NCBI GenBank assembly: GCA_026982705.1
Contig: JALSGP010000006.1
Coordinates: 1-64,000 of the forward strand
Source of the DNA: Alphaproteobacteria bacterium
GTDB lineage: Bacteria > Pseudomonadota > Alphaproteobacteria > Geminicoccales > Geminicoccaceae
Length of the DNA: 64,000 bases
Reading direction: 5' to 3'
The notes under the pieces were generated by a model, which saw nothing but the letters and a program-made list of their open reading frames with translations, was not told the DNA's origin and did no database searches. Made by a program: the position numbers and the translations under genes. Shown here piece after piece: positions 1 through 64,000 of the stretch (its first letter is position 1; every line of letters begins with the position of its first letter).

Positions 1-1917
<1,917 letters not shown>

Positions 1918-1949
1918 GCCGGGCCGGGCTTCGGGCATGTCAACTTTGG

Positions 1950-1975
1950 GGGATCCGGCCGCGCAGCCGGATCCC
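1950..1975 (+). terminator. Probable intrinsic terminator of clpB
   Basis: A perfect 10-bp stem, GGGATCCGGC (1950-1959) with GCCGGATCCC (1966-1975), closes a 6-base loop 33 bases after the clpB stop. The tail CTCATCATTA is only weakly T-rich. It marks the end of GC-rich core sequence, since the AT-rich patch starts about ten bases further on. Confidence 0.75.
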
Positions 1976-1984
1976 TCATCATTA

Positions 1985-2750
1985 CATCAAATCTCTGGAA
2001 TCGTAGGGAAAATATCGATCAATTCATCGTTATACATGGGCGTCTTATAAAGGAATCTCTTTCGGACCTTGAAGAGGTTTGTGCCAATCCATTTTTCTCC
2101 ATCCCAGTGTTCGGTTTCCTTCATTAATTGTATCTTGATAAAACACTTGATGAGTCCGCATATAATATCAGTGATTTGAATTAACTCGGAATTCTTTGAA
2201 TCAATGGAAGTTATTGACTCTGCAATTGGGTTGGTCATACTTTCTCTTTTTATTTTCTTGCAAAATGCAAATTTGCGCAAATTTGACAAATACATCTATG
2301 GCCGTCAAGAACCAATCTTCCGGTTGTTTTTCTAAGGAGTTACTAGATTCAGACTATTTTATATGATTGATATACGTACCGCATCTATCCATATCAATTG
2401 CCGAAACTGCAATATTATGGATAGTAACAAATTTAACGAAAATTTTCTAATGATCTCCTTATATCTTGATCATCTACATGTTTATAAGCGGCCCCGAACT
2501 TTAATTCAAAATACAGATTTACCTCTCCATTTTATTTATTTTTATGATATGAACAATTTCTACGATTATTGCTTTAGCCTCTCTCTGCGCCTTTGGGTAT
2601 CGATATGCATCGATAATAATACTTGCAAAGACCACGAGGGCGTCGTTCCCTCCACCAATACCAGTTTCATAGCAAAAGGCGAGCTTCATTTTATTAACCC
2701 TTCGACGATCTGTTGCAGGCGTGTTTATATCATGCTGTCCAGCCTCCCGC
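1985..2750. other. AT-rich island of apparently foreign base composition
   Basis: About 765 bases between clpB and the Uma2 gene are visibly AT-rich, with runs such as TTTATTTATTTTTATGATATG, inside a chromosome that is otherwise strongly GC-rich. The edges are sharp: GC-rich sequence ends at the clpB terminator and resumes near 2740. The only gene-like content is the shattered DUF3800 gene on the minus strand. No flanking direct repeat, integrase or tRNA was seen at the edges. The composition points to recent transfer from an AT-rich donor (inference). Confidence 0.8.
1987..2689 (-). pseudogene. Shattered DUF3800-family gene
   Basis: Pieces of one DUF3800 protein can be read in successive minus-strand frames. 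The N-terminal piece starts at ATG 2689-2687 (MKLAFCYETGIGGG, then VVFASIIIDAYR) and stops at 2519. The middle is carried by shifted frames (YFELKFGAAYKHVD; KFVTIHNIAVSAIDMD). The C-terminal piece, in a third frame, contains DSKNSELIQITDIICGLI and ends at 1987. That is at least three frameshifts plus stop codons. The usual DUF3800 motif is D-E-S/T-G; here the Asp has become Tyr (CYETG), so even the N-terminal piece has lost an expected active-site residue. An AAGGG element precedes the ATG. The family assignment comes from motif order by eye. DUF3800 genes are frequent in mobile DNA, and the function is not established. Confidence 0.65.
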
Positions 2751-2779
2751 CAACCCCCGCCATGGCCTGCGCTGGGCGG

Positions 2780-3394
2780 ATGGCCTATCTTGCGGAGCGG
2801 GACGGACCGGGAGCAACGCCCGTGGCCGAGCCCGCCGAAAGGCTCATGACCGTCGCCGAGTTCCTGCGCTGGGACGACGGTACCGACCGCCGCCACGAGC
2901 TCGTGGGCGGCCGGCCGGTGATGATGGCCCCGCCCTCGCGCGTGCACGGCGCCCTGGCGCTCGCCATCGGCGCGGAGCTGCGCGCCCGGCTGGCACCGCC
3001 GTGCCTGCCGCAGGTCGAGGCCGGCATCGTCTTCCCGCACGACGATTTCGATTTCTTCGTCGCCGACATGGCGGTGAGCTGCGCGCCGCCCGCGGACGAG
3101 CTCTGGTGCCCCGAGCCGGTGCTGCTCGTCGAGGTGCTCTCGGAGAGCACCCGTGCGCACGACCTCGGCGTCAAGCTTCCGGCCTACCGGCGGCTGCCGT
3201 CGGTGCGGCACATCCTGCTGGTGGAGACGCGGGAGGTGCGGATCGAGCACTGGCGTCGCGAGGGCGAGGGCTGGCACGTACGGGACGTGGGCCCGGGCGG
3301 CGTGGTGGTGCTGGAGGATCTCGGCGTGCGGCTGGAGGTGGATGCACTCTACCGGGATCTGCCGGTGGGCGGCAGTGGCGAGGTACCGTCGTGA
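2780..3394 (+). CDS. Uma2 family (DUF820) endonuclease-like protein
   Basis: A protein of about 204 residues of the Uma2/DUF820 family, which has a PD-(D/E)XK-type nuclease fold and is often found in accessory DNA. Family features are the N-terminal MTVAEFL..D..RRHELVGGRPVMM, a central FFVADMAV strand carrying the acidic residue, and the signature LLVEVLSESTRAHD followed by KLPAYRRLPSVRHILLVE, with the E-x-K-type residues. ATG 2780 is preferred; ATG 2762 and ATG 2846 are in frame. The frame stays open upstream to 2363, but that part is AT-rich island sequence and is not credible as protein. The cellular role of single-copy Uma2 proteins is unknown. A broken relative lies on the other strand at 3955-4135. 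Confidence 0.8.
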   Translation: MAYLAERDGPGATPVAEPAERLMTVAEFLRWDDGTDRRHELVGGRPVMMAPPSRVHGALALAIGAELRARLAPPCLPQVEAGIVFPHDDFDFFVADMAVSCAPPADELWCPEPVLLVEVLSESTRAHDLGVKLPAYRRLPSVRHILLVETREVRIEHWRREGEGWHVRDVGPGGVVVLEDLGVRLEVDALYRDLPVGGSGEVPS

Positions 3395-3594
3395 GGTCCT
3401 GGCGCGTTTCCTTGAGGCGATGGCATCCGATGCCTTCTGGCCGGCTCCTTCCTTGTACGATCGAATGCGAGCTGCGGGCGATCTCGGATCCGGACAGCAC
3501 CGTGGCGACGGTGTGAGCGGATTCGGCCCATGGCACCCGGCCAACCCCGAGCTCCCCCGCCGAGGTCCGAGGCCGGCCTTCCGAGATCCGAAGC

Positions 3595-3800
3595 CCAGAG
3601 GCCGGCCGATGCCGGCGCACATCACCCGCGGCAACCGCACCCGCCGGACCGTGCACGGGCTCCTCGAGCACGTCTTCGCCGCCCTCGAACGGCGCTTCCG
3701 CTTCCGGATCCGCTCCATCGGCCCGGCCCGGGCCAAGGCCCACATCGCCCTCGTCAACCGCACCCGGCTCGTCTTCCGGGAGACACGACTCGCGTGGGCC
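3595..3800 (+). pseudogene. IS5-type transposase C-terminal remnant
   Basis: The frame around ATG 3609 reads NRTRRTVHGLLEHVFAALERRF, then IRSIGPARAKAHIALVN and RLVFRETRLAWA. This is the pattern of the DDE transposase C terminus in IS5-related elements (R-x-R-V-E-H-V-F-A-x-x-K ... IRTIGLARA ... ANLAYN ... RLVWLE). The Glu of LEHVF would be the third catalytic acid. No N-terminal two thirds, start codon or terminal inverted repeats were found, so this is a leftover of an insertion sequence. The AYN part of the usual motif is missing, which may be a small in-frame deletion. Confidence 0.6.
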
Positions 3801-3954
3801 GAGTCGGCCCGGATTCCACGGATGGCGCCCGAAGGCTCCGCCAAACGGAGCCGAAGGGACGGAAGGCGGGCGGAAACACACGTCTCGCCACCGCTCCCGA
3901 AGCCGACGATCTCGCAGGCCTCCCGCTCCCCATCCCGATGGCCCCGACGGGGCG

Positions 3955-4135
3955 GATGAGGAGAGCCGTGGTCTCGTCCACCCGCACCGTCGTCCCGTCG
4001 GGACAGATCTCGCAGGGAAGTCCACGGCCCTCGCGGCCTCGGCCAGCAGGCGGGCGATATGCAGCTTCACCCGCGCGTGGACGGCCCCCTCGGGCGGCCA
4101 TGGCCACCACCTCCCGCCCCTCCAGCGGCGCGTGA
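3955..4135 (-). pseudogene. Frameshifted Uma2-family remnant
   Basis: Reading leftward from 4135 the minus strand gives LEGREVVAMA in one frame, PEGAVHARVKLHIARLLAEAARAV in the next, and LPCEICPDGTTVRVDETTA back in the first. Joined, these match the N-terminal half of a common Uma2 subgroup (V-A-M-x-P-E-x-A-x-H-A-R-V-K-L ... LPCE-x-x-P-D-G-x-T-V-R-V-D). Two compensating frameshifts and the lack of a catalytic C-terminal half mark it as dead. It is not a copy of the intact Uma2 gene at 2780, whose residues differ. Confidence 0.6.
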
Positions 4136-4236
4136 CACCCCGGCTCGCGTGCACCCGGCGTACCGTCACGCACGCGACGCCGCCGGCGGCTTTACGGTGG
4201 CGGGCGGCGCGTCCAGCCTTGACGGTGGAGGTGCGC

Positions 4237-6450
4237 ATGTGCGGATTCGCCGGCTTCCGCCGCTTCGACCGGCCGCTCGAGGCCGCCCACGACGGCCGCA
4301 TCGTGCGGGCGATGACCCGCAGCCTCGCCCACCGCGGACCCGACGACGAGGAACTCCTGCTGGAGAGCGAGGCGGGAGTTGCCCTGGGCTTCCGCCGTCT
4401 CGCCGTGATGGACCCGTCGCCGGCCGCGCGCCAGCCCATGCGTTCGGCCTGCGGCCGCTACGTGCTGGTCTTCAACGGCGAGATCTACAACCACCGCGAA
4501 CTGCGGGCGGAGCTGGAGGCCCTGGGCCACATCTTTCGCAGTCGCGGCGACACCGAAGTCCTGCTGGAATGCTGTGCCCGCTTCGGCATCGAGACGGCGC
4601 TGCGGCGAGCCAGCGGCATGTTCGCCCTGGCCCTCTGGGATCACCGCGAGCGCCGCCTCGTCCTCGCCCGCGACCGTTTCGGCAAGAAGCCCCTCTACTG
4701 GGGGCGGCTCGGGGATCTCCTGCTGTTCGCAAGCGAACTGCGGGCCCTCCTCCACCACCCCGAGTTCAGGCCGGCGCGCGATCCCGAGGCCGTCGCCCTC
4801 TATCTGCGCTTCGGCTATGTGCCGACGCCGCGCGCCGTCCTCGCCGGCGTCGAGAAGCTGCCGGCGGGTGGCATGCTGGTGGTCGAGGCGGACGGCACGA
4901 CACGCCGGATGCGCTGGTTCGATGCCGTGGCCGAGGCCGAGGCGGCGGTGGCGGACCCGCTCGACGGCGACGAAGAGGCGCTGCTCGACCGCTTCGCCGC
5001 GCTCCTGGAGGACTCGGTGCGGCGGCGGCTGGTGGCCGACGTGCCCGTCGGCCTGTTCCTCTCGGGCGGTCTCGACAGCACGCTGGTGGCGGCGCTGGCC
5101 GCCCGCGCCGACCCCGGACTCGAGACCTTCACCCTCGGCTTCGACGATCCCGCCTTCGACGAATCCACCCATGCCGCCGCCATCGCCCGCGCCCTCGGCC
5201 TCGTCCACCGGGTCGAACGCATCCCGGCCCACCGGCTGCCGGAGCTGGTCCACGATCTGCCGCGGGTGTGGGACGAGCCCTTCGCCGATCCCTCGGCGCT
5301 CCCCACCCTCGCCCTCTGCCGCTTCGCCCGCACGCGGGTGGTGGTGGCCCTGTCCGGTGACGGCGGCGACGAGCTGTTCGCCGGCTACCGTCACTATGCC
5401 GACGTCCTGCGCCTCCACCGCCGGCTCGCCCGCCTGCCGCGCCGCCTCGCCCGGCTGGCCCGGGCGCCGCTGCGCCTGCTGGACGGGGCGCTGCTCACGG
5501 AGCTGGGACGATGGCTGCCGGCGGTGGCGCGGCTGCGGCCGGACGAGCGGGCGGGGCGCCTGGCCGAGGTGCTGGGGGCGGAGCCGGAGACCCTGATGCG
5601 CATCCTGGTGGGCCATCACGACCGGCCGGAGCGCATCTATCCGCTGGCCGCCGGCATGCCGCCACCGATGTGGCGGGAGGGCGTCTCGCGACGCATCCGC
5701 ACCCTGCCGGAGCGGCTGCAGCTCCTCGACCTGCTCCAGTGACTGCCGGACGACATCCTGGTCAAGATCGACCGCGCCTCCATGAGCTGCGGCCTCGAGG
5801 TGCGGGCGCCCTTCCTCGACGAACGGGTGGTGCGCTTCGTCTGGCGACTGCCGCCGTCGTCGCGCCACGACGGCCGGCGCGGCAAGGTGCTGGTGCGACG
5901 GCTGCTGGCGCGCCTGCTGCCGCCGGAGCTGTGGACGCGCCCCAAGCACGGCTTCGCGCCACCGTTGCACGACTGGCTGCGCGGTCCGCTGGCGCCGCTG
6001 GTGGAGGACCTGCTGACGCCGGACTCGCTGCGCGCCGCCGGACCGTTCGACGTCGCGCGCGTGCGGCGACTGTGGGAGGAGCACCGGGAAGGGCTGGTGG
6101 ATCGCCGGTTCGAGCTGTGGAACCTGCTCGCCTATCTGCTCTGGTATCACAACGCCTTCCGCACCGAGGCCTGCCGTCCGCATGGGGTTCCGCGCAAGAC
6201 GGTTCGAGCGGACGGCCTCGCCGGCGCGGATCAGGAAAAGGTGCCGAGCGGCAGTTCGAGGTGCACGGGCCCTGCGGGTTGCCGTTCGATCAGACAGAGA
6301 CCCACCTGCCCGAGGTCGACCGACAGGGCGACGCGCTCGTGCCGCCGGATGGTCTCCCAGGCCCGACGCATGCCGGCCGCCAGGCGATGTCGTCGAAGAG
6401 CAGCACCGCACGCTCGGCGAGGTGTGGGAGGAACGCCCGGAAATAGGTGA
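4237..6450 (+). pseudogene. asnB: Asparagine synthase (glutamine-hydrolysing) with in-frame TGA
   Basis: AsnB makes asparagine from aspartate, ATP and glutamine. ATG 4237 follows GGTGGAGG and places the catalytic Cys at residue 2 (MCGFAGF). The glutaminase domain (RGPDDE) is followed by the synthetase domain with the PP-loop SGGLDST (about 279-285) and GDGGDELFAGY. At codon 502 the frame has TGA (5740-5742), then resumes exactly in frame with LPDDILVKIDRASM and LEVRAPFLDERVV, where relatives have a Tyr-Leu-Pro-Asp-Asp sequence. Homology fades near 6165, but the next in-frame stop is only at 6448-6450, inside the antisense methyltransferase, so the native stop also seems lost. A truncated 501-residue product would lack part of the synthetase active site. 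A sequencing error at the TGA is possible. Confidence 0.8.
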
Positions 6451-7132
6451 GGGTCGCCCGCTCCTCGTGGTGGCCGTCGATGAACGCCCAGTCCACCGGC
6501 GCGGCGACATCGAGCACGCCCTCGAGCGTGTCGGCGAAGGGACCCTCCACCACCGTGACCGAGGACAGTCCGAGACCCTCGAGGTTGCGCCGGGCGAGGG
6601 CGGCGAGCGCCGGCGCCCCCTCGAGGGTCCACAGGTGACCGCCGCCCGCGAGCTCTTGGGCCGTGGCCTGATAGCTCGCGGAAATGCCGACACAGGTGCC
6701 GAGCTCCACGGCACGGCATGGAGCCATGGCCCGCATCATTTCGAACAGGATGCGACACCAGAAAGGCGATTTGCTCGCGCGGCACGCCACCGCCACCGGA
6801 CGCCGGATGGTCGGTGCAGGGCCCGATCCCGCGCGGCCGGCGCCGTAATCCACCACTTCCAGCTCGGTGGGGTCCGCCAGCAGTTCGCGGCGCAGCGCCT
6901 CGATCCGCGCGATCCGGGGCGCCGCCACGGGATCGGGGGCCTCCAGCGCGCGACCGAGACCGTTCAGCAACATACGGGCGGGTTCCGCCAGTCGTGCGGC
7001 GAGTGCCGGCAGGCGGGTCCGGGCCCGTGCCACCAGCAGGTGACGCACCGGCGCCTTGATCCAGGAACGCAGCAACCCTCTGTCCCCACAGGCGAACCGT
7101 CGGTAACATGCCCGTGCCGCACCGAAAATCAC
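6231..7132 (-). pseudogene. Class I SAM-dependent methyltransferase with a frameshift
   Basis: The 5' part, in one frame, shows SAM-binding motif I (AVELGTCVGISASYQ), LWTLEGAP, VDWAFIDGHHEE and AVLLFDDIAW, typical of the Methyltransf_24 class of small-molecule O-methyltransferase-like enzymes. At 6375-6379 the frame breaks. The expected continuation AGMRRAWETIRRHERVALSVDLGQVGLCLI is found one frame over and runs to TGA at 6231. Five bases lie between the Trp codon and the Gly-Met codons where six would restore the frame, so a 1-base loss is the simplest explanation. The start is uncertain: GTG 7132 has no good ribosome site. The substrate is unknown. Its 3' end overlaps the run-on end of asnB. 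Confidence 0.7.
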
Positions 7133-7230
7133 CGAAAGCGCGCACCCTCGCGCACGTGGGGATGCGGAGTTGCGCCGAATGTGGTAGCGCGGGTGCGCCT
7201 TTCGAGAACAGCCGACGGGGAGGGTGGATC

Positions 7231-8160
7231 GTGACGGACCGGGCCGTCGTCGACGACACGCGCGAGGTGGTCCGCATCGCCGGCGAGGAGGCCGGATGCT
7301 TCCTGCAGGGGCTTCTGACCGTCGACGTCGAGACGGTCACGCCCGCACGCACGCGCTACGGCGCGCTCCTTACGCCCCAGGGCAAGCTGTTCGCCGAACT
7401 CGTGATCTGGCGCGACGAAACCCACACCTTTCTGCTCGACGTGCCGGCCGAACGACGGGAGGCGCTGGTCCAGCGCCTCCGCGTCTACCGGCTGCGTGCG
7501 CACGTCGAAATCGAGCCCGATCCCTCCTGGAAGGTGGTGGTGATTCCGCAGGCCGCTCCCGATCGTTTCGGCCTCGACAAGGCACCGGGTGCCGCTCGGG
7601 CAGGACCGGAGGGCAGCCGGATCGCCGTCGATCCGCGGCTGGCGGCGCTGGGGGTGCGGGCGCTGGTGCCGCTCGGGCGCGAGGCGGAATTCCGCGCCCG
7701 CTTCGATCTGACGGAAGGCGAGGTGGCGGACTGGCGGGCACATCGCCTCGCCCTCGGCGTGCCGGAGGGGCCGGGCGAGCTGGAATGGGAGCGGATCCTC
7801 GCCCTCGAGGCCAATCTGGCGGCGCTGGGCGGCGTCGACTTCGACAAGGGCTGCTACGTGGGCCAGGAGGTGACGGCGCGCATGCGCTATCGGGCACGGC
7901 CGAAGAAGCGGCTGCTGCCGGTGCGGATCGGGGGAGAGACCGCGGTTCCGGTCCCGGTGGTGGACGCAGGCGGGCGCGAGGTGGGTGTGCTGCGGGCGCG
8001 GGAGGGGGATCGCGGCCTGGCCCTGCTGCGGATCGAGCCCCTTTCCAGACCGGAATCCCATCCGTTGCGGGCCGGGTCCGCCGTGGTGACGCCATTCTGG
8101 CCGGACTGGCTGGAGGTTGAGGAAAAAAATCCTTTACACGGGGCCGGCGATGGCGTATGA
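7231..8160 (+). CDS. ygfZ: Folate-binding protein YgfZ/IBA57-type
   Basis: A 309-residue member of the GcvT-fold YgfZ family, a tetrahydrofolate-dependent protein that supports Fe-S cluster enzymes such as MiaB (homologue of mitochondrial IBA57). The diagnostic motif K-G-C-Y-V-G-Q-E is present at residues 206-213 with its conserved Cys, and the N-terminal QGLLTVDV...LLTPQGKLFAELV is also typical. GTG 7231 is chosen because GGGGAGGG lies eight bases upstream and the homologous region begins there. An in-frame ATG at 7108 would add 41 unconserved residues. It is transcribed alone and faces the next gene across a strong hairpin. Confidence 0.9.
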   Translation: MTDRAVVDDTREVVRIAGEEAGCFLQGLLTVDVETVTPARTRYGALLTPQGKLFAELVIWRDETHTFLLDVPAERREALVQRLRVYRLRAHVEIEPDPSWKVVVIPQAAPDRFGLDKAPGAARAGPEGSRIAVDPRLAALGVRALVPLGREAEFRARFDLTEGEVADWRAHRLALGVPEGPGELEWERILALEANLAALGGVDFDKGCYVGQEVTARMRYRARPKKRLLPVRIGGETAVPVPVVDAGGREVGVLRAREGDRGLALLRIEPLSRPESHPLRAGSAVVTPFWPDWLEVEEKNPLHGAGDGV

Positions 8161-8243
8161 AGGGGGTGCGACGCCGATCGATCCGCCCTCCCGCAGACGA
8201 CGGCGTCCGCTCTCCTCCCCTCCCTCCTCGCCTCGCCCGCCCC

Positions 8244-8271
8244 GGGGCCGCCCTCCGCCGAGGGCGGCCCC
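8244..8271. terminator. Bidirectional terminator between ygfZ and the helical orphan
   Basis: A perfect 12-bp stem, GGGGCCGCCCTC (8244-8255) with GAGGGCGGCCCC (8260-8271), has a CGCC loop and lies between two convergent genes. The plus-strand tail is ACCCCTTCGCGG rather than a T-run. The same CCCTTCGCG tail follows the sodB and aioA hairpins. Confidence 0.75.
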
Positions 8272-8308
8272 ACCCCTTCGCGGGGGCGGCGCGTCGGCGA
8301 GCGGTTCC

Positions 8309-8797
8309 TCAATGGAGGAGGGCGTGGCCGGCGTCGGTGGCCCCGGCCACCGTCCGGCCCTCGGCGAGGCGGGCCAGCAGCTCGCGCCGCGGCGGCATGC
8401 CGCCGCCGTGCCCCTCCAGCCGTTCCAGCAGGAATTCGGCCAGGGCCAGGGCCAGGACCGGGGCGCCCGCCGCCTCGGCGTGGGCGAGGGCGGTCTCCAC
8501 CAGGAGCTCCGCCGCCAGCGCCCGGATCCGGTCGAGGTCCCGCGGCGGCAGACGGCCCGGCGCGAGGTCGAAATGGCGGGCGCGCAGCTCCCGCCGCAGC
8601 AGCAGATCGTGGAGCCAGCCGTCGAACTGGTCACGGGCGCCGCGGCCGGCGCGCCGGTCGATGGCCCGACGCAGGAGGCCGAGGGCGTGGAGGGCGGTGG
8701 CGGCGAGTGCGGCGTCGTCGGCGCCGCGGCGGGCGAGGGCGGTGAAGGTGTCCTCGACGAGATCGCGGATCCGTGCGGGTGTGATGGGCGGCGACAC
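8309..8797 (-). CDS. Hypothetical helical protein
   Basis: A 162-residue frame starting at GTG 8797. It is rich in Ala, Leu, Arg and Glu and predicted by eye to be almost entirely alpha-helical (ALARRGADDAALAATALHALGLLRRAID; LAAELLVETALAHAEAAGAPVLALALAEFLLERLE). There is no signal peptide, membrane segment or recognised motif. It points toward ygfZ and shares the terminator hairpin with it. The codon pattern has the strong third-position GC of neighbouring genes, which supports coding. The function is not recognised. Confidence 0.6.
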   Translation of the reverse strand: MSPPITPARIRDLVEDTFTALARRGADDAALAATALHALGLLRRAIDRRAGRGARDQFDGWLHDLLLRRELRARHFDLAPGRLPPRDLDRIRALAAELLVETALAHAEAAGAPVLALALAEFLLERLEGHGGGMPPRRELLARLAEGRTVAGATDAGHALLH

Positions 8798-9103
8798 GGC
8801 TCCGGCTCCTTCGCGCGAGGCCCGTTCCGCACTTGGGCAGCCGCCGCGGGCGCTTCAAGCGAGGGGCATATCCGCGGGCTTCGGGGTCCCGGCGACGGCA
8901 TCGGCCCTCGATCCGGCAAATGGCGCACGCCGAGGCCGGGGCGAGTGGACGGCGACCCGCTCGCGATACCGCGGACCCCGCGTGTCGGGGCGGCGGCGGT
9001 TCGGCGCGGGGCCACTCCGGATCGCGGCGATCCGGCACGCGGATGCACGCACCGCGACCCGTTCACCGCGGGACGAGTCCGTGTCTCCGTTCCGGGAAGG
9101 CTT
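8798..9103. other. Intergenic stretch without a recognisable feature
   Basis: The stretch between the start of the helical orphan and the 3' end of tRNA-Glu is GC-rich. No protein motif, strong hairpin or promoter match was seen. It must contain the orphan's promoter if that gene is expressed. Confidence 0.5.
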
Positions 9104-9178
9104 TGGCGCGCCCAACGGGAGTCGAACCCGTGTTTCAGCCTTGAGAGGGCTGCGTCCTGACCACTAGACGATGGGCGC
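9104..9178 (-). tRNA. tRNA-Glu (anticodon CTC)
   Basis: The minus strand folds as a cloverleaf. The 7-bp acceptor is GCGCCCA with TGGGCGC, the D-arm begins TCGTCTAGTGGTCAGGAC as in bacterial tRNA-Glu, and the anticodon stem CAGCC/GGCTG encloses loop CTCTCAA with anticodon CTC. The T-arm is ACGGG-TTCGACT-CCCGT, the discriminator base is G, and CCA is encoded (9104-9106). It reads GAG codons, very common in this GC-rich genome. No integrase or att-like duplication was seen beside it. Confidence 0.96.
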
Positions 9179-9183
9179 GCGAT

Positions 9184-9662
9184 CTAGGGACCGTCGGGCG
9201 ATCCGCTCGCCCGCTATCTAGCGGCGCCGGCAGCGGCTTTCAAGCCCCGGCCGCGGGCCGCCCGTGGCGATGGGGCGCCCGGTACGTCGCGATGGGACCC
9301 CGCCCCGGTGCGGCCGACGCACACGTCCCGCGGCGGTGGAGGACCCCGGGGAGCCCGCGCGGCATCGGGCCCGCGTTTCCCGATCGTCGCGAGCGGCCCC
9401 ACCCGAGGAGCGGATCCCACGGCCCTGGCCCCCGGCCACGCGCGGCCCTTCCCCCGCCTGGACCGTCCCACGGGGTTCGGCTGCCCGGAGCATCCGCGGG
9501 GCCACCCGACCCTCCGACACGCGGCGGTCCGGAAGCGGACGCACCCGACGCCCCCGCCGGAAGGGGCCGTCCGGGGTCGGGAAGGCGGCACAGCCGCCGT
9601 TCCGGCGCGTCCTCGCCGGCGGCAGGCCCGGGAACGGGGGCGGGCCCTTCCGACGCCCGCCC
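9184..9662. other. Long intergenic stretch, no gene seen
   Basis: About 480 bases upstream of tRNA-Glu and downstream of the receiver gene. It is extremely GC-rich, and long frames exist on both strands only because stop codons are rare at this composition. None shows a ribosome site, recognisable motif or normal amino-acid mixture (they are dominated by Arg, Pro, Gly and Ala). The tRNA promoter should be near 9190-9230. Confidence 0.5.
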
Positions 9663-10238
9663 TCACGGCCAGGGGCGCAGGCCGGTGATCGGCAGCGGGC
9701 GGACGGGCGGATCCCCCTCTCTCGCGGAGACGGAACCGGTGTCCGGGCGGCGCGCGATCCCGCGATCGCCGGCCGGTCGGGCCGCGCCGTCCTCCACGCC
9801 GACCGCCGCCGCGGGCAGACCGTCGGTGCCGTCGCCGGCCAGGCCCCGCACCCGCGCCAGCAGCCGCTCCAGCCGGGCCGGTGCGAAGGGCTTGGCCAGG
9901 AAGTCGATGGCGCCGAGATCGCGGGCCTCCAGCACGTGCTCGCGGGTGGAATAGTGGGAGACCACGGCGATGCGGGCTCGCCGGTCGAAGGCGCGCAGCT
10001 CGCGGCACAGCGACAGGCCGTCGCGCCCGGGCATGCGGATGTCCACGAACACCAGGTCGAAGGGATGGCGCTGGTAGAGGGCGAGGGCCGCCGCCGCGTC
10101 CCCGGCCTCGCGGATCTCCAGATGGCGATCCACGTCCGTCAGCGCATGGCGCAGCAGCAGCCGCTCGCTGCGGGCGTCGTCCACCAGGAGCACGCGCAGT
10201 CGCGCCACCGCACCGTCTCCTTCCGCTGCCGGTCGCAT
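9663..10238 (-). CDS. Single-domain response regulator (CheY-like receiver)
   Basis: A 191-residue protein. The receiver domain is at about residues 13-127, with the acidic pair D20-D21, phospho-acceptor D66 in LVFVDIRMPG, the hydroxyl position in VVSHYS (about 94) and K116 in LAKPF. After the receiver comes a low-complexity tail of about 60 residues rich in Gly, Ala, Pro and Arg with no output domain. It probably acts by protein contact as in CheY or DivK-type regulators. No histidine kinase gene is adjacent, so its partner is unknown. The first codon is ATG 10238; a GTG at residue 11 is an alternative start. The proline racemase-family gene starts divergently 47 bases away. Confidence 0.88.
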   Translation of the reverse strand: MRPAAEGDGAVARLRVLLVDDARSERLLLRHALTDVDRHLEIREAGDAAAALALYQRHPFDLVFVDIRMPGRDGLSLCRELRAFDRRARIAVVSHYSTREHVLEARDLGAIDFLAKPFAPARLERLLARVRGLAGDGTDGLPAAAVGVEDGAARPAGDRGIARRPDTGSVSAREGDPPVRPLPITGLRPWP

Positions 10239-10285
10239 CCTGCCATGATTTCCTCAAGCGAGGGTTAACGCCGCCGGAGGGGATC

Positions 10286-11317
10286 GTGCGCTGGTCGCGG
10301 GTGCTGGAGGGCTGGAACGTCCACGCCGAGGGCGAGATCGGCATCGTCGTCACCGGCGGCGTCCCGCCGATCCCGGGTGCCGACATGCTGGCGCGGCTGC
10401 GGCATCTGGAAGAGGTGGACGACGGGCTGCGGCGGCTGCTCACCCTCGCCCCGCGCGGGCGGCCCGATGCCTCGGTGGTGCTGCTGCCGCCGCCCACGCG
10501 ACCGGAGGCCCATGCCGGCTTCCTCGTCCTCCAGCCCGACCGCACCCACGCCATGTCCGGCTCCAACGCCATCTGCGCCGTCACCTGTCTCCTGGAGACC
10601 GGCCTGCTGCCGACGCCGGCGGAGGCGGCGGAGGTGGAGGTGGTGCTGGACACCGCCGCCGGTCCCGTGCGGGCGCGGGCGGACTGGGACGGCGGCCGCT
10701 GCCGGCGGGTGCGCCTCGTCATGCCCTGGAGCTGGCTGGAGGTGGCCGATCTGGCGGTGACGGTGGCGGAGCTCGGCCGCGTGCGACTCGACGTGGCCTT
10801 CGGCGGCGTCTTCTACGCTCTGGTCGATGCCGACGCGCTGGGCCTGCCGGTGGTGCCGGCGCGGGCCCGGACGCTCGTGGAGCTGGGCCTGCGCATCCTG
10901 GAGGCGGCGCGGGCGGCGGTGGTGCCGGAGCATCCGGAGCGACCGGGTCTGCGCGGGCTCGCCTATCTCATGTGGTGCGGCCACGACGCCGCGGGCCGGC
11001 CGGTCAACGCGACCGTCATGCCGCCCGGCCGCCTCGACCGCTCGCCCTGCGGCACCGGCAGTTCCGCCCGCCTCGCCGCCGCCTTCGCCCGCGGCCGGGT
11101 GGTCGTGGGCGAGCGGTGGACCTTCCGTTCGGTGATCGGCACCCGTTTCGAGGCGCGTCTCCTCGAGGCGGGCGAGGTGGCGGGCCGGCCCGCCGTGCGT
11201 CCGGAGATCGCCGGCCGCGGCTTCCTCTTCGGGCGCACCACCTTCGCCGTCGACCCCGGGGATCCGCTCGCTCCCTTCGCCCTGCCGGACGTCTACGGTC
11301 CGGACGCGGGGGCCTGA
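10286..11317 (+). CDS. Proline racemase family protein, likely hydroxyproline dehydratase/epimerase type
   Basis: 343 residues of the proline racemase fold, pyridoxal-independent enzymes that use two active-site thiols or hydroxyls. The second catalytic site DRSPCGTGSSAR is intact with Cys255. At the first site, where proline racemase and 4-hydroxyproline epimerase have Cys (M-C-G-H), this protein has Ser91 (MSGSNAI). Family members with Ser or Thr there are associated with trans-3-hydroxy-L-proline dehydratase activity, sometimes with epimerase activity, so plain proline racemase is unlikely. GTG 10286 follows GGAGGGG. The 3' end overlaps the convergent pepP by 25 bases. No hydroxyproline transporter or Pyr2C reductase gene is adjacent. 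Confidence 0.85.
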   Translation: MRWSRVLEGWNVHAEGEIGIVVTGGVPPIPGADMLARLRHLEEVDDGLRRLLTLAPRGRPDASVVLLPPPTRPEAHAGFLVLQPDRTHAMSGSNAICAVTCLLETGLLPTPAEAAEVEVVLDTAAGPVRARADWDGGRCRRVRLVMPWSWLEVADLAVTVAELGRVRLDVAFGGVFYALVDADALGLPVVPARARTLVELGLRILEAARAAVVPEHPERPGLRGLAYLMWCGHDAAGRPVNATVMPPGRLDRSPCGTGSSARLAAAFARGRVVVGERWTFRSVIGTRFEARLLEAGEVAGRPAVRPEIAGRGFLFGRTTFAVDPGDPLAPFALPDVYGPDAGA

Positions 11318-13116
11318 CCGCCGCCGTCCCCGAGCGGGGCGCAGGCCCCGGCCAGCCAGGCGCGCACCGGCGCCTCCAGGTGTGGCGCCAGCGTCTCGTA
11401 GACGCGGCGGTGGTAGGCGTCGAGCCAGGCGCGGGCGGGTGCGGACAGCCGCGTGGGATCGATCAGCCGCCGGTCGATGGGGGCGAGGGTCAGGGTCTCG
11501 AAGCCGAGGAGGTCGCGCTCGCCCCCCTCGGGCCGGCCCCGCTCCACCACCAGCACCAGGTTCTCGATGCGGATCCCGAAGGCGCCGGCCCGATAGCAGC
11601 CGGGCTCGTTGGAGAGGATCATCCCCGGCTCCAGCGGCACGTCGCCGCCACGCCGGGCGATGCGGACCGGCCCCTCGTGGACGCAGAGATAGCTCCCCAC
11701 GCCGTGGCCGGTGCCGTGGTCGTAGTCGAGCCCCGCCTCCCACAGGGCGACGCGGGCGAAGGCGTCGATCTGGCCGCCGGTGGTGCCGCGCGGAAAGCGC
11801 AGGGTGGCGAGGCGCACGTGCCCCTCCAGCACCCGGGTGAAGCGGTCGCGCATCTCCGCCGTGGGCGGGCCGAGGGCGATGGTGCGGGTGATGTCGGTGG
11901 TGGCGTCCGGATACTGGCCGCCGGAGTCCACCAGCAGCAGACCGTCGCCGCGGACGGGACGCGCCCCCTCGCGGGTCACCCGGTAGTGGACCACGGCTCC
12001 GTTGGGGCCGAAGCCGGCGATGGTCTCGAAGCTGGGGCCGCGGAAGAGGGGATCGCGCGCCCGCTCGGCGTCGATGCGACGGGCGATGTCCCACTCGGTG
12101 AGGGAGCCGTCTCGGGGAATGGAGTCCAGCCAGTGGAGGAAGCGGACCACGGCGAGACCGTCGCGCACCGCCGCCCGTCGCGCTCCCTCGATCTCCGCCG
12201 CACTCTTGATCGCCTTCGCCCGCTCCACCGGATCGGGCGCCTCCAGCACCACCCCGCCGGCCGCCACCAGCCGCTCCAGCAGCGCCACCGGCACGGCGGC
12301 GGGATCGGCCAGCACCACCGCCCGCGCCCGGCCCAGCGCCTCCAGCGCCGGGCCGATCCCGTCGTAGGGCCGCACCTCCACCTCCGGCGGCGGAATCTCG
12401 AACCCCTCCAGCTTGCGCGGATCCACGAACCACAGCACCCGGCCGGAACGGTGCAGCAGGGCGTAGCTCAGCACCACCGGATTGTAGGGGATGTCGCCGC
12501 CGCGCACGTCCAGGAGCCAGCACACCGCATCGGCGCGCACGTGCAGCGACCATTCGGCGCCGACCTCCGCCAGCTCCCGCCCCAGCCGGCGGCGCTTCGC
12601 GAGGCCGTCCTCCCCGTCCCGGGGCGGGCGGTGGGCGAAGACCGGGGCCCGCGGCGGGGCCGGACGGTCGCGCCACAGCACGTCCACCGGATCCGGCTCG
12701 GTGGCCACCGGCCGCCCCCGCCGCGGCGCGAGGGCGCGGGCGAGTTCCTCCACCCCGCGCCGGGTCACCAGCCAGGGATCGAAGCCCAGGCGCAACCCCT
12801 CCGGCGCGTTGCGGGCGAGCCAGCGGGTGGGGGAGGTCTCGTGGACCAGCACCGGTTCGAACAGTCCGCCGTCCACCTCCGCCCGCACCTGCAGGGCATA
12901 GCGGCCGTCGGTGAAGATGGCGGCCCGCTCCGGCAGCACCGCCACCACCGCGAAGGAGCCGGTGAAGCCGGTGAGCCACGCCACCCGCTCCTCCGAGGGG
13001 GGCAGATACTCGCTGCCATGGGCGTCGGTGCGGGGCAGCCAGAAGCCGTCGAGCCCGCGGCGGGCCAGTTCCGCGCGGAGCGCGGCGAGGCGTTCGGCGT
13101 GGACGGCGGCGCCCAC
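11293..13116 (-). CDS. pepP: Xaa-Pro aminopeptidase (M24 family, aminopeptidase P)
   Basis: 607 residues with the three-domain layout of APP1-like aminopeptidase P: two creatinase-like N-terminal domains (about 1-140 and 150-300) and a C-terminal pita-bread catalytic domain. All five dinuclear-metal ligands are visible: D397 (VDSGGQY), D408 (TTDIT), H471 (GTGHGVG), E504 (SNEPG) and E518 (RIEN). It removes N-terminal residues preceding proline in the cytoplasm. GTG 13116 starts 10 bases after the infC stop, so the two are probably cotranscribed. That is unusual, since infC is normally followed by rpmI and rplT. Confidence 0.93.
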   Translation of the reverse strand: MGAAVHAERLAALRAELARRGLDGFWLPRTDAHGSEYLPPSEERVAWLTGFTGSFAVVAVLPERAAIFTDGRYALQVRAEVDGGLFEPVLVHETSPTRWLARNAPEGLRLGFDPWLVTRRGVEELARALAPRRGRPVATEPDPVDVLWRDRPAPPRAPVFAHRPPRDGEDGLAKRRRLGRELAEVGAEWSLHVRADAVCWLLDVRGGDIPYNPVVLSYALLHRSGRVLWFVDPRKLEGFEIPPPEVEVRPYDGIGPALEALGRARAVVLADPAAVPVALLERLVAAGGVVLEAPDPVERAKAIKSAAEIEGARRAAVRDGLAVVRFLHWLDSIPRDGSLTEWDIARRIDAERARDPLFRGPSFETIAGFGPNGAVVHYRVTREGARPVRGDGLLLVDSGGQYPDATTDITRTIALGPPTAEMRDRFTRVLEGHVRLATLRFPRGTTGGQIDAFARVALWEAGLDYDHGTGHGVGSYLCVHEGPVRIARRGGDVPLEPGMILSNEPGCYRAGAFGIRIENLVLVVERGRPEGGERDLLGFETLTLAPIDRRLIDPTRLSAPARAWLDAYHRRVYETLAPHLEAPVRAWLAGACAPLGDGGGQAPASGP

Positions 13117-13126
13117 GGCGGCGTCC

Positions 13127-13648
13127 TCAGCGCAGCGGCGCCAGCACCATCACCATCTGGCGCCCTTCCAGACGCGGCATCTGCTCCACCTTGCCGAGCT
13201 CGGCCACGTCCTCGCGGACGCGGTCCATCACCTGCATGGCGATCTCGGGATGGGTGACCTCGCGGCCGCGGAAGCGCATGGTGATCTTGACCTTGTCCCC
13301 CTCCTCGAGGAACTCCTTCACCTTGCGCATCTTGACCTGGTAGTCGTTTTCGTCGATGTTGGGCCGCATCTTGATTTCCTTCAGCTCGACCTGCTTCTGT
13401 TTCTTGCGAGCCGCGGCGGCCTTCTTCTGCTGTTCGTACTTGAACTTGCCGTAATCGAGGATCTTGCAGACGGGAGGCGTCGCCTGCGGCGCCACCTCCA
13501 CCAGGTCGAGGCCCAGATCGCGGGCCCGTGCGAGTGCCTCCCGCAGCGGGACGATGCCGACCATCCGGCCGTTCTCGTCGACGAGGCGCACTTCCCTGGC
13601 GTCGATCTGATCGTTGACGCGATGGTTCTCACGCGGGTTGGGAGCCAT
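13127..13648 (-). CDS. infC: Translation initiation factor IF-3
   Basis: 173 residues. IF-3 binds the 30S subunit, prevents premature 50S joining and checks start codon pairing. The N domain starts with RVNDQIDAREVRLVDENG, the linker carries DYGKFKYEQQKKAAAARKKQK, and the C domain begins with KEIKMRPNIDENDYQVK. Many infC genes start with AUU for autoregulation; here a plain ATG (13648) gives the right N terminus, although the region before RVNDQI is short (10 residues). rpmI and rplT do not follow; pepP does. Confidence 0.97.
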   Translation of the reverse strand: MAPNPRENHRVNDQIDAREVRLVDENGRMVGIVPLREALARARDLGLDLVEVAPQATPPVCKILDYGKFKYEQQKKAAAARKKQKQVELKEIKMRPNIDENDYQVKMRKVKEFLEEGDKVKITMRFRGREVTHPEIAMQVMDRVREDVAELGKVEQMPRLEGRQMVMVLAPLR

Positions 13649-13879
13649 TAAGTCCGCCGTTCCTCCTGTTGTGGCCCTGCACGAAACCGTGCCCGTTCCG
13701 GTACCGGAAGGGCGGATGCAAAGTATACGGCCGATTCGCCCGCATCAAGCGCGACGTGGTCCGGGCGGGCGCGACGGGACGGCCGCCGGCGCCCCCGTGC
13801 GGGACGGTCGCCTTGACGATGGCGCGGGTGCGTGGTTCCAACGCGCCGGCCGCCGTTCCCCGACAGGACGAGGATCCCC

Positions 13880-14893
13880 ATGCAGCGCGTGTTCTCGGGC
13901 ATCCAGCCGACGCACGGCATCCATCTCGGCAACTATCTGGGCGCCATCCGCCACTGGGTGCGGCTGCAGGAGGACGGGCGCTACGAGTGCATCTACTGCA
14001 TCGTCGACCAGCACGCCCTCACCGCCCTCCACGACCGCCGCGCCATGACCGACAACACCTACGAGGTGGCGGCGGCGCTCCTGGCCTGCGGCATCGATCC
14101 CGCCAAGTCCGTCCTCTTCGTCCAGAGCCACGTGCCGGCCCACGCCCAGCTCCACTGGGTGCTCGCCTGCGTGACGCCCATCGGCTGGCTCAACCGCATG
14201 ACCCAGTTCAAGGAGAAGGCCGGCCGGGACCGCGAGCGCGCACCGCTCGGTCTCTACGCCTATCCCGTGCTGCAGGCGGCCGACATCCTCGCCTATCGGG
14301 CGGTGCTGGTGCCGGTGGGCGAGGACCAGAAGCAGCACCTCGAGCTCTCCCGCGACATCGCCGGCAGCTTCAACCGCAAGTTCGGCGTCGACTTCTTCCC
14401 GCTGCCGGAGCCGCTGATCACCGGCGAGGCGACCCGCGTCATGTCGCTGCGCGACGGCCGCCGCAAGATGAGCAAGTCCGATCCCTCCGACATGTCGCGC
14501 ATCAATCTCACCGACGATGCGGACCGCATCGCCCTCAAGATCCGCCGCGCCAAGTCCGACAGCATCCGCGGCATCTGGTACGATCCGGAGAACCGCCCCG
14601 AGGCCTCCAATCTCCTCGCCATCTACGCCGCCCTGGCCGAGCGGCCGGTGGCGGAGCTGGAAGCGGAGTTCCGCGACACCCTCTTCGCCGACTTCAAGAC
14701 CCGGCTCACCGAGCTGATGGTGGAGAAGCTGGCCCCCATCACCCGACGCATGCGCGAGTATCTGGCCGATCGCCCCCATCTCGACCGGGTGCTGGCGGAG
14801 GGGGCCGAGCGGGCGCGGGCCATCGCCACCCCCATCCTCGAGGAGGTCTACGACATCGTGGGCTTCCTCCGCCCCGGCCGGCGGGAGACCTAG
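13880..14893 (+). CDS. trpS: Tryptophan--tRNA ligase
   Basis: 337 residues, class Ic aminoacyl-tRNA synthetase. The Rossmann domain starts with [18 protein letters not shown] (HIGH-type signature) and carries the KMSKS loop exactly as KMSKS at 196-200. [16 protein letters not shown] and [15 protein letters not shown] are typical of TrpRS. ATG 13880 follows ACGAGGA. The stop overlaps the convergent thpR stop by four bases (14890-14893), so no separate terminator is possible between them. Confidence 0.97.
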
Positions 14894-15450
14894 ACCCGCT
14901 CGAAGGCGCCGGTCACGAAGTCGTAGATGGCCTCCGGCACGTGCAGCGCGCCCTCGGGGCGGAGCCAGCTCGAATAGAGGGTGAAGCCGGAGACGGTGAA
15001 GGCGCTGGAGCGGAAGAGGGCGGTGCGGCGGAGGAAGCTCGCGAAACGCGAGGGCGGCAGCGGCTCCTTCACCCGTCCGAGGGTGACGTGGGGGACGAAC
15101 TTGCGTCGCTCCGGCTCGATGCCCGCCTCCTCCAGCGCCCGCTCCACCGCCCGCCGGAGCCGTCGCACCGGCTCCGGATCCTCCACCCCGGCCCACAGGG
15201 TGTGGGGCTCGCCGCGCGGCGGGAAGTGACCGATGCCCCGAAGGCGCAGCTCGAAGGGGGGCAGCGAGACGGACATGAGGGCCTCGCCGATGTCGCAGAA
15301 GGTGGCCTGGTCCACCTCGCCGATGAAGCGCAGGGTCAGGTGGAAGTCGTCCAGGTCGGTCCAGCGGACGCCGGGCAGCCCCTCGCAGAGACGGTCCAGC
15401 TCCTCGGCGATCTCCTCGGGCATGGGCACGGCCACGAACAGTCGGGGCAT
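14890..15450 (-). CDS. thpR: RNA 2',3'-cyclic phosphodiesterase (LigT/ThpR)
   Basis: 186 residues of the 2H phosphoesterase superfamily. Both HxT motifs are present: HLTLRF with His37 and HVTLGR with His121, separated by the usual distance. The enzyme hydrolyses 2',3'-cyclic phosphates to 2'-phosphates and can ligate tRNA halves in vitro; its physiological substrate is uncertain. The N terminus [13 protein letters not shown] is characteristic. It is transcribed alone, tail to tail with trpS. Confidence 0.92.
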
Positions 15451-15578
15451 GGTCGGTCCTCCCGGAGCGGCCGGGCGGCACGCTTGCCGCCGCCCCTTCG
15501 CTCCCCTATGACCGGGAGCGGAACCGGGCGCGGGCGCCGCCGGGCGTTCGACGCGAAGGCAGCGCGGGACGTCGGTCG

Positions 15579-16247
15579 GTGAAAGCCGAGGAATTCTTCC
15601 GCGAAGTCGAGGAGGAACTGCGCCAGGAGCGCATGCTCGGCCTCTGGCGGCGGTTCGGCCCGTACGTCATCGGCCTCGCCGTGGCGATCGTCCTCGCGAC
15701 CGCCGCTAAGGTGGGATACGAGAGCTGGCGCGACAAGCGGATGCAGGCGCAGGCCGAGGCCTTCCGCGCCGCCGAGACGCTGCTGGCGCGTGATCCCGCG
15801 GCGGCGGCCGCGGCCTTCCGCGAGCTCGCCGGCTGGGCCGACGAGGGGGTGGCGGGCCTCGCCCGGCTGATGGCGGCCGCCGCCCTGCGCGAGGCCGGTC
15901 GCCGCGACGAGGCGCGGGCGGTGCTGGCCGGAAACGCCGAGCTCGACGATCCGGCCCTCGCCGCCTACGCGGCGCTTTTGGCCGTCCAGTACGGCATCGA
16001 CGGGGACGATCCCGCCGCCCTCGCGCGCAGGCTGACCCCACTCACCGCGGACGACGCCGCCTTCCGCCACAGTGCGCGCGAGCTGGCGGCACTGGTGGCG
16101 CTGCGGCGGGGGGACCGGGGGGAAGCGCGGCGTCTGCTGGAGCGTCTGCGCGACGATGCCACCGCCCCCGAGACGCTGCGCCGCCGTGCCCGCGAACTGC
16201 TGGAGTCGCTCGGACCGACCACCGACGGAGCCGGACCCTCGTCATGA
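15579..16247 (+). CDS. YfgM-like membrane-anchored tetratricopeptide protein
   Basis: 222 residues: a short cytoplasmic N terminus (MKAEEFFREVEEELRQE), one transmembrane segment at about 27-46 (FGPYVIGLAVAIVLATAA) and a periplasmic helical-repeat domain (FRELAGWADEGVAGLARLMAAAALREAGRRDEA...). This is the layout of YfgM, a partner of the SecYEG-PpiD periplasmic chaperone complex in E. coli. GTG 15579 is used because the conserved part begins at once. The stop overlaps the bamB start by four bases, and yfgM-bamB-der is the conserved gene order, which supports the call. Confidence 0.85.
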   Translation: MKAEEFFREVEEELRQERMLGLWRRFGPYVIGLAVAIVLATAAKVGYESWRDKRMQAQAEAFRAAETLLARDPAAAAAAFRELAGWADEGVAGLARLMAAAALREAGRRDEARAVLAGNAELDDPALAAYAALLAVQYGIDGDDPAALARRLTPLTADDAAFRHSARELAALVALRRGDRGEARRLLERLRDDATAPETLRRRARELLESLGPTTDGAGPSS

Positions 16248-17551
16248 CTGTCCTCGCCCGCCGCCGCTGGCTCGCCGTCGCCGGCAGCGCCCTGCTCGCC
16301 GGCTGTTCGCGTCTGCCCTTCTTCGGCGAGGAGGAGACGCCGCTTTCCGGTGAGCGGATCCCGGTGCTGCTGGCCGAGGAGGGCGTGCGGGCCGATCCCG
16401 CCCTAGCGGCGGAGCCGGTGGTGCTGCCGGAGCCGGTGGCCAACGACGCCTGGACCCAGCTCGCCGGCAACGCCCGCCATGCCCTCGGCCATCCGGCCCT
16501 GGCAACCACACCGCGGCCCCTCTGGCGGCGCGAGGCCGGCCGCGGGGCGGAGGAGACGGCGGTGCTGCTGGCCCCGCCGGTGGTGGCGGACGGCCGGGTC
16601 TTCACGGTGGATGCCGATCTGGTGCTGCGCGCCTTCGCCCTCGGGGACGGGCGGTCGCTGTGGACCCGGCCGCTGCCGGTGGAGGAGATCCTCGACCGCA
16701 TGCGGGCCGGCGGTCTCGCCTGGGACGGGGGGATGCTCTTCGTCACCACCACCGGCGGCGAGGTCTTCGGCGTGGCGGCCGCCGACGGTGCGGTGCGCTG
16801 GAAGCGCCGGCTCGGGGTGCCGGTGGAGGCGCCGCCGGCGGCGGAGGGCGGGCGGCTGTTCGTGGTGACGGTGGACAGCCGGCTCCTGGCCCTCGACGGC
16901 ACCAGCGGTGCCACCCTCTGGCAGCACGCCGGCTTCTTCGAGCAGGTGGGGCTGCTCGGCGGCGCGCCGCCGGCGGTGGCGGGCGAGGTGGTGGTGGTCC
17001 CCTACGGCTCCGGTCAGGTCTTCGCCCTGCGCCGGGCCGACGGCCGGCCCGGCTGGTCGGCCAACGTGCTGCGCCCGCGCCGCACCCTCGCCATGGGTGC
17101 CATCGCCGACATCACCGCCGCCCCCGTGATCGACGGCGATCGCGTCTTCGTCGCCGGCAACGGCGGCGAGACGGCCGCCTTCGCCCTCGCCGACGGCCGC
17201 CGCCTGTGGTCGCGGGATCTGGCCTCGCGCCAGACCCCTTGGCTCGCCGGGGGGTATCTCTATCTCCTGGGCGAACGCGACGAGGTCGTGTGCCTGCGGC
17301 GGGACGACGGCCGCGTGCGCTGGGTGGCGCGACTGCCGCGGGAGGAGGGGGACCTCTGGGCCGGCCCCGTGCTGGCCGGTGGACGGCTGTGGTTCGCCGG
17401 GCGCGGCGGCACGGTGCTGCAGCTGGATCCCGCGGACGGACGTCTCCTCGCCCGCATCCCGCTGCCGGGCCCCACCTCGCGACCGCCGGTGGTGGCCGCG
17501 CGCACGATCCTCTTCCAGACCGACGGCGGCGAACTCGTCGCCCTGCGCTGA
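16244..17551 (+). CDS. bamB: Outer membrane protein assembly factor BamB (lipoprotein)
   Basis: 435 residues. A lipoprotein signal peptide ends in LLAG-Cys21, so the mature protein would be anchored to the inner leaflet of the outer membrane. The rest is an eight-bladed PQQ-type beta-propeller with repeated motifs such as GRVFTVDADLVLRAFALGDGRS-W, GRLFVVTVDSRLLALDGTSGATLW and DRVFVAGNGGETAAFALADGRRLW. BamB scaffolds the BAM complex that inserts beta-barrel proteins. It is translationally coupled to the YfgM-like gene (ATGA overlap) and followed by der after six bases. Confidence 0.93.
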   Translation: MTVLARRRWLAVAGSALLAGCSRLPFFGEEETPLSGERIPVLLAEEGVRADPALAAEPVVLPEPVANDAWTQLAGNARHALGHPALATTPRPLWRREAGRGAEETAVLLAPPVVADGRVFTVDADLVLRAFALGDGRSLWTRPLPVEEILDRMRAGGLAWDGGMLFVTTTGGEVFGVAAADGAVRWKRRLGVPVEAPPAAEGGRLFVVTVDSRLLALDGTSGATLWQHAGFFEQVGLLGGAPPAVAGEVVVVPYGSGQVFALRRADGRPGWSANVLRPRRTLAMGAIADITAAPVIDGDRVFVAGNGGETAAFALADGRRLWSRDLASRQTPWLAGGYLYLLGERDEVVCLRRDDGRVRWVARLPREEGDLWAGPVLAGGRLWFAGRGGTVLQLDPADGRLLARIPLPGPTSRPPVVAARTILFQTDGGELVALR

Positions 17552-17557
17552 ACCCGC

Positions 17558-18937
17558 ATGACCCGCACCGTCGCCATCCTCGGCCGACCCAATGTCGGCA
17601 AGTCGACCCTGTTCAACCGCCTGGTGGGGGAGCGGCGCGCCATCGTCGACGCCCGCCCCGGCGTGACCCGCGACCGCATCGAGGGCGAGGCGCGACTGCG
17701 GGGCCTGCGTTTCCGGGTGCTGGACACCGCCGGCCTCGATCCCGGCGACGGGGATCTGGCGCGCCGGGTCCGCACCCACAGCCTCGCCGCCCTCGCGGAG
17801 GCGGACGTGGTGCTGTTCCTGGTGGACGCCCGGGCCGGCCTCACCCCCCTCGACGAGGAGCTGGCCGATCTGCTGCGCCGTTCCGGGAAGCCGGTGGTGC
17901 CGGTGGCCAACAAGTGCGAGACGGCGAGCGCCCGCGCCTTCGCCAGCGAACTGTGGGGGCTGGGTCTGGGGACGCCGGTGTGCCTGTCGGCCCGCCACGG
18001 CCGGGGCCTGGACGATCTCGCCGATGCCCTGCGCCCGCTGCTGCGGCGGCCGCCGGAGGATCGGACGGCGGAGCCGGAGACGGCGGCGGAAGAGGAGGGA
18101 GCCGGAGACGGCGGGCCCGTCCGCATCGCCGTGGTGGGGCGTCCCAATACCGGCAAGTCGTCGCTGGTGAACCGGCTGCTCGGGGCGGAGCGGCTGCTCA
18201 CCGGCCCGACGCCGGGGCTCACCCGCGACGCGGTGGAGGTGCCCTGGTGCTGGCGCGGGCGGGACTTCGTGCTGGTGGACACCGCCGGGCTCCGGAAGCG
18301 CGCCCGCATCGACGACCGCCTGGAGAAGATCTCGGCGGGACGGGCGCTGGAGGCGGTGCGGCGGGCGGAGGTGGCCATCCTCGTGCTGGATGCCCGCATG
18401 CCGCTCGAGAAGCAGGACGCCGCCATCGCCCGTTACGTGACGGCCCGGGGGCGGCCGCTGGTGGTGGCCCTCAACAAGTGGGATCTGGTGGAGGATCCGC
18501 GGGCGGTGGGGAGTCTGGTGCGGGAGCGGGCGGGACGCCGGCTGTCGGAGATCGAGGGCGTGCCCGTCGTGCCGGTCTCGGCCCTCACCGGCCACGGCCT
18601 CGATCGGCTGCTGGCGGCGGTGGTGACGGCCCGCGAACGCTGGAGTCGACGCATCCCCACCGGCACCCTCAATCGCTGGCTGGAGGAGGTCCTGCGCCAC
18701 CACGCCCCGCCCGCCGTCGCCGGCCGGCGGGTGAAGATCCGCTATGCCACCCAGGTGGACACCCGCCCGCCGCACATCGTGCTGTTCGGCAACCGTCCGG
18801 CGCTGGAGATGCCGCGCAGCTATCTCCGCTATCTGGCGCGGGAACTGCGCGCGGCCTTCGATCTCGCCGGCATCCCGGTGCGGCTGGAGCCGCGGGCCGG
18901 CGACAATCCCTACGATCCCTCCCGCGGCGCCAGGTGA
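17558..18937 (+). CDS. der: Ribosome biogenesis GTPase Der (EngA)
   Basis: 459 residues with the tandem GTPase domains unique to Der. First G1 is GRPNVGKST (9-17), with RPGVTRDR and DTAGLD. Second G1 is GRPNTGKSS (about 194-202), with TPGLTRDAVEV, DTAGLRKR and NKWD. A C-terminal KH-like domain follows. Between the domains is an acidic linker rich in Glu (about residues 165-188). Der acts late in 50S assembly. The 3' end overlaps the convergent ABC permease gene by 28 bases. Confidence 0.97.
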   Translation: MTRTVAILGRPNVGKSTLFNRLVGERRAIVDARPGVTRDRIEGEARLRGLRFRVLDTAGLDPGDGDLARRVRTHSLAALAEADVVLFLVDARAGLTPLDEELADLLRRSGKPVVPVANKCETASARAFASELWGLGLGTPVCLSARHGRGLDDLADALRPLLRRPPEDRTAEPETAAEEEGAGDGGPVRIAVVGRPNTGKSSLVNRLLGAERLLTGPTPGLTRDAVEVPWCWRGRDFVLVDTAGLRKRARIDDRLEKISAGRALEAVRRAEVAILVLDARMPLEKQDAAIARYVTARGRPLVVALNKWDLVEDPRAVGSLVRERAGRRLSEIEGVPVVPVSALTGHGLDRLLAAVVTARERWSRRIPTGTLNRWLEEVLRHHAPPAVAGRRVKIRYATQVDTRPPHIVLFGNRPALEMPRSYLRYLARELRAAFDLAGIPVRLEPRAGDNPYDPSRGAR

Positions 18938-19704
18938 AACCGGCGCAGCACCGCCCGCTCGATGCCGCGCAGCAGCGCGTGGAGGACGAGACCGCTCGCG
19001 GCCAGCAGCACCAGGGCCGCGTACATGCGGGGGATGTCCAGCCGCCAGCCGGCTTCGAGGATGCGGAAGGCGAGGCCGGCGCGGCTGCCGGCGTGACCGG
19101 CGGCGAACTCGGCCACCACCGCCCCCACCAGCGCCAGCGTGCCCCCCACCCTGAGTCCCGCGAGGAGATGGGGCAGCGCCGTCGGCAGCCGCAGATGGAC
19201 CAGCTCCTGCCAGCGGCTCGCGTGGTAGAGGGCGAAGAGGCGCCGCTCCGCCGTTCCGGCCCGTTCCAGCCCACTCAGGGTGCCGGCCAGTACCGGGAAG
19301 AAGGCCACCAGCGCCGCACACAGCACCAGCGCCGTCTCCACCCGCTCCACGTAGAGCAGGATCACCGGCGCCACCGCCACCAGCGGGATCACCTGCAGGG
19401 TCACCGCCAGCGGCAGCAGCGCCGCCTCCAGCAGCGGCGAGAGGGCGATGGCGAGGGCGAGGAGGATCCCGCCCGCGGCGGCCACCACGAGCGCGCCGAG
19501 GGTGACGGCGAGGGTCACCGCCAGTGCCGGCAGCAGCACCGGCAGGCCCTCCACCAGCGCCCGCCCCACGGCGAGGGGACCGGGCAGGATCCAGTGGGGC
19601 ACGCCGGAAAGACGCACGGCGAGCTCCCAGCCGCCCCCCAGCAGCAACGGCACGGCGAGGCGCAGCACGAGCCCCGGTCGGCGGAGGACTCCGATCCTCC
19701 TCAT
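18910..19704 (-). CDS. ABC transporter permease (SsuC/TauC/ThiX type)
   Basis: 264 residues with about six hydrophobic helices and the EAA-type loop (RLPTALPHLLAGLRVGGTLALVGAVVAEF) of the BPD_transp_1 family that contacts the ATPase. ATG 19704 overlaps the stop of the ATPase gene (ATGA), so the order on the minus strand is binding protein, ATPase, permease, all coupled. It forms the membrane channel of the importer below. The longer frame upstream lies inside the ATPase gene and is not used. Confidence 0.88.
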   Translation of the reverse strand: MRRIGVLRRPGLVLRLAVPLLLGGGWELAVRLSGVPHWILPGPLAVGRALVEGLPVLLPALAVTLAVTLGALVVAAAGGILLALAIALSPLLEAALLPLAVTLQVIPLVAVAPVILLYVERVETALVLCAALVAFFPVLAGTLSGLERAGTAERRLFALYHASRWQELVHLRLPTALPHLLAGLRVGGTLALVGAVVAEFAAGHAGSRAGLAFRILEAGWRLDIPRMYAALVLLAASGLVLHALLRGIERAVLRRFHLAPREGS

Positions 19705-20465
19705 GCCGCCGCCTCCGTGGCGCCGCTCCGGGCCAGCGCCGCCAGCACCGTCCGGCAGAGCTCGGCGAAGCGGGCGGACGTGCGGAAGGCGGCATCGCGG
19801 GGATGGGGTTCGTGGACGGGGATCTCGGCGACGATGCGGCCGGGGCGCGGGCCCATCACCAGCACCCGTTGGGCCAGATAGACGCTCTCGTAGACGGAGT
19901 GGGTGACGAAGAGCACGGTGAAGCGCCGCGCCAGCCACAGCCGCTGCAGCTCGTCGTCGAGGCGGAAGCGGGCCAGTTCGTCGAGGGCGGCGAAGGGCTC
20001 GTCCATCAGCACCAGTCGCGGATCGGTGACCAGCGCCCGCGCCACCGCCACCCGCATGCGCATGCCGCCCGAGAGCTCGTCCGGATGGAGGCGGGGCAGC
20101 GCGGCGAGACCCACGGTGCGCAGCAGCGCCGCCACCCGCCCGTCGATCTCCGCCCGCGGCCGGCGCAGCAGCCGCAGCGGCAGGGCGACATTGTGCCAGA
20201 CGTCGAGCCAGGGCAGCAGCACCGGTTCCTGGAAGACGAAGCCGACGGAGCCCGGTGGCGGCGGATCCTCCCGTCGCCGCACGCGGCCGGCGGTGGGAGC
20301 GAGGAGGCCGGCGGCGATGTGGAGGGTGGTGGTCTTGCCGCAGCCGGAGGGGCCGAGGAGGGCGGTGAAGGACCCCTCGGCGAGGGCGAGGTCGAGGCCG
20401 TCGAGGGCGTGGAGGCCGTTGGGATAGACGTGGCGGACGCCCTCGAGGGCGAGGACGGTGTTCAT
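19701..20465 (-). CDS. ABC transporter ATP-binding protein (SsuB/ThiZ type)
   Basis: 254 residues. Walker A GPSGCGKTT (38-46), Q-loop FVFQEPVLLPW, signature LSGGM (131-135), Walker B LVLMDEPFAALD (151-162) and the switch His in FVTHSV are all intact. The family energises uptake of sulfonates, nitrate, taurine or pyrimidine precursors with SsuC-type permeases. Starts and stops overlap by four bases with both neighbours, so it is the middle gene of a three-gene importer operon. Confidence 0.92.
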   Translation of the reverse strand: MNTVLALEGVRHVYPNGLHALDGLDLALAEGSFTALLGPSGCGKTTTLHIAAGLLAPTAGRVRRREDPPPPGSVGFVFQEPVLLPWLDVWHNVALPLRLLRRPRAEIDGRVAALLRTVGLAALPRLHPDELSGGMRMRVAVARALVTDPRLVLMDEPFAALDELARFRLDDELQRLWLARRFTVLFVTHSVYESVYLAQRVLVMGPRPGRIVAEIPVHEPHPRDAAFRTSARFAELCRTVLAALARSGATEAAA

Positions 20466-21493
20466 CGTCCGCGCTGGAGGGCGGCCTTGCGCTCGAGACC
20501 GTGGCCCCGGTTGACGAAATCGAGGGTGAAGGCCTCGCGCCAGGGAAGCCCGGCCGGGACCACGTCGGCCTTCACCATGCGGTCGTGGAAGTCCCGCCAG
20601 CGCGCCTCGGTCATGGCCCCGATGCCGAGGGTGAGGGCGTCACCGGAATCGACGATGCCGTGGGCGATCAGCCTGCGACGGGCGCAGGCGAGGAAGGACT
20701 CGCTCATCTCCGGATTCTCGCGGCGGATGAGGGCATGGGCCGGCTCGGGGTCGCCGTAGAGATAGTCGTACCAGCCCTCGATGGAGGCGTCGACGAAGCG
20801 GCGGATGGCATCGCGGCGCCGTTCCAGCAGGTCGCGGCGCACCTGCAGGATGTTGGCGTAGGTGGTCCAGCCGGCATCCGCCAGCATCAGGACCCGCGGC
20901 TCGAAACCGCCCACCTCCCGCACGATGCAGGGCTCGGCGGTGACATAGGCCTGCATCACCACCTCGCGGTCGGCGAGGAAGGGGGCGGGATTGAAGGTGT
21001 AGGGACGGAGCTGGTCGTCGGAGAGACCATGGAGCCGCTTCAGCCACCGCCACCAGGTGAGCCGGTCCTCGGTGGCCACCAGCAGCGTGCGGCCGCGGAG
21101 ATCGGCGAAGTCGTCGATGCCGGCATCGGGATGGGCCAGGAGCGCCTGGGGCGGCTTCTGGAAGAAGGCGGCGACGGCCACCACCGGCACCCCCTGTTCG
21201 ACGAAGTTGAAGGAGATCAGCATGTTGTCGGCGAGGCCCAGATCGAGGCGGCCGGCGGCGAGGAGCTGGGCGTGGGGCACCTGCGGGCCCCCTTGGCGGA
21301 TCTCCACCTCCAGCCCGTAGCGCGCGTAGATGCCGGTGGCGAGGGCCTGGTAGAAGCCGCCATATTCCGCCTCCGCCACCCAGTTGAGACCGAAGACCAC
21401 CCGCTCGCCGGCGCGGGCGGCGGGGACGGCGGAAAGGAGGAACGACAGCGCCAGCAGCAGTGACGGCACGCCGGAACGGAGGCGGCGCGGCAT
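20462..21493 (-). CDS. ABC substrate-binding protein, NMT1/THI5-like
   Basis: 343 residues. A Sec signal peptide (LLLALSFLLSAVPAARA) precedes a mature part beginning VVFGLNWVAEAEYGGFYQALATGIY, then YGLEVEIRQGGPQVPHAQLLAAGRLDLGLADN. This is the NMT1/THI5 domain of periplasmic proteins that bind aminopyrimidines (ThiY) or aromatic and sulfur compounds. Pyrimidine (HMP) precursor uptake for thiamine is possible, but no thiamine gene is adjacent and no TPP riboswitch is visible upstream, so the ligand is left open. ATG 21493 gives a complete signal peptide. Confidence 0.87.
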   Translation of the reverse strand: MPRRLRSGVPSLLLALSFLLSAVPAARAGERVVFGLNWVAEAEYGGFYQALATGIYARYGLEVEIRQGGPQVPHAQLLAAGRLDLGLADNMLISFNFVEQGVPVVAVAAFFQKPPQALLAHPDAGIDDFADLRGRTLLVATEDRLTWWRWLKRLHGLSDDQLRPYTFNPAPFLADREVVMQAYVTAEPCIVREVGGFEPRVLMLADAGWTTYANILQVRRDLLERRRDAIRRFVDASIEGWYDYLYGDPEPAHALIRRENPEMSESFLACARRRLIAHGIVDSGDALTLGIGAMTEARWRDFHDRMVKADVVPAGLPWREAFTLDFVNRGHGLERKAALQRGR

Positions 21494-21560
21494 GGAGCCT
21501 CTCCCGTGCTCGGGACCGCGCCGACACATAGCCGCCCGCGCGGTCCCCGCAAGGGCGGCT

Positions 21561-22391
21561 TCAGGGATCTCCGGGGCCGGGGCGGATGCCGGCGAGGAGA
21601 AGGCGGAGGTCGAGTCCGCCCCCCACCAGCGGACCCACGCGCCGGTGGAAGGGATCGAAACCGGCACGGGCGAGCTGACGGCGGGAGCGGCGGGCGAGAC
21701 GGGCGGGCAGGCGCACCAGCGGGTCGGGATCGGCGGGGAGCGGGAAGGCCTCCGCCGCCGCCTCCAGCAGCCGTCGCACCGCCTCCGCCAGTTCGGGCAC
21801 GGCGATGCCGCCGGCGCGGGCGAGCGTGCGTCGCGCCGGCAGCAGCTCCCGCGGCACGAGGGCGATGCCCCGGCGGGCGTAGGCCCGCGACGAACGGAGG
21901 AGGCCGGCGGCGCCGTAGGCGGCACCGGCCCGGAAGGCGGCCTCGCGCAGCGCCGGTGGTCGGCCCGCCAGCTCGGCCAGCAGGGCGTGGAGGCGGCCGG
22001 CGGTGGCGCGGGCGTGGTCGAGATAGGCGGCGACGGTGGGAAAGCCCCGCGCCTCCACCAGCGCCTCGCGGGCGGGGAGGGTGGCCAGCAGGGCCCTCCG
22101 CACCGGTTCGCCCCGCACGGCATCGGCGAGAAGGGCGAGGGCGGGATGGCCCTCCCCGCGTCCCGCCTCCAGCGCCTCCCGCCACCAGGCGAGGCGGACC
22201 AGCGCCACCATGTCCTCGCCGGCCTCCTCGCAGGCACGGGCCAGCTCGGCGTGGACCAGCAGGGCGGCGGCGAAGGGGGCCCGCAGGGCGGGTGCGGCGA
22301 AGACGGCGAGCGGCGCCCGCTCGGGATCGAGGCGGCGCAGTTCCGCAAGCAGTGTCGTCACCCGCACCGGTTCGCCCACCGTCGTCTCCAC
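21561..22391 (-). CDS. Squalene/phytoene synthase family protein (NDUFAF6-like)
   Basis: About 276 residues with the trans-isoprenyl synthase fold signature VALVRLAWWREALEAGRG and a later YGAAGLLRSSRAYARRG helix. The two Asp-rich metal motifs of true squalene or phytoene synthases are not clear, which fits the NDUFAF6-like branch found next to secDF in alphaproteobacteria; its mitochondrial homologue helps assemble respiratory complex I. A catalytic prenyl synthase role is therefore unlikely. GTG 22391 follows GAGGGCGG; the frame is open to 22469, but that part is not conserved-looking. Confidence 0.75.
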   Translation of the reverse strand: METTVGEPVRVTTLLAELRRLDPERAPLAVFAAPALRAPFAAALLVHAELARACEEAGEDMVALVRLAWWREALEAGRGEGHPALALLADAVRGEPVRRALLATLPAREALVEARGFPTVAAYLDHARATAGRLHALLAELAGRPPALREAAFRAGAAYGAAGLLRSSRAYARRGIALVPRELLPARRTLARAGGIAVPELAEAVRRLLEAAAEAFPLPADPDPLVRLPARLARRSRRQLARAGFDPFHRRVGPLVGGGLDLRLLLAGIRPGPGDP

Positions 22392-22535
22392 CCGCCCTCG
22401 CCCTTGCCTCGCTCCGGGGCCGGGGTTAGAGCGGGTGCGCCCGAGGGCACGACCCCTTCCGCCCCGCACTCCGGCTGCCTATCTGCGGGCCGGAGCACGG
22501 GAGACCGCCTGCAACCGGAGGAGAGGAGAAGGGCC

Positions 22536-23144
22536 ATGGCGTTCGAACTGCCGGATCTTCCCTACCCCTACGACTCGCTGGAGCCGTACATCTCGTCCAC
22601 CACGATGCATCTCCACCACGACAAGCACCACGCCACCTACGTCAACAATCTCAACAACCTCGTCGAGGGTACCGAGCTGGAGAACAAGAGCCTCGAGGAG
22701 ATCGTCACCGCCACCTACAACGATCCCGCCCGCGAGGCGATCTTCAACAACGCGGGCCAGCACTGGAACCACTGCCTGTTCTGGCGGGTGATGAAGAAGG
22801 GTGGCGGCGGCAAGCCCGGCGGCGAACTGCTCCGGCGCATCGAGGACGCCTTCGGTTCCTTCGAGGCGTGGCGGGAGAAGTTCAAGGAGGCGGCGGTGAC
22901 CGTCTTCGGCTCGGGCTGGGCGTGGCTGGCGCTGGACGGTGACGAGCTCAAGGTCCTCAAGACCCCGAACGGCGTCAATCCGCTGGTCTTCGGCATGACG
23001 CCCCTCCTCGGCATCGACGTGTGGGAGCACGCCTACTATCTCGACTATCAGAACCGTCGGCCCGAGTACGTGGCCGCCTTCATCAACCATCTGATCGACT
23101 GGGAGGCGGTGGAGGGGGAACTGCAGAGGGCCCTCGCTTCCTGA
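22536..23144 (+). CDS. sodB: Superoxide dismutase [Fe]
   Basis: 202 residues converting superoxide to oxygen and peroxide in the cytoplasm. Metal ligands His27, His79 (QHWNH), Asp161 and His165 (DVWEHAY) are in place. Gln75 in NNAGQHWNH, on the N-terminal side of the second His, is the hallmark of the iron form (the manganese form has its Gln elsewhere). ATG 22536 is preceded by GGAGAGGAGAAGGG, a very strong ribosome site consistent with high expression. It lies on the plus strand between two minus-strand genes that are usually contiguous. Confidence 0.96.
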   Translation: MAFELPDLPYPYDSLEPYISSTTMHLHHDKHHATYVNNLNNLVEGTELENKSLEEIVTATYNDPAREAIFNNAGQHWNHCLFWRVMKKGGGGKPGGELLRRIEDAFGSFEAWREKFKEAAVTVFGSGWAWLALDGDELKVLKTPNGVNPLVFGMTPLLGIDVWEHAYYLDYQNRRPEYVAAFINHLIDWEAVEGELQRALAS

Positions 23145-23166
23145 GCCACCGGTGAACGAGCGTCAC

Positions 23167-23188
23167 GGGGGCCGGGCGACCGGCCCCC
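23167..23188. terminator. Bidirectional terminator after sodB
   Basis: A 9-bp perfect stem, GGGGGCCGG (23167-23175) with CCGGCCCCC (23180-23188), has loop GCGA and sits between the convergent sodB and Mth938-like stops. The plus-strand tail is CTTCGCGTTC, and the stem is preceded by CAC. Confidence 0.75.
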
Positions 23189-23196
23189 CTTCGCGT

Positions 23197-23583
23197 TCAA
23201 CGTTCGTCGCCACCCGGCGGCAGCAGCAGCGCCGCCACCCGCCGGTCCTCGGCCAGCAACAGATTGAAGGTGCGGCAGGCGGCGGCGGTGGTCATGGCCT
23301 CCAGGGCGATGCCCCGGTGGCGCAGTGCCGCCCGGAGGGCCGCGGACGGTGCGACGAAGTGCGTCCCGGTCCCCAGCAGCAGCAGATCGAGCCCGTCGAG
23401 GGCGAGGGACTCCAGCAGCGCCGGCGTCAGCGCCTCGGGGCCGGGGGCCGCCACCGTCGTCACGCCCTCGGCCCGGACCAGCACGGCGCCCCGCCAGCGC
23501 ACGCCGGAGATGAGGAAACCGCCGGGGCCGTAGGACCGGATGTGCGGGCGATCGGCCGGTGGGGTCAGGGGTTCCAGGTCCAC
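23197..23583 (-). CDS. Mth938-like domain protein (DUF498, NDUFAF3-like)
   Basis: 128 residues with the Mth938 fold: IRSYGPGGFLISGVRWRGAVLVRAEGV, then LDLLLLGTGTHFVAPSAALRAAL, then ALEAMTTAAACRTFNLLLAEDRRVAALLLP. In alphaproteobacteria this gene sits downstream of secF, and mitochondrial NDUFAF3 is the homologue needed for complex I assembly. GTG 23583 follows GGAGGCGGCC and begins 11 bases after the secF stop, so it belongs to the yajC-secD-secF operon. Confidence 0.88.
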   Translation of the reverse strand: MDLEPLTPPADRPHIRSYGPGGFLISGVRWRGAVLVRAEGVTTVAAPGPEALTPALLESLALDGLDLLLLGTGTHFVAPSAALRAALRHRGIALEAMTTAAACRTFNLLLAEDRRVAALLLPPGGDER

Positions 23584-23593
23584 GGCCGCCTCC

Positions 23594-24535
23594 TCAGGAT
23601 CCGGTGGCCGGCGCCGGCTCCGCGAGCGCGGCCCGTCGCAGGCCGAAGTGGATGAGAACGGGCGCGGCGATGTAGACGCTGGAATAGGTGCCGGCCAGCA
23701 CGCCCCAGATCATGGCGAAGATGAACCCCTCGATCACCTTCGGCCCGACGACGAACAGCACCACCAGCGCGATGAGGGTGGTGATCGAGGTCATGAGGGT
23801 GCGGGCGAGGGTCTCGTTGAGACTGCGGTCGATGAGAGGTTCGAGCGGCGTGGTCTTGTAGCGGCGCAGGTTCTCACGGATGCGGTCGTAGATCACCACC
23901 GTGTCGTTGAGCGAATAGCCGACGATGGTGAGGATGGCGGCCACCGTGGCGAGGTTGAATTCGTAACCGGTGACGACGAACAGGCCGAGGGTGGTGAGCA
24001 CGTCGTGGAACAGCGCCACGATGGCCCCGGCCCCGAACTGCCATTCGAAGCGGAACCAGATGTAGATCAGCACCAGCACCAGCGCGAGGCCGACCGCCAG
24101 CACCCCGTTCCAGAACAGCTCGCGGCTCACCTTGGGGCCGACGTATTCGGCACGCCGGAACTCGATGCCCTCGCCGAAGGCCCCCACCAGCGCCTTCTTG
24201 ACGATCTCGATGGCGGCCTGCTGGGCTTCCCGGTCGCCCTCCTGCCGTTCGATGCGGATCAGCACCTCCCGCTCGTCGCCGAAGTTCTGCAGCTCCACCT
24301 GGCCGAGATCCAGCTCGCCCAGCACCCTCCTCATGGCGGCGAGATCCGCCGGCCCCGGCATGCGCACTTCCAGCAGCGAGCCGCCGCGGAAGTCGATGCC
24401 GAGGTTGAGGCCCACGCCGAAGACCAGCAGCAGCGAGAGCACCACCAGCGCCGCGGAGGTCAGCATCGCGGGCAGGCGCCAGCGCATGAAGGGGACGTGG
24501 GCGTCGTCGGGGATGAAGCGGGGCAGGAGGCGCAT
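23594..24535 (-). CDS. secF: Protein translocase subunit SecF
   Basis: 313 residues with six transmembrane segments and the first periplasmic domain. FGVGLNLGIDFRGGSLLEVRMPG is the SecF hallmark, and GYSLNDTVVIYDRIRENLRR and TSITTLIALVVLFVVG are the conserved core helices. With SecD it uses the proton motive force to pull exported proteins from SecYEG. It starts 16 bases after secD. Confidence 0.97.
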   Translation of the reverse strand: MRLLPRFIPDDAHVPFMRWRLPAMLTSAALVVLSLLLVFGVGLNLGIDFRGGSLLEVRMPGPADLAAMRRVLGELDLGQVELQNFGDEREVLIRIERQEGDREAQQAAIEIVKKALVGAFGEGIEFRRAEYVGPKVSRELFWNGVLAVGLALVLVLIYIWFRFEWQFGAGAIVALFHDVLTTLGLFVVTGYEFNLATVAAILTIVGYSLNDTVVIYDRIRENLRRYKTTPLEPLIDRSLNETLARTLMTSITTLIALVVLFVVGPKVIEGFIFAMIWGVLAGTYSSVYIAAPVLIHFGLRRAALAEPAPATGS

Positions 24536-24550
24536 GGCGCGGATCCGTCC

Positions 24551-26158
24551 TCACAGCGGGATGGTGGCCGGGCGGGCGCGCGTGTACCAGCCGAACACCA
24601 CCACCCGGGTGAGCATGATGGCGGTGAACATGGTGGTGAGCACGCCGATGGAGAGGGTGACGGCGAAGCCCTTCACGGGACCGGTACCGAACTGGAACAG
24701 GACGAGGGCCGCGATGAGGGTGGTGAGATTGGCGTCCACCACCGCCCGCAACGCCTCGCGGAAGCCGGTGTCGATGGCCGAGAGCGGCGGCCGCCCGCGC
24801 CGCATCTCCTCGCGGATGCGCTCGAAGATGAGGACGTTGGAGTCCACCGCCATGCCGATGGTGAGGACGATGCCGGCGATGCCGGGCAGGGTGAGGGTGG
24901 CCTCCAGCAGCGAGAGGGCGCCGACGATCAGGAAGAGATTGGCCACCAGCGCCAGATCCGCGAACAGGCCGAAGAGGCCGTAGTAGGCCAGCATGAACAG
25001 GGCCACCAGCACCAGGGCCAGCAGGCTCGCGATCTTGCCGGCGCGCACGGAATCGGCGCCGAGTTCCGGGCCGACGCTGCGCTCTTCCACCACCTCCAGG
25101 GGTGCCGGCAGGGCACCGGCCCGCAGCAGGATGGCGAGCTCGTTGGCGGTCTCCACGGTGAAGCCGCCCTCGATGATGCCGGAGCCGCCGAGGATGGGCT
25201 CGCGGATGCGGGGAGCGCTGATGACCTTGCCGTCGAGGACGATGGCGAAGAGCCGGCCCACGTTCTCGCGGGTGATCTCGGCGAAGCGGCGGGCGCCCAC
25301 CGAATCGAAGCGGAAGGCCACCACCGGCTGGCCGTTCTGGAAGGAGACGCGGGCATCCACCAGATGCTCGCCCGAGAGTTCCACCCGCCGTTTCAGCACA
25401 TAGTGGGAGGGTCCGCGGTCGTCGGCGGCGGGCACCAGCATGTCCCCCGGCGGCAGCCGGCCGGCCAGCGCCTCCTGCACGCTCGCCTCCATGTCCACGA
25501 GATGGAAGGTGAGGCGCGCCGTCCTCCCCAGCAGACGCTTGATCCGTTCCGGATCGCGCTCGCCCGGCACCTGGACCAGGATGCGATTCTCGCCCTGGCG
25601 CTGGATGGTGGGCTCGCGGGTGCCGAGCTCGTCGATCCGCCGGCGGACCACCTCGAGGGACTGGCTCACCGCCGAGTCCACCAGCATCTCGTAGCCGTGA
25701 TCGGAGAGGCGGATCACCACCCGGCCGTCGTCGCGGACGGTGATGTCGAACTCGCGGCGACCGGTCGGCCCCCCGAAGGGACCGGCCACCAGTTGCGGAT
25801 TGATCTCCCCGAGCTTCTCGAGGGCGAGATCGCGCTGGGCCGGATCCACCAGGGTGAAGGTGACCTCGTCGCCGCGCACGGCGAGCCCGCGATAGCCGAT
25901 GCGGGCCGGGCGCAGCACCCGGCGGATGTCGGAGAGGAGGTTCTCCAGTCGCTCGCGCACCAGCGTCTCGACGTCCACCTCCAGGAGCAGGTGGGATCCG
26001 CCCTGGAGATCGAGACCGAGGACGATCTGACGCTTGGGCACCCAGTCGGGCAGGCGGTCGAGGGTGGTGCGCTCGAAGAGATTGGGCAGGCTCGCGAGGA
26101 TCCCGATCAGCACCGCGCCCACCACCACGACGATCCGCCAGGGCGCGAGATAGGCCAT
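24551..26158 (-). CDS. secD: Protein translocase subunit SecD
   Basis: 535 residues. The N-terminal transmembrane helix is followed by LGLDLQGGSHLLLEVD (the SecD signature), a large periplasmic domain with SVGARRFAEITRENVGRLFAIVLDG, and five C-terminal helices with GIVLTIGMAVDSNVLIFERIREE. It is the partner of SecF in late-stage protein export. The start ATG 26158 lies four bases after the yajC stop. Confidence 0.97.
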   Translation of the reverse strand: MAYLAPWRIVVVVGAVLIGILASLPNLFERTTLDRLPDWVPKRQIVLGLDLQGGSHLLLEVDVETLVRERLENLLSDIRRVLRPARIGYRGLAVRGDEVTFTLVDPAQRDLALEKLGEINPQLVAGPFGGPTGRREFDITVRDDGRVVIRLSDHGYEMLVDSAVSQSLEVVRRRIDELGTREPTIQRQGENRILVQVPGERDPERIKRLLGRTARLTFHLVDMEASVQEALAGRLPPGDMLVPAADDRGPSHYVLKRRVELSGEHLVDARVSFQNGQPVVAFRFDSVGARRFAEITRENVGRLFAIVLDGKVISAPRIREPILGGSGIIEGGFTVETANELAILLRAGALPAPLEVVEERSVGPELGADSVRAGKIASLLALVLVALFMLAYYGLFGLFADLALVANLFLIVGALSLLEATLTLPGIAGIVLTIGMAVDSNVLIFERIREEMRRGRPPLSAIDTGFREALRAVVDANLTTLIAALVLFQFGTGPVKGFAVTLSIGVLTTMFTAIMLTRVVVFGWYTRARPATIPL

Positions 26159-26161
26159 GGT

Positions 26162-26566
26162 TCAGCCCTGCTTCTTCGACGGGAACAGCCGGGCCAGCAG
26201 CCCGCCGCCGGAGCCGGAGGAGGAGGGCGCCGGCTGATTGGCCGGCTGGGGCTGCTTGTCGAGGCGTTCGGCGATGGTGGGCTTGACCACCCGCACCTGC
26301 ACGCCCTGGGCGATCTCCAGGGTGACGGTGTTGTCCTGATCGTCCACCTTGACGATGCGCCCGATGATCCCACCGCCGGTGACGACGCGATCGCCCTTGC
26401 GGAGACTCTGGAGCATCTGCTGATGCTCCTTCATCTTCTTCTGCTGGGGACGGATGAGCAGGAACCAGAAGACCGCGAAGATGAGGATGAGCGGCAGCAG
26501 CGAGACGAAGAAATCGCCACCGCCGGCGGGCCCGCCCGCGGCCTGGGCGTATGCCGGAGTGATCAT
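26162..26566 (-). CDS. yajC: Preprotein translocase subunit YajC
   Basis: 134 residues. One transmembrane helix (LLPLILIFAVFWFLLIRPQQKKMKEHQQML) is followed by the small cytoplasmic domain LRKGDRVVTGGGIIGRIVKVDDQDNTVTLEIAQGV. A C-terminal extension of about 35 residues rich in Pro, Gln and Ser is added. YajC associates with SecDF. It is the first gene of the secDF operon. Confidence 0.95.
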   Translation of the reverse strand: MITPAYAQAAGGPAGGGDFFVSLLPLILIFAVFWFLLIRPQQKKMKEHQQMLQSLRKGDRVVTGGGIIGRIVKVDDQDNTVTLEIAQGVQVRVVKPTIAERLDKQPQPANQPAPSSSGSGGGLLARLFPSKKQG

Positions 26567-26652
26567 GTCGGCTCCTCTCCGAAGGACGGGGGTTCGCGCC
26601 GAGCGGGACTATAGGCCGGCATCCGCCCGATGCAACGCGTCCTCCCGTCCCC

Positions 26653-27321
26653 TCAGGCGAAGGCGAGGCGCAGCGCCGCGGCGGTGGCGAAGGGCGCCAG
26701 CGCCAGGGCGACCATGAGCATCGCCCCCAGCACCAGGAGCTGGGTGCCGCCGCCCAGTCCCAGCAGATAGCCGTCCACCGCCGACACACCGAAGACCAGG
26801 ACCGGGATGTAGAGGGGGAGCACCAGCAGTGCCATGGTGGCGGTCCCGCGGCGGCTGCCCAGCATCAGCGCCGCGCCGATGGCACCGATCAGGGTGAGGG
26901 TGGGCGTGCCGAGGACGAGGGCCACCGGCAGCACCCACAGGGCCTCCGCCGGCAGCGCCATGAGCACGGCCAGGAGCGGCGAGACCAGCACCAGCAGCAG
27001 ACCGCTGGTGAGCCAGTGGGCGAGGCACTTGCCCAGGACCAGCAGTTCCAGCGGCTCCGGCGACAGCACCAGCAGCTCCAGCGAACCGTCCTCGAAATCG
27101 CCCTGGAACATGCGTTCCAGGGAGAGGAGGACGGCGAAGAGGGCCAGCACCCAGATGACGCCGGCCCCGATGCGGGTCAGCACGTCGGGCGAGGCGCCCA
27201 CGCCGAGCGGGAACAGGGAGAGGGCGAGGGCGAAGAAGACGGCGCCCACCAGCGTCTCCGCCGGCCGCCGCACGGCGATGCGCAGATCGCGGAGGGCGAC
27301 GGCGAGGAGCGCCCGGATCAC
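26653..27321 (-). CDS. ccmB: Heme exporter protein CcmB
   Basis: 222 residues with six hydrophobic helices. The family signature LERMFQGDFEDGSLELLVLSPEPLELLVLGK is clear. CcmB is the membrane subunit of the CcmAB(C) ABC complex of system I cytochrome c maturation. GTG 27321 overlaps the ccmA stop (GTGA). No ccmC follows; the next gene is yajC, so the rest of the ccm set must lie elsewhere. Confidence 0.92.
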   Translation of the reverse strand: MIRALLAVALRDLRIAVRRPAETLVGAVFFALALSLFPLGVGASPDVLTRIGAGVIWVLALFAVLLSLERMFQGDFEDGSLELLVLSPEPLELLVLGKCLAHWLTSGLLLVLVSPLLAVLMALPAEALWVLPVALVLGTPTLTLIGAIGAALMLGSRRGTATMALLVLPLYIPVLVFGVSAVDGYLLGLGGGTQLLVLGAMLMVALALAPFATAAALRLAFA

Positions 27322-27929
27322 GCCGCCGCTCCGAAGTCGAGCACCAGGGGATCGTCGAGGGCGACGTCGCCGTGGCTGGCGACGATGCAGATGCCGCCCG
27401 CCGCGCGATGGTCCCGCAGCAGCGCCTCCAGCCGGGCCCGGCTGGAGGCGTCCAGCCCCACCCCGGGCTCGTCCAGCAGCCACAGCGGCCGCGGGGTCAG
27501 CAGCAGGCGGGCGAGGGCGAGACGGCGCCTCTGCCCCGAGGAGAGATGGCGAGCGGGCCGCTCGGCCAGGGGGGCGAGGTCGAAGGCGGCGAGGGCGGTC
27601 TCCACGTCCCCCGCGCCGCCGACGAGGGCCGCCTGGAAGGCCAGGTTCTCGCGCACCGTGAGGGCCGCCGTCGCGCCGTCGCGATGACCAACGAAGTGGA
27701 AGCGGGCGCGGAACTCGGGGCTGCGCGGATCCACCGGCGTCCCCTCCCAGCGGAGGATGCCGGCGGCGGGCGGCAGCAGACCGGCCAGAATCAGCAAGAG
27801 GCTCGACTTGCCGGCGCCGTTGGGTCCGCGCAGCCACAGCGCGTCGCCCGGGGCCAGCGCGAAGTCGAGCCGGGCGAAGACCGGCCGGCCGCCGCGGACG
27901 CAGGCGAGGTCGTGCGCCTCGAACCGCAC
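27318..27929 (-). CDS. ccmA: Cytochrome c biogenesis ATPase CcmA
   Basis: 203 residues. Short ABC ATPase with Walker A GPNGAGKSS (35-43), signature LSSGQRRRLALARLLL, Walker B LWLLDEPGVGLD and the switch His in VASHG. The phrase RFHFVGHRDGATAALTVRENLAF is typical of CcmA, which powers release of holo-CcmE. GTG 27929 begins two bases after the preceding ligase gene stop, suggesting coupling. Confidence 0.92.
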   Translation of the reverse strand: MRFEAHDLACVRGGRPVFARLDFALAPGDALWLRGPNGAGKSSLLLILAGLLPPAAGILRWEGTPVDPRSPEFRARFHFVGHRDGATAALTVRENLAFQAALVGGAGDVETALAAFDLAPLAERPARHLSSGQRRRLALARLLLTPRPLWLLDEPGVGLDASSRARLEALLRDHRAAGGICIVASHGDVALDDPLVLDFGAAA

Positions 27930-27931
27930 GT

Positions 27932-29173
27932 TCAGCCCTGTCCGCGCCGGTCGTCGATCACCCTGCCGTCGTTGGGGAGTTCGCCCGGTCCGGCGAAGGC
28001 CACCTCGCCCCGGAGCCCGGTCTCGGCGCGGATGGCCTCCCGGATGCGGGCGGCGAGATCCTCGTCGGGGGCCGCGCATTCCACCCGCAGCACCATCTCG
28101 TCGCGCCCCGCCACCTGCCGCACCTCGAGGCGGGCGCGACCCAGTTCGGGGAAGCGCCGGCGGATGCGCTCCACCTGTTCCGGCCGCACGAACATCCCGC
28201 GCACCTTGGTGGCCTGGTCGGCACGGCCCATCCAGCCGCGGATGCGGACGTTGGTGCGTCCGCAGGGGCTGCGGCCGGGGAGGATCGCCGAGAGATCGCC
28301 GGTGGCGAAGCGGACGAGGGGATAGTCCGGATTGAAGACCGTCACCACCACCTCGCCCACCTCGCCCTCGGGGACGGGATCGCCGGTCCCCGGACGGACG
28401 ATCTCCAGGATCAGCCCCTCGTCCACCACCATCCCCTCCCGCGCCGGCGTCTCGTAGGCGATGAGGCCGCACTCGGCGGTGGCGTAGGCCTGATAGGCGT
28501 CGATGCCGTGTTCCTCGGCGAGGCTCTGCTGCAGGTCCGGCGGGAAGGCCTCGCCGGCCACCAGCGCCTTGCGGAAGCTGACGGGCCGCTCGGTCTCGCG
28601 CCCCTTCTCCACCAGGATGCGCAGGAAGGAGGGCGTGCCGGCGTAGGCGACGGGGCGGAGGCGCGAGATGGCGAGGAGCTGGAGCTCGGTCTGCCCGGTG
28701 CCGGCGGGGAACACCGGACAGCCCAGGGCGCGGGCGCCGCCCTCGATCATGAAGCCGGCCGGCGTCAGATGGTAGGCGAAGGTGTTGTGGACGAGATCGC
28801 CACGGCGGAAGCCGGCGGCGTAGAGGGCGCGGGCCATGCGCCAGTAGTCGGCGCGGAAGCCCTGGGGCTCGTAGATGGGACCCGGCGACTGGAAGACGCG
28901 GGCGAGCCGCTCCGGCGGGGTGGCCACCAGCCCGCCGAAGGGCGGCTCCCGTTCCTGGATGTGGACGATCTCGCTCTTGCGCAGGATCGGCAGGCGGGCG
29001 AGGGCGGCGCGGTCGGTGACCGCCTCCGGCTCCACCCCGGCCAGGTGCTCGCGGTAGAAGGGGGCGTTGTCGAGGGCGTGGCGCAGCAGGCCCGGCAAGG
29101 CGTGGAACAGCACCCGCTCGCGCTCCTCCGGCGGACGGATCTCGTGGCGGTCGTAGTAGGGCGATGCCGGCAT
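27932..29173 (-). CDS. AMP-binding ligase of the phenylacetate-CoA ligase (PaaK) family
   Basis: 413 residues related to PaaK and CapK: ALDNAPFYREHL at the N terminus, YHLTPAGFMIEGGARALGCPVFPAG, the adenylate-binding QAYATAECGLIAYE, and RFATGDLSAILPGRSPCGRTNVRIRGWMGRADQATKVRGMFVRPEQVE with the usual C-terminal lid and catalytic region. It should activate an aromatic or other carboxylate to its CoA thioester. No phenylacetate degradation gene is nearby, so the substrate is unknown. ATG 29173. It sits directly before ccmA, possibly in the same transcript. Confidence 0.82.
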   Translation of the reverse strand: MPASPYYDRHEIRPPEERERVLFHALPGLLRHALDNAPFYREHLAGVEPEAVTDRAALARLPILRKSEIVHIQEREPPFGGLVATPPERLARVFQSPGPIYEPQGFRADYWRMARALYAAGFRRGDLVHNTFAYHLTPAGFMIEGGARALGCPVFPAGTGQTELQLLAISRLRPVAYAGTPSFLRILVEKGRETERPVSFRKALVAGEAFPPDLQQSLAEEHGIDAYQAYATAECGLIAYETPAREGMVVDEGLILEIVRPGTGDPVPEGEVGEVVVTVFNPDYPLVRFATGDLSAILPGRSPCGRTNVRIRGWMGRADQATKVRGMFVRPEQVERIRRRFPELGRARLEVRQVAGRDEMVLRVECAAPDEDLAARIREAIRAETGLRGEVAFAGPGELPNDGRVIDDRRGQG

Positions 29174-29262
29174 CGACACCTCCGGGCCTGCGCTCACGGG
29201 ACGCCCGGTGATTAGACAAAGCCCCGAGCCCCGTCCAGTGGAGCGCCCGAAGGTCGTCCCGA

Positions 29263-29958
29263 TCAGGGCTCGCCCGCCTGACGGCGCAGCAGCAGGGCGA
29301 GGCCGTTGGCGAGCGCCAGCAGGAGGGCGGCGCCGAGACCGGTGGCGAGGGCGCCGAGGAAGCGGCTCTTGAGATGCTCGAAGCCACGGGCGAGGCGGAT
29401 GGCCCGGCGCAGCTCCTCGCCGTCGCCGTCGCCGAGACCGAGGCGGCGGGCGAGCTCCTCGGCGGTCCGCCGGGCGGTGGCGTCGGCCACCCGCACCGCG
29501 AGATGCTCCAGCACCACCTCCCCCTCCGCCTGCAGGAGGGCGAACCTGTGGGCGCGACGACGCCGCACCCCCGGCAGCGTCCCCGCCTCGATCCCGCCCT
29601 CCTCGTCGGCTTCCTCCACCGTCTCGCTCTCCGGCTCCAGGAGAGCGAGGACGGAGGTGGCGGCCGCCGGCGGACCGGCGCCGTCCACCACCAGGATGGG
29701 CACGTCCCAGGCCGCCTCCTGGAGGGCGGTGAGCACCTCGGCCCCCTGGGCGTCGGGCAGATCGAGGTCGGTGACCACCAGATCCGGCCGCGCCTCCTCC
29801 TGGGCCAGGTCCAGGAGCGCCTCGGCGAGGCTCTCCGCCACCCGCACCTCGTGGCGGCGGGCGAGCTCGCGGGCCCGCGGCGAACCCGCGCGCGCCTCCC
29901 GTTCGAGCAGCAGCACGCGCACCTTCGCGTCTCCCGCTTGCTGGGACGGGGACGGCAC
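29263..29958 (-). CDS. Degenerate receiver-domain protein with C-terminal membrane helix
   Basis: 231 residues. Residues 13-105 resemble a response-regulator receiver: VRVLLLERE, EALLDLAQEEARPDLVVTDLDLPDAQGAEVLTAL with Asp64 at the phospho-acceptor place, and VPILVVDGAG. The acidic pair normally found after the first strand is replaced by Glu-Arg, and the switch Thr and Lys are not evident, so phosphorylation is doubtful. A helical segment follows, and a transmembrane helix (about 201-221, LGAALLLALANGLALLLRR) ends the protein. No kinase or output domain is present. GTG 29958 or GTG 29922 could be the start. Confidence 0.6.
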   Translation of the reverse strand: MPSPSQQAGDAKVRVLLLEREARAGSPRARELARRHEVRVAESLAEALLDLAQEEARPDLVVTDLDLPDAQGAEVLTALQEAAWDVPILVVDGAGPPAAATSVLALLEPESETVEEADEEGGIEAGTLPGVRRRRAHRFALLQAEGEVVLEHLAVRVADATARRTAEELARRLGLGDGDGEELRRAIRLARGFEHLKSRFLGALATGLGAALLLALANGLALLLRRQAGEP

Positions 29959-30013
29959 CGGCGAGGGGACCCGACACCGCCGATCCTAGCCGCCCGCGGG
30001 ACCGTCGTAAAGA

Positions 30014-31273
30014 TTATTTTCCTATATCGGCCTCGGCGACCCCGTCCGGTTCGAGACGGCGGACGTGGTGGCCCGCGGCCACGAGGGCGCGGGCGATGGC
30101 GCGGGCGTGATCGCGGTTGCGGGTCTCGATGGTGAGGTCGAGGTCGGTCTGGCGTACCGACAGGCGCGAGAAGGCCCGCTGGTGGACCACGTCGACGATG
30201 TTGCCGCCGGCGCGGGCGATGATGCGGGCGACGGCGGCGAGGGCACCGGGATGGTCGGGGACGGAGACGCGGTAGCGGACCAGCCGGTCGCTGCGCACGA
30301 GGCCGCGCAGGATCACCGAGCTCAGGATGCGGCTGTCGATGTTGCCGCCGGAGAGGACGAGGCCGATGCGGCGGCCGCGGAAGCGATCGGGATGGCTGGC
30401 GACGGCGGCGAGGGGTGCGGCGCCGGCTCCCTCCGCCACCGTCTTCTCGATCTCCAGGAGCGCCACCACCGCCGCCTCGATGGCCGCCTCCTCCACCAGC
30501 AGCACCTCGTCCACGAGGGCGCGGATCAGCCGCAGGGTGAGTTCGGCCGGCCGCTTGACGGCGATGCCGTCGGCGATGGTGGGACCGCCCGCGGGCGGCG
30601 GCTCGCCCCGCAGGAGATGGACCACCGACGGATAGAGGGCGGCCTCCACGCCCACGATCTCCACCTCCGGCCGCAGCCCTCGGGCGGCGACGGCGATGCC
30701 CGAGATCAGACCGCCGCCGCCCACCGGCACCACCAGCACCTCGAGATCCGGGACGTCCTCCAGCATCTCGAGGGCGACGGTGCCCTGACCCGCCACCACC
30801 GCGGGATCGTCGTAGGGGTGGACGAAGACGCGCCGCTCCCGCGCGGCGATGCGACGGGCCTCCGCCGCCGCCTCCTCGACGCCGCGGCCGTGCAGGACCA
30901 CCCGCGCGCCCAGCCGCTCGGTGTGGTCCACCTTCACGAAGGGGGTGGTCTCCGGCATCACGATCACGGCGGAGATGCCCAGACGGCGGGCGTGGTGGGC
31001 CACGCCCTGGGCGTGATTGCCGGCGGAGGCCGCCACCACCCCGCGCCGGCGCTCCTCCGGCGTGAGCCGCAGGAGACGGTTGAGGGCACCGCGCTCCTTG
31101 AAGGAGGCGGTGTACTGCAGGTTCTCGAACTTGATCCAGATCTCGCAGCCGTGGATCTCGGAGAGGGTCCGCGAGGGGAGGGTGGGGGTGCGGCGGATGC
31201 CGCCGCGGATGCGGGCGTGGGCGGCGGCCACGTCCTCGGGACGGATGGGAAGGTCGGCCCCGGACGCGCCCAC
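30014..31273 (-). CDS. ilvA: Threonine ammonia-lyase with C-terminal ACT domain
   Basis: 419 residues. Fold type II PLP enzyme: the PLP lysine is in TASFKERGA, the phosphate-binding loop is VPVGGGGLISG, and ASAGNHAQGVA is typical. The C-terminal ~75 residues (RYRVSVPDHPGALAAVARIIARAGGNIVDV) form one ACT domain. It deaminates threonine to 2-oxobutanoate, the first step to isoleucine. The single ACT domain resembles the shorter TdcB/IlvA forms, so a catabolic role is possible. GTG 31273 is preceded by GAGGAGG and lies 11 bases after argC. Confidence 0.9.
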   Translation of the reverse strand: MGASGADLPIRPEDVAAAHARIRGGIRRTPTLPSRTLSEIHGCEIWIKFENLQYTASFKERGALNRLLRLTPEERRRGVVAASAGNHAQGVAHHARRLGISAVIVMPETTPFVKVDHTERLGARVVLHGRGVEEAAAEARRIAARERRVFVHPYDDPAVVAGQGTVALEMLEDVPDLEVLVVPVGGGGLISGIAVAARGLRPEVEIVGVEAALYPSVVHLLRGEPPPAGGPTIADGIAVKRPAELTLRLIRALVDEVLLVEEAAIEAAVVALLEIEKTVAEGAGAAPLAAVASHPDRFRGRRIGLVLSGGNIDSRILSSVILRGLVRSDRLVRYRVSVPDHPGALAAVARIIARAGGNIVDVVHQRAFSRLSVRQTDLDLTIETRNRDHARAIARALVAAGHHVRRLEPDGVAEADIGK

Positions 31274-31284
31274 GGTCCGCCTCC

Positions 31285-32337
31285 TCACGGGAACAGGGGC
31301 AGGGTGGGGAGGCCCTCCGTCTCCGGCAGACCCGCCATCACGTTGAGGTTCTGCAGCGCCTGACCGGAGGCGCCCTTGACGAGATTGTCGAGGACCGAGA
31401 CGAGGATGGCGCGGCCCTTCACCCGCGCCCGGTGGACGCCGAGGAGGCAGAGATTGGTGCCGCGCACCTCGCGGGTGGTGGGCAGGCGCCCGAGGGGCAG
31501 CACCCGTACGAAGGGCTCCTCGCGATAGGCGCCGGTCAGGGCCGCGTGGAGATCCTCCGGTGTGGCCCCCTCCGCGAGATCCACGTAGATGGTGGCGAGG
31601 ATGCCGCGGTTCATGGGCACGAGATGGGGGGTGAAGATCACCGCGAGGGACCGGCCGAGGAAGTCGGCGAGGCACTGTTCGATCTCGGGGGTGTGCCGGT
31701 GGGTGGCGACGCCATAGGCGTGGAAGCCCTCCGCCACCTCGCAGTAGAGGGAGCCGATCCTGGGTTCGCGGCCGGCCCCGCTCACCCCGGACTTGGCGTC
31801 GATCACGATGCGGTCGGGGTCGATCAGCGGCCCGCGCGCGAGCAGCGGCACCAGCGCCAGCTCGGCGGTGGTGGTGTAGCAGCCGGGATTGGCCACGAGG
31901 CGGGCGCCCCGGATGGCCTCGCGGTAGTGTTCGGTGAGGCCGTAGACCGCCTCGCGCTGGAGGGCGAGGGCGCGGTGGGGCCGGCCGTAGGTGGCCTCGT
32001 AGACGGCGGGGTCGCGCAGGCGGAAGTCGGCGGAGAGGTCGACGATGCGCAGATGGTCCGGCAGGCCCGCCACCACCTCCTGGGTGAGCCCGTGGGGCAG
32101 ACAGCAGAAGACGGCGTCGAGCCCGGCGAAGTCCACCTCCTCCAGGCGCACCAGCGGCGGCAGGTCGAGGCCGGCGAGATGGGGGAACACCTCGCCGGGG
32201 TGTCGCCCGGCCCGGCGCTCGGCGGTGAGCGCACGGATCTCCACGAAGCGATGACCGGCGAGCAGGCGGACGAGTTCGGCGCCGGTGTAGCCGCTGGCGC
32301 CCAGCACCGCCACCCGCAGGCGTTCCTTCGCCACCAT
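31285..32337 (-). CDS. argC: N-acetyl-gamma-glutamyl-phosphate reductase
   Basis: 350 residues. NADP-binding GASGYTGAELVRLL near the N terminus, catalytic Cys153 in VANPGCYTT, and HRHTPEIEQ and TPHLVPMNRGIL with the catalytic His region. It reduces N-acetylglutamyl phosphate to the semialdehyde in arginine biosynthesis. ATG 32337. It lies between asd and ilvA on the same strand with short gaps, so it is probably in one amino-acid biosynthesis transcript. Confidence 0.96.
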   Translation of the reverse strand: MVAKERLRVAVLGASGYTGAELVRLLAGHRFVEIRALTAERRAGRHPGEVFPHLAGLDLPPLVRLEEVDFAGLDAVFCCLPHGLTQEVVAGLPDHLRIVDLSADFRLRDPAVYEATYGRPHRALALQREAVYGLTEHYREAIRGARLVANPGCYTTTAELALVPLLARGPLIDPDRIVIDAKSGVSGAGREPRIGSLYCEVAEGFHAYGVATHRHTPEIEQCLADFLGRSLAVIFTPHLVPMNRGILATIYVDLAEGATPEDLHAALTGAYREEPFVRVLPLGRLPTTREVRGTNLCLLGVHRARVKGRAILVSVLDNLVKGASGQALQNLNVMAGLPETEGLPTLPLFP

Positions 32338-32359
32338 CCCTCTCCCCCGTCGCCGGGGC

Positions 32360-33376
32360 TCACACCAGCCCCATCTCCACGAGCTTGTGGGCGATCTGCA
32401 CCGCGTTGAGCGCCGCCCCCTTGCGCAGATTGTCCGCCACCACCCACAGGGCGAGCCCGCTGGGCACCGTGGGATCGCGGCGGATGCGCGAGACGAACAC
32501 CTCGTACTCGCCCACGCAGTCGACGGGCGTCGCGTACTCGCCCCGATCCGGCCGGTCGATCACCGTCACGCCCGGGAAGGCCCGGAGGGCGCCGCGGGCG
32601 TCCTCCACCTCGACGGGCTCGGCGAACTCGACGAAGACGGCCTCGCTGTGGCCGACGAACACCGGCACCCGCACGCAGGTGGCCACCACCTCGATCTCCA
32701 GGTCGAGGATCTTCCTGGTCTCGACCCGCATCTTCCACTCCTCCTTCGTGAAATCGTCGTCGAGGAAGCGGTCGATGTGGGGGATGAGATTGAAGGCGAT
32801 GGGCCGGGGGAAGACCCGCGGCTCCCGCTCTTCCTGGAGGAACTTCGCGCGGGTCTGTTCGAACAGCTCCTCCATGGCACGGTGGCCGGCGCCGCTCACC
32901 GACTGGTAGGTGGCCACCACCACCCGGGTGATGCGGGCGAGATCGTGCAGCGGCTTCAGGGCCATCACCATCTGGATGGTGGAGCAGTTGGGATTGGCGA
33001 CGATGTTGCGGGCCCGCACCCCTTCCAGCGCCTCGGGGTTGATCTCCGGGACCACCAGCGGGACGTCGGGCTCCATGCGCCAGCGGGAGCTGTTGTCGAT
33101 CACGATGCAGCCGCAGGCGGCCGCCTTCGGGGCGTATTCGCCCGAGACCGAGGCCCCCGCCGAGAAGAGGGCCAGATCGATCCCCTCGAAATCGAAGTCC
33201 GGGAGGCTCCGCACCCTCAGCGTGACGTCGTCGCCGTAGGAGACCTCCTTGCCGGCCGAGCGTTCGGAGGCGACGGCGAACACCTCGTCGGCGGGGAAGC
33301 CGGTCTCGTGCAGGATCCGCAGCATCTCGCCGCCGACGGCGCCGGTGGCGCCCACGACCGCGACCCTGTAGCCCAT
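32360..33376 (-). CDS. asd: Aspartate-semialdehyde dehydrogenase
   Basis: 338 residues. GATGAVGGEML for NADP, SAGASVS, catalytic Cys131 in VANPNCSTIQ, and YQSVSGAGHRAMEEL are all standard for Asd. It makes aspartate semialdehyde for lysine, diaminopimelate, methionine and threonine. ATG 33376; the in-frame extension upstream to 33595 is low-complexity and is not used. About 270 bases without a gene separate it from leuB. Confidence 0.96.
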   Translation of the reverse strand: MGYRVAVVGATGAVGGEMLRILHETGFPADEVFAVASERSAGKEVSYGDDVTLRVRSLPDFDFEGIDLALFSAGASVSGEYAPKAAACGCIVIDNSSRWRMEPDVPLVVPEINPEALEGVRARNIVANPNCSTIQMVMALKPLHDLARITRVVVATYQSVSGAGHRAMEELFEQTRAKFLQEEREPRVFPRPIAFNLIPHIDRFLDDDFTKEEWKMRVETRKILDLEIEVVATCVRVPVFVGHSEAVFVEFAEPVEVEDARGALRAFPGVTVIDRPDRGEYATPVDCVGEYEVFVSRIRRDPTVPSGLALWVVADNLRKGAALNAVQIAHKLVEMGLV

Positions 33377-33646
33377 CGCTCCGTCCTCTCCTCTCCGTCT
33401 CGGTGTCCCTTCCGCGCCGTCGCGGATCGCCCGGACGTTCCACGCCTCGCCGGGAGTCGCGACCCGAGGGCCCTCCGGCGTCCGGGGACCGCGGCGGGGA
33501 GCCGGGGCGGATCCTCGCGCCGCCGCATCCCGATGCCTTGAGCCGGGCGGGCGGGCACCCGGGCGCTCCCGAGGCCGGACGTCGCCGGTCCTCACGCGGC
33601 TCCCGGGTCGGCGGGCGGATGGCCGCGGCGCACGACAGGGCCTCCC

Positions 33647-34753
33647 TCAGCCGGACAGCGCCTCCAGCGCCTCCAGCACGCGACCGCCCATCTCGCGGGT
33701 GCCCACCCGGGTGGTGCCGGGGGTGTGGATGTCGGCGGTGCGGTAGCCGGCCTCCAGCACCCGCGCCACCGCCCCCTCCAGCCGGTCGGCCTCCTCGCCG
33801 AGATCGAAGCTGTGGCGCAGCAGCATGGCGAAGCTCAGGATGCAGGCGAGGGGATTGGCGAGGTCGCGGCCAGCGATGTCGGGGGCGCTGCCGTGGACCG
33901 GCTCGTAGAGGGCGTTGCGGCGGCCGTCCGGGCGCCGCTCGCCCAGCGAGGCGGAGGGCAGCATGCCCAGCGAGCCGGTGAGCATGGCCGCCTCGTCCGA
34001 CAGCAGATCGCCGAAGAGATTGTCGGTGACGATGACGTCGAACTGGTGCGGATCGCGCAGGAGCTGCATGGCGCAGTTGTCGGCGTACATGTGGCGCAGC
34101 TCCACGTCGGGATATTCGCGGTCGTGGACCTCCTGCACCGTCTGCCGCCACAGCACGCCGGTGTACATGACGTTGGCCTTCTCCACCGAGGTGACGCGGT
34201 TGCGGCGCCTGCGGGCGAGTTCGAAGGCCACGCGGGCGATGCGGCGGATCTCGGGGGTGGTGTAGACCTGCGTGTCCACGGCCCGGCGTTCGCCGTCGGG
34301 CAGCTCCTCGATGCCGCGCGGTTCGCCGAAATAGACACCGCCCGTGAGCTCGCGCAGGATCAGGAGGTCGAGCCCCCGCACCACCTCGGTCTTCAGGGTG
34401 GAGGCCTCCACCAGCGCGTCGAAGACCAGCGCCGGCCGCAGATTGGCGAACAGGCCGAGTTCCTTGCGCAGCGCGAGCAGGCCGCGCTCCGGCTTCCGCT
34501 CGAAGGGCAGATGGTCCCACTTCGGACCGCCCACGGCGCCCAGCATGACGGTGCCCACCTCCCGGGCCCGCGCCAGGGTGTCGGGATGGAGGGGGACGCC
34601 GTGGGCGTCGATGGCGGCGCCGCCCACCAGATCCTCCTCCACCAGGAAGCCGTAGCCGCGGGCGTTGTACCAGTCCACGAGCCGGCGCACCTGGGCCATG
34701 ATCTCGGGACCGATGCCGTCACCCGGCAGGAACAGGATGCGTCGCTCCGCCAC
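33647..34753 (-). CDS. leuB: 3-isopropylmalate dehydrogenase
   Basis: 368 residues. N-terminal [21 protein letters not shown], the conserved Tyr in REL(T)[22 protein letters not shown], and [30 protein letters not shown], which holds the metal-binding Asp residues. It oxidises 3-isopropylmalate in leucine synthesis. The start is GTG 34753. It is the last of leuC-leuD-leuB, in the usual alphaproteobacterial order before asd. Confidence 0.97.
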
Positions 34754-34780
34754 CGTCCGTCTCCCGGAACCGGCCGGCCC

Positions 34781-35404
34781 TCAGCCGGCGCGCTGCCAGA
34801 GCCAGGGCTGCTCCAGCCGCTGGCGTGTCTCGAAGGCCTCGATCTTCGCGAGCCGCTGGAGGGTGAGACCGATGTCGTCGAGTCCCGCCAGCAGGCAGTG
34901 GCGCTTGAAGGGATCCACCTCGAAGCGCACCGGCGCGTTGCCGGAGGGCCGGTGGATGGTCTGCGTCTCGAGATCGACGGTGAAGACGGGCTCCGCCGTC
35001 TGTTCCGCCTCCTCCATCAGCGCGTCCACCGTCTCCTGGGGGAGAACGATGGGCAGGATGCCGTTCTTGAAGCAGTTGTTGTGGAAGATGTCGGCGAAGG
35101 AGGGCGCGATGACGCAGCGGATGCCGAAGTCCAGAAGCGCCCAGGGCGCGTGCTCACGCGAGCTGCCGCAGCCGAAGTTCTCGCCGGTGATCAGGATCAC
35201 CGCCCGCCGGTAGGGTTCGCGGTTGAGGACGAAGTCCGGATTCTCCGAACCGTCCTCGCGGAAGCGCAGCGATTCGAAGAGACCGCGGCCGAGGCCGGTG
35301 CGGCGGATGGTCTTGAGCCATTTCGCCGGGATGATCTGGTCGGTGTCCACGTTGACCAGCGGCAGCGGCGCCGCGATGCCGGTGAGCTTGCGGAAGGGCT
35401 GCAT
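34781..35404 (-). CDS. leuD: 3-isopropylmalate dehydratase small subunit
   Basis: 207 residues. [20 protein letters not shown] at the N terminus and [16 protein letters not shown] are diagnostic of LeuD. It pairs with LeuC to isomerise 2- to 3-isopropylmalate. ATG 35404 is chosen over GTG 35410, because GAGG lies six bases upstream of the ATG. Confidence 0.97.
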
Positions 35405-35414
35405 CGGCACCTCC

Positions 35415-36830
35415 TCAGGCCAGCAGCTTGCGCACGTCGGTGAGACGGCCGGTGAGGGCGGCGGCGGCGGCCATGGCCGGGCTCACCAGATGGGTGCGGC
35501 CGCCCTTGCCCTGCCGTCCCTCGAAGTTGCGGTTGGAGGTGGAGGCGCAGCGCTCGCCCGGCGCGAGGCGGTCGTTGTTCATGGCGAGGCACATGGAGCA
35601 GCCGGGCTCGCGCCATTCGAAGCCGGCCTCGCGGAACACCCGGTCCAGCCCCTCCTCCTCGGCCTGCCGCTTCACCAGTCCGGAGCCGGGCACCACCAGC
35701 GCCCGCACCCCGGACGCCACCCGCCGTCCGCTGCGCCGCACCACCTCGGCGGCGAGGCGCAGGTCCTCGATGCGGGCGTTGGTGCAGGAGCCGATGAAGA
35801 CGGTGTCGATGCGGATCTCCTCCATGGGCGTCCCCGGCTCCAGGCCCATGTAGGCGAGGGCCCGTTCCATGGCCGCCCGCCGCTTCTCGTCGCGCTCGCG
35901 GGCCGGATCCGGCACCCGGCCGGTGACGGGGACCACGTCCTGGGGCGAGGTTCCCCAGGTCACCAGCGGCTCCAGCTCCGAGGCGTCGATCGCCACCTCG
36001 CGGTCGTAGCGCGCGCCGGGATCGGAGGGCAGGGTGCGCCAGTAGGCCACCGCCTGCTCCCACGCCAGCCCCTTGGGCGCCATGGGCCGTCCGCGCAGAT
36101 AGGCGAAGGTCTTCTCGTCCGGTGCCACCAGCCCGGCCCGCGCGCCCGCCTCGATGGACATGTTGCAGACGGTCATGCGCCCTTCCATGGACAGTGCCTC
36201 GATCACCGGCCCGGCATATTCGATCACGTGGCCGGTACCGCCGGCGGTGCCGATGCGCCCGATGATGCCGAGGATCACGTCCTTGGCGGTGACGCCGAAG
36301 CCGAGCTCGCCCTCCACCCGGATGCGCATGGTGCGGGGGCGCTTCTGCAGCAGGGTCTGGGTGGCGAGGACGTGCTCCACCTCGCTGGTGCCGATGCCGA
36401 AGGCCAGGGCGCCGAAGGCGCCGTGGGTGGAGGTGTGGGAGTCGCCGCAGACGATGGTGGTCCCGGGGAGGGTGAAGCCCTCCTCGGGGCCGATGACGTG
36501 GACGATGCCCTGACGGGGATCGTCCATGTCGAAGAGGGTGATGCCGAACTCGGCGCAGTTGCGGCGCAGGGTCTCCACCTGGATGCGGGAGGTCTCGTCG
36601 GGGATGCCGCGGGCGCGGTCGGTGGTGGGCACATTGTGGTCGGGCACGGCGAGGGTGGCGTCGGGCCGCCGCACCCGCCGTCCCGCCTGTCGCAGCCCCT
36701 CGAAGGCCTGGGGGCTCGTGACCTCGTGGACCAGATGGCGGTCGATGTAGAGCAGGCAGGTGCCGTCCTCCTGCACGTCCACCACGTGGCTGTCCCAGAT
36801 CTTGTCGAACAGGGTCCTGGGTCCGCTCAT
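35415..36830 (-). CDS. leuC: 3-isopropylmalate dehydratase large subunit
   Basis: 471 residues, aconitase family. The three 4Fe-4S cysteines are in [13 protein letters not shown] (about 348) and [11 protein letters not shown] (about 409 and 412). [12 protein letters not shown] at the N terminus and [33 protein letters not shown] are typical. It starts the leuCDB set and follows rplS on the same strand after 22 bases, an order common in alphaproteobacteria. Confidence 0.97.
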
Positions 36831-36852
36831 GACGGCACCTCCACGCTCCGAC

Positions 36853-37257
36853 TCAGCCCTCGCCGGCCGCCCCCTCGGCCGTCCGCTCCCCGCCGCGCGG
36901 CGTCATGCGCTCGGCGATGCGCGCCGCCTTGCCGCGCCGCTCGCGCAGATAGTACAGCTTGGCCCGGCGCACGCGGCCGCGCCGCACCACCTCGATCTTC
37001 TCGATGCGGGGGCTGTAGAGCGGGAAGACGCGCTCCACGCCCTCGCCATAGCTGATCTTGCGGACGGTGAAGGAGGAGTTGATGCCGCGGTTGCGGCGGG
37101 CGATCACCACGCCCTCGAACACCTGCACGCGTTCGCGATTGCCCTCGATCACCCGCTGATGGACCCGCACCGTGTCGCCGGGGCGGAAGTCCGGCACCGG
37201 ACGCCGTGCCAGGAGCTGCTGGAGCTGGTCCCGCTCGAACTGCTGCAGAAGGTTCAT
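36853..37257 (-). CDS. rplS: 50S ribosomal protein L19
   Basis: 134 residues. [65 protein letters not shown] is the L19 core at the 30S-50S interface. A C-terminal tail of about 25 residues rich in Glu, Gly and Arg follows [18 protein letters not shown]. It is the last of rpsP-rimM-trmD-rplS. Confidence 0.98.
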
Positions 37258-37303
37258 GGCCCGTCTCCGTCCTGTGCCCGCAACCCCCGGGGGTTGTGGG
37301 CGG

Positions 37304-38014
37304 TCATCCGTCGTCTTTCAAGAGATGCTCCGGAAGGAGCTCGGGCCGCCGCTCCCGCGTGGTGGCCAGCGCCTGCCGGCGCCGCCAGCGGCGGATGCGC
37401 TCGTGATGGCCGGAGAGCAGGACCTCCGGCACGGGGCGGCCCTCCCAGACCTGCGGCCGGGTGTAGTGGGGATATTCCAGGAGACCGTCGCGGAAGCTCT
37501 CCTCGTCCAGCGAGGCGGCCTCCCCCACCACGCCCGGCAGCAGGCGCACGCACGCGTCGATCACCGCCATGGCCGGGATCTCGCCGCCGGACATGACGAA
37601 GTCGGCGACGGAATATTCGAGGAAACCGCGGGCCTCGATCACCCGCTGGTCCACCCCCTCGTAGCGGCCGCAGAGGACCACGAGTCCCGGCTCGCGGGCG
37701 AAGGCGTCGATCTCCCGCTGGGTGAGACGCCAGCCCCGGGGGGTGAGATAGAGGAGGGGCCCCGGCGCCCCCTCGGCGCGCACCGCGTCCACCGCCCGCG
37801 CCACCACGTCCGGCCGCATCACCATGCCGGCGCCGCCGCCCATGGGCGTGTCGTCGACGCTCCGGTGACGGTCGGTGGCATAGGCGCGCAGGTCCACCGT
37901 CCGCAGCCGCCAGAGGCCCCGCTCCAGCGCCCGGCCCGCCAGCGAGAAGGCGAGCGGCCCCGGGAACATGTCCGGGAAGATGGTGAGCACGGTGCAGGTC
38001 CAGGGCGCGCTCAC
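37304..38014 (-). CDS. trmD: tRNA (guanine-N1)-methyltransferase
   Basis: 236 residues with the SPOUT trefoil knot: [20 protein letters not shown] and [15 protein letters not shown], then [32 protein letters not shown]. It methylates G37 of tRNAs with a G at position 36, preventing frameshifting. GTG 38014 overlaps the rimM stop (GTGA). The N-terminal [15 protein letters not shown] is standard. Confidence 0.96.
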
Positions 38015-38643
38015 GACCGCGCCTCCCCGCCCTCGCCGGCACCCTCCGCCTCCTCCGCACCGGCGGTGGGCGCGGGCGGCACCGTCACCTCGGGCCGCGG
38101 TGCCACCACGATGCGGCCGCCGGCGAGGTCCACCACCGGGACCTCCTCGCGGGTGAAACGGATCATCCGGGTGCGGTGGCGCCCGTGGCCGTATTCGAGG
38201 ATCTCGCCGGCGCCGAAGTCGTGCACCGCCAGCACCTCGCCCAGATGACGGCCCTCGGTGTCCTCCACCCGCAGGCCGATGAGATCCACGTGGTAGTACT
38301 CCTCCTCCCCCGGCTCCGGCAGCGCCGCGCGCGGCACGTAGAGCCGGAGACCGCGCATGAACTCGGCGGTGGTGCGGTCGTCCACTCCCTCGGCCTCCAC
38401 GATGAGACCCGACTTCCACACCCCCACCACCCGGCGGATCACGAGCCGCACCTCGCCCCGCTCGTCGAGGAGCGGCCCGTAGGCCAGCACGTTCTCCGGC
38501 TCCGCCGTGAAGGTCCGGAGCTTGAGGGCGCCGCGCACGCCGTGGGCCGTCGCGATCTCCGCCACGCACACCAGACGCGCGGGATCGCGGTTGGCGAAGG
38601 GGCGCAGGCGGCGGAAGGGACGACGGCGGCTACGCTTCGGCAC
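38011..38643 (-). CDS. rimM: Ribosome maturation factor RimM
   Basis: About 210 residues. The N-terminal domain [21 protein letters not shown] and the PRC-barrel domain [36 protein letters not shown] are clear, followed by [20 protein letters not shown] and a tail of about 35 residues rich in Ala, Glu and Gly. RimM acts in 30S head maturation with S19. GTG 38643, overlapping the end of rpsP by 14 bases, is preferred because the frame before it is Arg/Pro-rich and unlike RimM. Confidence 0.9.
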
Positions 38644-38968
38644 CTTCGGCCTCGGCCGCCCGACGGGCGGCGATCTCCTGCGCGCGCTTGCCCGTGCCAC
38701 GGTGGCGCGTGGCGCCGGGCACGATGCCCGCCCGGTCGAGGAATCGCGCCACCCGGTCGGTGTACTGGGCGCCCACCGACAGCCAGTAGCGGATGCGTTC
38801 CTCGTTCAGCACCACCCGCCGGGGGTGGTCGTCGGGCAGCAGTGGATCGTAGGTGCCGACCCGCTCGATGAAACGTCCGTCGCGGGGGCTCCGGGAATCG
38901 GCCACCACGATCCGGTAGAAGGGGCGCTTCTTGCGGCCCATGCGGGCGAGTCGGATGCGAACCGGCAT
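38630..38968 (-). CDS. rpsP: 30S ribosomal protein S16
   Basis: 112 residues. [42 protein letters not shown] is the S16 consensus. The C terminus carries an alanine/glutamate-rich extension ([12 protein letters not shown]) common in alphaproteobacteria. It follows ffh by 46 bases. Confidence 0.98.
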
Positions 38969-39014
38969 GTGCGAGGCTCCTCTCCAGCTTCTCCGTGTGG
39001 CAGGACGGAAGGTC

Positions 39015-40388
39015 TCAGTGGGGCCGCACGCCCGGCGGCAGACCGGGCGGCATCCCCGCGGCGCCCAGGAGCTTGCCGAGGCCGCCGGCCTTCTTCACCC
39101 GCTTGAGCATCTTCTGCATCTCGCGGTGTTGTTTGAGCAGCCGGTTGACCTCCTGCACCGTGGTGCCGGAGCCGGCGGCGATGCGGCGCTTGCGGGAGGC
39201 GTGGATGATCTCGGGATGGCGCCGCTCCTCCGGCGTCATGGAATCGATGATGGCGCACTGGCGGACGATCAGCTTCTCGTCCAGCCGCGAGGCGTCGATC
39301 TGCTTGCGCAGCCGGGCGATTCCCGGCAGCTGGGCGAGGATGCCGCTCATGCCGCCGAGCCGGCGCACCTGATCCAGCTGCTTCCTGAGGTCCTCGAGAT
39401 CGAAGCGGCCCCGGGCCATGCGGCGGGCGAGCCGCTCGGCCTCCTCCTTCTCGAGGGTCTCCGCCGCCCGTTCCACCAGCGTGACCACGTCCCCCATGTC
39501 GAGGATGCGCGAGGCCATGCGCTCGGGGTGGAAGGGCTGCAGGTCCTCGAGCTTCTCGCCCACGCCCACGAACTTGATGGGGCGGCCGGTCACCGCCCGC
39601 ACCGACAGGGCGGCCCCGCCGCGGGCGTCGCCGTCGAGACGGGTGAGGACCACGCCGGTGATGCCGATGCGTTCGTCGAAGGTGCGGGCCACCTGGACGG
39701 CGTCCTGGCCCGTGAGGGCGTCCGCCACCAGCAGCGTTTCCGCCGGCCGCACCAGATCGCGGACGGCCGCGAGTTCGGCCATCAGCTCCTCGTCCACGTG
39801 GAGGCGGCCGGCGGTGTCCAGGATCAGGACGTCGAACCCGGCGCGCCGGGCCCGCTCCAGCGCCCGCCGGGCGATGGCGAGGGCGTCCTCGCCGGGGACG
39901 ATGGCGAGGCTCTCGACGCCGGCCTGGCGGGCGAGGGTGGCGAGCTGCTCGCGGGCCGCCGGCCGCCGGGTGTCGAGGGAGGCCACCAGCACCCGCTTGC
40001 GCGCCCGCTTCTCCAGATGGCGGGCCAGCTTGGCGGTGGTGGTGGTCTTGCCCGAGCCCTGCAGGCCCGTCATCAGCACCACCGCCGGCGGTGCGCCCAG
40101 GCGCAGGTCCTCGTTGCGGCCGCCCAGGAGCTCCACCAGCCGGTCGTGGACGATCTTGACCACCATCTGGGCGGGGGTGACGCTGCGGAGCACCTCCTGC
40201 CCCACCGCCCGCGCCCGCACGTCGCGGACGAAGTCCTTGACCACCGGCAGCGCCACGTCCGCCTCGAGGAGGGCGACGCGGATCTCGCGCAGGGCCTCCT
40301 CCACGTCGCGCTCGGAGAGGGCTCCGCGCCGGCGCAGGCGGTCGAGGACGCCGGTGAGACGCTGGGTCAGACCTTCGAACATGGCCAT
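39015..40388 (-). CDS. ffh: Signal recognition particle protein Ffh (SRP54)
   Basis: 457 residues. Helical N domain, G domain with G1 [10 protein letters not shown] (108-117), [27 protein letters not shown], and a methionine-bearing M domain ([63 protein letters not shown]) that binds 4.5S RNA and signal sequences. ATG 40388 and ATG 40382 are both possible. It heads the ffh-rpsP-rimM-trmD-rplS cluster. Confidence 0.97.
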
Positions 40389-40521
40389 CCAAACACGATA
40401 GGGCCCTCGGGGCCGTTCCCCGAGTCCCGCGGCGTTCCGACGGACGAAGATTCCGCTCCGATCCGGCGGCCAGCGCTGTTATGGGACCGGTGGGGAGCGA
40501 GTCAACCGCGGGGCGGAGACG

Positions 40522-40537
40522 GGCCCCGGAGGGGGCC
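40522..40537 (-). terminator. Possible terminator downstream of gltA
   Basis: A short 6-bp stem, GGCCCC (40522-40527) with GGGGCC (40532-40537), lies 22 bases after the gltA stop in an otherwise gene-free gap before ffh. No T-run follows. Weak, based on position and symmetry only. Confidence 0.35.
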
Positions 40538-40558
40538 GTTCCGGCGCGGATTCGCCCC

Positions 40559-41860
40559 TCAGCGCCGCTCCTCCATGGGCACGTAGGCGCGCTCGCCGGG
40601 ACCGACGTAGAGCTGGCGGGGACGACCGATCTTCTGTTCGGGGTCGACGATCATCTCGTTCCACTGGGCCATCCAGCCGACGGTGCGGGCGAGGGCGAAG
40701 ATGGCGGTGAACATCCGCCGCGGAATGCCCATGGCCTCGAGGATGATGCCGGAGTAGAAATCCACGTTCGGGAACAGTTTGCGTTCCTGGAAGTACTCGT
40801 CCTGCAGGGCGATCCGTTCGAGCTCCTTGGCGATCTCCAGCTTGGGATTGTGCCTGATGCCCAGCAGGTCCAGCACCTCGTCGGCGCTCTCCTTGAGCAC
40901 CGCCGCCCGCGGATCGTAGTTCTTGTAGACCCGGTGGCCGAAACCCATCAGCCGGAAGGGATCGTTCCGGTCCTTGGCGCGGGCGAGGAACTCGGGGATG
41001 CGGTCGACGGTGCCGATCTCCTCCAGCATCCGCACCACCGCCTCGTTGGCGCCGCCGTGGGCCGGTCCCCACAGGCTGGCGATGCCGGCGGCCACCGCCG
41101 CATAGGGGCTGGCGCCGGTGGAGCCCACCAGGCGAACGGTGGAGGTGGAGGCGTTCTGCTCGTGGTCGGCGTGGAGGATGAAGATGCGGTCCAGCGCCCG
41201 CGCGAGCACCGGGTCGACCCGGTAGGGCTCGCAGGGCGTGGCGAACATCATGTGGATGAAGTTGGCGGCGTAGTCGAGATCGTTGCGGGGATACATGAAG
41301 GGCTGGCCGACCGAATACTTGTACGCCCAGGCGGCGATGGTCGGCATCTTGGCGATCATGCGATGGGTCGCCACCATGCGGTGATGGGGATCGTCGACGT
41401 CGAGATCCTCGTAGTAGAAGGCCGAGAGCGCGCCCACCACGGCGATCATCACCGCCATGGGATGGCTGTCGCGGCGGAAGCCCCGGTAGAGGAACTGGAT
41501 CTGCTCGTGCAGCATCGTGTGATAGGTGATGTCGTGCACGAAGCGGTCGTACTGTTCCCGGGTGGGGAGCTCGCCGTGGAGGAGCAGATAGGCCACCTCC
41601 AGGAAGTCGCTCTTCGTGGCCAGCTCCTCGATGCGGTAGCCGCGATAGAGGAGGACGCCCCGTTCGCCGTCGATGAAGGTGATGGCCGAGCGGCAGCTCG
41701 CCGTCGAGGTGTAGCCGGGATCGTAGGTGAAGGTGCCGGTCTCGGCGTACAGCCGCCGCACGTCGATCACCGCCGGCCCGAGCGTGCCCTCGAGCACCGG
41801 CAGGTCGACGGTACGACCCTCCGGCGCGACGAGACGGGCCGTCTTCGCCGTGTCGCTCAT
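40559..41860 (-). CDS. gltA: Citrate synthase
   Basis: 433 residues, the type II (hexameric, NADH-sensitive) length. The active-site regions [33 protein letters not shown] (read here as [16 protein letters not shown]) and [18 protein letters not shown] carry the catalytic His, His and Asp. The N-terminal beta-domain ([35 protein letters not shown]) is typical of the proteobacterial enzyme. It lies 91 bases after gltX on the same strand. Confidence 0.97.
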
Positions 41861-41951
41861 CGGTGCATCTCCCCGATTGCGGGAAAACCGTCGTGGGGGC
41901 CCGCTCAGGGACGGCGGGCCGTGCCCACTCTACGGGGTTTCGCGGTGCCGC

Positions 41952-43379
41952 TCAAGGCGCGTGCTGCAGTGCGGGATTGCGGCCGGCGGCGGCATCGTCG
42001 AGACGGGCCAGCACCTCCTCCCGGCCCAGCACCCGCATCACCTCGAAGATGGGCGGCGAGACGGTGGTGCCGGTGAGGGCCGCGCGCAGCGGCTGGGCCA
42101 CCTTGGCGAAGGCCAGGCCCTCCCGCGCCGCGAAGGCCCGGCACACCTCCTCCAGCCGCGCCGGCTCCCAGGCGTCCACCTCCGCCAGCACCGCCCGCAG
42201 GCGGGCGAGGCGGCCCCGGTTCGCCCCGTCGAGGAACTTCGCCGCCCGCGGATCGACGGCGAGGGGCCGCGGCGCCACGTAGACCCGCGCGCCCCGCGCC
42301 AGCTCCACCAGCGTGCGCGCCCGCACCACCAGCTCCGCCATGCCGTCCAGCAGCCGCCGCCGGCCGGTCTCGTCGAGCACGAGGCCGAGGCGGGCGAGGA
42401 AGGGCTCCACCAGCCGCACCAGCTCCTCCGCCGGCTTCTGCCGCAGCCAGTGGGCGTTGACGTGGAGCAGCCGGTCCATGTCGAAGCGGGCGGGCGAACG
42501 GCCCACGTCGCGGATGTCGAAGTGAGCGATCATCTCCTCGGTGGTGAGGATCTCACGATCCCCCAGCGACCAGCCGAGGCGCACCAGATAGTTGCGCATG
42601 GCCTCCGGCAGGAAGCCCATCTCCCGGTATTCCAGCACCGAGACGGCACCGTGGCGCTTGCTGAGCTTGGCCCCGTCGGGTCCGTGGATCAGCGGGATGT
42701 GGGCGAAGGCCGGCGGCTCGACCCCCATGGCCCGGTAGAGCTGGAGCTGGCGGAAGGCGTTGGTGAGATGGTCGTCGCCACGGATGACGTGGGTGATGCC
42801 CATGTCGTGGTCGTCCACCACCACCGACAGCATGTAGGTGGGCGTCCCGTCGCCGCGCACCAGCACCATGTCGTCGAGCTGGGCGTTGGCGATGCGCACC
42901 GTCCCCTGCACCAGATCCTCGATCACCGTCTCGCCCTCGGTGGGGACCGCGAGCCGGATCACCGGCCGCACGCCGGGCCGCACATAGTCGGGCGGACGGG
43001 CGCGACAGCGGCGGTCGTAGCGCACCGGCCGTCCCTCGGCCCGCGCCCGCGCCCGCATCTCCTCGAGCTCCTCGGGCGTGCACCAGCAGCGATAGGCCCG
43101 CCCCTCCGCCAGCAGCCGCGCCGCCACCTCGAGATGGCGGGGAAAGCGCTCGGACTGGAACACCGGCGGCTCGTCCCCCTCGAGCCCGAGCCAGCGCAAC
43201 CCCTCGAGGATGGCGGCGATGGCCTCCGGCGTCGAGCGCAGGCGGTCCGTGTCCTCGATCCGCAGCAGATAGCGGCCGCCGCAGTGGCGGGCGTAGAGCC
43301 AGTTGAAGAGGGCGGTGCGGGCCCCGCCCAGGTGCAGAAAACCTGTAGGCGAAGGGGCGAAGCGGACGACCACACTCAT
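41952..43379 (-). CDS. gltX: Glutamate--tRNA ligase
   Basis: 475 residues. [26 protein letters not shown] holds the HIGH-type motif, RIEDTDR follows, and the KMSKS-type loop is [25 protein letters not shown]. The C-terminal anticodon-binding domain is all-helical. ATG 43379. Alphaproteobacteria often have two copies with one acting on tRNA-Gln; only one is visible here. comEC starts divergently 64 bases away. Confidence 0.96.
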
Positions 43380-43443
43380 GGTTGAACCGTGACCCCGTCG
43401 TGGGTTCAATGGCGTCGGCCGACCGACACCGACCGGAGGACGC

Positions 43444-45573
43444 TTGCACGCCGCCCACGCCTCCCCCGCCGCCGCCCCGGCCCGGGCGCATCTCGCCCGG
43501 CTGCCGGCCGCCCTCGCCGGCTGGACCGCGCGCTGCTGGCGGGAGGATGCCCGGCGCCGTGTGCTGTGGCTGCCGGTCGGCCTCGGTCTCGGCATCGCCA
43601 TCTATTTCGCCCTGCCGGCGGAGCCACCCCCGGGACCGGCCGCCGTCGCCGGGGCCGGTCTCGCCGCCCTCGCCGCCGCCGTCCTCCGCCGCCGGGGGGC
43701 GGCCCGGGCCCTCGCCGCCTTCGGCCTCGCGCTGGTGCTGGGACTGCTGCTGGCGGTGGAGCGCACCCAGCGGGTGGCGGCGCCGGTGCTGGCCCGGCCG
43801 GGCACCCACACGGTGGAGGGCCGGGTGGTGGCGGTGGAGCCGCGGGGCGGGCGCTTCCGGCTGCTGCTGGAGGAGGTGCGCATCACCGGCCTCGCGCCGG
43901 CGGAGACGCTGGTCCGGGTGCGCGTCGGGGCGGGGCGGGCGGCGGGGGATCTCCGGGCCGGCGATCGCATCCGTCTCCGCGCCCGGCTGCTGCCGCCGGC
44001 CGGCCCCTTCCATCCGGGTGGTTTCGACTTCGCCCGCCGCGCCTGGTTCCAGCGTATCGGGGCCGTGGGCTGGGCCCTCGGGGCCCCCGAGCGCCTTTCC
44101 CGCGGCGGGGCGGGCTCGTGGGAGCGGCTGGGCGAGCTGCGCCGGACGGTGGCGGAGCGGGCGCGCGGGCGCATCGGCGGCATCGAGGGCGAGGTGGCGG
44201 CGGCGCTGCTCACGGGGCTGCGCGGCGGCATCCCGGGCACGGTCTGGGAGGCCATGCAGCGCTCCGGTCTCGCCCATCTCCTCGCCATCTCCGGTCTCCA
44301 CCTGGGCCTCGTCGCCGCCACCGCGTGGTTCGCCGTCCGCTACGGTCTCGCCCTGCTGCCGGCGGTGGCCCTGCGCTGGCCGCTGCGCAAGCTCGCGGCG
44401 GCGGCCGGCATCCTCGCCGCCTTCGCCTATCTGCTGCTGTCGGGGGCGCCGGTCCCCACCCGCCGCGCCTTCGTCACCATCGCCCTCGCCCTGACGGCGG
44501 TGCTGCTGGACCGCGATCCCCTCTCCATGCGTCTCGTCGCCCTCGCCGCCACGGTGGTGCTCGTCCTGCAGCCGGAGGCGATCACCGGCGCCTCCTTCCA
44601 GATGTCCTTCGCCGCCGTGGTGGCGCTGGTGGCGGTGTTCGAGACCCGCCGCGAGCGGCTCGCCGAGAGGCCGCGGGGCGCGCTCGCCCGTCTCCTCGCC
44701 TATCCGCGGCTGGTGCTCCTCACCACCCTGGTGGCGGGCCTCGCCACCCTGCCCCTCGCCGCCTGGCACTTCGGCCGCATCGCCACCTGGGGCATGGTGG
44801 CCAATCTGGTCGCCGTCCCCCTCACCGCCTTCTGGATCGTCCCCGCCGGCTTCCTGGCGCTGCTGGCCATGCCGCTCGGGCTCGACGGCCCCCTCTTCGC
44901 CCTGATGGGCGAGGGAATCGGGGTGCTGCTGGCCCTGGCCCGCACCGTCGCCGCCTGGCCCGCCGCCTCCCTCGATCTGCCGCCACCCCCCACCGCCGCC
45001 CTGATGTCGTTCCTGGGCGGGGGACTGTGGATCGCCCTGTGGCGGGCGCCCTGGCGATGGATGGGACTGCTGCCGGCCCTGGCCGGCCTCCTGCTGGCCC
45101 TCCAGAGCCGGCCGCCGGACCTGCTGGTGGCGCCGGGCGGACGGGCGCTGGCGGTGCGCGGGACGGAGGTGGCGTGGCTCGAGGAGCGGCGCCGGGACGG
45201 CCTGCGCCGCGAACAGTGGCGGCGGGCGCTGGCGGTGCGACGGCTGCGGCCGCTGCCGGTCGAGGGCACGGCGGGGCCGCTCGTCTGCGATCCGGCGGGC
45301 TGCGTGCTGGTGCGGGCCGGGCTGCGGGTGGCCTGGGTCCGGGCACCGCGGGCGCTCGCCGCCGACTGCCGGCGGACGGATCTGGTGATCACGCCGCTGC
45401 GCGGGGTGCACTGTCCGGACGGCACGCCGGTGCTCGACGGCGGGCGCCTGCGGCGGCTGGACGGGGCCGCGCTATGGCTGACGCGGGAGGGGATCCGCGT
45501 GGTGGGCGTGCGCGAGACGCGCGGTCGGAGGCCCTGGGTGCGCGGGGGCGTGCCCTACTCCTCGCAGGAGTGA
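43444..45573 (+). CDS. comEC: ComEC/Rec2 family DNA uptake channel
   Basis: 709 residues, strongly hydrophobic. The N-terminal DUF4131 region is followed by the Competence domain with the diagnostic [36 protein letters not shown] and [36 protein letters not shown]. The C-terminal metallo-beta-lactamase-like nuclease domain of Bacillus ComEC is reduced to about 100 residues without an HxHxDH motif, as in many alphaproteobacterial homologues. TTG 43444 is chosen because GGAGG lies five bases upstream. The product would import single-stranded DNA across the inner membrane. Confidence 0.88.
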
Positions 45574-45941
45574 CCGAAGGCGGCGAGTCCCTCGGCCAGA
45601 TAGTCGGCGAGCAAGGGCATGCCGAGCAGATATTCGGCGGTGCGCTCGTTGTGGGCGCGGGCGGCCTCGGCCTTGGCGTCCTCCCATTCCTCCGGCGCGA
45701 AGGTGCCGCGGCCCACCCAGGCGAGGGCCACCAGCTCGATCTGCTCGTCCTCGTTCATGGCGTCGATGAAGGCCTTGAGTTCCTCGTAGACGGGATCGTC
45801 CTCGAAGTCCGCCAGCACCTCCCGCATGTCCTCGTCCGGCGGATCGGAGGCGTAGTCCTCCTCCACCGGGGCCTCCTTCGCATCCAGCTCCCGCGCCTTG
45901 ACGATGACGAAGCACACCTTGCTCGGATCGAGGGTCAGCAT
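45555..45941 (-). CDS. DUF3775 domain protein
   Basis: 128 residues, very acidic. [31 protein letters not shown], then [68 protein letters not shown] is the DUF3775 pattern, a family of unknown function common in alphaproteobacteria. ATG 45941. The 3' end overlaps comEC by 19 bases on the opposite strand. Confidence 0.88.
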
Positions 45942-46045
45942 GGCTCCCGCCTCCGCTCGCCGGGCCCGGCCGCGCCGTCTGGTCCCCGGCCCTTCGCTCC
46001 CTAGATAGGGGACGATCCGGCGAATCCCCAGACACGGACCCGTCC

Positions 46046-47470
46046 ATGGCCGCGAAGCCGCCGCGTCCGCCCCGGGTGGGGCTCGTGAGCCTCGGCTGTC
46101 CCAAGGCGCTGGTGGACTCCGAACGCATCCTGACGCGCCTGCGCGCCGAGGGCTACGAGCTGGTGGGCTCCTACGAGGAGGCCGATCTGGTGCTGGTCAA
46201 CACCTGCGGCTTCCTCGATTCGGCCCGGGAGGAGTCCTTCGCCGCCATCCGCGAGGCGCTGGCCGCCAACGGGCGGGTGGTGGTGACCGGCTGTCTCGGC
46301 GCCGAGGCCGAACGCCTCCGCGCGCGCTTTCCCGAGGTGCTGGCCATCACCGGTCCCCATCAGTACGAGCAGGTGATGGCGGCGGTGCACGCCGCCCTGC
46401 CGCCGGCCCACGATCCCCGCTTCGACCTGGTGCCGCCGCAGGGTCTCCGGCTGACGCCGCGCCACTACGCCTATCTCAAGATCGCCGAGGGCTGCGACCG
46501 CCGCTGCAGCTTCTGTATCATCCCGAGGCTGCGCGGACCCCAGCGCAGCCGTCCCGCCGCGGCGGTGCTGGCGGAGGCGGAGCGGCTGGTGGCGGCGGGG
46601 GTGCGGGAGCTCCTGGTGGTGGCCCAGGACACCGCCGCCTACGGTACCGACCTGCGCCACGCCACCTCGCGTCTCGGAGGACGCGCGCTGCGCGCCCACA
46701 TCGTCGATTTCGCCCGCGCGCTGGGCGGGCTCGGGGTGTGGGTGCGGCTCCACTACGTCTATCCCTATCCCCACGTGGACGAGCTGGTGGCCCTGATGGC
46801 GGAGGGGCATCTGCTCCCCTATCTCGACGTCCCCTTCCAGCACGCGAGCCCCCGCATCCTCCGCCTCATGCGGCGGCCGGCGCGGGCCGAGCGCACGCTG
46901 GAGCGCATCCGCGCCTGGCGGCGGGCGGTGCCGGAGCTGGTGCTGCGCTCCAGCTTCGTGGTGGGCTTTCCGGGCGAGACCGAGGCCGACTTCGCCGAAC
47001 TCCTCGACTGGCTGCGGGAGGCCGAGCTCGACCGGGTGGGGTGCTTCGTCTACGAGCCGGTGGAGGGGGCGGCGGCCAACGCCCTGCCGGATCCCGTGCC
47101 GCCGGAGGTGGCGGAGGAACGGCGGGCGCGGCTGATGGCGCTGCAGGAGGAGATCAGCGCCCGCCGGCTCGCCCGCCACGTGGGCCGGGAGCTGGCGGTG
47201 CTGGTGGACGCGGTGGACGGCGACGTGGCGGTGGGCCGCACCTACGGCGACGCGCCGGAGATCGACGGCCGGGTCCATCTCCGCGGCTTCGACGATCTGG
47301 TGCCGGGCGATCTGGTGTGGGCGGCGGTGGAGGACGCCGATGCCCACGACCTCTACGCCCGTTACGTGGAACATCAGCGGCCGGCGGAGGAGGCCGTCGC
47401 CGAGGCCTCCGCGGCCAGCGCCAGCAGCGCCTCCGCCAGCGCCCGCGGGCGCTCCAGCGGGATCATGTGA
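46046..47470 (+). CDS. rimO: Ribosomal protein S12 methylthiotransferase RimO
   Basis: 474 residues. The N-terminal MTTase domain has cluster cysteines C18 ([12 protein letters not shown]), C54 (VNTCGFL) and C83 (TGCLGAE). The radical SAM CxxxCxxC is C150-DRR-C154-SF-C157. A C-terminal TRAM domain ends near LYARYV. It methylthiolates Asp88 of S12. The last ~27 residues ([23 protein letters not shown]) are low complexity and overlap the convergent hydrolase gene by 97 bases. Confidence 0.95.
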
Positions 47471-48195
47471 CCACAATCCTCGAGGCACAGGAACCGTCCC
47501 CGCGGCAACGCCTCCGCCAGCGCGCGGCCGGCCGCGGGCCGGGTCATGCGGTCACGGGCCCCCGCCACCACCAGCGCCGGCACCCGCACCCGTGACGCCA
47601 CCTCCGCCGCCCGCCGATAGGCGTCGCAGGCGCCGAGGTCGGCGGCCAGCACCGAGGGGCCGCGCGCGGCGAGAAGCCGGCGGGCGGCCGCCGGCAGCCA
47701 GGCGCCGGGCACCGGCTGGGCGCCGAAACGCACCGACCGCGGGAAGCTCCAGGTCACCATGAGTTCCGCCGCGCGGACGGCGTCGCGGGCGGCGAGGGCC
47801 AGGAGGTCGGGATGGACGGCCATGCGCGGGGCCGCCGCCACCGGCGCCAGCGCCGCCACCGGCCACCGTGCCGCCGTCTCGAGGGCGACGAGGGCGCCCA
47901 TGGAATGGCCCACCGGGATCGGCCGCGGCGGCCGCAGCCGGTCCAGCATCGCCACCACCGCCTCGGCGATGGCCTCGATGCGGCCCCGCGGCGCGCCGCC
48001 GGAGCGGCCGTGGCCGGGCAGGTCCGGGGCCAGCACGCCATGGCCGGCGGCGGCGAGACGACGGCCCACCAGCGCCCACACGGTGTGATCCATGCCGGCA
48101 CCGTGGAGCAGCAGGAAGGTGACGCCACCGGGCCGCGGCGCCTCGCTCCAGTCGGTCACCCACAGAGGGTCACCCGCGAGATCCAGGAAGGGCAT
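47374..48195 (-). CDS. Alpha/beta hydrolase
   Basis: 273 residues. Nucleophile elbow GHSMG with Ser98, oxyanion region [12 protein letters not shown], acid in [15 protein letters not shown] (about 221) and His in [13 protein letters not shown] (about 246) form a complete triad. [10 protein letters not shown] is typical of the esterase and haloalkane dehalogenase-like group. The substrate is unknown. ATG 48195. The C-terminal residues [11 protein letters not shown] mirror the low-complexity end of rimO across the overlap, so one of the two ends is probably overextended. Confidence 0.82.
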
Positions 48196-48247
48196 GGGTC
48201 CTCGTGGCAGCTCCGGCGCGAGGGAGGCGGAGGGGTCCGCGCTTGTC

Positions 48248-48267
48248 TATAGGAACAATATCCTATA
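48248..48267. promoter_or_regulatory. Palindromic operator TATAGGA-N6-TCCTATA
   Basis: A perfect 7-bp inverted repeat, TATAGGA (48248-48254) and TCCTATA (48261-48267), is spaced by ACAATA. It is strikingly AT-rich for this genome. It lies in the 133-base divergent region between the hydrolase start (48195) and the HTH gene start (48329). Its size and symmetry fit a dimeric regulator. It is probably an operator overlapping one or both promoters. Confidence 0.6.
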
Positions 48268-48328
48268 CGGTGAACGGGCGCGGTCGTCGGACCGCGTCCC
48301 CGAACGACGGACCGATCGGAGTGACCAC

Positions 48329-48790
48329 ATGGGCAACAGCCGTCAGGGCACGGGCTCGACGCGGGTGAGGGGCGAGGCGGAGACGAAGGGGCGGGCCAAG
48401 GCGTCGCCGGTGGACTGGGAGGACGCCGCCCGCCTGCTCGCCGTGGGTCTCAGCGCGAGCGAGGTGGCCCAGCTCGTGGGCACCACGCCCGGGCGGGTGC
48501 GCTACCGGCTGGCGCGGGTGAAGGCGTTCCGCGAGCTGGTGGAGCGCTACCGCGCCGAGGGCCGAACCGGTCCGCGCGAGGCCTACGAGCGTCTGTGCCG
48601 ACTGGTCTATGCCCATCTCGAGCGGCAGGTCCGTTGCGGCAATCTGCGGGTGCTGCTGTGGGTCGCCGACCGTCTCAAGCTGGTGCGCCCGGCGGAGGTG
48701 GACGTGGCGGAGGCCGAGCTGGCCCGGCTCGTCGACAGTCTCCCGGAGGAGCAGCGCGAGGAGCTCGCCCGTCTCGCCGGGGACCGCTGA
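48329..48790 (+). CDS. Helix-turn-helix protein, function unknown
   Basis: 153 residues. After a basic N terminus (GNSRQGTGSTRVRGEAETKGRAKASP), residues about 29-70 form a helix-turn-helix (WEDAARLLAVGLSASEVAQLVGTTPGRVRYRLARVKAFRELVERYR). A helical part follows (RLCRLVYAHLERQVRCGNLRVLLWVADRLKLV) and ends in an acidic helix. The arrangement resembles phage terminase small subunits and small HTH regulators. A palindrome lies 62 bases upstream, which fits autoregulation (inference). ATG 48329. Confidence 0.7.
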   Translation: MGNSRQGTGSTRVRGEAETKGRAKASPVDWEDAARLLAVGLSASEVAQLVGTTPGRVRYRLARVKAFRELVERYRAEGRTGPREAYERLCRLVYAHLERQVRCGNLRVLLWVADRLKLVRPAEVDVAEAELARLVDSLPEEQREELARLAGDR

Positions 48791-48801
48791 GCCGGGGGTG
48801 G

Positions 48802-48823
48802 CCGGCGGGCTCAGGCCCGCCGG
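48802..48823. terminator. Hairpin between the HTH gene and the convergent orphan
   Basis: A perfect 9-bp stem, CCGGCGGGC (48802-48810) with GCCCGCCGG (48815-48823), has loop TCAG holding the stop codon of the convergent minus-strand gene. The position suggests a shared terminator. The tail TCGCCCTCC is pyrimidine-rich without a T-run. Confidence 0.5.
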
Positions 48824-49152
48824 TCGCCCTCCGGCTCCACCACCGTCAGGGTGAGGTGGGGCGGGTAGTAGAGGGTCGGGCCGTCGGCGAAACGCACGAA
48901 GTTCCAGCCGCTCACGTCGTCGCCGCCGTCGGTGCGGTGGCGGCGCACCCGGCCCCGCTCCAGCACCGGCCGGTCGCTCTCCACCACCACGGTGCCGATG
49001 TGGGAGTCGTCGAACAGCACCACCTCGCCGCGGTCGTCCGGCACCAGCCGGTCGATCCGGATCACCGGCATCGATCCGCCGTCGATCCGGCTGCCGCCCG
49101 CGATCCCGGGTGCGGGCGCCGGGGGGCTCGGGGTTGCGCGTCTGTGGATCAT
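48811..49152 (-). CDS. Hypothetical protein
   Basis: 113 residues from ATG 49152, preceded by AGGCAGG (GTG 49191 is an in-frame alternative). The first ~27 residues are Pro/Ala/Gly-rich. The rest looks like a small beta-rich domain: MPVIRIDRLVPDDRGEVVLFDDSHIGTVVVESDRPVLERGRVRRHR, then DDVSGWNFVRFADGPTLYYPPHLTLTVVEP. No family is recognised, and no signal peptide or membrane helix is present. It lies between the HTH gene and the M81 peptidase gene. Confidence 0.55.
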   Translation of the reverse strand: MIHRRATPSPPAPAPGIAGGSRIDGGSMPVIRIDRLVPDDRGEVVLFDDSHIGTVVVESDRPVLERGRVRRHRTDGGDDVSGWNFVRFADGPTLYYPPHLTLTVVEPEGDRRA

Positions 49153-49303
49153 CGCCGCCTGCCTCGTGTTGGGATTCCCGGAGACTGCCACGTCCCGCGA
49201 CGGCCGTCACGCCCGCGAGGTTAACCGAGGCGGCGGGACGCTCAAGCGCGAACGCCGGAAGAACGGTCCCTCCGTACGACGGACGGGCCCGCCACACACC
49301 GAG

Positions 49304-50791
49304 TTACGCGCCCCGCGGCGCAAGTCGCAGTCCGGGACGCAGCCGGCGGAAGGGCAGTTTCCGCGGATCGACGGGCATGTGACCCGGCGATTCCACCAGC
49401 AGGATCTCCTCGGCCAGCGGACCGAAATCGGCCCGGAAATGGACGGTACTCTTGAGGGCGAGGATGCGGCACCGTTCCGGTTCGACGCCGACGTGCCGGA
49501 AGGGCGCCCGGTCGGCGGCCTGCATGCGGCGGCTGGTCACCACCACCTCCACCCCGGGGGCCCTGTGCGGGGCGAGCCGCGCCATGGGGCCCAGCTCCAG
49601 CCGGTTGCCCCGGTACATGGGTCCCGTCGCCACCGTGTGTCCGTCGCCGAGCGCCCGGACCTCCCAGTCCGCCACCACCGGCTCCACGCCCGCCGGGCCG
49701 TGGCGGCCGCCCAGCGGCAGGCCCGCGAGGAGGGCGCCGGTGCCGGCGGCATGGGCGGCCCGCGCCGCCTCGGGATCGCACAGGAGCCCCAGCACCGTAT
49801 CGGGTGCCCGCGCCGCCGTCAGCGCCCGCAGCAGGCCGGTGGTGTCGGCGGTGCCGCCGGCGCCCGGATTGTCCTGCACGTCGGCGAGGATCACCGGCCG
49901 CCGGCGGGGGCGGGCGAGGGCCTCCCGCACCGCCGCCTCCGGTGACCACAGCCGGCCGGCGAAGCGGGGCTCGGCCTCGGCATACAGCGCCGCGAGACGC
50001 CGTCCCACCCGCGTCACCGCCGTCCCGTCCTCGCCGTAGACCAGCACCGAGGGACCGAGCCAGAAGGTGTCGGAGGCGGGAAAGCCCATGCAGAGGGAGG
50101 GCACGGTGCCGCTCGCGGCCCCGAGCTCCGCCACCGCCGCATAGAGCCCACGGGCCGGCTCCGCCTCGGTGCTCTGGAAGGGCAGCGGCACCAGATAGTC
50201 GGGCTTGTGATGGAAGCGGGCGAGGGGGCGGCCCCGGGCGAGCCTGCGACGCAGCAGTTCCACCGCCCGCATGCCCGTCTCCGCCAGGTCCACGTGGGGA
50301 TAGGTGCGGTAGGCCACGAGAGCGTCGGCCCGCGCCACCATGGCCTCGGAGACGTTGGCGTGGAGGTCGAGGGCGCACACCAGCGGGAGGTCGCCGACGA
50401 GATTCCGGATACGGGCGAGCAGTTCGCCCTCGCCGTCGTCGAGGTGCTCGCACACCATCGCCCCGTGCAGGTCCAGCACCATGCCGTCGAGGCGGCCGGC
50501 GGTGCGGATGCGGACCTCGAAGCGCGTCCACAGCGCCTCGAAGGCCTCGCGGGTGACCGGCCCCGAGGGGCAGGCGTTGGCCCAGACCAGCGGCACCACG
50601 GTGGCGCCGGCGGCGCGCAGGGCCTCCACCATCCCGGCGACGGCGAGATTGCGCCCCGCCACGCCCGGCGGGAGATCCTCGCCCTCCAGCAGCGGCGGCC
50701 AGGCGTCGGCCTCGAGGAAGCGCTCGAGGGTGGCGGGCTGGGGCGCGAAGCTGTTGGTCTCGTGATGGAGACCACCGACGGCGATGCGCAT
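49304..50791 (-). CDS. M81 family metallopeptidase (MlrC-like)
   Basis: 495 residues. RIAVGGLHHETNSFAPQPAT is the hallmark N terminus of the microcystinase C family, with VLDLHGAMVCEHLDDGEGELLARIR, CALDLHANVSEAMV, the metal site MGFPASDTFW, and ILADVQDNPGAGGTADTTGLLRAL in the C-terminal domain. Founding members open small peptides such as linearised microcystin, but most, as here, have unknown substrates. ATG 50791. It lies downstream of speE after 53 bases containing a hairpin. Confidence 0.9.
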   Translation of the reverse strand: MRIAVGGLHHETNSFAPQPATLERFLEADAWPPLLEGEDLPPGVAGRNLAVAGMVEALRAAGATVVPLVWANACPSGPVTREAFEALWTRFEVRIRTAGRLDGMVLDLHGAMVCEHLDDGEGELLARIRNLVGDLPLVCALDLHANVSEAMVARADALVAYRTYPHVDLAETGMRAVELLRRRLARGRPLARFHHKPDYLVPLPFQSTEAEPARGLYAAVAELGAASGTVPSLCMGFPASDTFWLGPSVLVYGEDGTAVTRVGRRLAALYAEAEPRFAGRLWSPEAAVREALARPRRRPVILADVQDNPGAGGTADTTGLLRALTAARAPDTVLGLLCDPEAARAAHAAGTGALLAGLPLGGRHGPAGVEPVVADWEVRALGDGHTVATGPMYRGNRLELGPMARLAPHRAPGVEVVVTSRRMQAADRAPFRHVGVEPERCRILALKSTVHFRADFGPLAEEILLVESPGHMPVDPRKLPFRRLRPGLRLAPRGA

Positions 50792-50817
50792 GCCGGACCT
50801 CCCCCACGAAGGCCGAC

Positions 50818-50837
50818 GGGGCGGATCGCTCCGCCCC
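50818..50837 (-). terminator. Probable terminator after speE
   Basis: An 8-bp perfect stem, GGGGCGGA (50818-50825) with TCCGCCCC (50830-50837), lies seven bases after the speE stop in the short gap before the M81 peptidase gene. The tail, read on the minus strand, is GTCGGCCTTCG. It suggests speDE is its own unit. Confidence 0.5.
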
Positions 50838-50844
50838 GCGGCAC

Positions 50845-51720
50845 TCAGTCCGCCTCCGTCTCCGCCGCCTTCGCCGCCAGCGCCACGAGATGGGGGGGCG
50901 GGCGGAAGCTCGCCCAGTGGATCTCCGGCGTGTAGTAGCGCAGCCCCTGGATGCCGGTCTCGGCGAAGCGGCCGCGGAGGGTCTCGAGATCGAGCTGCCG
51001 GTGGGCGGGTTCGTCGGTGGCCCAGCCCAGCGACATGAAGCCGCCGATGTAGGTGGGCACGGCGCAGACGTAGAAGAACACGTCGCGGAAGCCGGCGCGG
51101 CGCTTGTTGCGCTGGGTGTCCACCAGCTCCTGCTTCTCGATGGCCGGATTGCCCGTCTGGGTGACGAGGATGCCGCCGGGGGCGAGGCGCCGGCGGCAGG
51201 CGGCGTAGAACTCGGCGGTGAACAGCACCGCCCCCGGACCCTGCGGGTCGGTGGAATCGACGATGATCACGTCGAAGGCCGGTCCGTCCCCGGCCATGTA
51301 CTTCGCGCCGTCGGCCACCACCAGCTCGTAGCGGGGATCGTCGAAGGCACCGCCGCTCAGCTCGGGGAAGTACTTCCGGCAGAACTCGATCACCCCCGGG
51401 TCGATCTCCACGTGGGTGACGCGTTCCACCGAGCGGTGGCGGCACACCTCGCGCAGGGTGCCGCCGTCGCCGCCGCCCACCACGCAGACGTGGCGCGCCG
51501 CGCCGTGGGCGAGGATGGGCACGTGGGCCAGCATCTCGTGGTAGACGAACTCGTCCTCGGTGGTGAGCTGGAGCGCGCCGTCGAGGACCAGCACGCGCCC
51601 CCAGTCCTCGTGCTCGAAGACGACGATCTCCTGCAGACCGGTGTTGCTGTGGTAGAGGACCTCCTTCACCAGCAGCGTCTGCCGCCAGCGCGGGTGGAGG
51701 GTCTCGGTGTACCAGAGCAT
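50845..51720 (-). CDS. speE: Polyamine aminopropyltransferase (spermidine synthase)
   Basis: 291 residues. The N-terminal beta-hairpin WYTETLHPRWRQTLLVKEVLYHSNTGLQEIVVFEHEDWGRVLVLDGALQLTTEDEFVYHEMLAHVP, then HVCVVGGGDGGTLREVCRHRSVERVTHVEID (aminopropyl donor site) and DVIIVDSTDPQGP are standard. It transfers aminopropyl from decarboxylated AdoMet to putrescine. ATG 51720 overlaps the speD stop (ATGA), coupling the two enzymes of one pathway. Confidence 0.97.
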   Translation of the reverse strand: MLWYTETLHPRWRQTLLVKEVLYHSNTGLQEIVVFEHEDWGRVLVLDGALQLTTEDEFVYHEMLAHVPILAHGAARHVCVVGGGDGGTLREVCRHRSVERVTHVEIDPGVIEFCRKYFPELSGGAFDDPRYELVVADGAKYMAGDGPAFDVIIVDSTDPQGPGAVLFTAEFYAACRRRLAPGGILVTQTGNPAIEKQELVDTQRNKRRAGFRDVFFYVCAVPTYIGGFMSLGWATDEPAHRQLDLETLRGRFAETGIQGLRYYTPEIHWASFRPPPHLVALAAKAAETEAD

Positions 51721-52208
51721 CAGAAGATCCCCCGCAGCTGTTCGGCGACGGTCATGTGGCGCGGCCGGAAGGCTTCCCGCAGCACGGGGATGCAGCGGTG
51801 GGGATCGGCGCGCCCGCACATGAAGATGTCGAAGGCGGCGAAACCGCGCTCCGGCCAGGTGTGGACGGAGATGTGGCTCTCCGCCAGCACGGCGACACCG
51901 GAGAGACCGCCGTTCGGGGTGAACTTGTGGAGATGGACGTGCAGGAGGGTGGCGCCGGCCACCTCCACGCAGCGTTCGAGCACGGCGCGCACGAAGGCCT
52001 CGTCGTCCAGCCGCTCGGCGCCCCACAGATCGAGGATCAGATGGGTGCCGGCGAAGCGGAGACCGTCGCGTTCGACGAAGTAGTCCCTGCGCTCCTCGGT
52101 GTCGGGTCGGCCGCCTTCGGTGACGAAGGCCGCTTCGGAAACCTCGGCTCGGGTGTCCAGCACCTCCGCTTCGGCTTCCATCCCGATCCGGGCGAGAGAG
52201 TAGGTCAT
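51720..52208 (-). CDS. speD: S-adenosylmethionine decarboxylase proenzyme (prokaryotic class 1)
   Basis: 162 residues. The self-processing site is Glu110-Ser111 in LAESHISVHTWPE; Ser111 becomes the pyruvoyl group. GTHLILDLWGAERLDDEAFV and FAAFDIFMCGRADPHRCIPVL are family features. There is an extra N terminus of about 45 residues before the usual start region. ATG 52208 follows GGAGGAGAG. A long 5' leader with a hairpin precedes it. Confidence 0.95.
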   Translation of the reverse strand: MTYSLARIGMEAEAEVLDTRAEVSEAAFVTEGGRPDTEERRDYFVERDGLRFAGTHLILDLWGAERLDDEAFVRAVLERCVEVAGATLLHVHLHKFTPNGGLSGVAVLAESHISVHTWPERGFAAFDIFMCGRADPHRCIPVLREAFRPRHMTVAEQLRGIF

Positions 52209-52368
52209 GGCTCTCCTCCTCGACTCGGATGGAAGTGAAGGGTCGGCCCCGGAGGGCCTCGACCGGCGGTTCCGCGGGCGGGAGCCCGAAGGCTCTGCGA
52301 GAGTCCTGCAGCCGTGCTCGAACGTGGGGCCGTGCTGCCGATCGCGTCCCGCCCGGTACGAACGACAA

Positions 52369-52402
52369 AACGCACCCCCCGGCCGGGCCGAAGCAGTGCG
52401 TT
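52369..52402 (-). promoter_or_regulatory. Terminator-like hairpin in the speD leader
   Basis: On the minus strand, AACGCAC (52402-52396) pairs with GTGCGTT (52375-52369) around a GC-rich inner region and is followed by TTGTCG, giving a short T-run at the stem base. It lies between the proposed promoter and the speD start, where an attenuator would sit. No known riboswitch class was recognised. Confidence 0.4.
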
Positions 52403-52432
52403 CCGCCGCTCGCGCGGCTCGACTGCGAGGGC

Positions 52433-52460
52433 GATTTAGTCGTTCCGGCGCACTTTGCAA
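52433..52460 (-). promoter_or_regulatory. Putative sigma-70-type promoter of speDE
   Basis: On the minus strand, TTGCAA (52460-52455) and TAAATC (52438-52433) are separated by 16 bases. This is one of the few AT-richer patches in the region. It lies just after the ccdA stop and implies a 5' leader of about 220 bases before speD. Confidence 0.45.
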
Positions 52461-52476
52461 GCGCCCGTCGCGGCGC

Positions 52477-53211
52477 TCAGCCCACGAGTTGGAACCAGGG
52501 GACCGTCTCCAGCAGCCAGAAGGAGAAACTCTGCAAGAGGCCGGTCACCATGGCGATGCCCACCAGCACCATCGCCGCCCCCATCACCTGCTGCAGCCGG
52601 CGGCCGGTCGCGGTGAGGCGGCGCATGCGGCGCAGCAGCGCGTCCACGAACCAGGCCGCCAGCAGGAAGGGTACGCCGAGACCGGCGGAATAGACGGCGA
52701 GCAGCGCCACGCCCTGCGGCAGACTCGCGGTGCTGGCGGTCATGGTGAGGATGGCGCCCAGCACCGGCCCGATGCAGGGCGTCCAGCCGAAGGCGAAGGC
52801 GGTCCCCATCACGTAGGCGCCGAGGGGACGTCCGCCCGGCAGCTCGAGGTGGAGGCGGAACTCGCGCCCCAGCGCGCCCAGCGGCGAGAGGCCGAGGAGA
52901 TGGAGGCCGAAGAGGGCGATCAGCACGCCGGCGGCGACGGTCAGTTCCTCCTTCCACTGCAGCAGCGTCCGGCCCAGCCACGAGGCGCTGGCACCGAAGG
53001 CCACGAACACCGTCGAGAAGCCGAAGACGAAGAAGAGCCCGAAGAAGAGCGCCCGCAGCCGTGCCGAACGCCGTTCCCGCAGCTCCTCGAGCTCGGTTCC
53101 GGCCACGTAGGAGACATAGCCCGGCACCAGCGGCAGGACGCAGGGCGAGAGAAAGGAGAGGATGCCGGCGACGAAGACGGTGGCGAGGCCGAGTTCGGAG
53201 ATCCCACCCAC
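52477..53211 (-). CDS. ccdA: Cytochrome c biogenesis protein CcdA (thiol-disulfide transporter)
   Basis: 244 residues with six transmembrane helices. The redox-active cysteines are C24 (FLSPCVLPLVPGYVSY) and C146 (GWTPCIGPVLGAIL), each in its conserved Pro-Cys setting. The protein carries reducing equivalents from cytoplasmic thioredoxin to the periplasm for cytochrome c maturation and related thiol reduction. ATG 53211. The M23 peptidase gene lies 81 bases upstream on the same strand. Confidence 0.94.
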   Translation of the reverse strand: MGGISELGLATVFVAGILSFLSPCVLPLVPGYVSYVAGTELEELRERRSARLRALFFGLFFVFGFSTVFVAFGASASWLGRTLLQWKEELTVAAGVLIALFGLHLLGLSPLGALGREFRLHLELPGGRPLGAYVMGTAFAFGWTPCIGPVLGAILTMTASTASLPQGVALLAVYSAGLGVPFLLAAWFVDALLRRMRRLTATGRRLQQVMGAAMVLVGIAMVTGLLQSFSFWLLETVPWFQLVG

Positions 53212-53292
53212 GGACGGCGCTCCCGGACCCTGGTCCCGGCCCCGCCAATTGGTGGCCGCGGGCGCCGGCGCAAGGGTGCGCGCCGTCGCGAC

Positions 53293-54261
53293 TCATTCGA
53301 CGGTGAAGGTGAAGGTCTCGCGGCGGACGGCGTCGCCGCGCCGCACCGTGACCTCGGCCCGATAGGTGCCGGGCCGCCAGCCGCCCCCGGGCCGGCGGCG
53401 GCCGGCATAGCGCATTCCCAGCGCCCGGTCCTTCTCCACCTCGGTGAGCTGCTGGAACAGCAGCCGCCCCTCCGGTCCGCGGATGCGGAAGTCCACGAGA
53501 TCGCCGCGGCGGAGGTGGAAGGCGCGCACCCACAGCACCAGCGCCGGGGCGGTGCGGGCCACCCGTCGGAGTCCGCGGAAGTCGCCGCGCAGCACCTGGG
53601 CGAGCCGCGGCGGACGCACGGCGAGACCGACGCCGGTGACCACCGGCAGCGGCCCCGCCCGCGGATCCCCGATCGGGCCGAAGAGCTCCGGGAAACGGGC
53701 GCGCGGGTCCAGGAGCCACCCCTCGCGGGCGAGCTGGAGGTGGAGGTGGGGGAAGTTCGTGAGACCCGAGAGCCCCACGAGGCCCAGCAGCGCCCCCGCG
53801 TCCACCCGGTCGCCCCGCCGCACCATGACGCTGCCACGGCGCAGATGGCAGTACTGGACGAGCAGACCGTCGGCCGCGCGGATGCGCACCCCGTTGCCGC
53901 ATTCGCGTCCGGCCACCGCCTCGCGGCCGCGACGGCCGAGCGCCCCGTCCGCCTCACCGTCGCGCACCGCCACCACGGTGCCGGCCACCAGCGCGCGGAC
54001 GGCAATGCCCTCGATCATGGCGAGGAGATCGGGGACGGCGATGTCGAGGCCGCGGTGGTCCTCGTCGGCGGGACTCCACGGGCCGTCGACGCCGCCCGCC
54101 AGCGCCCGCGGTCCCGGCACCCGCACCACCCAGCAGTCGCGGCCCAGGGTGCAGTCGAGGGGAAAGCGCGCCGCACGCACCGGCCCCGTCCCCGGAAGGG
54201 TAAGCAGGAGCAGCGCGAGCCACGCGACGCGGCGCACCGCGGCGAGAGCGAGGGCGGGCAT
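53293..54261 (-). CDS. M23 family metallopeptidase, exported
   Basis: 322 residues. A signal peptide (VAWLALLLLTLPGTGPVRA) is followed by an LytM-type domain with zinc ligands His69 and Asp73 (HRGLD) and His172/His174 (FPHLHLQL), all present. The C-terminal ~120 residues are predicted beta-rich (PALVLWVRAFHLRRGDLVDFRIRGPEG and YRAEVTVRRGDAVRRETFTFTVE). It probably acts on peptidoglycan in the periplasm, or as an EnvC-like activator, though the intact zinc site favours enzymatic activity. ATG 54261. Confidence 0.85.
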   Translation of the reverse strand: MPALALAAVRRVAWLALLLLTLPGTGPVRAARFPLDCTLGRDCWVVRVPGPRALAGGVDGPWSPADEDHRGLDIAVPDLLAMIEGIAVRALVAGTVVAVRDGEADGALGRRGREAVAGRECGNGVRIRAADGLLVQYCHLRRGSVMVRRGDRVDAGALLGLVGLSGLTNFPHLHLQLAREGWLLDPRARFPELFGPIGDPRAGPLPVVTGVGLAVRPPRLAQVLRGDFRGLRRVARTAPALVLWVRAFHLRRGDLVDFRIRGPEGRLLFQQLTEVEKDRALGMRYAGRRRPGGGWRPGTYRAEVTVRRGDAVRRETFTFTVE

Positions 54262-54349
54262 GGGGCGCCTCCTGGCGGGTCCACCCGAGGGTAGAGTGCG
54301 CCCGGCAGGTGTGGCAAGGATCCGGCCGCCCTCGGACGGGGTCGGCGGA

Positions 54350-54378
54350 TTGAACCGACTCCAGAGATCCTCTAGATC
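54350..54378 (+). promoter_or_regulatory. Possible promoter of the NRAMP-Usp gene
   Basis: TTGAAC (54350-54355) and TAGATC (54373-54378) are 17 bases apart and 24 bases upstream of the start. The match is moderate. No manganese riboswitch or MntR/Mur box was recognised. Confidence 0.35.
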
Positions 54379-54402
54379 CGTCCCGGTCGTGGGAGACCCG
54401 GC

Positions 54403-56313
54403 ATGAGCGAGACCGCCCGGTCCCTCGGCGAGCACCACGCCAGCATCGCCCTGCCCCGTCGCGGACCCCTCTGGCGCCGCTGGTTCGCCGTGGCGGGACC
54501 GGCGCTGCTGGTCTCCGTGGGCTACATGGATCCCGGCAACTGGGCCACCGACCTCGCCGGCGGCAGCCGCTACGAATACGCGCTGCTGTGGGTGCTGCTG
54601 ATGTCGAACCTGATGGCCATGCTCCTGCAGAGCCTGGCCGCCCGGCTCGGCATCGTGCGTCGGCGCGATCTCGCCCAGGCGTGCCGCGAGCGCTTCCCGC
54701 GCCCCGTCAATCTCGCCCTCTACGTGATGGCCGAGATCGCCATCATCGCCACCGATCTCGCCGAGGTGCTGGGCTCGGCCATCGCCCTCCAGCTCCTCTT
54801 CGGTCTGCCGCTCTTGTGGGGCGTCGCCCTCACCACCCTCGACGTCCTCCTGCTGCTGGCCCTCTCCAGCTACGGGATCCGCAAGCTGGAGGCGCTGATC
54901 CTCTCCTTCGTGGTGATGATCGGCGGGGGGTTCCTCGTGGAGATCTGGCTGGCCGATCCCGACTGGGGACGGGTGGCGGCCGGCCTCGTCCCCTCGCTGC
55001 CGGATGCCGGCGCCCTCTACATCGCCGTCGGCATCCTCGGCGCCACCGTCATGCCCCACAATCTCTACCTCCACTCGGCCCTGGTGCAGACGCGGCGGAC
55101 GCCCGATCCGGAGTCGATCCGCCAGGCGGTGCGGCTCAACACCGTCGATTCGGTGCTCTCCCTCAATCTCGCCTTCCTGGTCAACGCCGCGATCCTGATC
55201 ATGGCGGCGGCGGTGTTCTACCGTGCCGGCGTCGAGGTGGCCGAGATCCAGGATGCCCACAGGCTGCTGGAGCCGCTCCTGGGCAGCACGGTGGCGCCGC
55301 TGGTCTTCGCCCTGGCGCTGCTGGCGGCGGGCCAGAGTTCCACCATCACCGCCACCCTCGCCGGCCAGATCGTCATGGAGGGCTTCCTCAACATCCGCAT
55401 TCGCCCGTGGCTGCGGCGGCTGATCACCCGTCTGCTGGCGGCGGCGCCGGCGGTGTTCGTGATCCTCTTCATGGGCGAGGATCGCACCGGCGAGCTGCTG
55501 GTGCTCAGTCAGGTGGTGCTCTCCCTGCAACTGCCCTTCGCCGTGATCCCGCTGATCCATTTCGTCTCCGACCGGGAGACCATGGGCGCGTTCGCGGTGG
55601 GGCGGCTGGTACGGACCCTGGCCTGGGCGGTGGCGGCGCTGATCGTGGGGCTCAACCTCAATCTCGTCGTCGGCGAGATCACCGCCTGGACCGCCGACGA
55701 CCCCACGGGACCGCTGGCCCTCGCGCTCCATGCCCTGCTCGCCGCGGTGCTGCTGCTGTTGGCCTATGTGACCTTCGCCCCGCTCCTCGCCCGCCTGCGC
55801 GGCATCCGGGTCCCCGTCCGCAGCATCGACATCCACGGGACCGCCGCCCGGACCGTGGCGCTGCCGGAGGCCGCGCCCCGCTACCGCCGGATCGCGGTCG
55901 CCCTGGATTTCGGCGGCGGTGAGGAACGGGTGCTGGCCGAGGCCCTGCGGCAGGTCGATCCCCGCACGGGTGAACTGCTGCTGCTGCACGTGGCCGAGAG
56001 CCCGGTCGCCCGCGTCTACGGTGCCGAGGCCGAGGACTACGAGGTGGAACAGGACCGGGCGCGGCTGGAGGCGCTGGTGGAGCGCCTGCGCGCCCACGGC
56101 GTGCGGGCCCGCTACCGGCTCGGCCGCGGCGATCCCCTCTCGGAGCTGGCGCGTCTGTGCGCCGAGGAGGCGGTGGAGCTGCTGGTGGTGGGTGCCCACG
56201 GTCATCGTGGCGTCGAGGACGTGCTGTTCGGGGCGACGGTGAGTGGGCTGCGCCACCGGCTCGCCATTCCGGTGCTGGTGGTCCCGCCCCCGGCCGCCGA
56301 CGGGACGCGGTAG
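54403..56313 (+). CDS. NRAMP metal-ion transporter fused to a universal stress protein domain
   Basis: 636 residues. Residues 1-470 form an NRAMP divalent-metal/proton symporter: DPGN at 43-46 in TM1, MPHN at 217-220 in TM6 (the metal-binding Asp, Asn and Met), and about 11 membrane helices. Residues about 488-631 form a UspA domain (YRRIAVALDFGGG at the start; VVGAHGHRGVEDVLFGATVSGLRHRLAIPVLVV at the end, with the ATP-binding G-x2-G-x9-G-S/T-like motif). MntH proteins are normally about 410-440 residues. The added cytoplasmic domain could couple uptake to ATP or stress state (inference). ATG 54403. It is transcribed toward the aio genes. Confidence 0.9.
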   Translation: MSETARSLGEHHASIALPRRGPLWRRWFAVAGPALLVSVGYMDPGNWATDLAGGSRYEYALLWVLLMSNLMAMLLQSLAARLGIVRRRDLAQACRERFPRPVNLALYVMAEIAIIATDLAEVLGSAIALQLLFGLPLLWGVALTTLDVLLLLALSSYGIRKLEALILSFVVMIGGGFLVEIWLADPDWGRVAAGLVPSLPDAGALYIAVGILGATVMPHNLYLHSALVQTRRTPDPESIRQAVRLNTVDSVLSLNLAFLVNAAILIMAAAVFYRAGVEVAEIQDAHRLLEPLLGSTVAPLVFALALLAAGQSSTITATLAGQIVMEGFLNIRIRPWLRRLITRLLAAAPAVFVILFMGEDRTGELLVLSQVVLSLQLPFAVIPLIHFVSDRETMGAFAVGRLVRTLAWAVAALIVGLNLNLVVGEITAWTADDPTGPLALALHALLAAVLLLLAYVTFAPLLARLRGIRVPVRSIDIHGTAARTVALPEAAPRYRRIAVALDFGGGEERVLAEALRQVDPRTGELLLLHVAESPVARVYGAEAEDYEVEQDRARLEALVERLRAHGVRARYRLGRGDPLSELARLCAEEAVELLVVGAHGHRGVEDVLFGATVSGLRHRLAIPVLVVPPPAADGTR

Positions 56314-56376
56314 GACCGCTGGTCGCCGCGTGCTCGACGGATCAGACTCCTCCCAACGACGACGGGGAGGGGGGCG

Positions 56377-56736
56377 GTGATCCGGCGAGCGTGGACCCGA
56401 CGCGGGCTCCTGGCGACGGCGGCGGGACTCGCGGCGACGGCCGGGGCGCGCGAGCCGCTGCGACTGGGTCTCACGCCGGTGTTCCTCGACAACGACCTGA
56501 TCCTGCTCCGGCGGCTGCAGGCCCATCTCGAGGCCCGGACGGGATGGCCCTGCCGGCTGGTCAAGCGCCGCAGCTATCAGGAGATCACCGTGCTGCTGCT
56601 GGCCGGCCGCGATCTGGAACGTTTCGCCCGCCGGTTCGGCGTGGACGTGGGCGGCCTCGCGCCCGAGGCGGCGCGGCTGCTCGGCATCTCCCGCACCACC
56701 CTGTGGGAGAAGATGCGTCGCTACGGGCTGGGCTGA
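56377..56736 (+). pseudogene. Fusion remnant: AioX-like N terminus joined to AioR-like C terminus
   Basis: 119 codons from GTG 56377, preceded by GGGGAGGGGG. Residues 1-25 are a signal with a twin arginine (TRRGLLATAAG). Residues 26-78 (EPLRLGLTPVFLDND, LQAHLEARTGWPCRLVKRRSYQEITVLLLAG) match the start of AioX/PhnD-like periplasmic oxyanion-binding proteins. From about residue 79 (base 56611) the sequence changes to DLERFARRFG and EAARLLGISRTTLWEKMRRYGL, the Fis-type helix-turn-helix that ends NtrC-family activators such as AioR. The lost middle would hold most of AioX, the AioS kinase, and the AioR receiver and AAA+ domains. The product cannot bind arsenite like AioX or activate sigma-54. The assignment rests on motifs and on position next to aioBA. 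Confidence 0.7.
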
Positions 56737-56737
56737 C

Positions 56738-56785
56738 GTTCGAAGATCCGGACGTGCCGCGCCGCCCGCGTCCGGTGGATCGAAC
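56738..56785 (+). promoter_or_regulatory. Long imperfect inverted repeat after the AioX/AioR remnant
   Basis: Arms GTTCGA-N4-CCGGACG (56738-56754) and CGTCCGG-N4-TCGAAC (56769-56785) are symmetric, with a 4-base internal mismatch and a 14-base loop. It begins right after the remnant's stop, so it could be the old aioR terminator. It also lies 43-90 bases upstream of the sigma-54 promoter, where an activator would bind. No T-run follows. Confidence 0.5.
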
Positions 56786-56827
56786 GCCGGCCGCCGGCGG
56801 GTGACGGGTCTCCGGCGCTTCCCGCTC

Positions 56828-56843
56828 TGGCACGGTTCCTGCT
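56828..56843 (+). promoter_or_regulatory. Sigma-54 (-24/-12) promoter upstream of aioBA
   Basis: TGGCACGGTTCCTGCT has the invariant GG (56829-56830) and GC (56841-56842) with exact spacing, matching TGGCACG-N4-TTGCW at nearly every conserved base. The predicted transcription start is near 56854, about 140 bases before aioB. Arsenite-induced aio operons in other proteobacteria use such promoters with AioR. Confidence 0.75.
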
Positions 56844-56916
56844 TCGTCGGACGATGACCGGCCACCGGGGCCGGTCGCGGGAGGGAGCGACGGCCGCCCG
56901 CGGGACCCTCGGGCCC

Positions 56917-56930
56917 TTGACGCGGATCAA
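56917..56930 (+). promoter_or_regulatory. FNR/FixK-type binding site upstream of aioB
   Basis: TTGACGCGGATCAA fits TTGA-N6-TCAA, the FNR, FnrL and FixK consensus of alphaproteobacteria, and matches TTGAT-N4-ATCAA at nine of ten bases. A TATCGG element at 56954-56959 is placed as the -10 of a class II promoter, with a start near 56965 and a leader of about 29 bases to aioB. Confidence 0.65.
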
Positions 56931-56993
56931 GGTGGCACCCGGCGGCCGCCCTCTATCGGACCTTCGGCATATGCGCATGCGGTGGAGGAGGCG

Positions 56994-57524
56994 ATGCGAC
57001 GCTGCAGGCTGATGGTGGAGGTGGGGCGCCGGCAATTCCTGCGCGGCACCGTCGGCACCGCGACCGCGGCGGCGGCCGCGGCGACGGTCGGCGGCGGCGC
57101 GCGGGCGGCGACCCCGCGGGGCGGGGTCGTGCCGGACTATCCGCGCATCCGGCTCGCCAACGTGCGGGATCTGGTGGTGGACGAGCCCCTGGAGGTGACC
57201 TATCCGGACGCGGATGCGCCGGGGGTTCTCCTCAAGCTGGGCCGGCGGGTCCCCGGCGGGGTCGGGCCCGACGGCGACATCGTCGGCTTCACCACCGTCT
57301 GCCCGCACAAGGGCTATCCGCTCCACTACGTCCGTGAGGAGCGGACCCTCGACTGTCCCGGACACTTCTCCCGCTTCGACGTGGAGGCGGGCGGCCAGCA
57401 GGTCTGGGGCCACGCCACCATGAACCTGCCCCAGTACGAGCTCCGGGTCGACGAGAAGGGGGACATCTGGGCCGTCGGCCTCGACGAGCTGCTCTACGGG
57501 CGTGTTTCCAACGTGCTCGGCTGA
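56994..57524 (+). CDS. aioB: Arsenite oxidase small subunit, Rieske protein
   Basis: 176 residues. A Tat signal (GRRQFLRG at 11-18) exports the folded Rieske protein, with AioA carried along, to the periplasm. The 2Fe-2S ligands are C103/H105 (CPHKGY) and C121/H124 (CPGH). QQVWGHATMNLPQYELRV and VDELLYGRVSNVL-type endings (here LDELLYGRVSNVLG) are specific to AioB. Residues 108 (Tyr) and 123 (Gly) replace the two cysteines that form a disulfide in some AioB proteins, as reported for the Rhizobium NT-26 type. ATG 56994 follows GGAGGAG; GTG 56982 is a poorer choice. aioA follows after 12 bases. Confidence 0.95.
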   Translation: MRRCRLMVEVGRRQFLRGTVGTATAAAAAATVGGGARAATPRGGVVPDYPRIRLANVRDLVVDEPLEVTYPDADAPGVLLKLGRRVPGGVGPDGDIVGFTTVCPHKGYPLHYVREERTLDCPGHFSRFDVEAGGQQVWGHATMNLPQYELRVDEKGDIWAVGLDELLYGRVSNVLG

Positions 57525-57536
57525 GGGGAGGGGATC

Positions 57537-60083
57537 ATGGCCTTCAAGCGCAACGTGGATCGACTGCCGATCGTGCCGCCCGACGCGGAGGAGTACAATG
57601 TCGTCTGTCACTTCTGCATCGTCGGCTGCGGCTACAAGGCCTATGTGTGGGACGCCAATCGCGAGGGCGGACCGGAACCGTCACGCAACAAGTTCGGCGT
57701 GGATCTCCGGCGCCAGCAGGACGCCGATTCGGCGGCCTGGTACGCGCCGTCCATGTACAATGTCGTCAGGAAGGACGGCCGCGACGTCCACATCGTGATC
57801 AAGCCCGATCCCGACTGCGTGGTGAACCGCGGCCTCGGTTCCATCCGCGGCGCCAAGCTGGCCGAGTACTGCCATTCGCTCGTCACCGGCACCCAGATCA
57901 ACCGGCTCACCGACCCGCTGGTCTGGCGCTACGGGCAGATGCAGCCCACGAGCTGGGACGACGCCCTCGACTTGGTGGCGCGGGTGACGGCGCGGGTGAT
58001 CAAGGAATACGGCTGGGACGGCGTGTTCGTCTCCGCCTACGACCACGGCGGCGCCGGCGGCGGCTACGAGAACAACTGGGCCATCGGCAAGCTCTACTTC
58101 CAGTCGATGGAGATCACCAACATCCGTATCCACAACCGGCCCGCCTACAACTCCGAGGTCCACTCGAGTCGCGACATGGGCGTCGGCGAGCTCAACAACG
58201 CCTACGAGGACGCCGAGCTGGCCGACACCATCGTCGCCGTCGGCACCAATCCGCTGGAGACGCAGACCAACTATTTCCTCGCGCACTGGATCCCGAACCT
58301 GCGGGGCGAAACCCTGGAGAAGAAGAACCGTCTCCTGCCGGGCGAGCCCCACGAACCGGCGCGCATCGTCTTCGTCGATCCGCGGCGGACGGTGTCCATC
58401 AACGCCGCCGAGGCGGCGGCCGGCAAGGACCGTGTGCTCCATCTCGCCATCGAATCCGGCACCGATCTGGTGCTGTTCAACGCCCTGCTCACCTACATCT
58501 ACGACAAGGGCTGGATCGATCGCGACTTCGTCGAGAAGTACACGGTCGGGTTCGAAAAGGGCCCGCAGGAGCCGCCCATGTATCCGGCGCGCGCGGACTC
58601 GGGCGAGTTCGCCGGGCGCTGGCCCGGTCTCGACGAGGTCGTCCGCGAGATCCGCATCTCGCCCGAGGAGGCAGCGAAGATCTGCGGCGTGCCGGCCGGG
58701 GACATCGTCAAGGCCGCCCACTGGATCGCCGAGCCCAAGGCCGGCGGCCATCGCCGGCGCACCATGTTCGGCTACGAGAAGGGCGTCATCTGGGGCAACG
58801 ACAACTACCGCACCATCGCCGCGCTGGTGAACCTCGCCCTCGCCACCGGCAACGTCGGCCGCCCCGGTGGCGGCTGCTGCCGCATGGGAGGGCACCAGGA
58901 GGGCTACGTGCGGCCGCCCTATCCGGGCGGACGGCCGGCACCCTACATCGACAAGCTGCTGATCGAGGGCAAGGGGGCGGTCCACCACATCTGGGGCTGC
59001 GATCACTACAAGACCACGCTCAATGCCACCGAGTTCAAGCGCGTCTACAAGAAGCGCACCGACATGGTGAAGGACGCCATGAATTCGGTCGGCTGGGCCG
59101 ATCGCGACCGGCTGGTGGACGCCATCCTGTGGGCCATCCGTCAGGGCGGTCTCTTCGCCGTGGACGTGGACATCAAGCCCACCATGATCGGCGAGGCCTG
59201 CCACGTGGTGCTGCCCGCCGCCACCCAGGGCGAGATGAATCTCACCTCCATGAACGGCGAGCGGCGCATGCGCCTGTCGGAGCGGTACATGGACCCGCCC
59301 GGCCAGGCGATGCCCGACTGCCTCATCGTCGCCCGTCTCGCGAACCATCTGGAACGGGTCTTCCGCGAGATGGGGGACGAGAGGATGGCCGAGCGCTTCC
59401 GCGGCTACGACTGGAAGACGGAAGAGGACGCCTTCATGGACGGCTACCACCGGCACGCGCCCGGCGGCAAATTCGTCACCTACGCGCGGCTGCGGAAGAT
59501 GGGCACCAACGGCTTCCAGGAGCCGGCGGTGGGCGTCGACGAGGAGGGGCGCATCATCGGGACGCCGCGTCTCTACACCGACGGCCGCTTCTCCACGCCG
59601 GACGGCAGGGCCCGCTTCATGATCACCAAGTGGCGCGGGCTGCAGGCGCCGGGCAAGGCGGAACAGAAGCGTCGCTATCGCTTCCTGATCAACAACGGTC
59701 GCGCCAATCACGTGTGGCAGTCCTGGTACTACGACCAGGATCATCCGCTGGTGACCGATCGCTGGCCCTGGCCGTTCCTCGAGATGAACCCGGAGGACAT
59801 GAAGGAGCTGGGACTGCAGGCGGGCGATCTGGTGGAGGTCTACAACGACGCCGGCTGGACCCAGGCCATGGTCTATCCCACGCCGACGGCCAGGCGGGGC
59901 GAGACCTTCATGCTCTTCGCCGCCCCCCGCGGCGTCCAGGGCAATGTGGTGAACAACGGCGTCAACGAGCTGGTGATCCCCAACTACAAGCAGACCTGGG
60001 CCAACATCCGCAAGATCGCCGACGCACCGGCCGAGGCCCGGCGGATCTCCTTCAAGTCGAAGGAGTACAGACCACCGGCCTGA
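57537..60083 (+). CDS. aioA: Arsenite oxidase large subunit, molybdopterin protein
   Basis: 848 residues, DMSO reductase family. The 3Fe-4S motif C24-HF-C27-IVG-C31 is followed by Ser102 in NRGLGSIRG where relatives with 4Fe-4S have a fourth Cys, which is diagnostic of AioA. GGAGGGYENNWAIGKLYFQSM and IHNRPAYNSEVHSSRD line the Mo site region, and the C-terminal cap ends with QTWANIRKIAD. It oxidises arsenite to arsenate in the periplasm, passing electrons through AioB to cytochrome c or azurin. It carries no signal peptide of its own. No cytochrome or molybdenum-cofactor gene follows. Confidence 0.97.
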   Translation: MAFKRNVDRLPIVPPDAEEYNVVCHFCIVGCGYKAYVWDANREGGPEPSRNKFGVDLRRQQDADSAAWYAPSMYNVVRKDGRDVHIVIKPDPDCVVNRGLGSIRGAKLAEYCHSLVTGTQINRLTDPLVWRYGQMQPTSWDDALDLVARVTARVIKEYGWDGVFVSAYDHGGAGGGYENNWAIGKLYFQSMEITNIRIHNRPAYNSEVHSSRDMGVGELNNAYEDAELADTIVAVGTNPLETQTNYFLAHWIPNLRGETLEKKNRLLPGEPHEPARIVFVDPRRTVSINAAEAAAGKDRVLHLAIESGTDLVLFNALLTYIYDKGWIDRDFVEKYTVGFEKGPQEPPMYPARADSGEFAGRWPGLDEVVREIRISPEEAAKICGVPAGDIVKAAHWIAEPKAGGHRRRTMFGYEKGVIWGNDNYRTIAALVNLALATGNVGRPGGGCCRMGGHQEGYVRPPYPGGRPAPYIDKLLIEGKGAVHHIWGCDHYKTTLNATEFKRVYKKRTDMVKDAMNSVGWADRDRLVDAILWAIRQGGLFAVDVDIKPTMIGEACHVVLPAATQGEMNLTSMNGERRMRLSERYMDPPGQAMPDCLIVARLANHLERVFREMGDERMAERFRGYDWKTEEDAFMDGYHRHAPGGKFVTYARLRKMGTNGFQEPAVGVDEEGRIIGTPRLYTDGRFSTPDGRARFMITKWRGLQAPGKAEQKRRYRFLINNGRANHVWQSWYYDQDHPLVTDRWPWPFLEMNPEDMKELGLQAGDLVEVYNDAGWTQAMVYPTPTARRGETFMLFAAPRGVQGNVVNNGVNELVIPNYKQTWANIRKIADAPAEARRISFKSKEYRPPA

Positions 60084-60118
60084 GCGCGGGGCACGATCCC
60101 GGCCTGCCGACGGTCACG

Positions 60119-60142
60119 GGGCGGGACCAGCCGGTCCCGCCC
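60119..60142. terminator. Bidirectional terminator between aioA and thyX
   Basis: A perfect 10-bp stem, GGGCGGGACC (60119-60128) with GGTCCCGCCC (60133-60142), has loop AGCC and lies between convergent genes. The tail is TTCGCGCC, preceded by TCAC as in the sodB hairpin. Confidence 0.75.
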
Positions 60143-60163
60143 TTCGCGCCTCCGCCCGCCCCG

Positions 60164-61177
60164 TCACTCGTCGGCGAAGAGGAGGGCCCGCAGCTCGCGC
60201 CACTCGCCGGCCGACAGGCCGCTGGTCTCGCGGGTGACCTCCTCGCCCCGCAGCATCCGCCGCACCACCGCGAGGGCGGTGCGGGAGAGGCAGGCGCCCG
60301 CCAGGCGGTACTCCTCGAAGGCGGCGGCGGTGAGGGGGACCCAGCGCCGCACGATGTCGAGGATCACCTCGGCATAGGCGCGGATCTCGAACTGGGCATG
60401 GGGATCGGCGCGCAGCTGGAGGAAGTGGAGCAGGTTGTGGAGGTCGATCTTCCAGTACCACTGGGTGTAGGTGGCGAGGGGGAGGACGATGCGGGCCAGT
60501 TCGCGGGCGATGCCCGGCCGCGCCTCGTCGCCCAGCAGCCGGTCGTAGACGGTGAAGGCGCGCTGCGAGATGGCACGGATCTCGCGCAGCACCCGCGCCG
60601 CCTCCTCCGGCGGCAGCACGTCCTCGCGCCCCTGCCGGTTGGTGGTGGACTGGGCGGCGGTGGCCACCGGCGCCGGCCGCTCCGTCTCCTCGCCACCCAG
60701 GAGGTCGAGCTGGGCGGCGGCCGTGCGGCTGCGGCGGACGGCCTCCCGCTGCAGGCGCAGGAACTCCTCGTCCGGGACGTAGAACTCGCGGTCGAGGATC
60801 GAGTAGCGGGCCGAATATTCGTTCACGTTGGCGGTCCGGTGACGGATCCACTGCCGGGCGACGAAGATGGGCAGTTTGATGTGGAACTTGATCTCGCACA
60901 TCTCGAACGGGCTGGTGTGGCGATGGCGCATGAGGTAGTTGATCAGCCCGCGATCCGTGCTGACCTGCTTGGTGCCCTTGCCGTAGGACACCCGCGCCGC
61001 CTGCACGATGGCGGAATCGTCGCCCATGTAGTCGATCACCCGCACGAAGCCGTGGTCGAGGACGGGGATCGGCTGGTAGAGGATCTCCTCGAGCGCCGGT
61101 ACGGTGGCCCGTCGCGTCGGTCGCGCGTGGGCCCGCAGGTCCTCGATCTCGCGTCGCTGTTCCCGGGTCAGCGCCAT
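60164..61177 (-). CDS. thyX: Flavin-dependent thymidylate synthase
   Basis: 337 residues. The ThyX motif RHR-x7-S is present as [11 protein letters not shown] (112-122), with [27 protein letters not shown] around it. [33 protein letters not shown] is the conserved C-terminal region. It makes dTMP with FAD, NADPH and methylene-tetrahydrofolate. A central insertion of about 60 residues ([34 protein letters not shown]) makes it longer than typical. ATG 61177. Confidence 0.96.
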
Positions 61178-61244
61178 GACTCGGCATCCCCCGCCGCGTG
61201 CCGCCCCCGTGTTAGCCCATGCCGGGCGCCGGGACGAGCCGCCC

Positions 61245-61973
61245 TCACGCCGCGCTCCGCTCCAGGAGCGCCAGCAGGCGCTGGCGGGCGAGGGGCTGCA
61301 GCCGCTCGCGGGGGGCCAGCACGTGGCGCTCGAGGAAGTGGCCGGTGAGCCGCAGTCCGGCCAGCAGATCCGCCGGCGTCGCCGGCGCGTCCGCCACCAG
61401 GAAGGGCGGCAGCGGCAAGAGCCGCGGCGCCCAGCGGCCGGCCGCCGTCCGCGCCACGGCGCGGCCCGTCTTCGGCGACACCCAGGCGAGATCGTCGGTG
61501 CGTCCGCTCACGGCGCAGGCCGAGAGATCGAGGCCGAAGCCCAGCTCCTCCAGCAGCAACAGCTCGAAGCGCACGTAGCGGGCGAGGCGGTCGGGCGCGG
61601 CGGCGGCGAGATGGTCCAGCAGCGAGAGCAGCGCCGCGTACAGGCGCGGATGGGGTTCGCGTTCGGCCAGCCCCAGCTCCAGGAGACCGCAGGCGGATCC
61701 CACCGCCGCCAGCCCCACGGCATCCTCCAGCAGCGTCGCGGCATAGAGCCGCAGGGGCTCCAGCGTCCAGTGACCGAGATGTTCGGGAAGGCGCGCCCGC
61801 CAGGTGCAGGCGAGGCGGTTGCCGGACTGCAGCAGCGGCCGCCGGCGGCGGCCGGCCCCGCCCCGCACCAGGCCGCGGTGGCGGCCGTGCGCGAAGGTGA
61901 GCAGCGAGAGCAGGGCGTCGCCTTCGCCGTGACGGCGCGCCGTCAGCACGATGCCCTCGTCCCGCCACTCCAT
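61245..61973 (-). CDS. recO: DNA repair protein RecO
   Basis: 242 residues. N-terminal OB fold [37 protein letters not shown] and the helical C-terminal domain with [26 protein letters not shown]. The zinc-binding cysteines of some RecO proteins are absent. RecO loads RecA with RecR at SSB-covered gaps. It starts three bases after era, in the conserved rnc-era-recO order. Confidence 0.93.
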
Positions 61974-61975
61974 GC

Positions 61976-62893
61976 TCAGCCCGGGAAGTCGAGGCCCATG
62001 GTCCGGTAGCGCTCCGGATCCTCCATCCAGCGCTCGCGCACCTTGACGAAGAGGAACAGATGCACGCGCCGCCCGAGGAGCGCCTCGAGCTGGCGGCGCG
62101 CCTTCTCGCCGATGGCGCGGATGCGCTGGCCGCCCTTGCCCAGCACGATGAGCTTGTGGCTCTCGCGGGTCACGTAGATGGTCTGGTCGATCCGCACCTC
62201 CGAGCCGTCCGGGCTCTCGGTCCAGGCGTCGGTCTCGACGGTGATGTGGTAGGGCAGTTCCTGCTGGAGCTGGAGGAACACCTGCTCGCGGGTGATCTCG
62301 GCGGCGAGCACCGAGGGCGGCAGGTCCGACGTCTGGCCCTCCGGGAACAGCCACGGCCCCGGCGGCAGCCGTGCCGCCACCGCGTCCAGCAGATCGGCGA
62401 GACCGTCGGCCCGGAGCGCCGAGACCAGGAAGGTGCGTTCGAAGGCGAGCGACCGGTTGGCCTCGTCCACCAGCGGGAGCAGCTTTCGCTTGTCCTTCAC
62501 CAGATCGATCTTGTTGACCACGAGGAAGCGCGGGGTGGCCTGCGTCCGCAGTCCCTCGAAGACCAGGCGGGTCTCGGCATCGAGGCCGCGGCGGGCGTCC
62601 ACGACCGCCAGCACCAGATCGGCGTCGGCGGCCGCCACCCAGGCGGCCCGCACCATGGCCCGCTCCAGCGGCCGCCGCCCCCGGGGGCGGAAGATGCCGG
62701 GCGTGTCCACGAAGAGGATCTGGGCCCCACCGCGGACGGTGATGCCGATGATCCGCCGGCGGGTGGTCTGGACCTTGGGGGTGACGATGGAGACCTTGGT
62801 GCCGATCAGCTGGTTGAGCAGCGTCGACTTGCCCACGTTGGGCGCGCCCAGGATGGCGACGAAGCCGGCGCGGCGTTCCGTCGTCTCGCTCAT
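61976..62893 (-). CDS. era: GTPase Era
   Basis: 305 residues. G1 GAPNVGKST (16-24), TPKVQTTRRRIIGI, DTPGIF, NKIDLV and VSALRADGL, then a C-terminal KH domain (GQRIRAIGEKARRQLEALLGRRVHLFLFVKVRERW) that binds the 3' end of 16S rRNA. It functions in 30S maturation. ATG 62893 overlaps the rnc stop (ATGA). Confidence 0.97.
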   Translation of the reverse strand: MSETTERRAGFVAILGAPNVGKSTLLNQLIGTKVSIVTPKVQTTRRRIIGITVRGGAQILFVDTPGIFRPRGRRPLERAMVRAAWVAAADADLVLAVVDARRGLDAETRLVFEGLRTQATPRFLVVNKIDLVKDKRKLLPLVDEANRSLAFERTFLVSALRADGLADLLDAVAARLPPGPWLFPEGQTSDLPPSVLAAEITREQVFLQLQQELPYHITVETDAWTESPDGSEVRIDQTIYVTRESHKLIVLGKGGQRIRAIGEKARRQLEALLGRRVHLFLFVKVRERWMEDPERYRTMGLDFPG

Positions 62894-63594
62894 GTCGTTC
62901 CGGCGCTCTCGATCCGTTGCAGGAGTTTCGCGGCCGCCGCCCGTTCGGCCGCCCGCTTGGAACCTCCCTCGGCGATCTCCGGCGGCAGTCCCTCGACGCG
63001 CACCTCGACGCGGAAACGGGGTGCGTGCGGCGGCCCCTCGCGCGCGAGGAGATGGTATTCCGGAAGCGGAAGACCACGCCCCTGGGCCCATTCCTGCAGC
63101 GCCGTCTTGGGATCGCGCGGCGGCGCCACCAGCGCCGCCACCCGCGCCTCGTAGAGACGGCGGACGAGGGCCTCGGCCTCCGCGAAACCGCCGTCCAGGA
63201 ACACGGCCCCCAGCACCGCCTCCAGGGCGTCGGCGAGGATGGTGGGATTGTCGCGACCGCCACTCTCCGCCTCGCCGCGGGAAAGGTGGAGATGGCGGCC
63301 GAGGGCCAGCTCGCGGGCGATCTCCGCCAGCACCCCGCGGCTCGCGAGATGGGCGAGGCGGCGGCCGAGGGCGCCCTCGGGGTCCCCGGGAAAGCGTTCG
63401 ATCAGGAGACGCGCCAGCGCCAGTCCCAGCACCCGGTCGCCTAGGAACTCGAGCCGCTCGTTGCTGCGCCGGCGGACGCCGGCGAGGCTCGCGTGGGTGA
63501 GGGCCAGCTCCAGCAGACCGGGATCACGGAAGCGATAGGCGAGCCGCTCCTCGAGCTCGGCGCGGTCTCCGGGCGCGCGCCGGCGACGGCTCAT
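62890..63594 (-). CDS. rnc: Ribonuclease III
   Basis: 234 residues. The signature NERLEFLGDRVLGLA (45-59) holds catalytic Glu49 and Asp53, and DALEAVLGAVFLDGG holds the second acidic pair. The double-stranded RNA-binding domain is at about 160-230 (DPKTALQEWAQGRGLPLPEYHL). It processes rRNA precursors. It lies directly downstream of lepB with a 7-base gap. Confidence 0.97.
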   Translation of the reverse strand: MSRRRRAPGDRAELEERLAYRFRDPGLLELALTHASLAGVRRRSNERLEFLGDRVLGLALARLLIERFPGDPEGALGRRLAHLASRGVLAEIARELALGRHLHLSRGEAESGGRDNPTILADALEAVLGAVFLDGGFAEAEALVRRLYEARVAALVAPPRDPKTALQEWAQGRGLPLPEYHLLAREGPPHAPRFRVEVRVEGLPPEIAEGGSKRAAERAAAAKLLQRIESAGTT

Positions 63595-63601
63595 GGCCGG
63601 A

Positions 63602-64000
63602 TCACTGGATGCGGCGGAACAGGCGGTCGAAACGGATGGCCCAGGGCCACTTCCACACCTCCCAGAAGCGGGCGCTGGGGTCGAGGGAGAAGAACAGGAT
63701 CTCGGCCCGGCCGACCAGATTCTCGACCGGGACGAAGCCGACGTGGGAGGAGCGGCTGTCGAGGGAGTTGTCGCGGTTGTCGCCCATGACGAAGATGTAG
63801 CCCTCCGGCACCTCGAACACGCCGGTGTTGTCGAAGCGCCCGTTGGGATAGAGATCCATGATCAGATGCGCCCGGTCGCCGGGCAGACGTTCGCGGTAGA
63901 CCACCGCCGGCCGGCCGAAGCCCTCGTCGGGATCCCGCAGCTCGCCCACCCGCTCCAGCCGCGCCGGCTCGCCGTTGACGTAGACCACGCCGTTGCGCAC
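63602..64000 (-). CDS. lepB: Signal peptidase I, 5' end outside the window
   Basis: The C-terminal 132 residues are visible; the frame is open at the window edge. [11 protein letters not shown] is conserved box E, preceded by YIFVM, and [11 protein letters not shown] is the usual sequence after the catalytic Lys region. The Ser and Lys dyad itself lies outside the window. It cleaves Sec signal peptides at the outer face of the inner membrane. It leads the lepB-rnc-era-recO series. Confidence 0.95.

Follow-up and report, generated by a model that had tools for sequence, protein, structure and literature searches.

A probably transferred and decayed DUF3800 gene in an AT-rich patch between clpB-like and Uma2-family genes of an alphaproteobacterium

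Failed gene transfer and the DUF3800 family

Horizontally transferred genes that failed in their new host and turned into pseudogenes are common and have been described as a class (Liu et al., 2004, PMC522871). What the genes treated in that account have in common with the locus presented here, a short AT-rich patch in a member of the Geminicoccaceae, is an alien composition together with a disabled reading frame. A patchy distribution, and absence at this site from a close relative, are also seen here, and the difference lies in the source, as neither a donor lineage nor a close intact homologue of the patch was found in the limited collections searched.

The protein domain involved, DUF3800 (PF12686), defines a poorly understood family and is predicted to adopt an RNase H fold with a catalytic rearrangement (PMC10910872). 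Our locus resembles this family in its C-terminal part, which scores above the Pfam cut-off, and differs from it in that its N-terminal motif is uncertain and no single frame spans the domain, which makes it a remnant rather than a working member. The feature is real and ordinary, best read as a transferred-gene failure of known type, and we consider it very likely that foreign AT-rich DNA entered between clpB and a Uma2 gene and that its DUF3800 gene has since become a pseudogene.

The AT-rich patch and its neighbours

The window, meaning the whole stretch of 64,000 nucleotides that was analysed, has a GC content of 72.3% and belongs to a draft assembly of 2.66 Mb in 48 contigs. An abrupt change of composition at both ends of the patch had been noticed in the first-pass annotation, and it is borne out by a GC profile and by a two-break maximum-likelihood fit (log-likelihood gain 116), which places the breaks at 1976 and 2733 with 35.6% GC between them and 72.2% on either side. 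Moreover, in a sample of the host genome made up of the window and 20 further stretches (417,077 bases, about 16% of the genome), the patch contains the lowest-GC 300 bases, while no other 300-base stretch falls below 45% and the next lowest, in L099, stands at 45.0%. The contrast is real, and rare in the examined part of the genome. The features of the region are as follows, the bit scores being those of Pfam models or of a profile HMM of DUF3800 proteins.

1-1917, plus strand: left neighbour, the 3' portion of an unbroken clpB-like gene; open frame with its stop at 1915-1917
1947-1978, plus strand: GC-rich inverted repeat from a repeat search, a putative terminator
1976-2733, no strand: AT-rich patch, 35.6% GC, from the likelihood fit and GC profile
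1987-2295, minus strand: C-terminal DUF3800 remnant, a 102-aa open frame; PF12686 24.1 bits, HMM 22.8 bits
2204-2353, minus strand: possible middle piece in frame 0, after an in-frame TAG; assigned by order only
2357-2446, minus strand: possible middle piece, read in frame 0 up to the TAG at 2354-2356; assigned by order only
2436-2531, minus strand: possible middle piece in frame 2; assigned by order only
2522-2689, minus strand: possible N-terminal piece, 56 aa from an ATG; HMM 1.0 bit at model positions 3-45, within shuffle noise
2821-3394, plus strand: Uma2-family gene, unbroken, right neighbour; PF05685 79.2 bits

The left neighbour, which we take to be clpB from motifs in its sequence, has counterparts of 82-90% DNA identity over the whole or almost the whole of 1-1917 in G002, G018, G004 and G016. 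The inverted repeat behind it is probably the terminator of this gene rather than the end of a mobile element, and at the patch itself no mobile-element ends or target duplications were seen, only short repeats of the kind expected by chance. A search for a further copy of the patch in the host genome, in which 8 of 197 first-look candidates were scored, returned no match. At gathering score Rfam yielded nothing save one tRNA 7 kb away, and its matches at E≤10 were at chance level, so that none of the DUF3800-linked RNA families of Rfam was matched.

On the right, the start region of the Uma2 gene is conserved in the same-genus genome G001, and the GTG at 2821, shared with that genome and preceded by GGGAGC, is the probable start codon. 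The plus-strand frame of this gene remains open upstream, antisense through the patch, as far as an ATG at 2363 (2363-3394), hence an automatic gene caller might wrongly lengthen Uma2 at its N-terminus. Farther downstream, an asnB-like gene (4213-6150, plus strand) carries a lone in-frame TGA at 5740-5742; the copy in the closest relative, G003, is 65% identical along almost its whole length and is free of stops, and the TGA marks either a young pseudogene or a sequence error. Fragments lying downstream of the site in both the window (3530-4135) and G002 (contig L077, 4644-5144) presumably resemble transposase remnants; no transposase was matched in them by Pfam.

What is left of the DUF3800 gene

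DUF3800-like segments had been read on the minus strand of the patch. A six-frame search of the host's own genome did find such similarity, with PF12686 at 25.3 bits on the minus strand in a single place (Pfam gathering cut-off, 21 bits). The 102-aa frame by itself reaches 24.1 bits (E 6.4e-5) and the read-through protein of all pieces 25.4 bits; by these scores, nearly all of the DUF3800 similarity rests on the open C-terminal piece, 1987-2295. In an HMM built from 34 DUF3800 proteins, the same piece obtained 22.8 bits, while the patch shuffled 200 times reached 5.3 at most. Each of the 34 input loci (34/34) yielded a protein with E≤1e-3, and two of these proteins were incomplete (123 and 143 aa); L024-L028, which are short or fragmentary family matches, as well as L046, the same gene as L018, had been excluded beforehand. 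Given the fact that stop-free runs of at least 103 codons occurred in 35 of 1000 patch shuffles, the length of the frame alone is weak evidence, and it is the domain match that carries weight. A clean coding pattern is not seen when GC is split by codon position: in the C-terminal piece GC3 is 0.44, and the first two positions each stand at 0.30.

Beyond Pfam, the sequence found no match in NCBIfam and nothing worth noting among solved structures. The same C-terminal stretch weakly matches PADLOC PDC-M04A (E 4.8e-5) and PDC-S51 (E 4.5e-4) and PHROG 3732 (E 2.5e-4), a likeness that probably reflects only the common C-terminal motif of DUF3800. The PADLOC name PDC-M04 drew no mention in the literature searched.

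The N-terminal and middle pieces lie on the same strand and in the expected order, but their scores are not above those of shuffled DNA. The N-terminal piece is the second best of all pieces of the region in the HMM and aligns with the start of the model, though its 1.0 bit is within the shuffle range, and Pfam finds nothing in it at E≤1; the middle pieces taken singly do not match. If all belong to one gene, the layout passes from frame 0 to frame 2, returns to frame 0, where it meets the in-frame TAG, and ends in frame 1, that is, three frame changes and one stop, and no frame holds the complete domain. Where most of the 34 proteins have a motif of the type Y-x-D-E-S/T-G, the N-terminal piece has F-C-Y-E-T-G (2660-2677, minus strand), with a TAT codon for Tyr at the place of the Asp (2669-2671), a call that depends on the weak N-terminal alignment. 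The first-pass annotation had counted at least three breaks and had the conserved Asp replaced by Tyr. Of this, the C-terminal segment is significant, the layout agrees with the count and the TAT is there, while the other segments stay within noise; since they do no better than shuffled DNA, we infer the breaks and the substitution as reasonable readings. As the searches yielded neither a donor nor an intact near copy, the breaks are placed only approximately.

The course of events may be pictured from the sequence. A small foreign AT-rich piece would have been inserted between clpB and the Uma2 gene in this lineage, bringing one DUF3800 gene on the minus strand, whose N-terminal and middle parts would then have been cut off from the C-terminal remnant by frame changes and stops. 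A working product would not be expected from such a pseudogene, which presumably has lost its function.

Relatives, possible donors and other readings

The comparison with a relative lacking the patch, which had been proposed as a check, is provided by G001. Here the same clpB and Uma2 neighbours occur, with their matched ends only 74 bases apart, compared with 881 in the window: in contig L004 the clpB match ends at 1721 and the Uma2 match begins at 1796, the window equivalents being 1927-2807. This contig ends shortly after the junction, leaving only the start of Uma2 visible, and the empty arrangement is seen in this one genome only. The composition of the patch makes an insertion in this genome more probable than a loss from G001.

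DUF3800 occurs in 8 of the 31 genomes of the host's family, the window genome included. Of the other copies, one is divided between two frames and another contains an internal stop, and the gene of G006 has 36% GC within a locus of 58%, so patchy, at times AT-rich and at times broken copies are not unusual in this family. The sole intact copy of the same genus (G003, 69% GC) shows a weak likeness at the C-terminal motif and is not a near copy. Searches by tblastn revealed no close intact relative in plasmids (with the read-through protein and two single pieces) or in phages (with the read-through protein and the C-terminal piece). Three plasmid matches to the C-terminal piece had E values of 5 to 8 and were taken as chance. 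Viral contigs and genome contigs likewise yielded no close intact relative or donor, and neither did the 385 class-level and 398 phylum-level genomes searched; these collections are limited, and a donor may exist elsewhere. The only notable match, confined to the C-terminal part, was a 236-aa DUF3800 protein of an alphaproteobacterial MAG (L018 = L046 by translation), the same protein being present in G366, of the same class, and in the MAG record L046. Further phylum matches had E values of 0.04 or more.

In G002, also of the same genus, clpB is directly followed by a different AT-rich stretch and then by decayed-looking sequence. Contig L077 of this genome has two AT-rich stretches after clpB (3798-4705 and 5651-6275, lowest GC 35% and 41%), the first of which has an open 110-aa hydrophobic frame that, in a search of 20 genomes, was found in G002 alone. 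Within 215,416 bases of G002 (2,204 masked) such stretches are scarce, namely these two, one in L119 and a mild one in L111; that in L119 (6779-9288) is an island of about 2.5 kb with a lowest GC of 39%. No clpB match was obtained in G003, which is 74% complete, and in the 19 kb taken at clpB from G016, G018 and G004 there was neither a DNA match past clpB nor an AT-rich stretch.

An AT-rich sequence directly after clpB in G002, and an empty site in one genome only, would also suit a gene already present in the ancestor of the genus, which decayed on the spot in this genome and disappeared from G001, with no recent gain. We regard this as improbable: the G002 patch has no DNA match to that of the window, its open frame is a different one that neither Pfam, at its cut-off, nor PHROG recognises, and the composition of the window patch is still far from that of the host. 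Sequence errors might be suspected in a draft genome, particularly with the lone TGA in the nearby asnB-like gene, and the DUF3800 gene would then be intact in the living organism. However, at least four errors would be needed in about 500 bases, between clpB-like and Uma2 neighbours that read through cleanly. The two genes flank the site in G001 as well, which shows that the join is not chimeric. We regard an assembly artefact as unlikely and give an intact gene hardly any credence.

We likewise give hardly any credence to a continuing expression of the 102-aa C-terminal frame as a separate small protein. The frame is open from an ATG and keeps the family's C-terminal motif, but open runs of this length arise in the shuffles mentioned above, the single promoter-like site of the patch lies on the strand opposite the remnant (a count of 1, below the shuffle mean of 2.1), and no relative made of the C-terminal part alone occurs in the sets examined. 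A transferred gene now decaying, as originally proposed, accords best with the alien composition, the DUF3800 match lacking an in-frame N-terminal part, the patchy occurrence in the family and the relative without the patch; that all pieces come from one gene, their number of breaks, and gain here rather than loss in G001, we infer.

On its own the finding is of little consequence, one more dead transferred gene, yet the example is clean: the contrast of composition is extreme, the neighbours are unbroken and a related genome is without the patch. As G002 carries a different AT-rich patch after clpB, this place may be one where short AT-rich gene islands land repeatedly in the genus, an unlikely proposal drawn from three same-genus genomes in which the site is seen, two filled (the window genome and G002) and one empty (G001), and the only part that perhaps merits a second look.

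Follow-up and report, generated by a model that had tools for sequence, protein, structure and literature searches.

Among the closest described counterparts of the locus studied here are two kinds of aio system. In the AioXSR-controlled 'Type I' aio islands of A. tumefaciens and Rhizobium NT-26 (PMC7533571), the genes aioX-S-R lie in that order upstream of aioBA, and aioB is preceded by an operator pair and a sigma-54 promoter. The pocket of AioX comprises Tyr88, Cys106, Tyr131, Ser161, Ser163, His192 and Asp210 (PMC5908839), and footprinting in A. tumefaciens GW4 placed AioR on GTTCGGATTTCCGAAC (PMC5335332). The 'Type III' oxidisers, among them Halomonas HAL1, carry aioBA without AioXSR in the genome; regulation in HAL1 is exerted by PhoBR, with PhoB acting at a Pho box (PMC4563254). 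Arsenite oxidisers devoid of AioXSR are already known, but the route by which the system is lost and replaced has been described for very few.

The window, that is the whole stretch of 64,000 nucleotides that we analyzed, shares traits with both. It has an operator pair and a sigma-54 promoter before aioB, as in the 'Type I' islands, and a remnant that derives from their aioX-S-R genes; as in HAL1, aioBA is found without AioXSR in the genome, so that another regulator must act in both organisms. The genome carrying the window (G000) is a draft of 48 contigs, 99.66% complete, and our conclusions rest on this one genome for the species. The group to which the organism belongs includes hot-spring species. 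As reference we used G002, a genome of the same genus whose aio locus (L033) is intact.

An open reading frame of 119 codons with a GTG start spans 56377-56736 on the + strand, exactly where the preliminary description had placed it. Comparison with G002 resolved this frame into aioX codons 1-78 followed by two pieces of aioR. The features of the region are the following:

54403-56313, + strand: mntH, an Nramp metal transporter fused at its C-terminus to a universal stress protein (Usp) domain; upstream synteny anchor, which precedes aioX in G002 too
56377-56610, + strand: aioX remnant with start codon, twin-arginine-type signal and the first ~78 codons; 80% to G002 aioX over 74 aa
56611-56622, + strand: junction 1, where aioX breaks off behind G002 codon ~76 and the AAA+ lid of aioR takes over, placed by codon-level comparison
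56623-56670, + strand: internal aioR remnant, AAA+ lid (FARRFGVDVGGLAPEA), matching G002 FARHFGVEVEDLAPEA
56663-56672, + strand: region of junction 2, a deletion inside aioR between CCGAGGC copies
56671-56736, + strand: C-terminal aioR remnant (ARLLGISRTTLWEKMRRYGL) and stop; second half of a Fis-type HTH
56994-57524, + strand: aioB, Rieske subunit, with ATG 56994 taken as start by G002 homology (ORF-caller start GTG 56982); TIGR02694, 184.6 bits, cut-off 95.65
57537-60083, + strand: aioA, molybdopterin subunit, intact; TIGR02693, 1257 bits, cut-off 359; 91% to G002

The frame had been read as the start of aioX joined to the end of aioR, and this reading is borne out because the pieces match AioX structures, the Fis HTH and separate genes of G002. 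Residues 27-78 of the fusion matched the AioX crystal sequences 6ESV/6ESK (E 3e-10) and the match ended at residue 78; AioX matches in unrelated genomes also stop at about this residue. The remnant keeps the pocket tyrosine (in RRSYQE, equivalent to Tyr88 of NT-26 AioX) and has lost the arsenite-binding Cys106 together with the later pocket residues. With 78 codons left, it falls short of AioX as a full two-lobed binding protein with a complete pocket. At the other end, the C-terminal remnant is the same as G002 AioR in 20/20 residues and matched Pfam HTH_8 (E 1.5e-8) over profile positions 22-42 of 42 only, whereas intact AioR covers positions 2-42. No receiver or AAA+ domain match was obtained with the fusion while G002 AioR has all three domains, and the fusion is therefore not an AioR, which combines a receiver, a sigma-54-interacting AAA+ domain and a complete Fis HTH. 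AioS sequence is absent from the window locus, and with it any orthologue bearing HisKA and HATPase domains. The switch had been located near 56611 and thought to lead directly into the HTH tail. A junction does lie at 56611-56622; however, residues 83-98 (FARRFGVDVGGLAPEA) belong to the AAA+ lid, a domain formed by residues 303-382 of intact AioR, and only residues 99-118 to the HTH.

The intact order in G002 is mntH-aioX-aioS-aioR-aioB-aioA (aioX at L033 1541-2386, aioS at 2390-3859, aioR ending at 5147), and the window shows the same order minus about 3.25 kb, less than the ~4 kb initially proposed. G002 has 3,607 bp from the aioX start to the aioR stop where the window has 360 bp, and the pieces of the fusion map on G002 to aioX 1547-1768 (80%) and aioR 5052-5141 (80%). 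Junction 1 joins aioX codon ~76 to aioR near L033 4764, with ~3.0 kb gone. At junction 2, 252 bp or 84 codons were lost inside aioR (G002 coordinates) at the 7-bp repeat CCGAGGC, copies of which are found in G002 at L033 4818 (CCCGAGGCC) and 5070 (GCCGAGGCG). The single deletion first invoked is at odds with residues 83-98, which match a segment from within aioR, and was rejected in favor of two junctions that separate three pieces. The parental reading frames are kept at both junctions, for which the chance is ~1 in 9. We conclude that the ORF at 56377-56736 is very probably the scar of two deletions in an aioX-aioS-aioR operon. One deletion would have joined the beginning of aioX to a middle portion of aioR and the other, at the 7-bp direct repeat, would have shortened the aioR part, in an order that we infer.

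Searches of the whole G000 genome with G002 AioX, AioS and AioR as queries revealed no other orthologue of the three genes, only the remnants and distant relatives. The best AioX match was the fragment itself (E 6e-4 beyond it), and the best other matches had 34% identity for AioS and 47% for AioR; a relocation of aioXSR within the genome was rejected since no orthologue was found. Neither the PLSDB plasmids nor 385 genomes of the class yielded a full-length homologue of the fusion: matches to its AioX part go no further than about residue 78, and those to its AioR part start around residues 72-93. One match in G161 (residues 16-117, 32%, within a 619-residue frame) was so weak that we do not regard it as a homologue. 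The proposal of an in-frame collapse of aioXSR that spared the oxidase is thus strengthened by the complete operon that G002 carries at this position, by the lack of another orthologue in the genome and by the lack of a full-length homologue. There is a small chance that a divergent or unassembled aioXSR exists in G000, less than 1% of the genome being missing. That intact aioXSR is really present at this place, distant parts having been joined by the assembler or by a chimeric template, is very unlikely, even though the genome is a draft of 48 contigs. The missing genes are on no other contig, although the genome is 99.66% complete, and assembler k-mers greatly exceed the 7 bp of the repeat; moreover, two junctions less than 60 bp apart, both in frame and with few shared bases, are not a typical assembler failure, and the same genes were lost independently in relatives.

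The deletion scar looks recent. Relative to G002, the remnant has a dN of 0.121 and a dS of 0.64, and its dN/dS of 0.19 is near the values of the intact neighbours (mntH 0.174, aioB 0.138, aioA 0.093); differences at codon positions 1, 2 and 3 number 12, 12 and 43. When the sequence is modelled simply as evolving neutrally once the genes were lost, point estimates place the event in the final 0-20% of the branch; the upper limits are 22-42%, depending on the constraint assumed before it. These values favor the earlier suggestion that the event may be recent, which had been offered together with the possibility that the peptide is kept; the latter gained no positive support. A selected small protein, acting as an exported peptide or as a truncated DNA-binder on the AioR operators, would give the same dN/dS picture, and would also fit the frame retained through both junctions, a plausible ribosome site and the HTH identical to that of G002. 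We nevertheless hold it to be very improbable, as a recent loss predicts the low dN/dS equally well, the HTH has no first helix, the export signal would carry the product away from DNA and no homologue of the whole length exists in the genomes and plasmids searched. The single-sequence AlphaFold structure of the fusion (mean pLDDT 46) points the same way, although it is uninformative and, made without an alignment, weak evidence. The open frame alone is also weak evidence, because the DNA is GC-rich and other frames are open across the same stretch. A consensus scan near the ORF found no sigma-70 promoter and no terminator. If made, the product would be expected neither to sense arsenite nor to transfer phosphate nor to activate the sigma-54 polymerase. 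That the arsenite-binding cysteine, AioS, receiver and ATPase motor are all gone, that the HTH is halved and that an export signal is present argues for a scar and not a sensor.

Between the scar and aioB, the promoter region has kept the signature of AioR control:

56738-56753, + strand: AioR operator 1, GTTCGAAGATCCGGAC, 17.9 bits; sole exact GTYCGRANNTYCGRAC match in the genome
56770-56785, + strand: AioR operator 2, degenerate, GTCCGGTGGATCGAAC, 7.4 bits; 32 bp from operator 1
56828-56843, + strand: sigma-54 -24/-12 element, TGGCACGGTTCCTGCT, score 18/19, reached by 0/200 shuffles

The palindrome GTTCG-N6-CGAAC, first noticed beside the window remnant, was recovered when the aioB upstream sequences of ~80 named genomes were scanned; it occurs there with at most one mismatch in 63/68 AioR loci (a few counted twice) and is the site footprinted in GW4. 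The operator matrix was built from 64 AioR-containing loci. Most of these 64 have two sites, and the pairs are 29-33 bp apart in nearly all two-site loci. A weak operator is present in HR40 as well (6.8 bits, as compared with 7.4 for the second one in the window). The sigma-54 element precedes aioB in most AioR-containing loci, and rpoN is present in G000. By sequence criteria, GTTCGGANNTCCGAAC-type operators followed by a -24/-12 element make up a predicted AioR-dependent promoter. Most distant AioR-less loci have neither the operators nor the sigma-54 element, while both are kept in G004, G018 and G024 (AioR elsewhere) and at two other loci. Exact AioR-operator-like palindromes were also seen in another genome of the window's genus, with no close aioA shown (G001:C87:3025 and G001:C229:158; L152, L153); they may be due to chance or be sites of another regulator. 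The window's genus is unusual in the distance between aioB and the sigma-54 element, which is found at -154/-141 and thus ~100 bp more remote than in nearly all other genera (~-45).

Judged from these predicted sites and the loss of aioR, the operators and the sigma-54 element of the window are leftovers. They could still serve if another NtrC-family activator had taken over the old operators. The operators, the element and rpoN are all there, and several other NtrC-type activators are encoded in G000; yet the AioR HTH did not turn up a second time anywhere in the genome, and the two tails read among these activators differ in the recognition helix (LGLNRNTLRKKL and LGISIRTLRNKL versus LGISRTTLWEKM). 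We regard a takeover of this kind as unlikely. Equally doubtful is that aioBA is silent now, a doomed oxidase without a working activator. Sigma-54 promoters require an activator and AioR is gone, and in aioA 13 changes are specific to the window as compared with 6 to G002. This difference is, however, not significant (p 0.17), and the idea that aioA has evolved under relaxed constraint since the regulators disappeared was rejected for that reason. Furthermore, both oxidase genes are intact (dN/dS 0.09-0.14), both subunits score well above the cut-offs of the curated arsenite oxidase models, and a second promoter-like arrangement exists. Most likely, aioBA is now expressed from another promoter than the sigma-54 one. 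A Pho box as in HAL1 was tried as a candidate and rejected, none in the window being good (best site, 6/14 mismatches).

The second arrangement lies between the sigma-54 element and the aioB ATG at 56994, and was spotted post hoc while reading the intergenic sequence:

56917-56930, + strand: FNR/FixK-type box, TTGACGCGGATCAA, followed by GG; sole TTGAYNNNNRTCAA match in 64 kb, expected 0.03
56954-56959, + strand: predicted -10-like element TATCGG, 37 bases past the start of the box

The company that the box keeps across the genome, resembling a regulon, and its promoter geometry make it more than a curiosity. G000 contains 11 TTGAYNNNNRTCAA sites, and none was obtained with a reversed-pattern control. 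The other boxes lie upstream of ccoN, ccoG, coxB/ctaC, a divergent pair of nirS and a nosR-like gene, and a narG-like molybdoenzyme gene. A -10-like element is found at 37 bases for the nosR-like gene (TAGCGT) and at 36 for nirS and the narG-like gene (TAGCCG); the ccoN, ccoG and ctaC sites have no comparable -10. The distant position of the sigma-54 element leaves room for an FNR-type promoter at 56843-56994 of the window and in the equivalent stretch of G002. The sequence of G002 at the same position is CTGATCGGACTGAA, with 3 mismatches, and a good box is absent from the close relatives compared. For the regulator, a candidate is encoded on contig C12 of G000, with the Cys cluster CESCEVRDLAVC and an ETVSR recognition helix. 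FnrL was its best NCBIfam model (E 5e-54), but the score of 183 bits is under the curated cut-off of 300 and the predicted protein is accordingly filed as FnrL/FixK-like only. An FNR/FixK-type regulon would call for a TTGAY-N4-RTCAA box set to drive a promoter behind it, for further members and for a matching regulator; in G000, a candidate for each of these was seen.

We give about an even chance to the expression of aioBA from this putative promoter at 56917-56959. At slightly below even odds we put the broader scenario of a regulatory replacement caught half-way, in which aioXSR was lost, an FNR/FixK-type promoter was gained and arsenite oxidation would have entered a low-oxygen or denitrification regulon with nirS, the nosR-like, narG-like and cbb3 genes. 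If this holds true, aioBA would be induced by the oxygen or nitrogen-oxide status and not by arsenite. Two distant AioR-containing loci (L093, L106) have a box with at most one mismatch. That loci devoid of AioR generally rely on such boxes instead was rejected, as no other AioR-less locus has a box at this threshold. In the library of papers searched, none joining FNR with aioBA was found.

Loss of the regulatory genes is recurrent in relatives, which supports the view that aioXSR is dispensable. In two genomes of one genus (g2) related to that of the window, G024 carries aioX-S-R away from aioBA, intact up to a contig end that cuts aioR, and in G018 (L148:8353-10482, G018:C109) aioX is missing along with the first half of aioS, and aioR is in three frames. 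Between the TolC-family/secreted-protein genes and glnA, a stretch that includes aioS-aioR sequence in G018 and G024, G004 (L166, G004:C41) has ~140 bp. Because an AioR operator and the sigma-54 element survive before its aioB, the evidence favors a loss rather than an original absence at that site. A separate genome, G003 (HR39; L034, L150), has two aioS-aioR copies on different contigs, one of them beside aioBA. These genomes offer a natural series for regulator loss, from intact (G002, HR40, G024) through decaying (G018) to gone (G004).

Compared with the known systems, the window differs from the 'Type I' islands in that sensor, kinase and activator are gone and a 119-codon aioX-aioR fusion is left, and from HAL1 by its AioR relics and its FNR/FixK-type box. 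The box, the trailing GG and the -10-like spacing resemble those of the class II promoters of the FNR/FixK/DNR family, which serve denitrification and cbb3 oxidase genes and have their likeness in G000 at nirS, the nosR-like and the narG-like genes; unlike these known promoters, the aioB site is read from sequence. In the window, an intermediate would still be readable: the scar looks recent, the AioR operators and the sigma-54 element have survived, and a candidate for a new promoter is present. Should this FNR-type promoter prove active, the lineage would oxidise arsenite in step with anaerobic respiration and not in response to arsenite.
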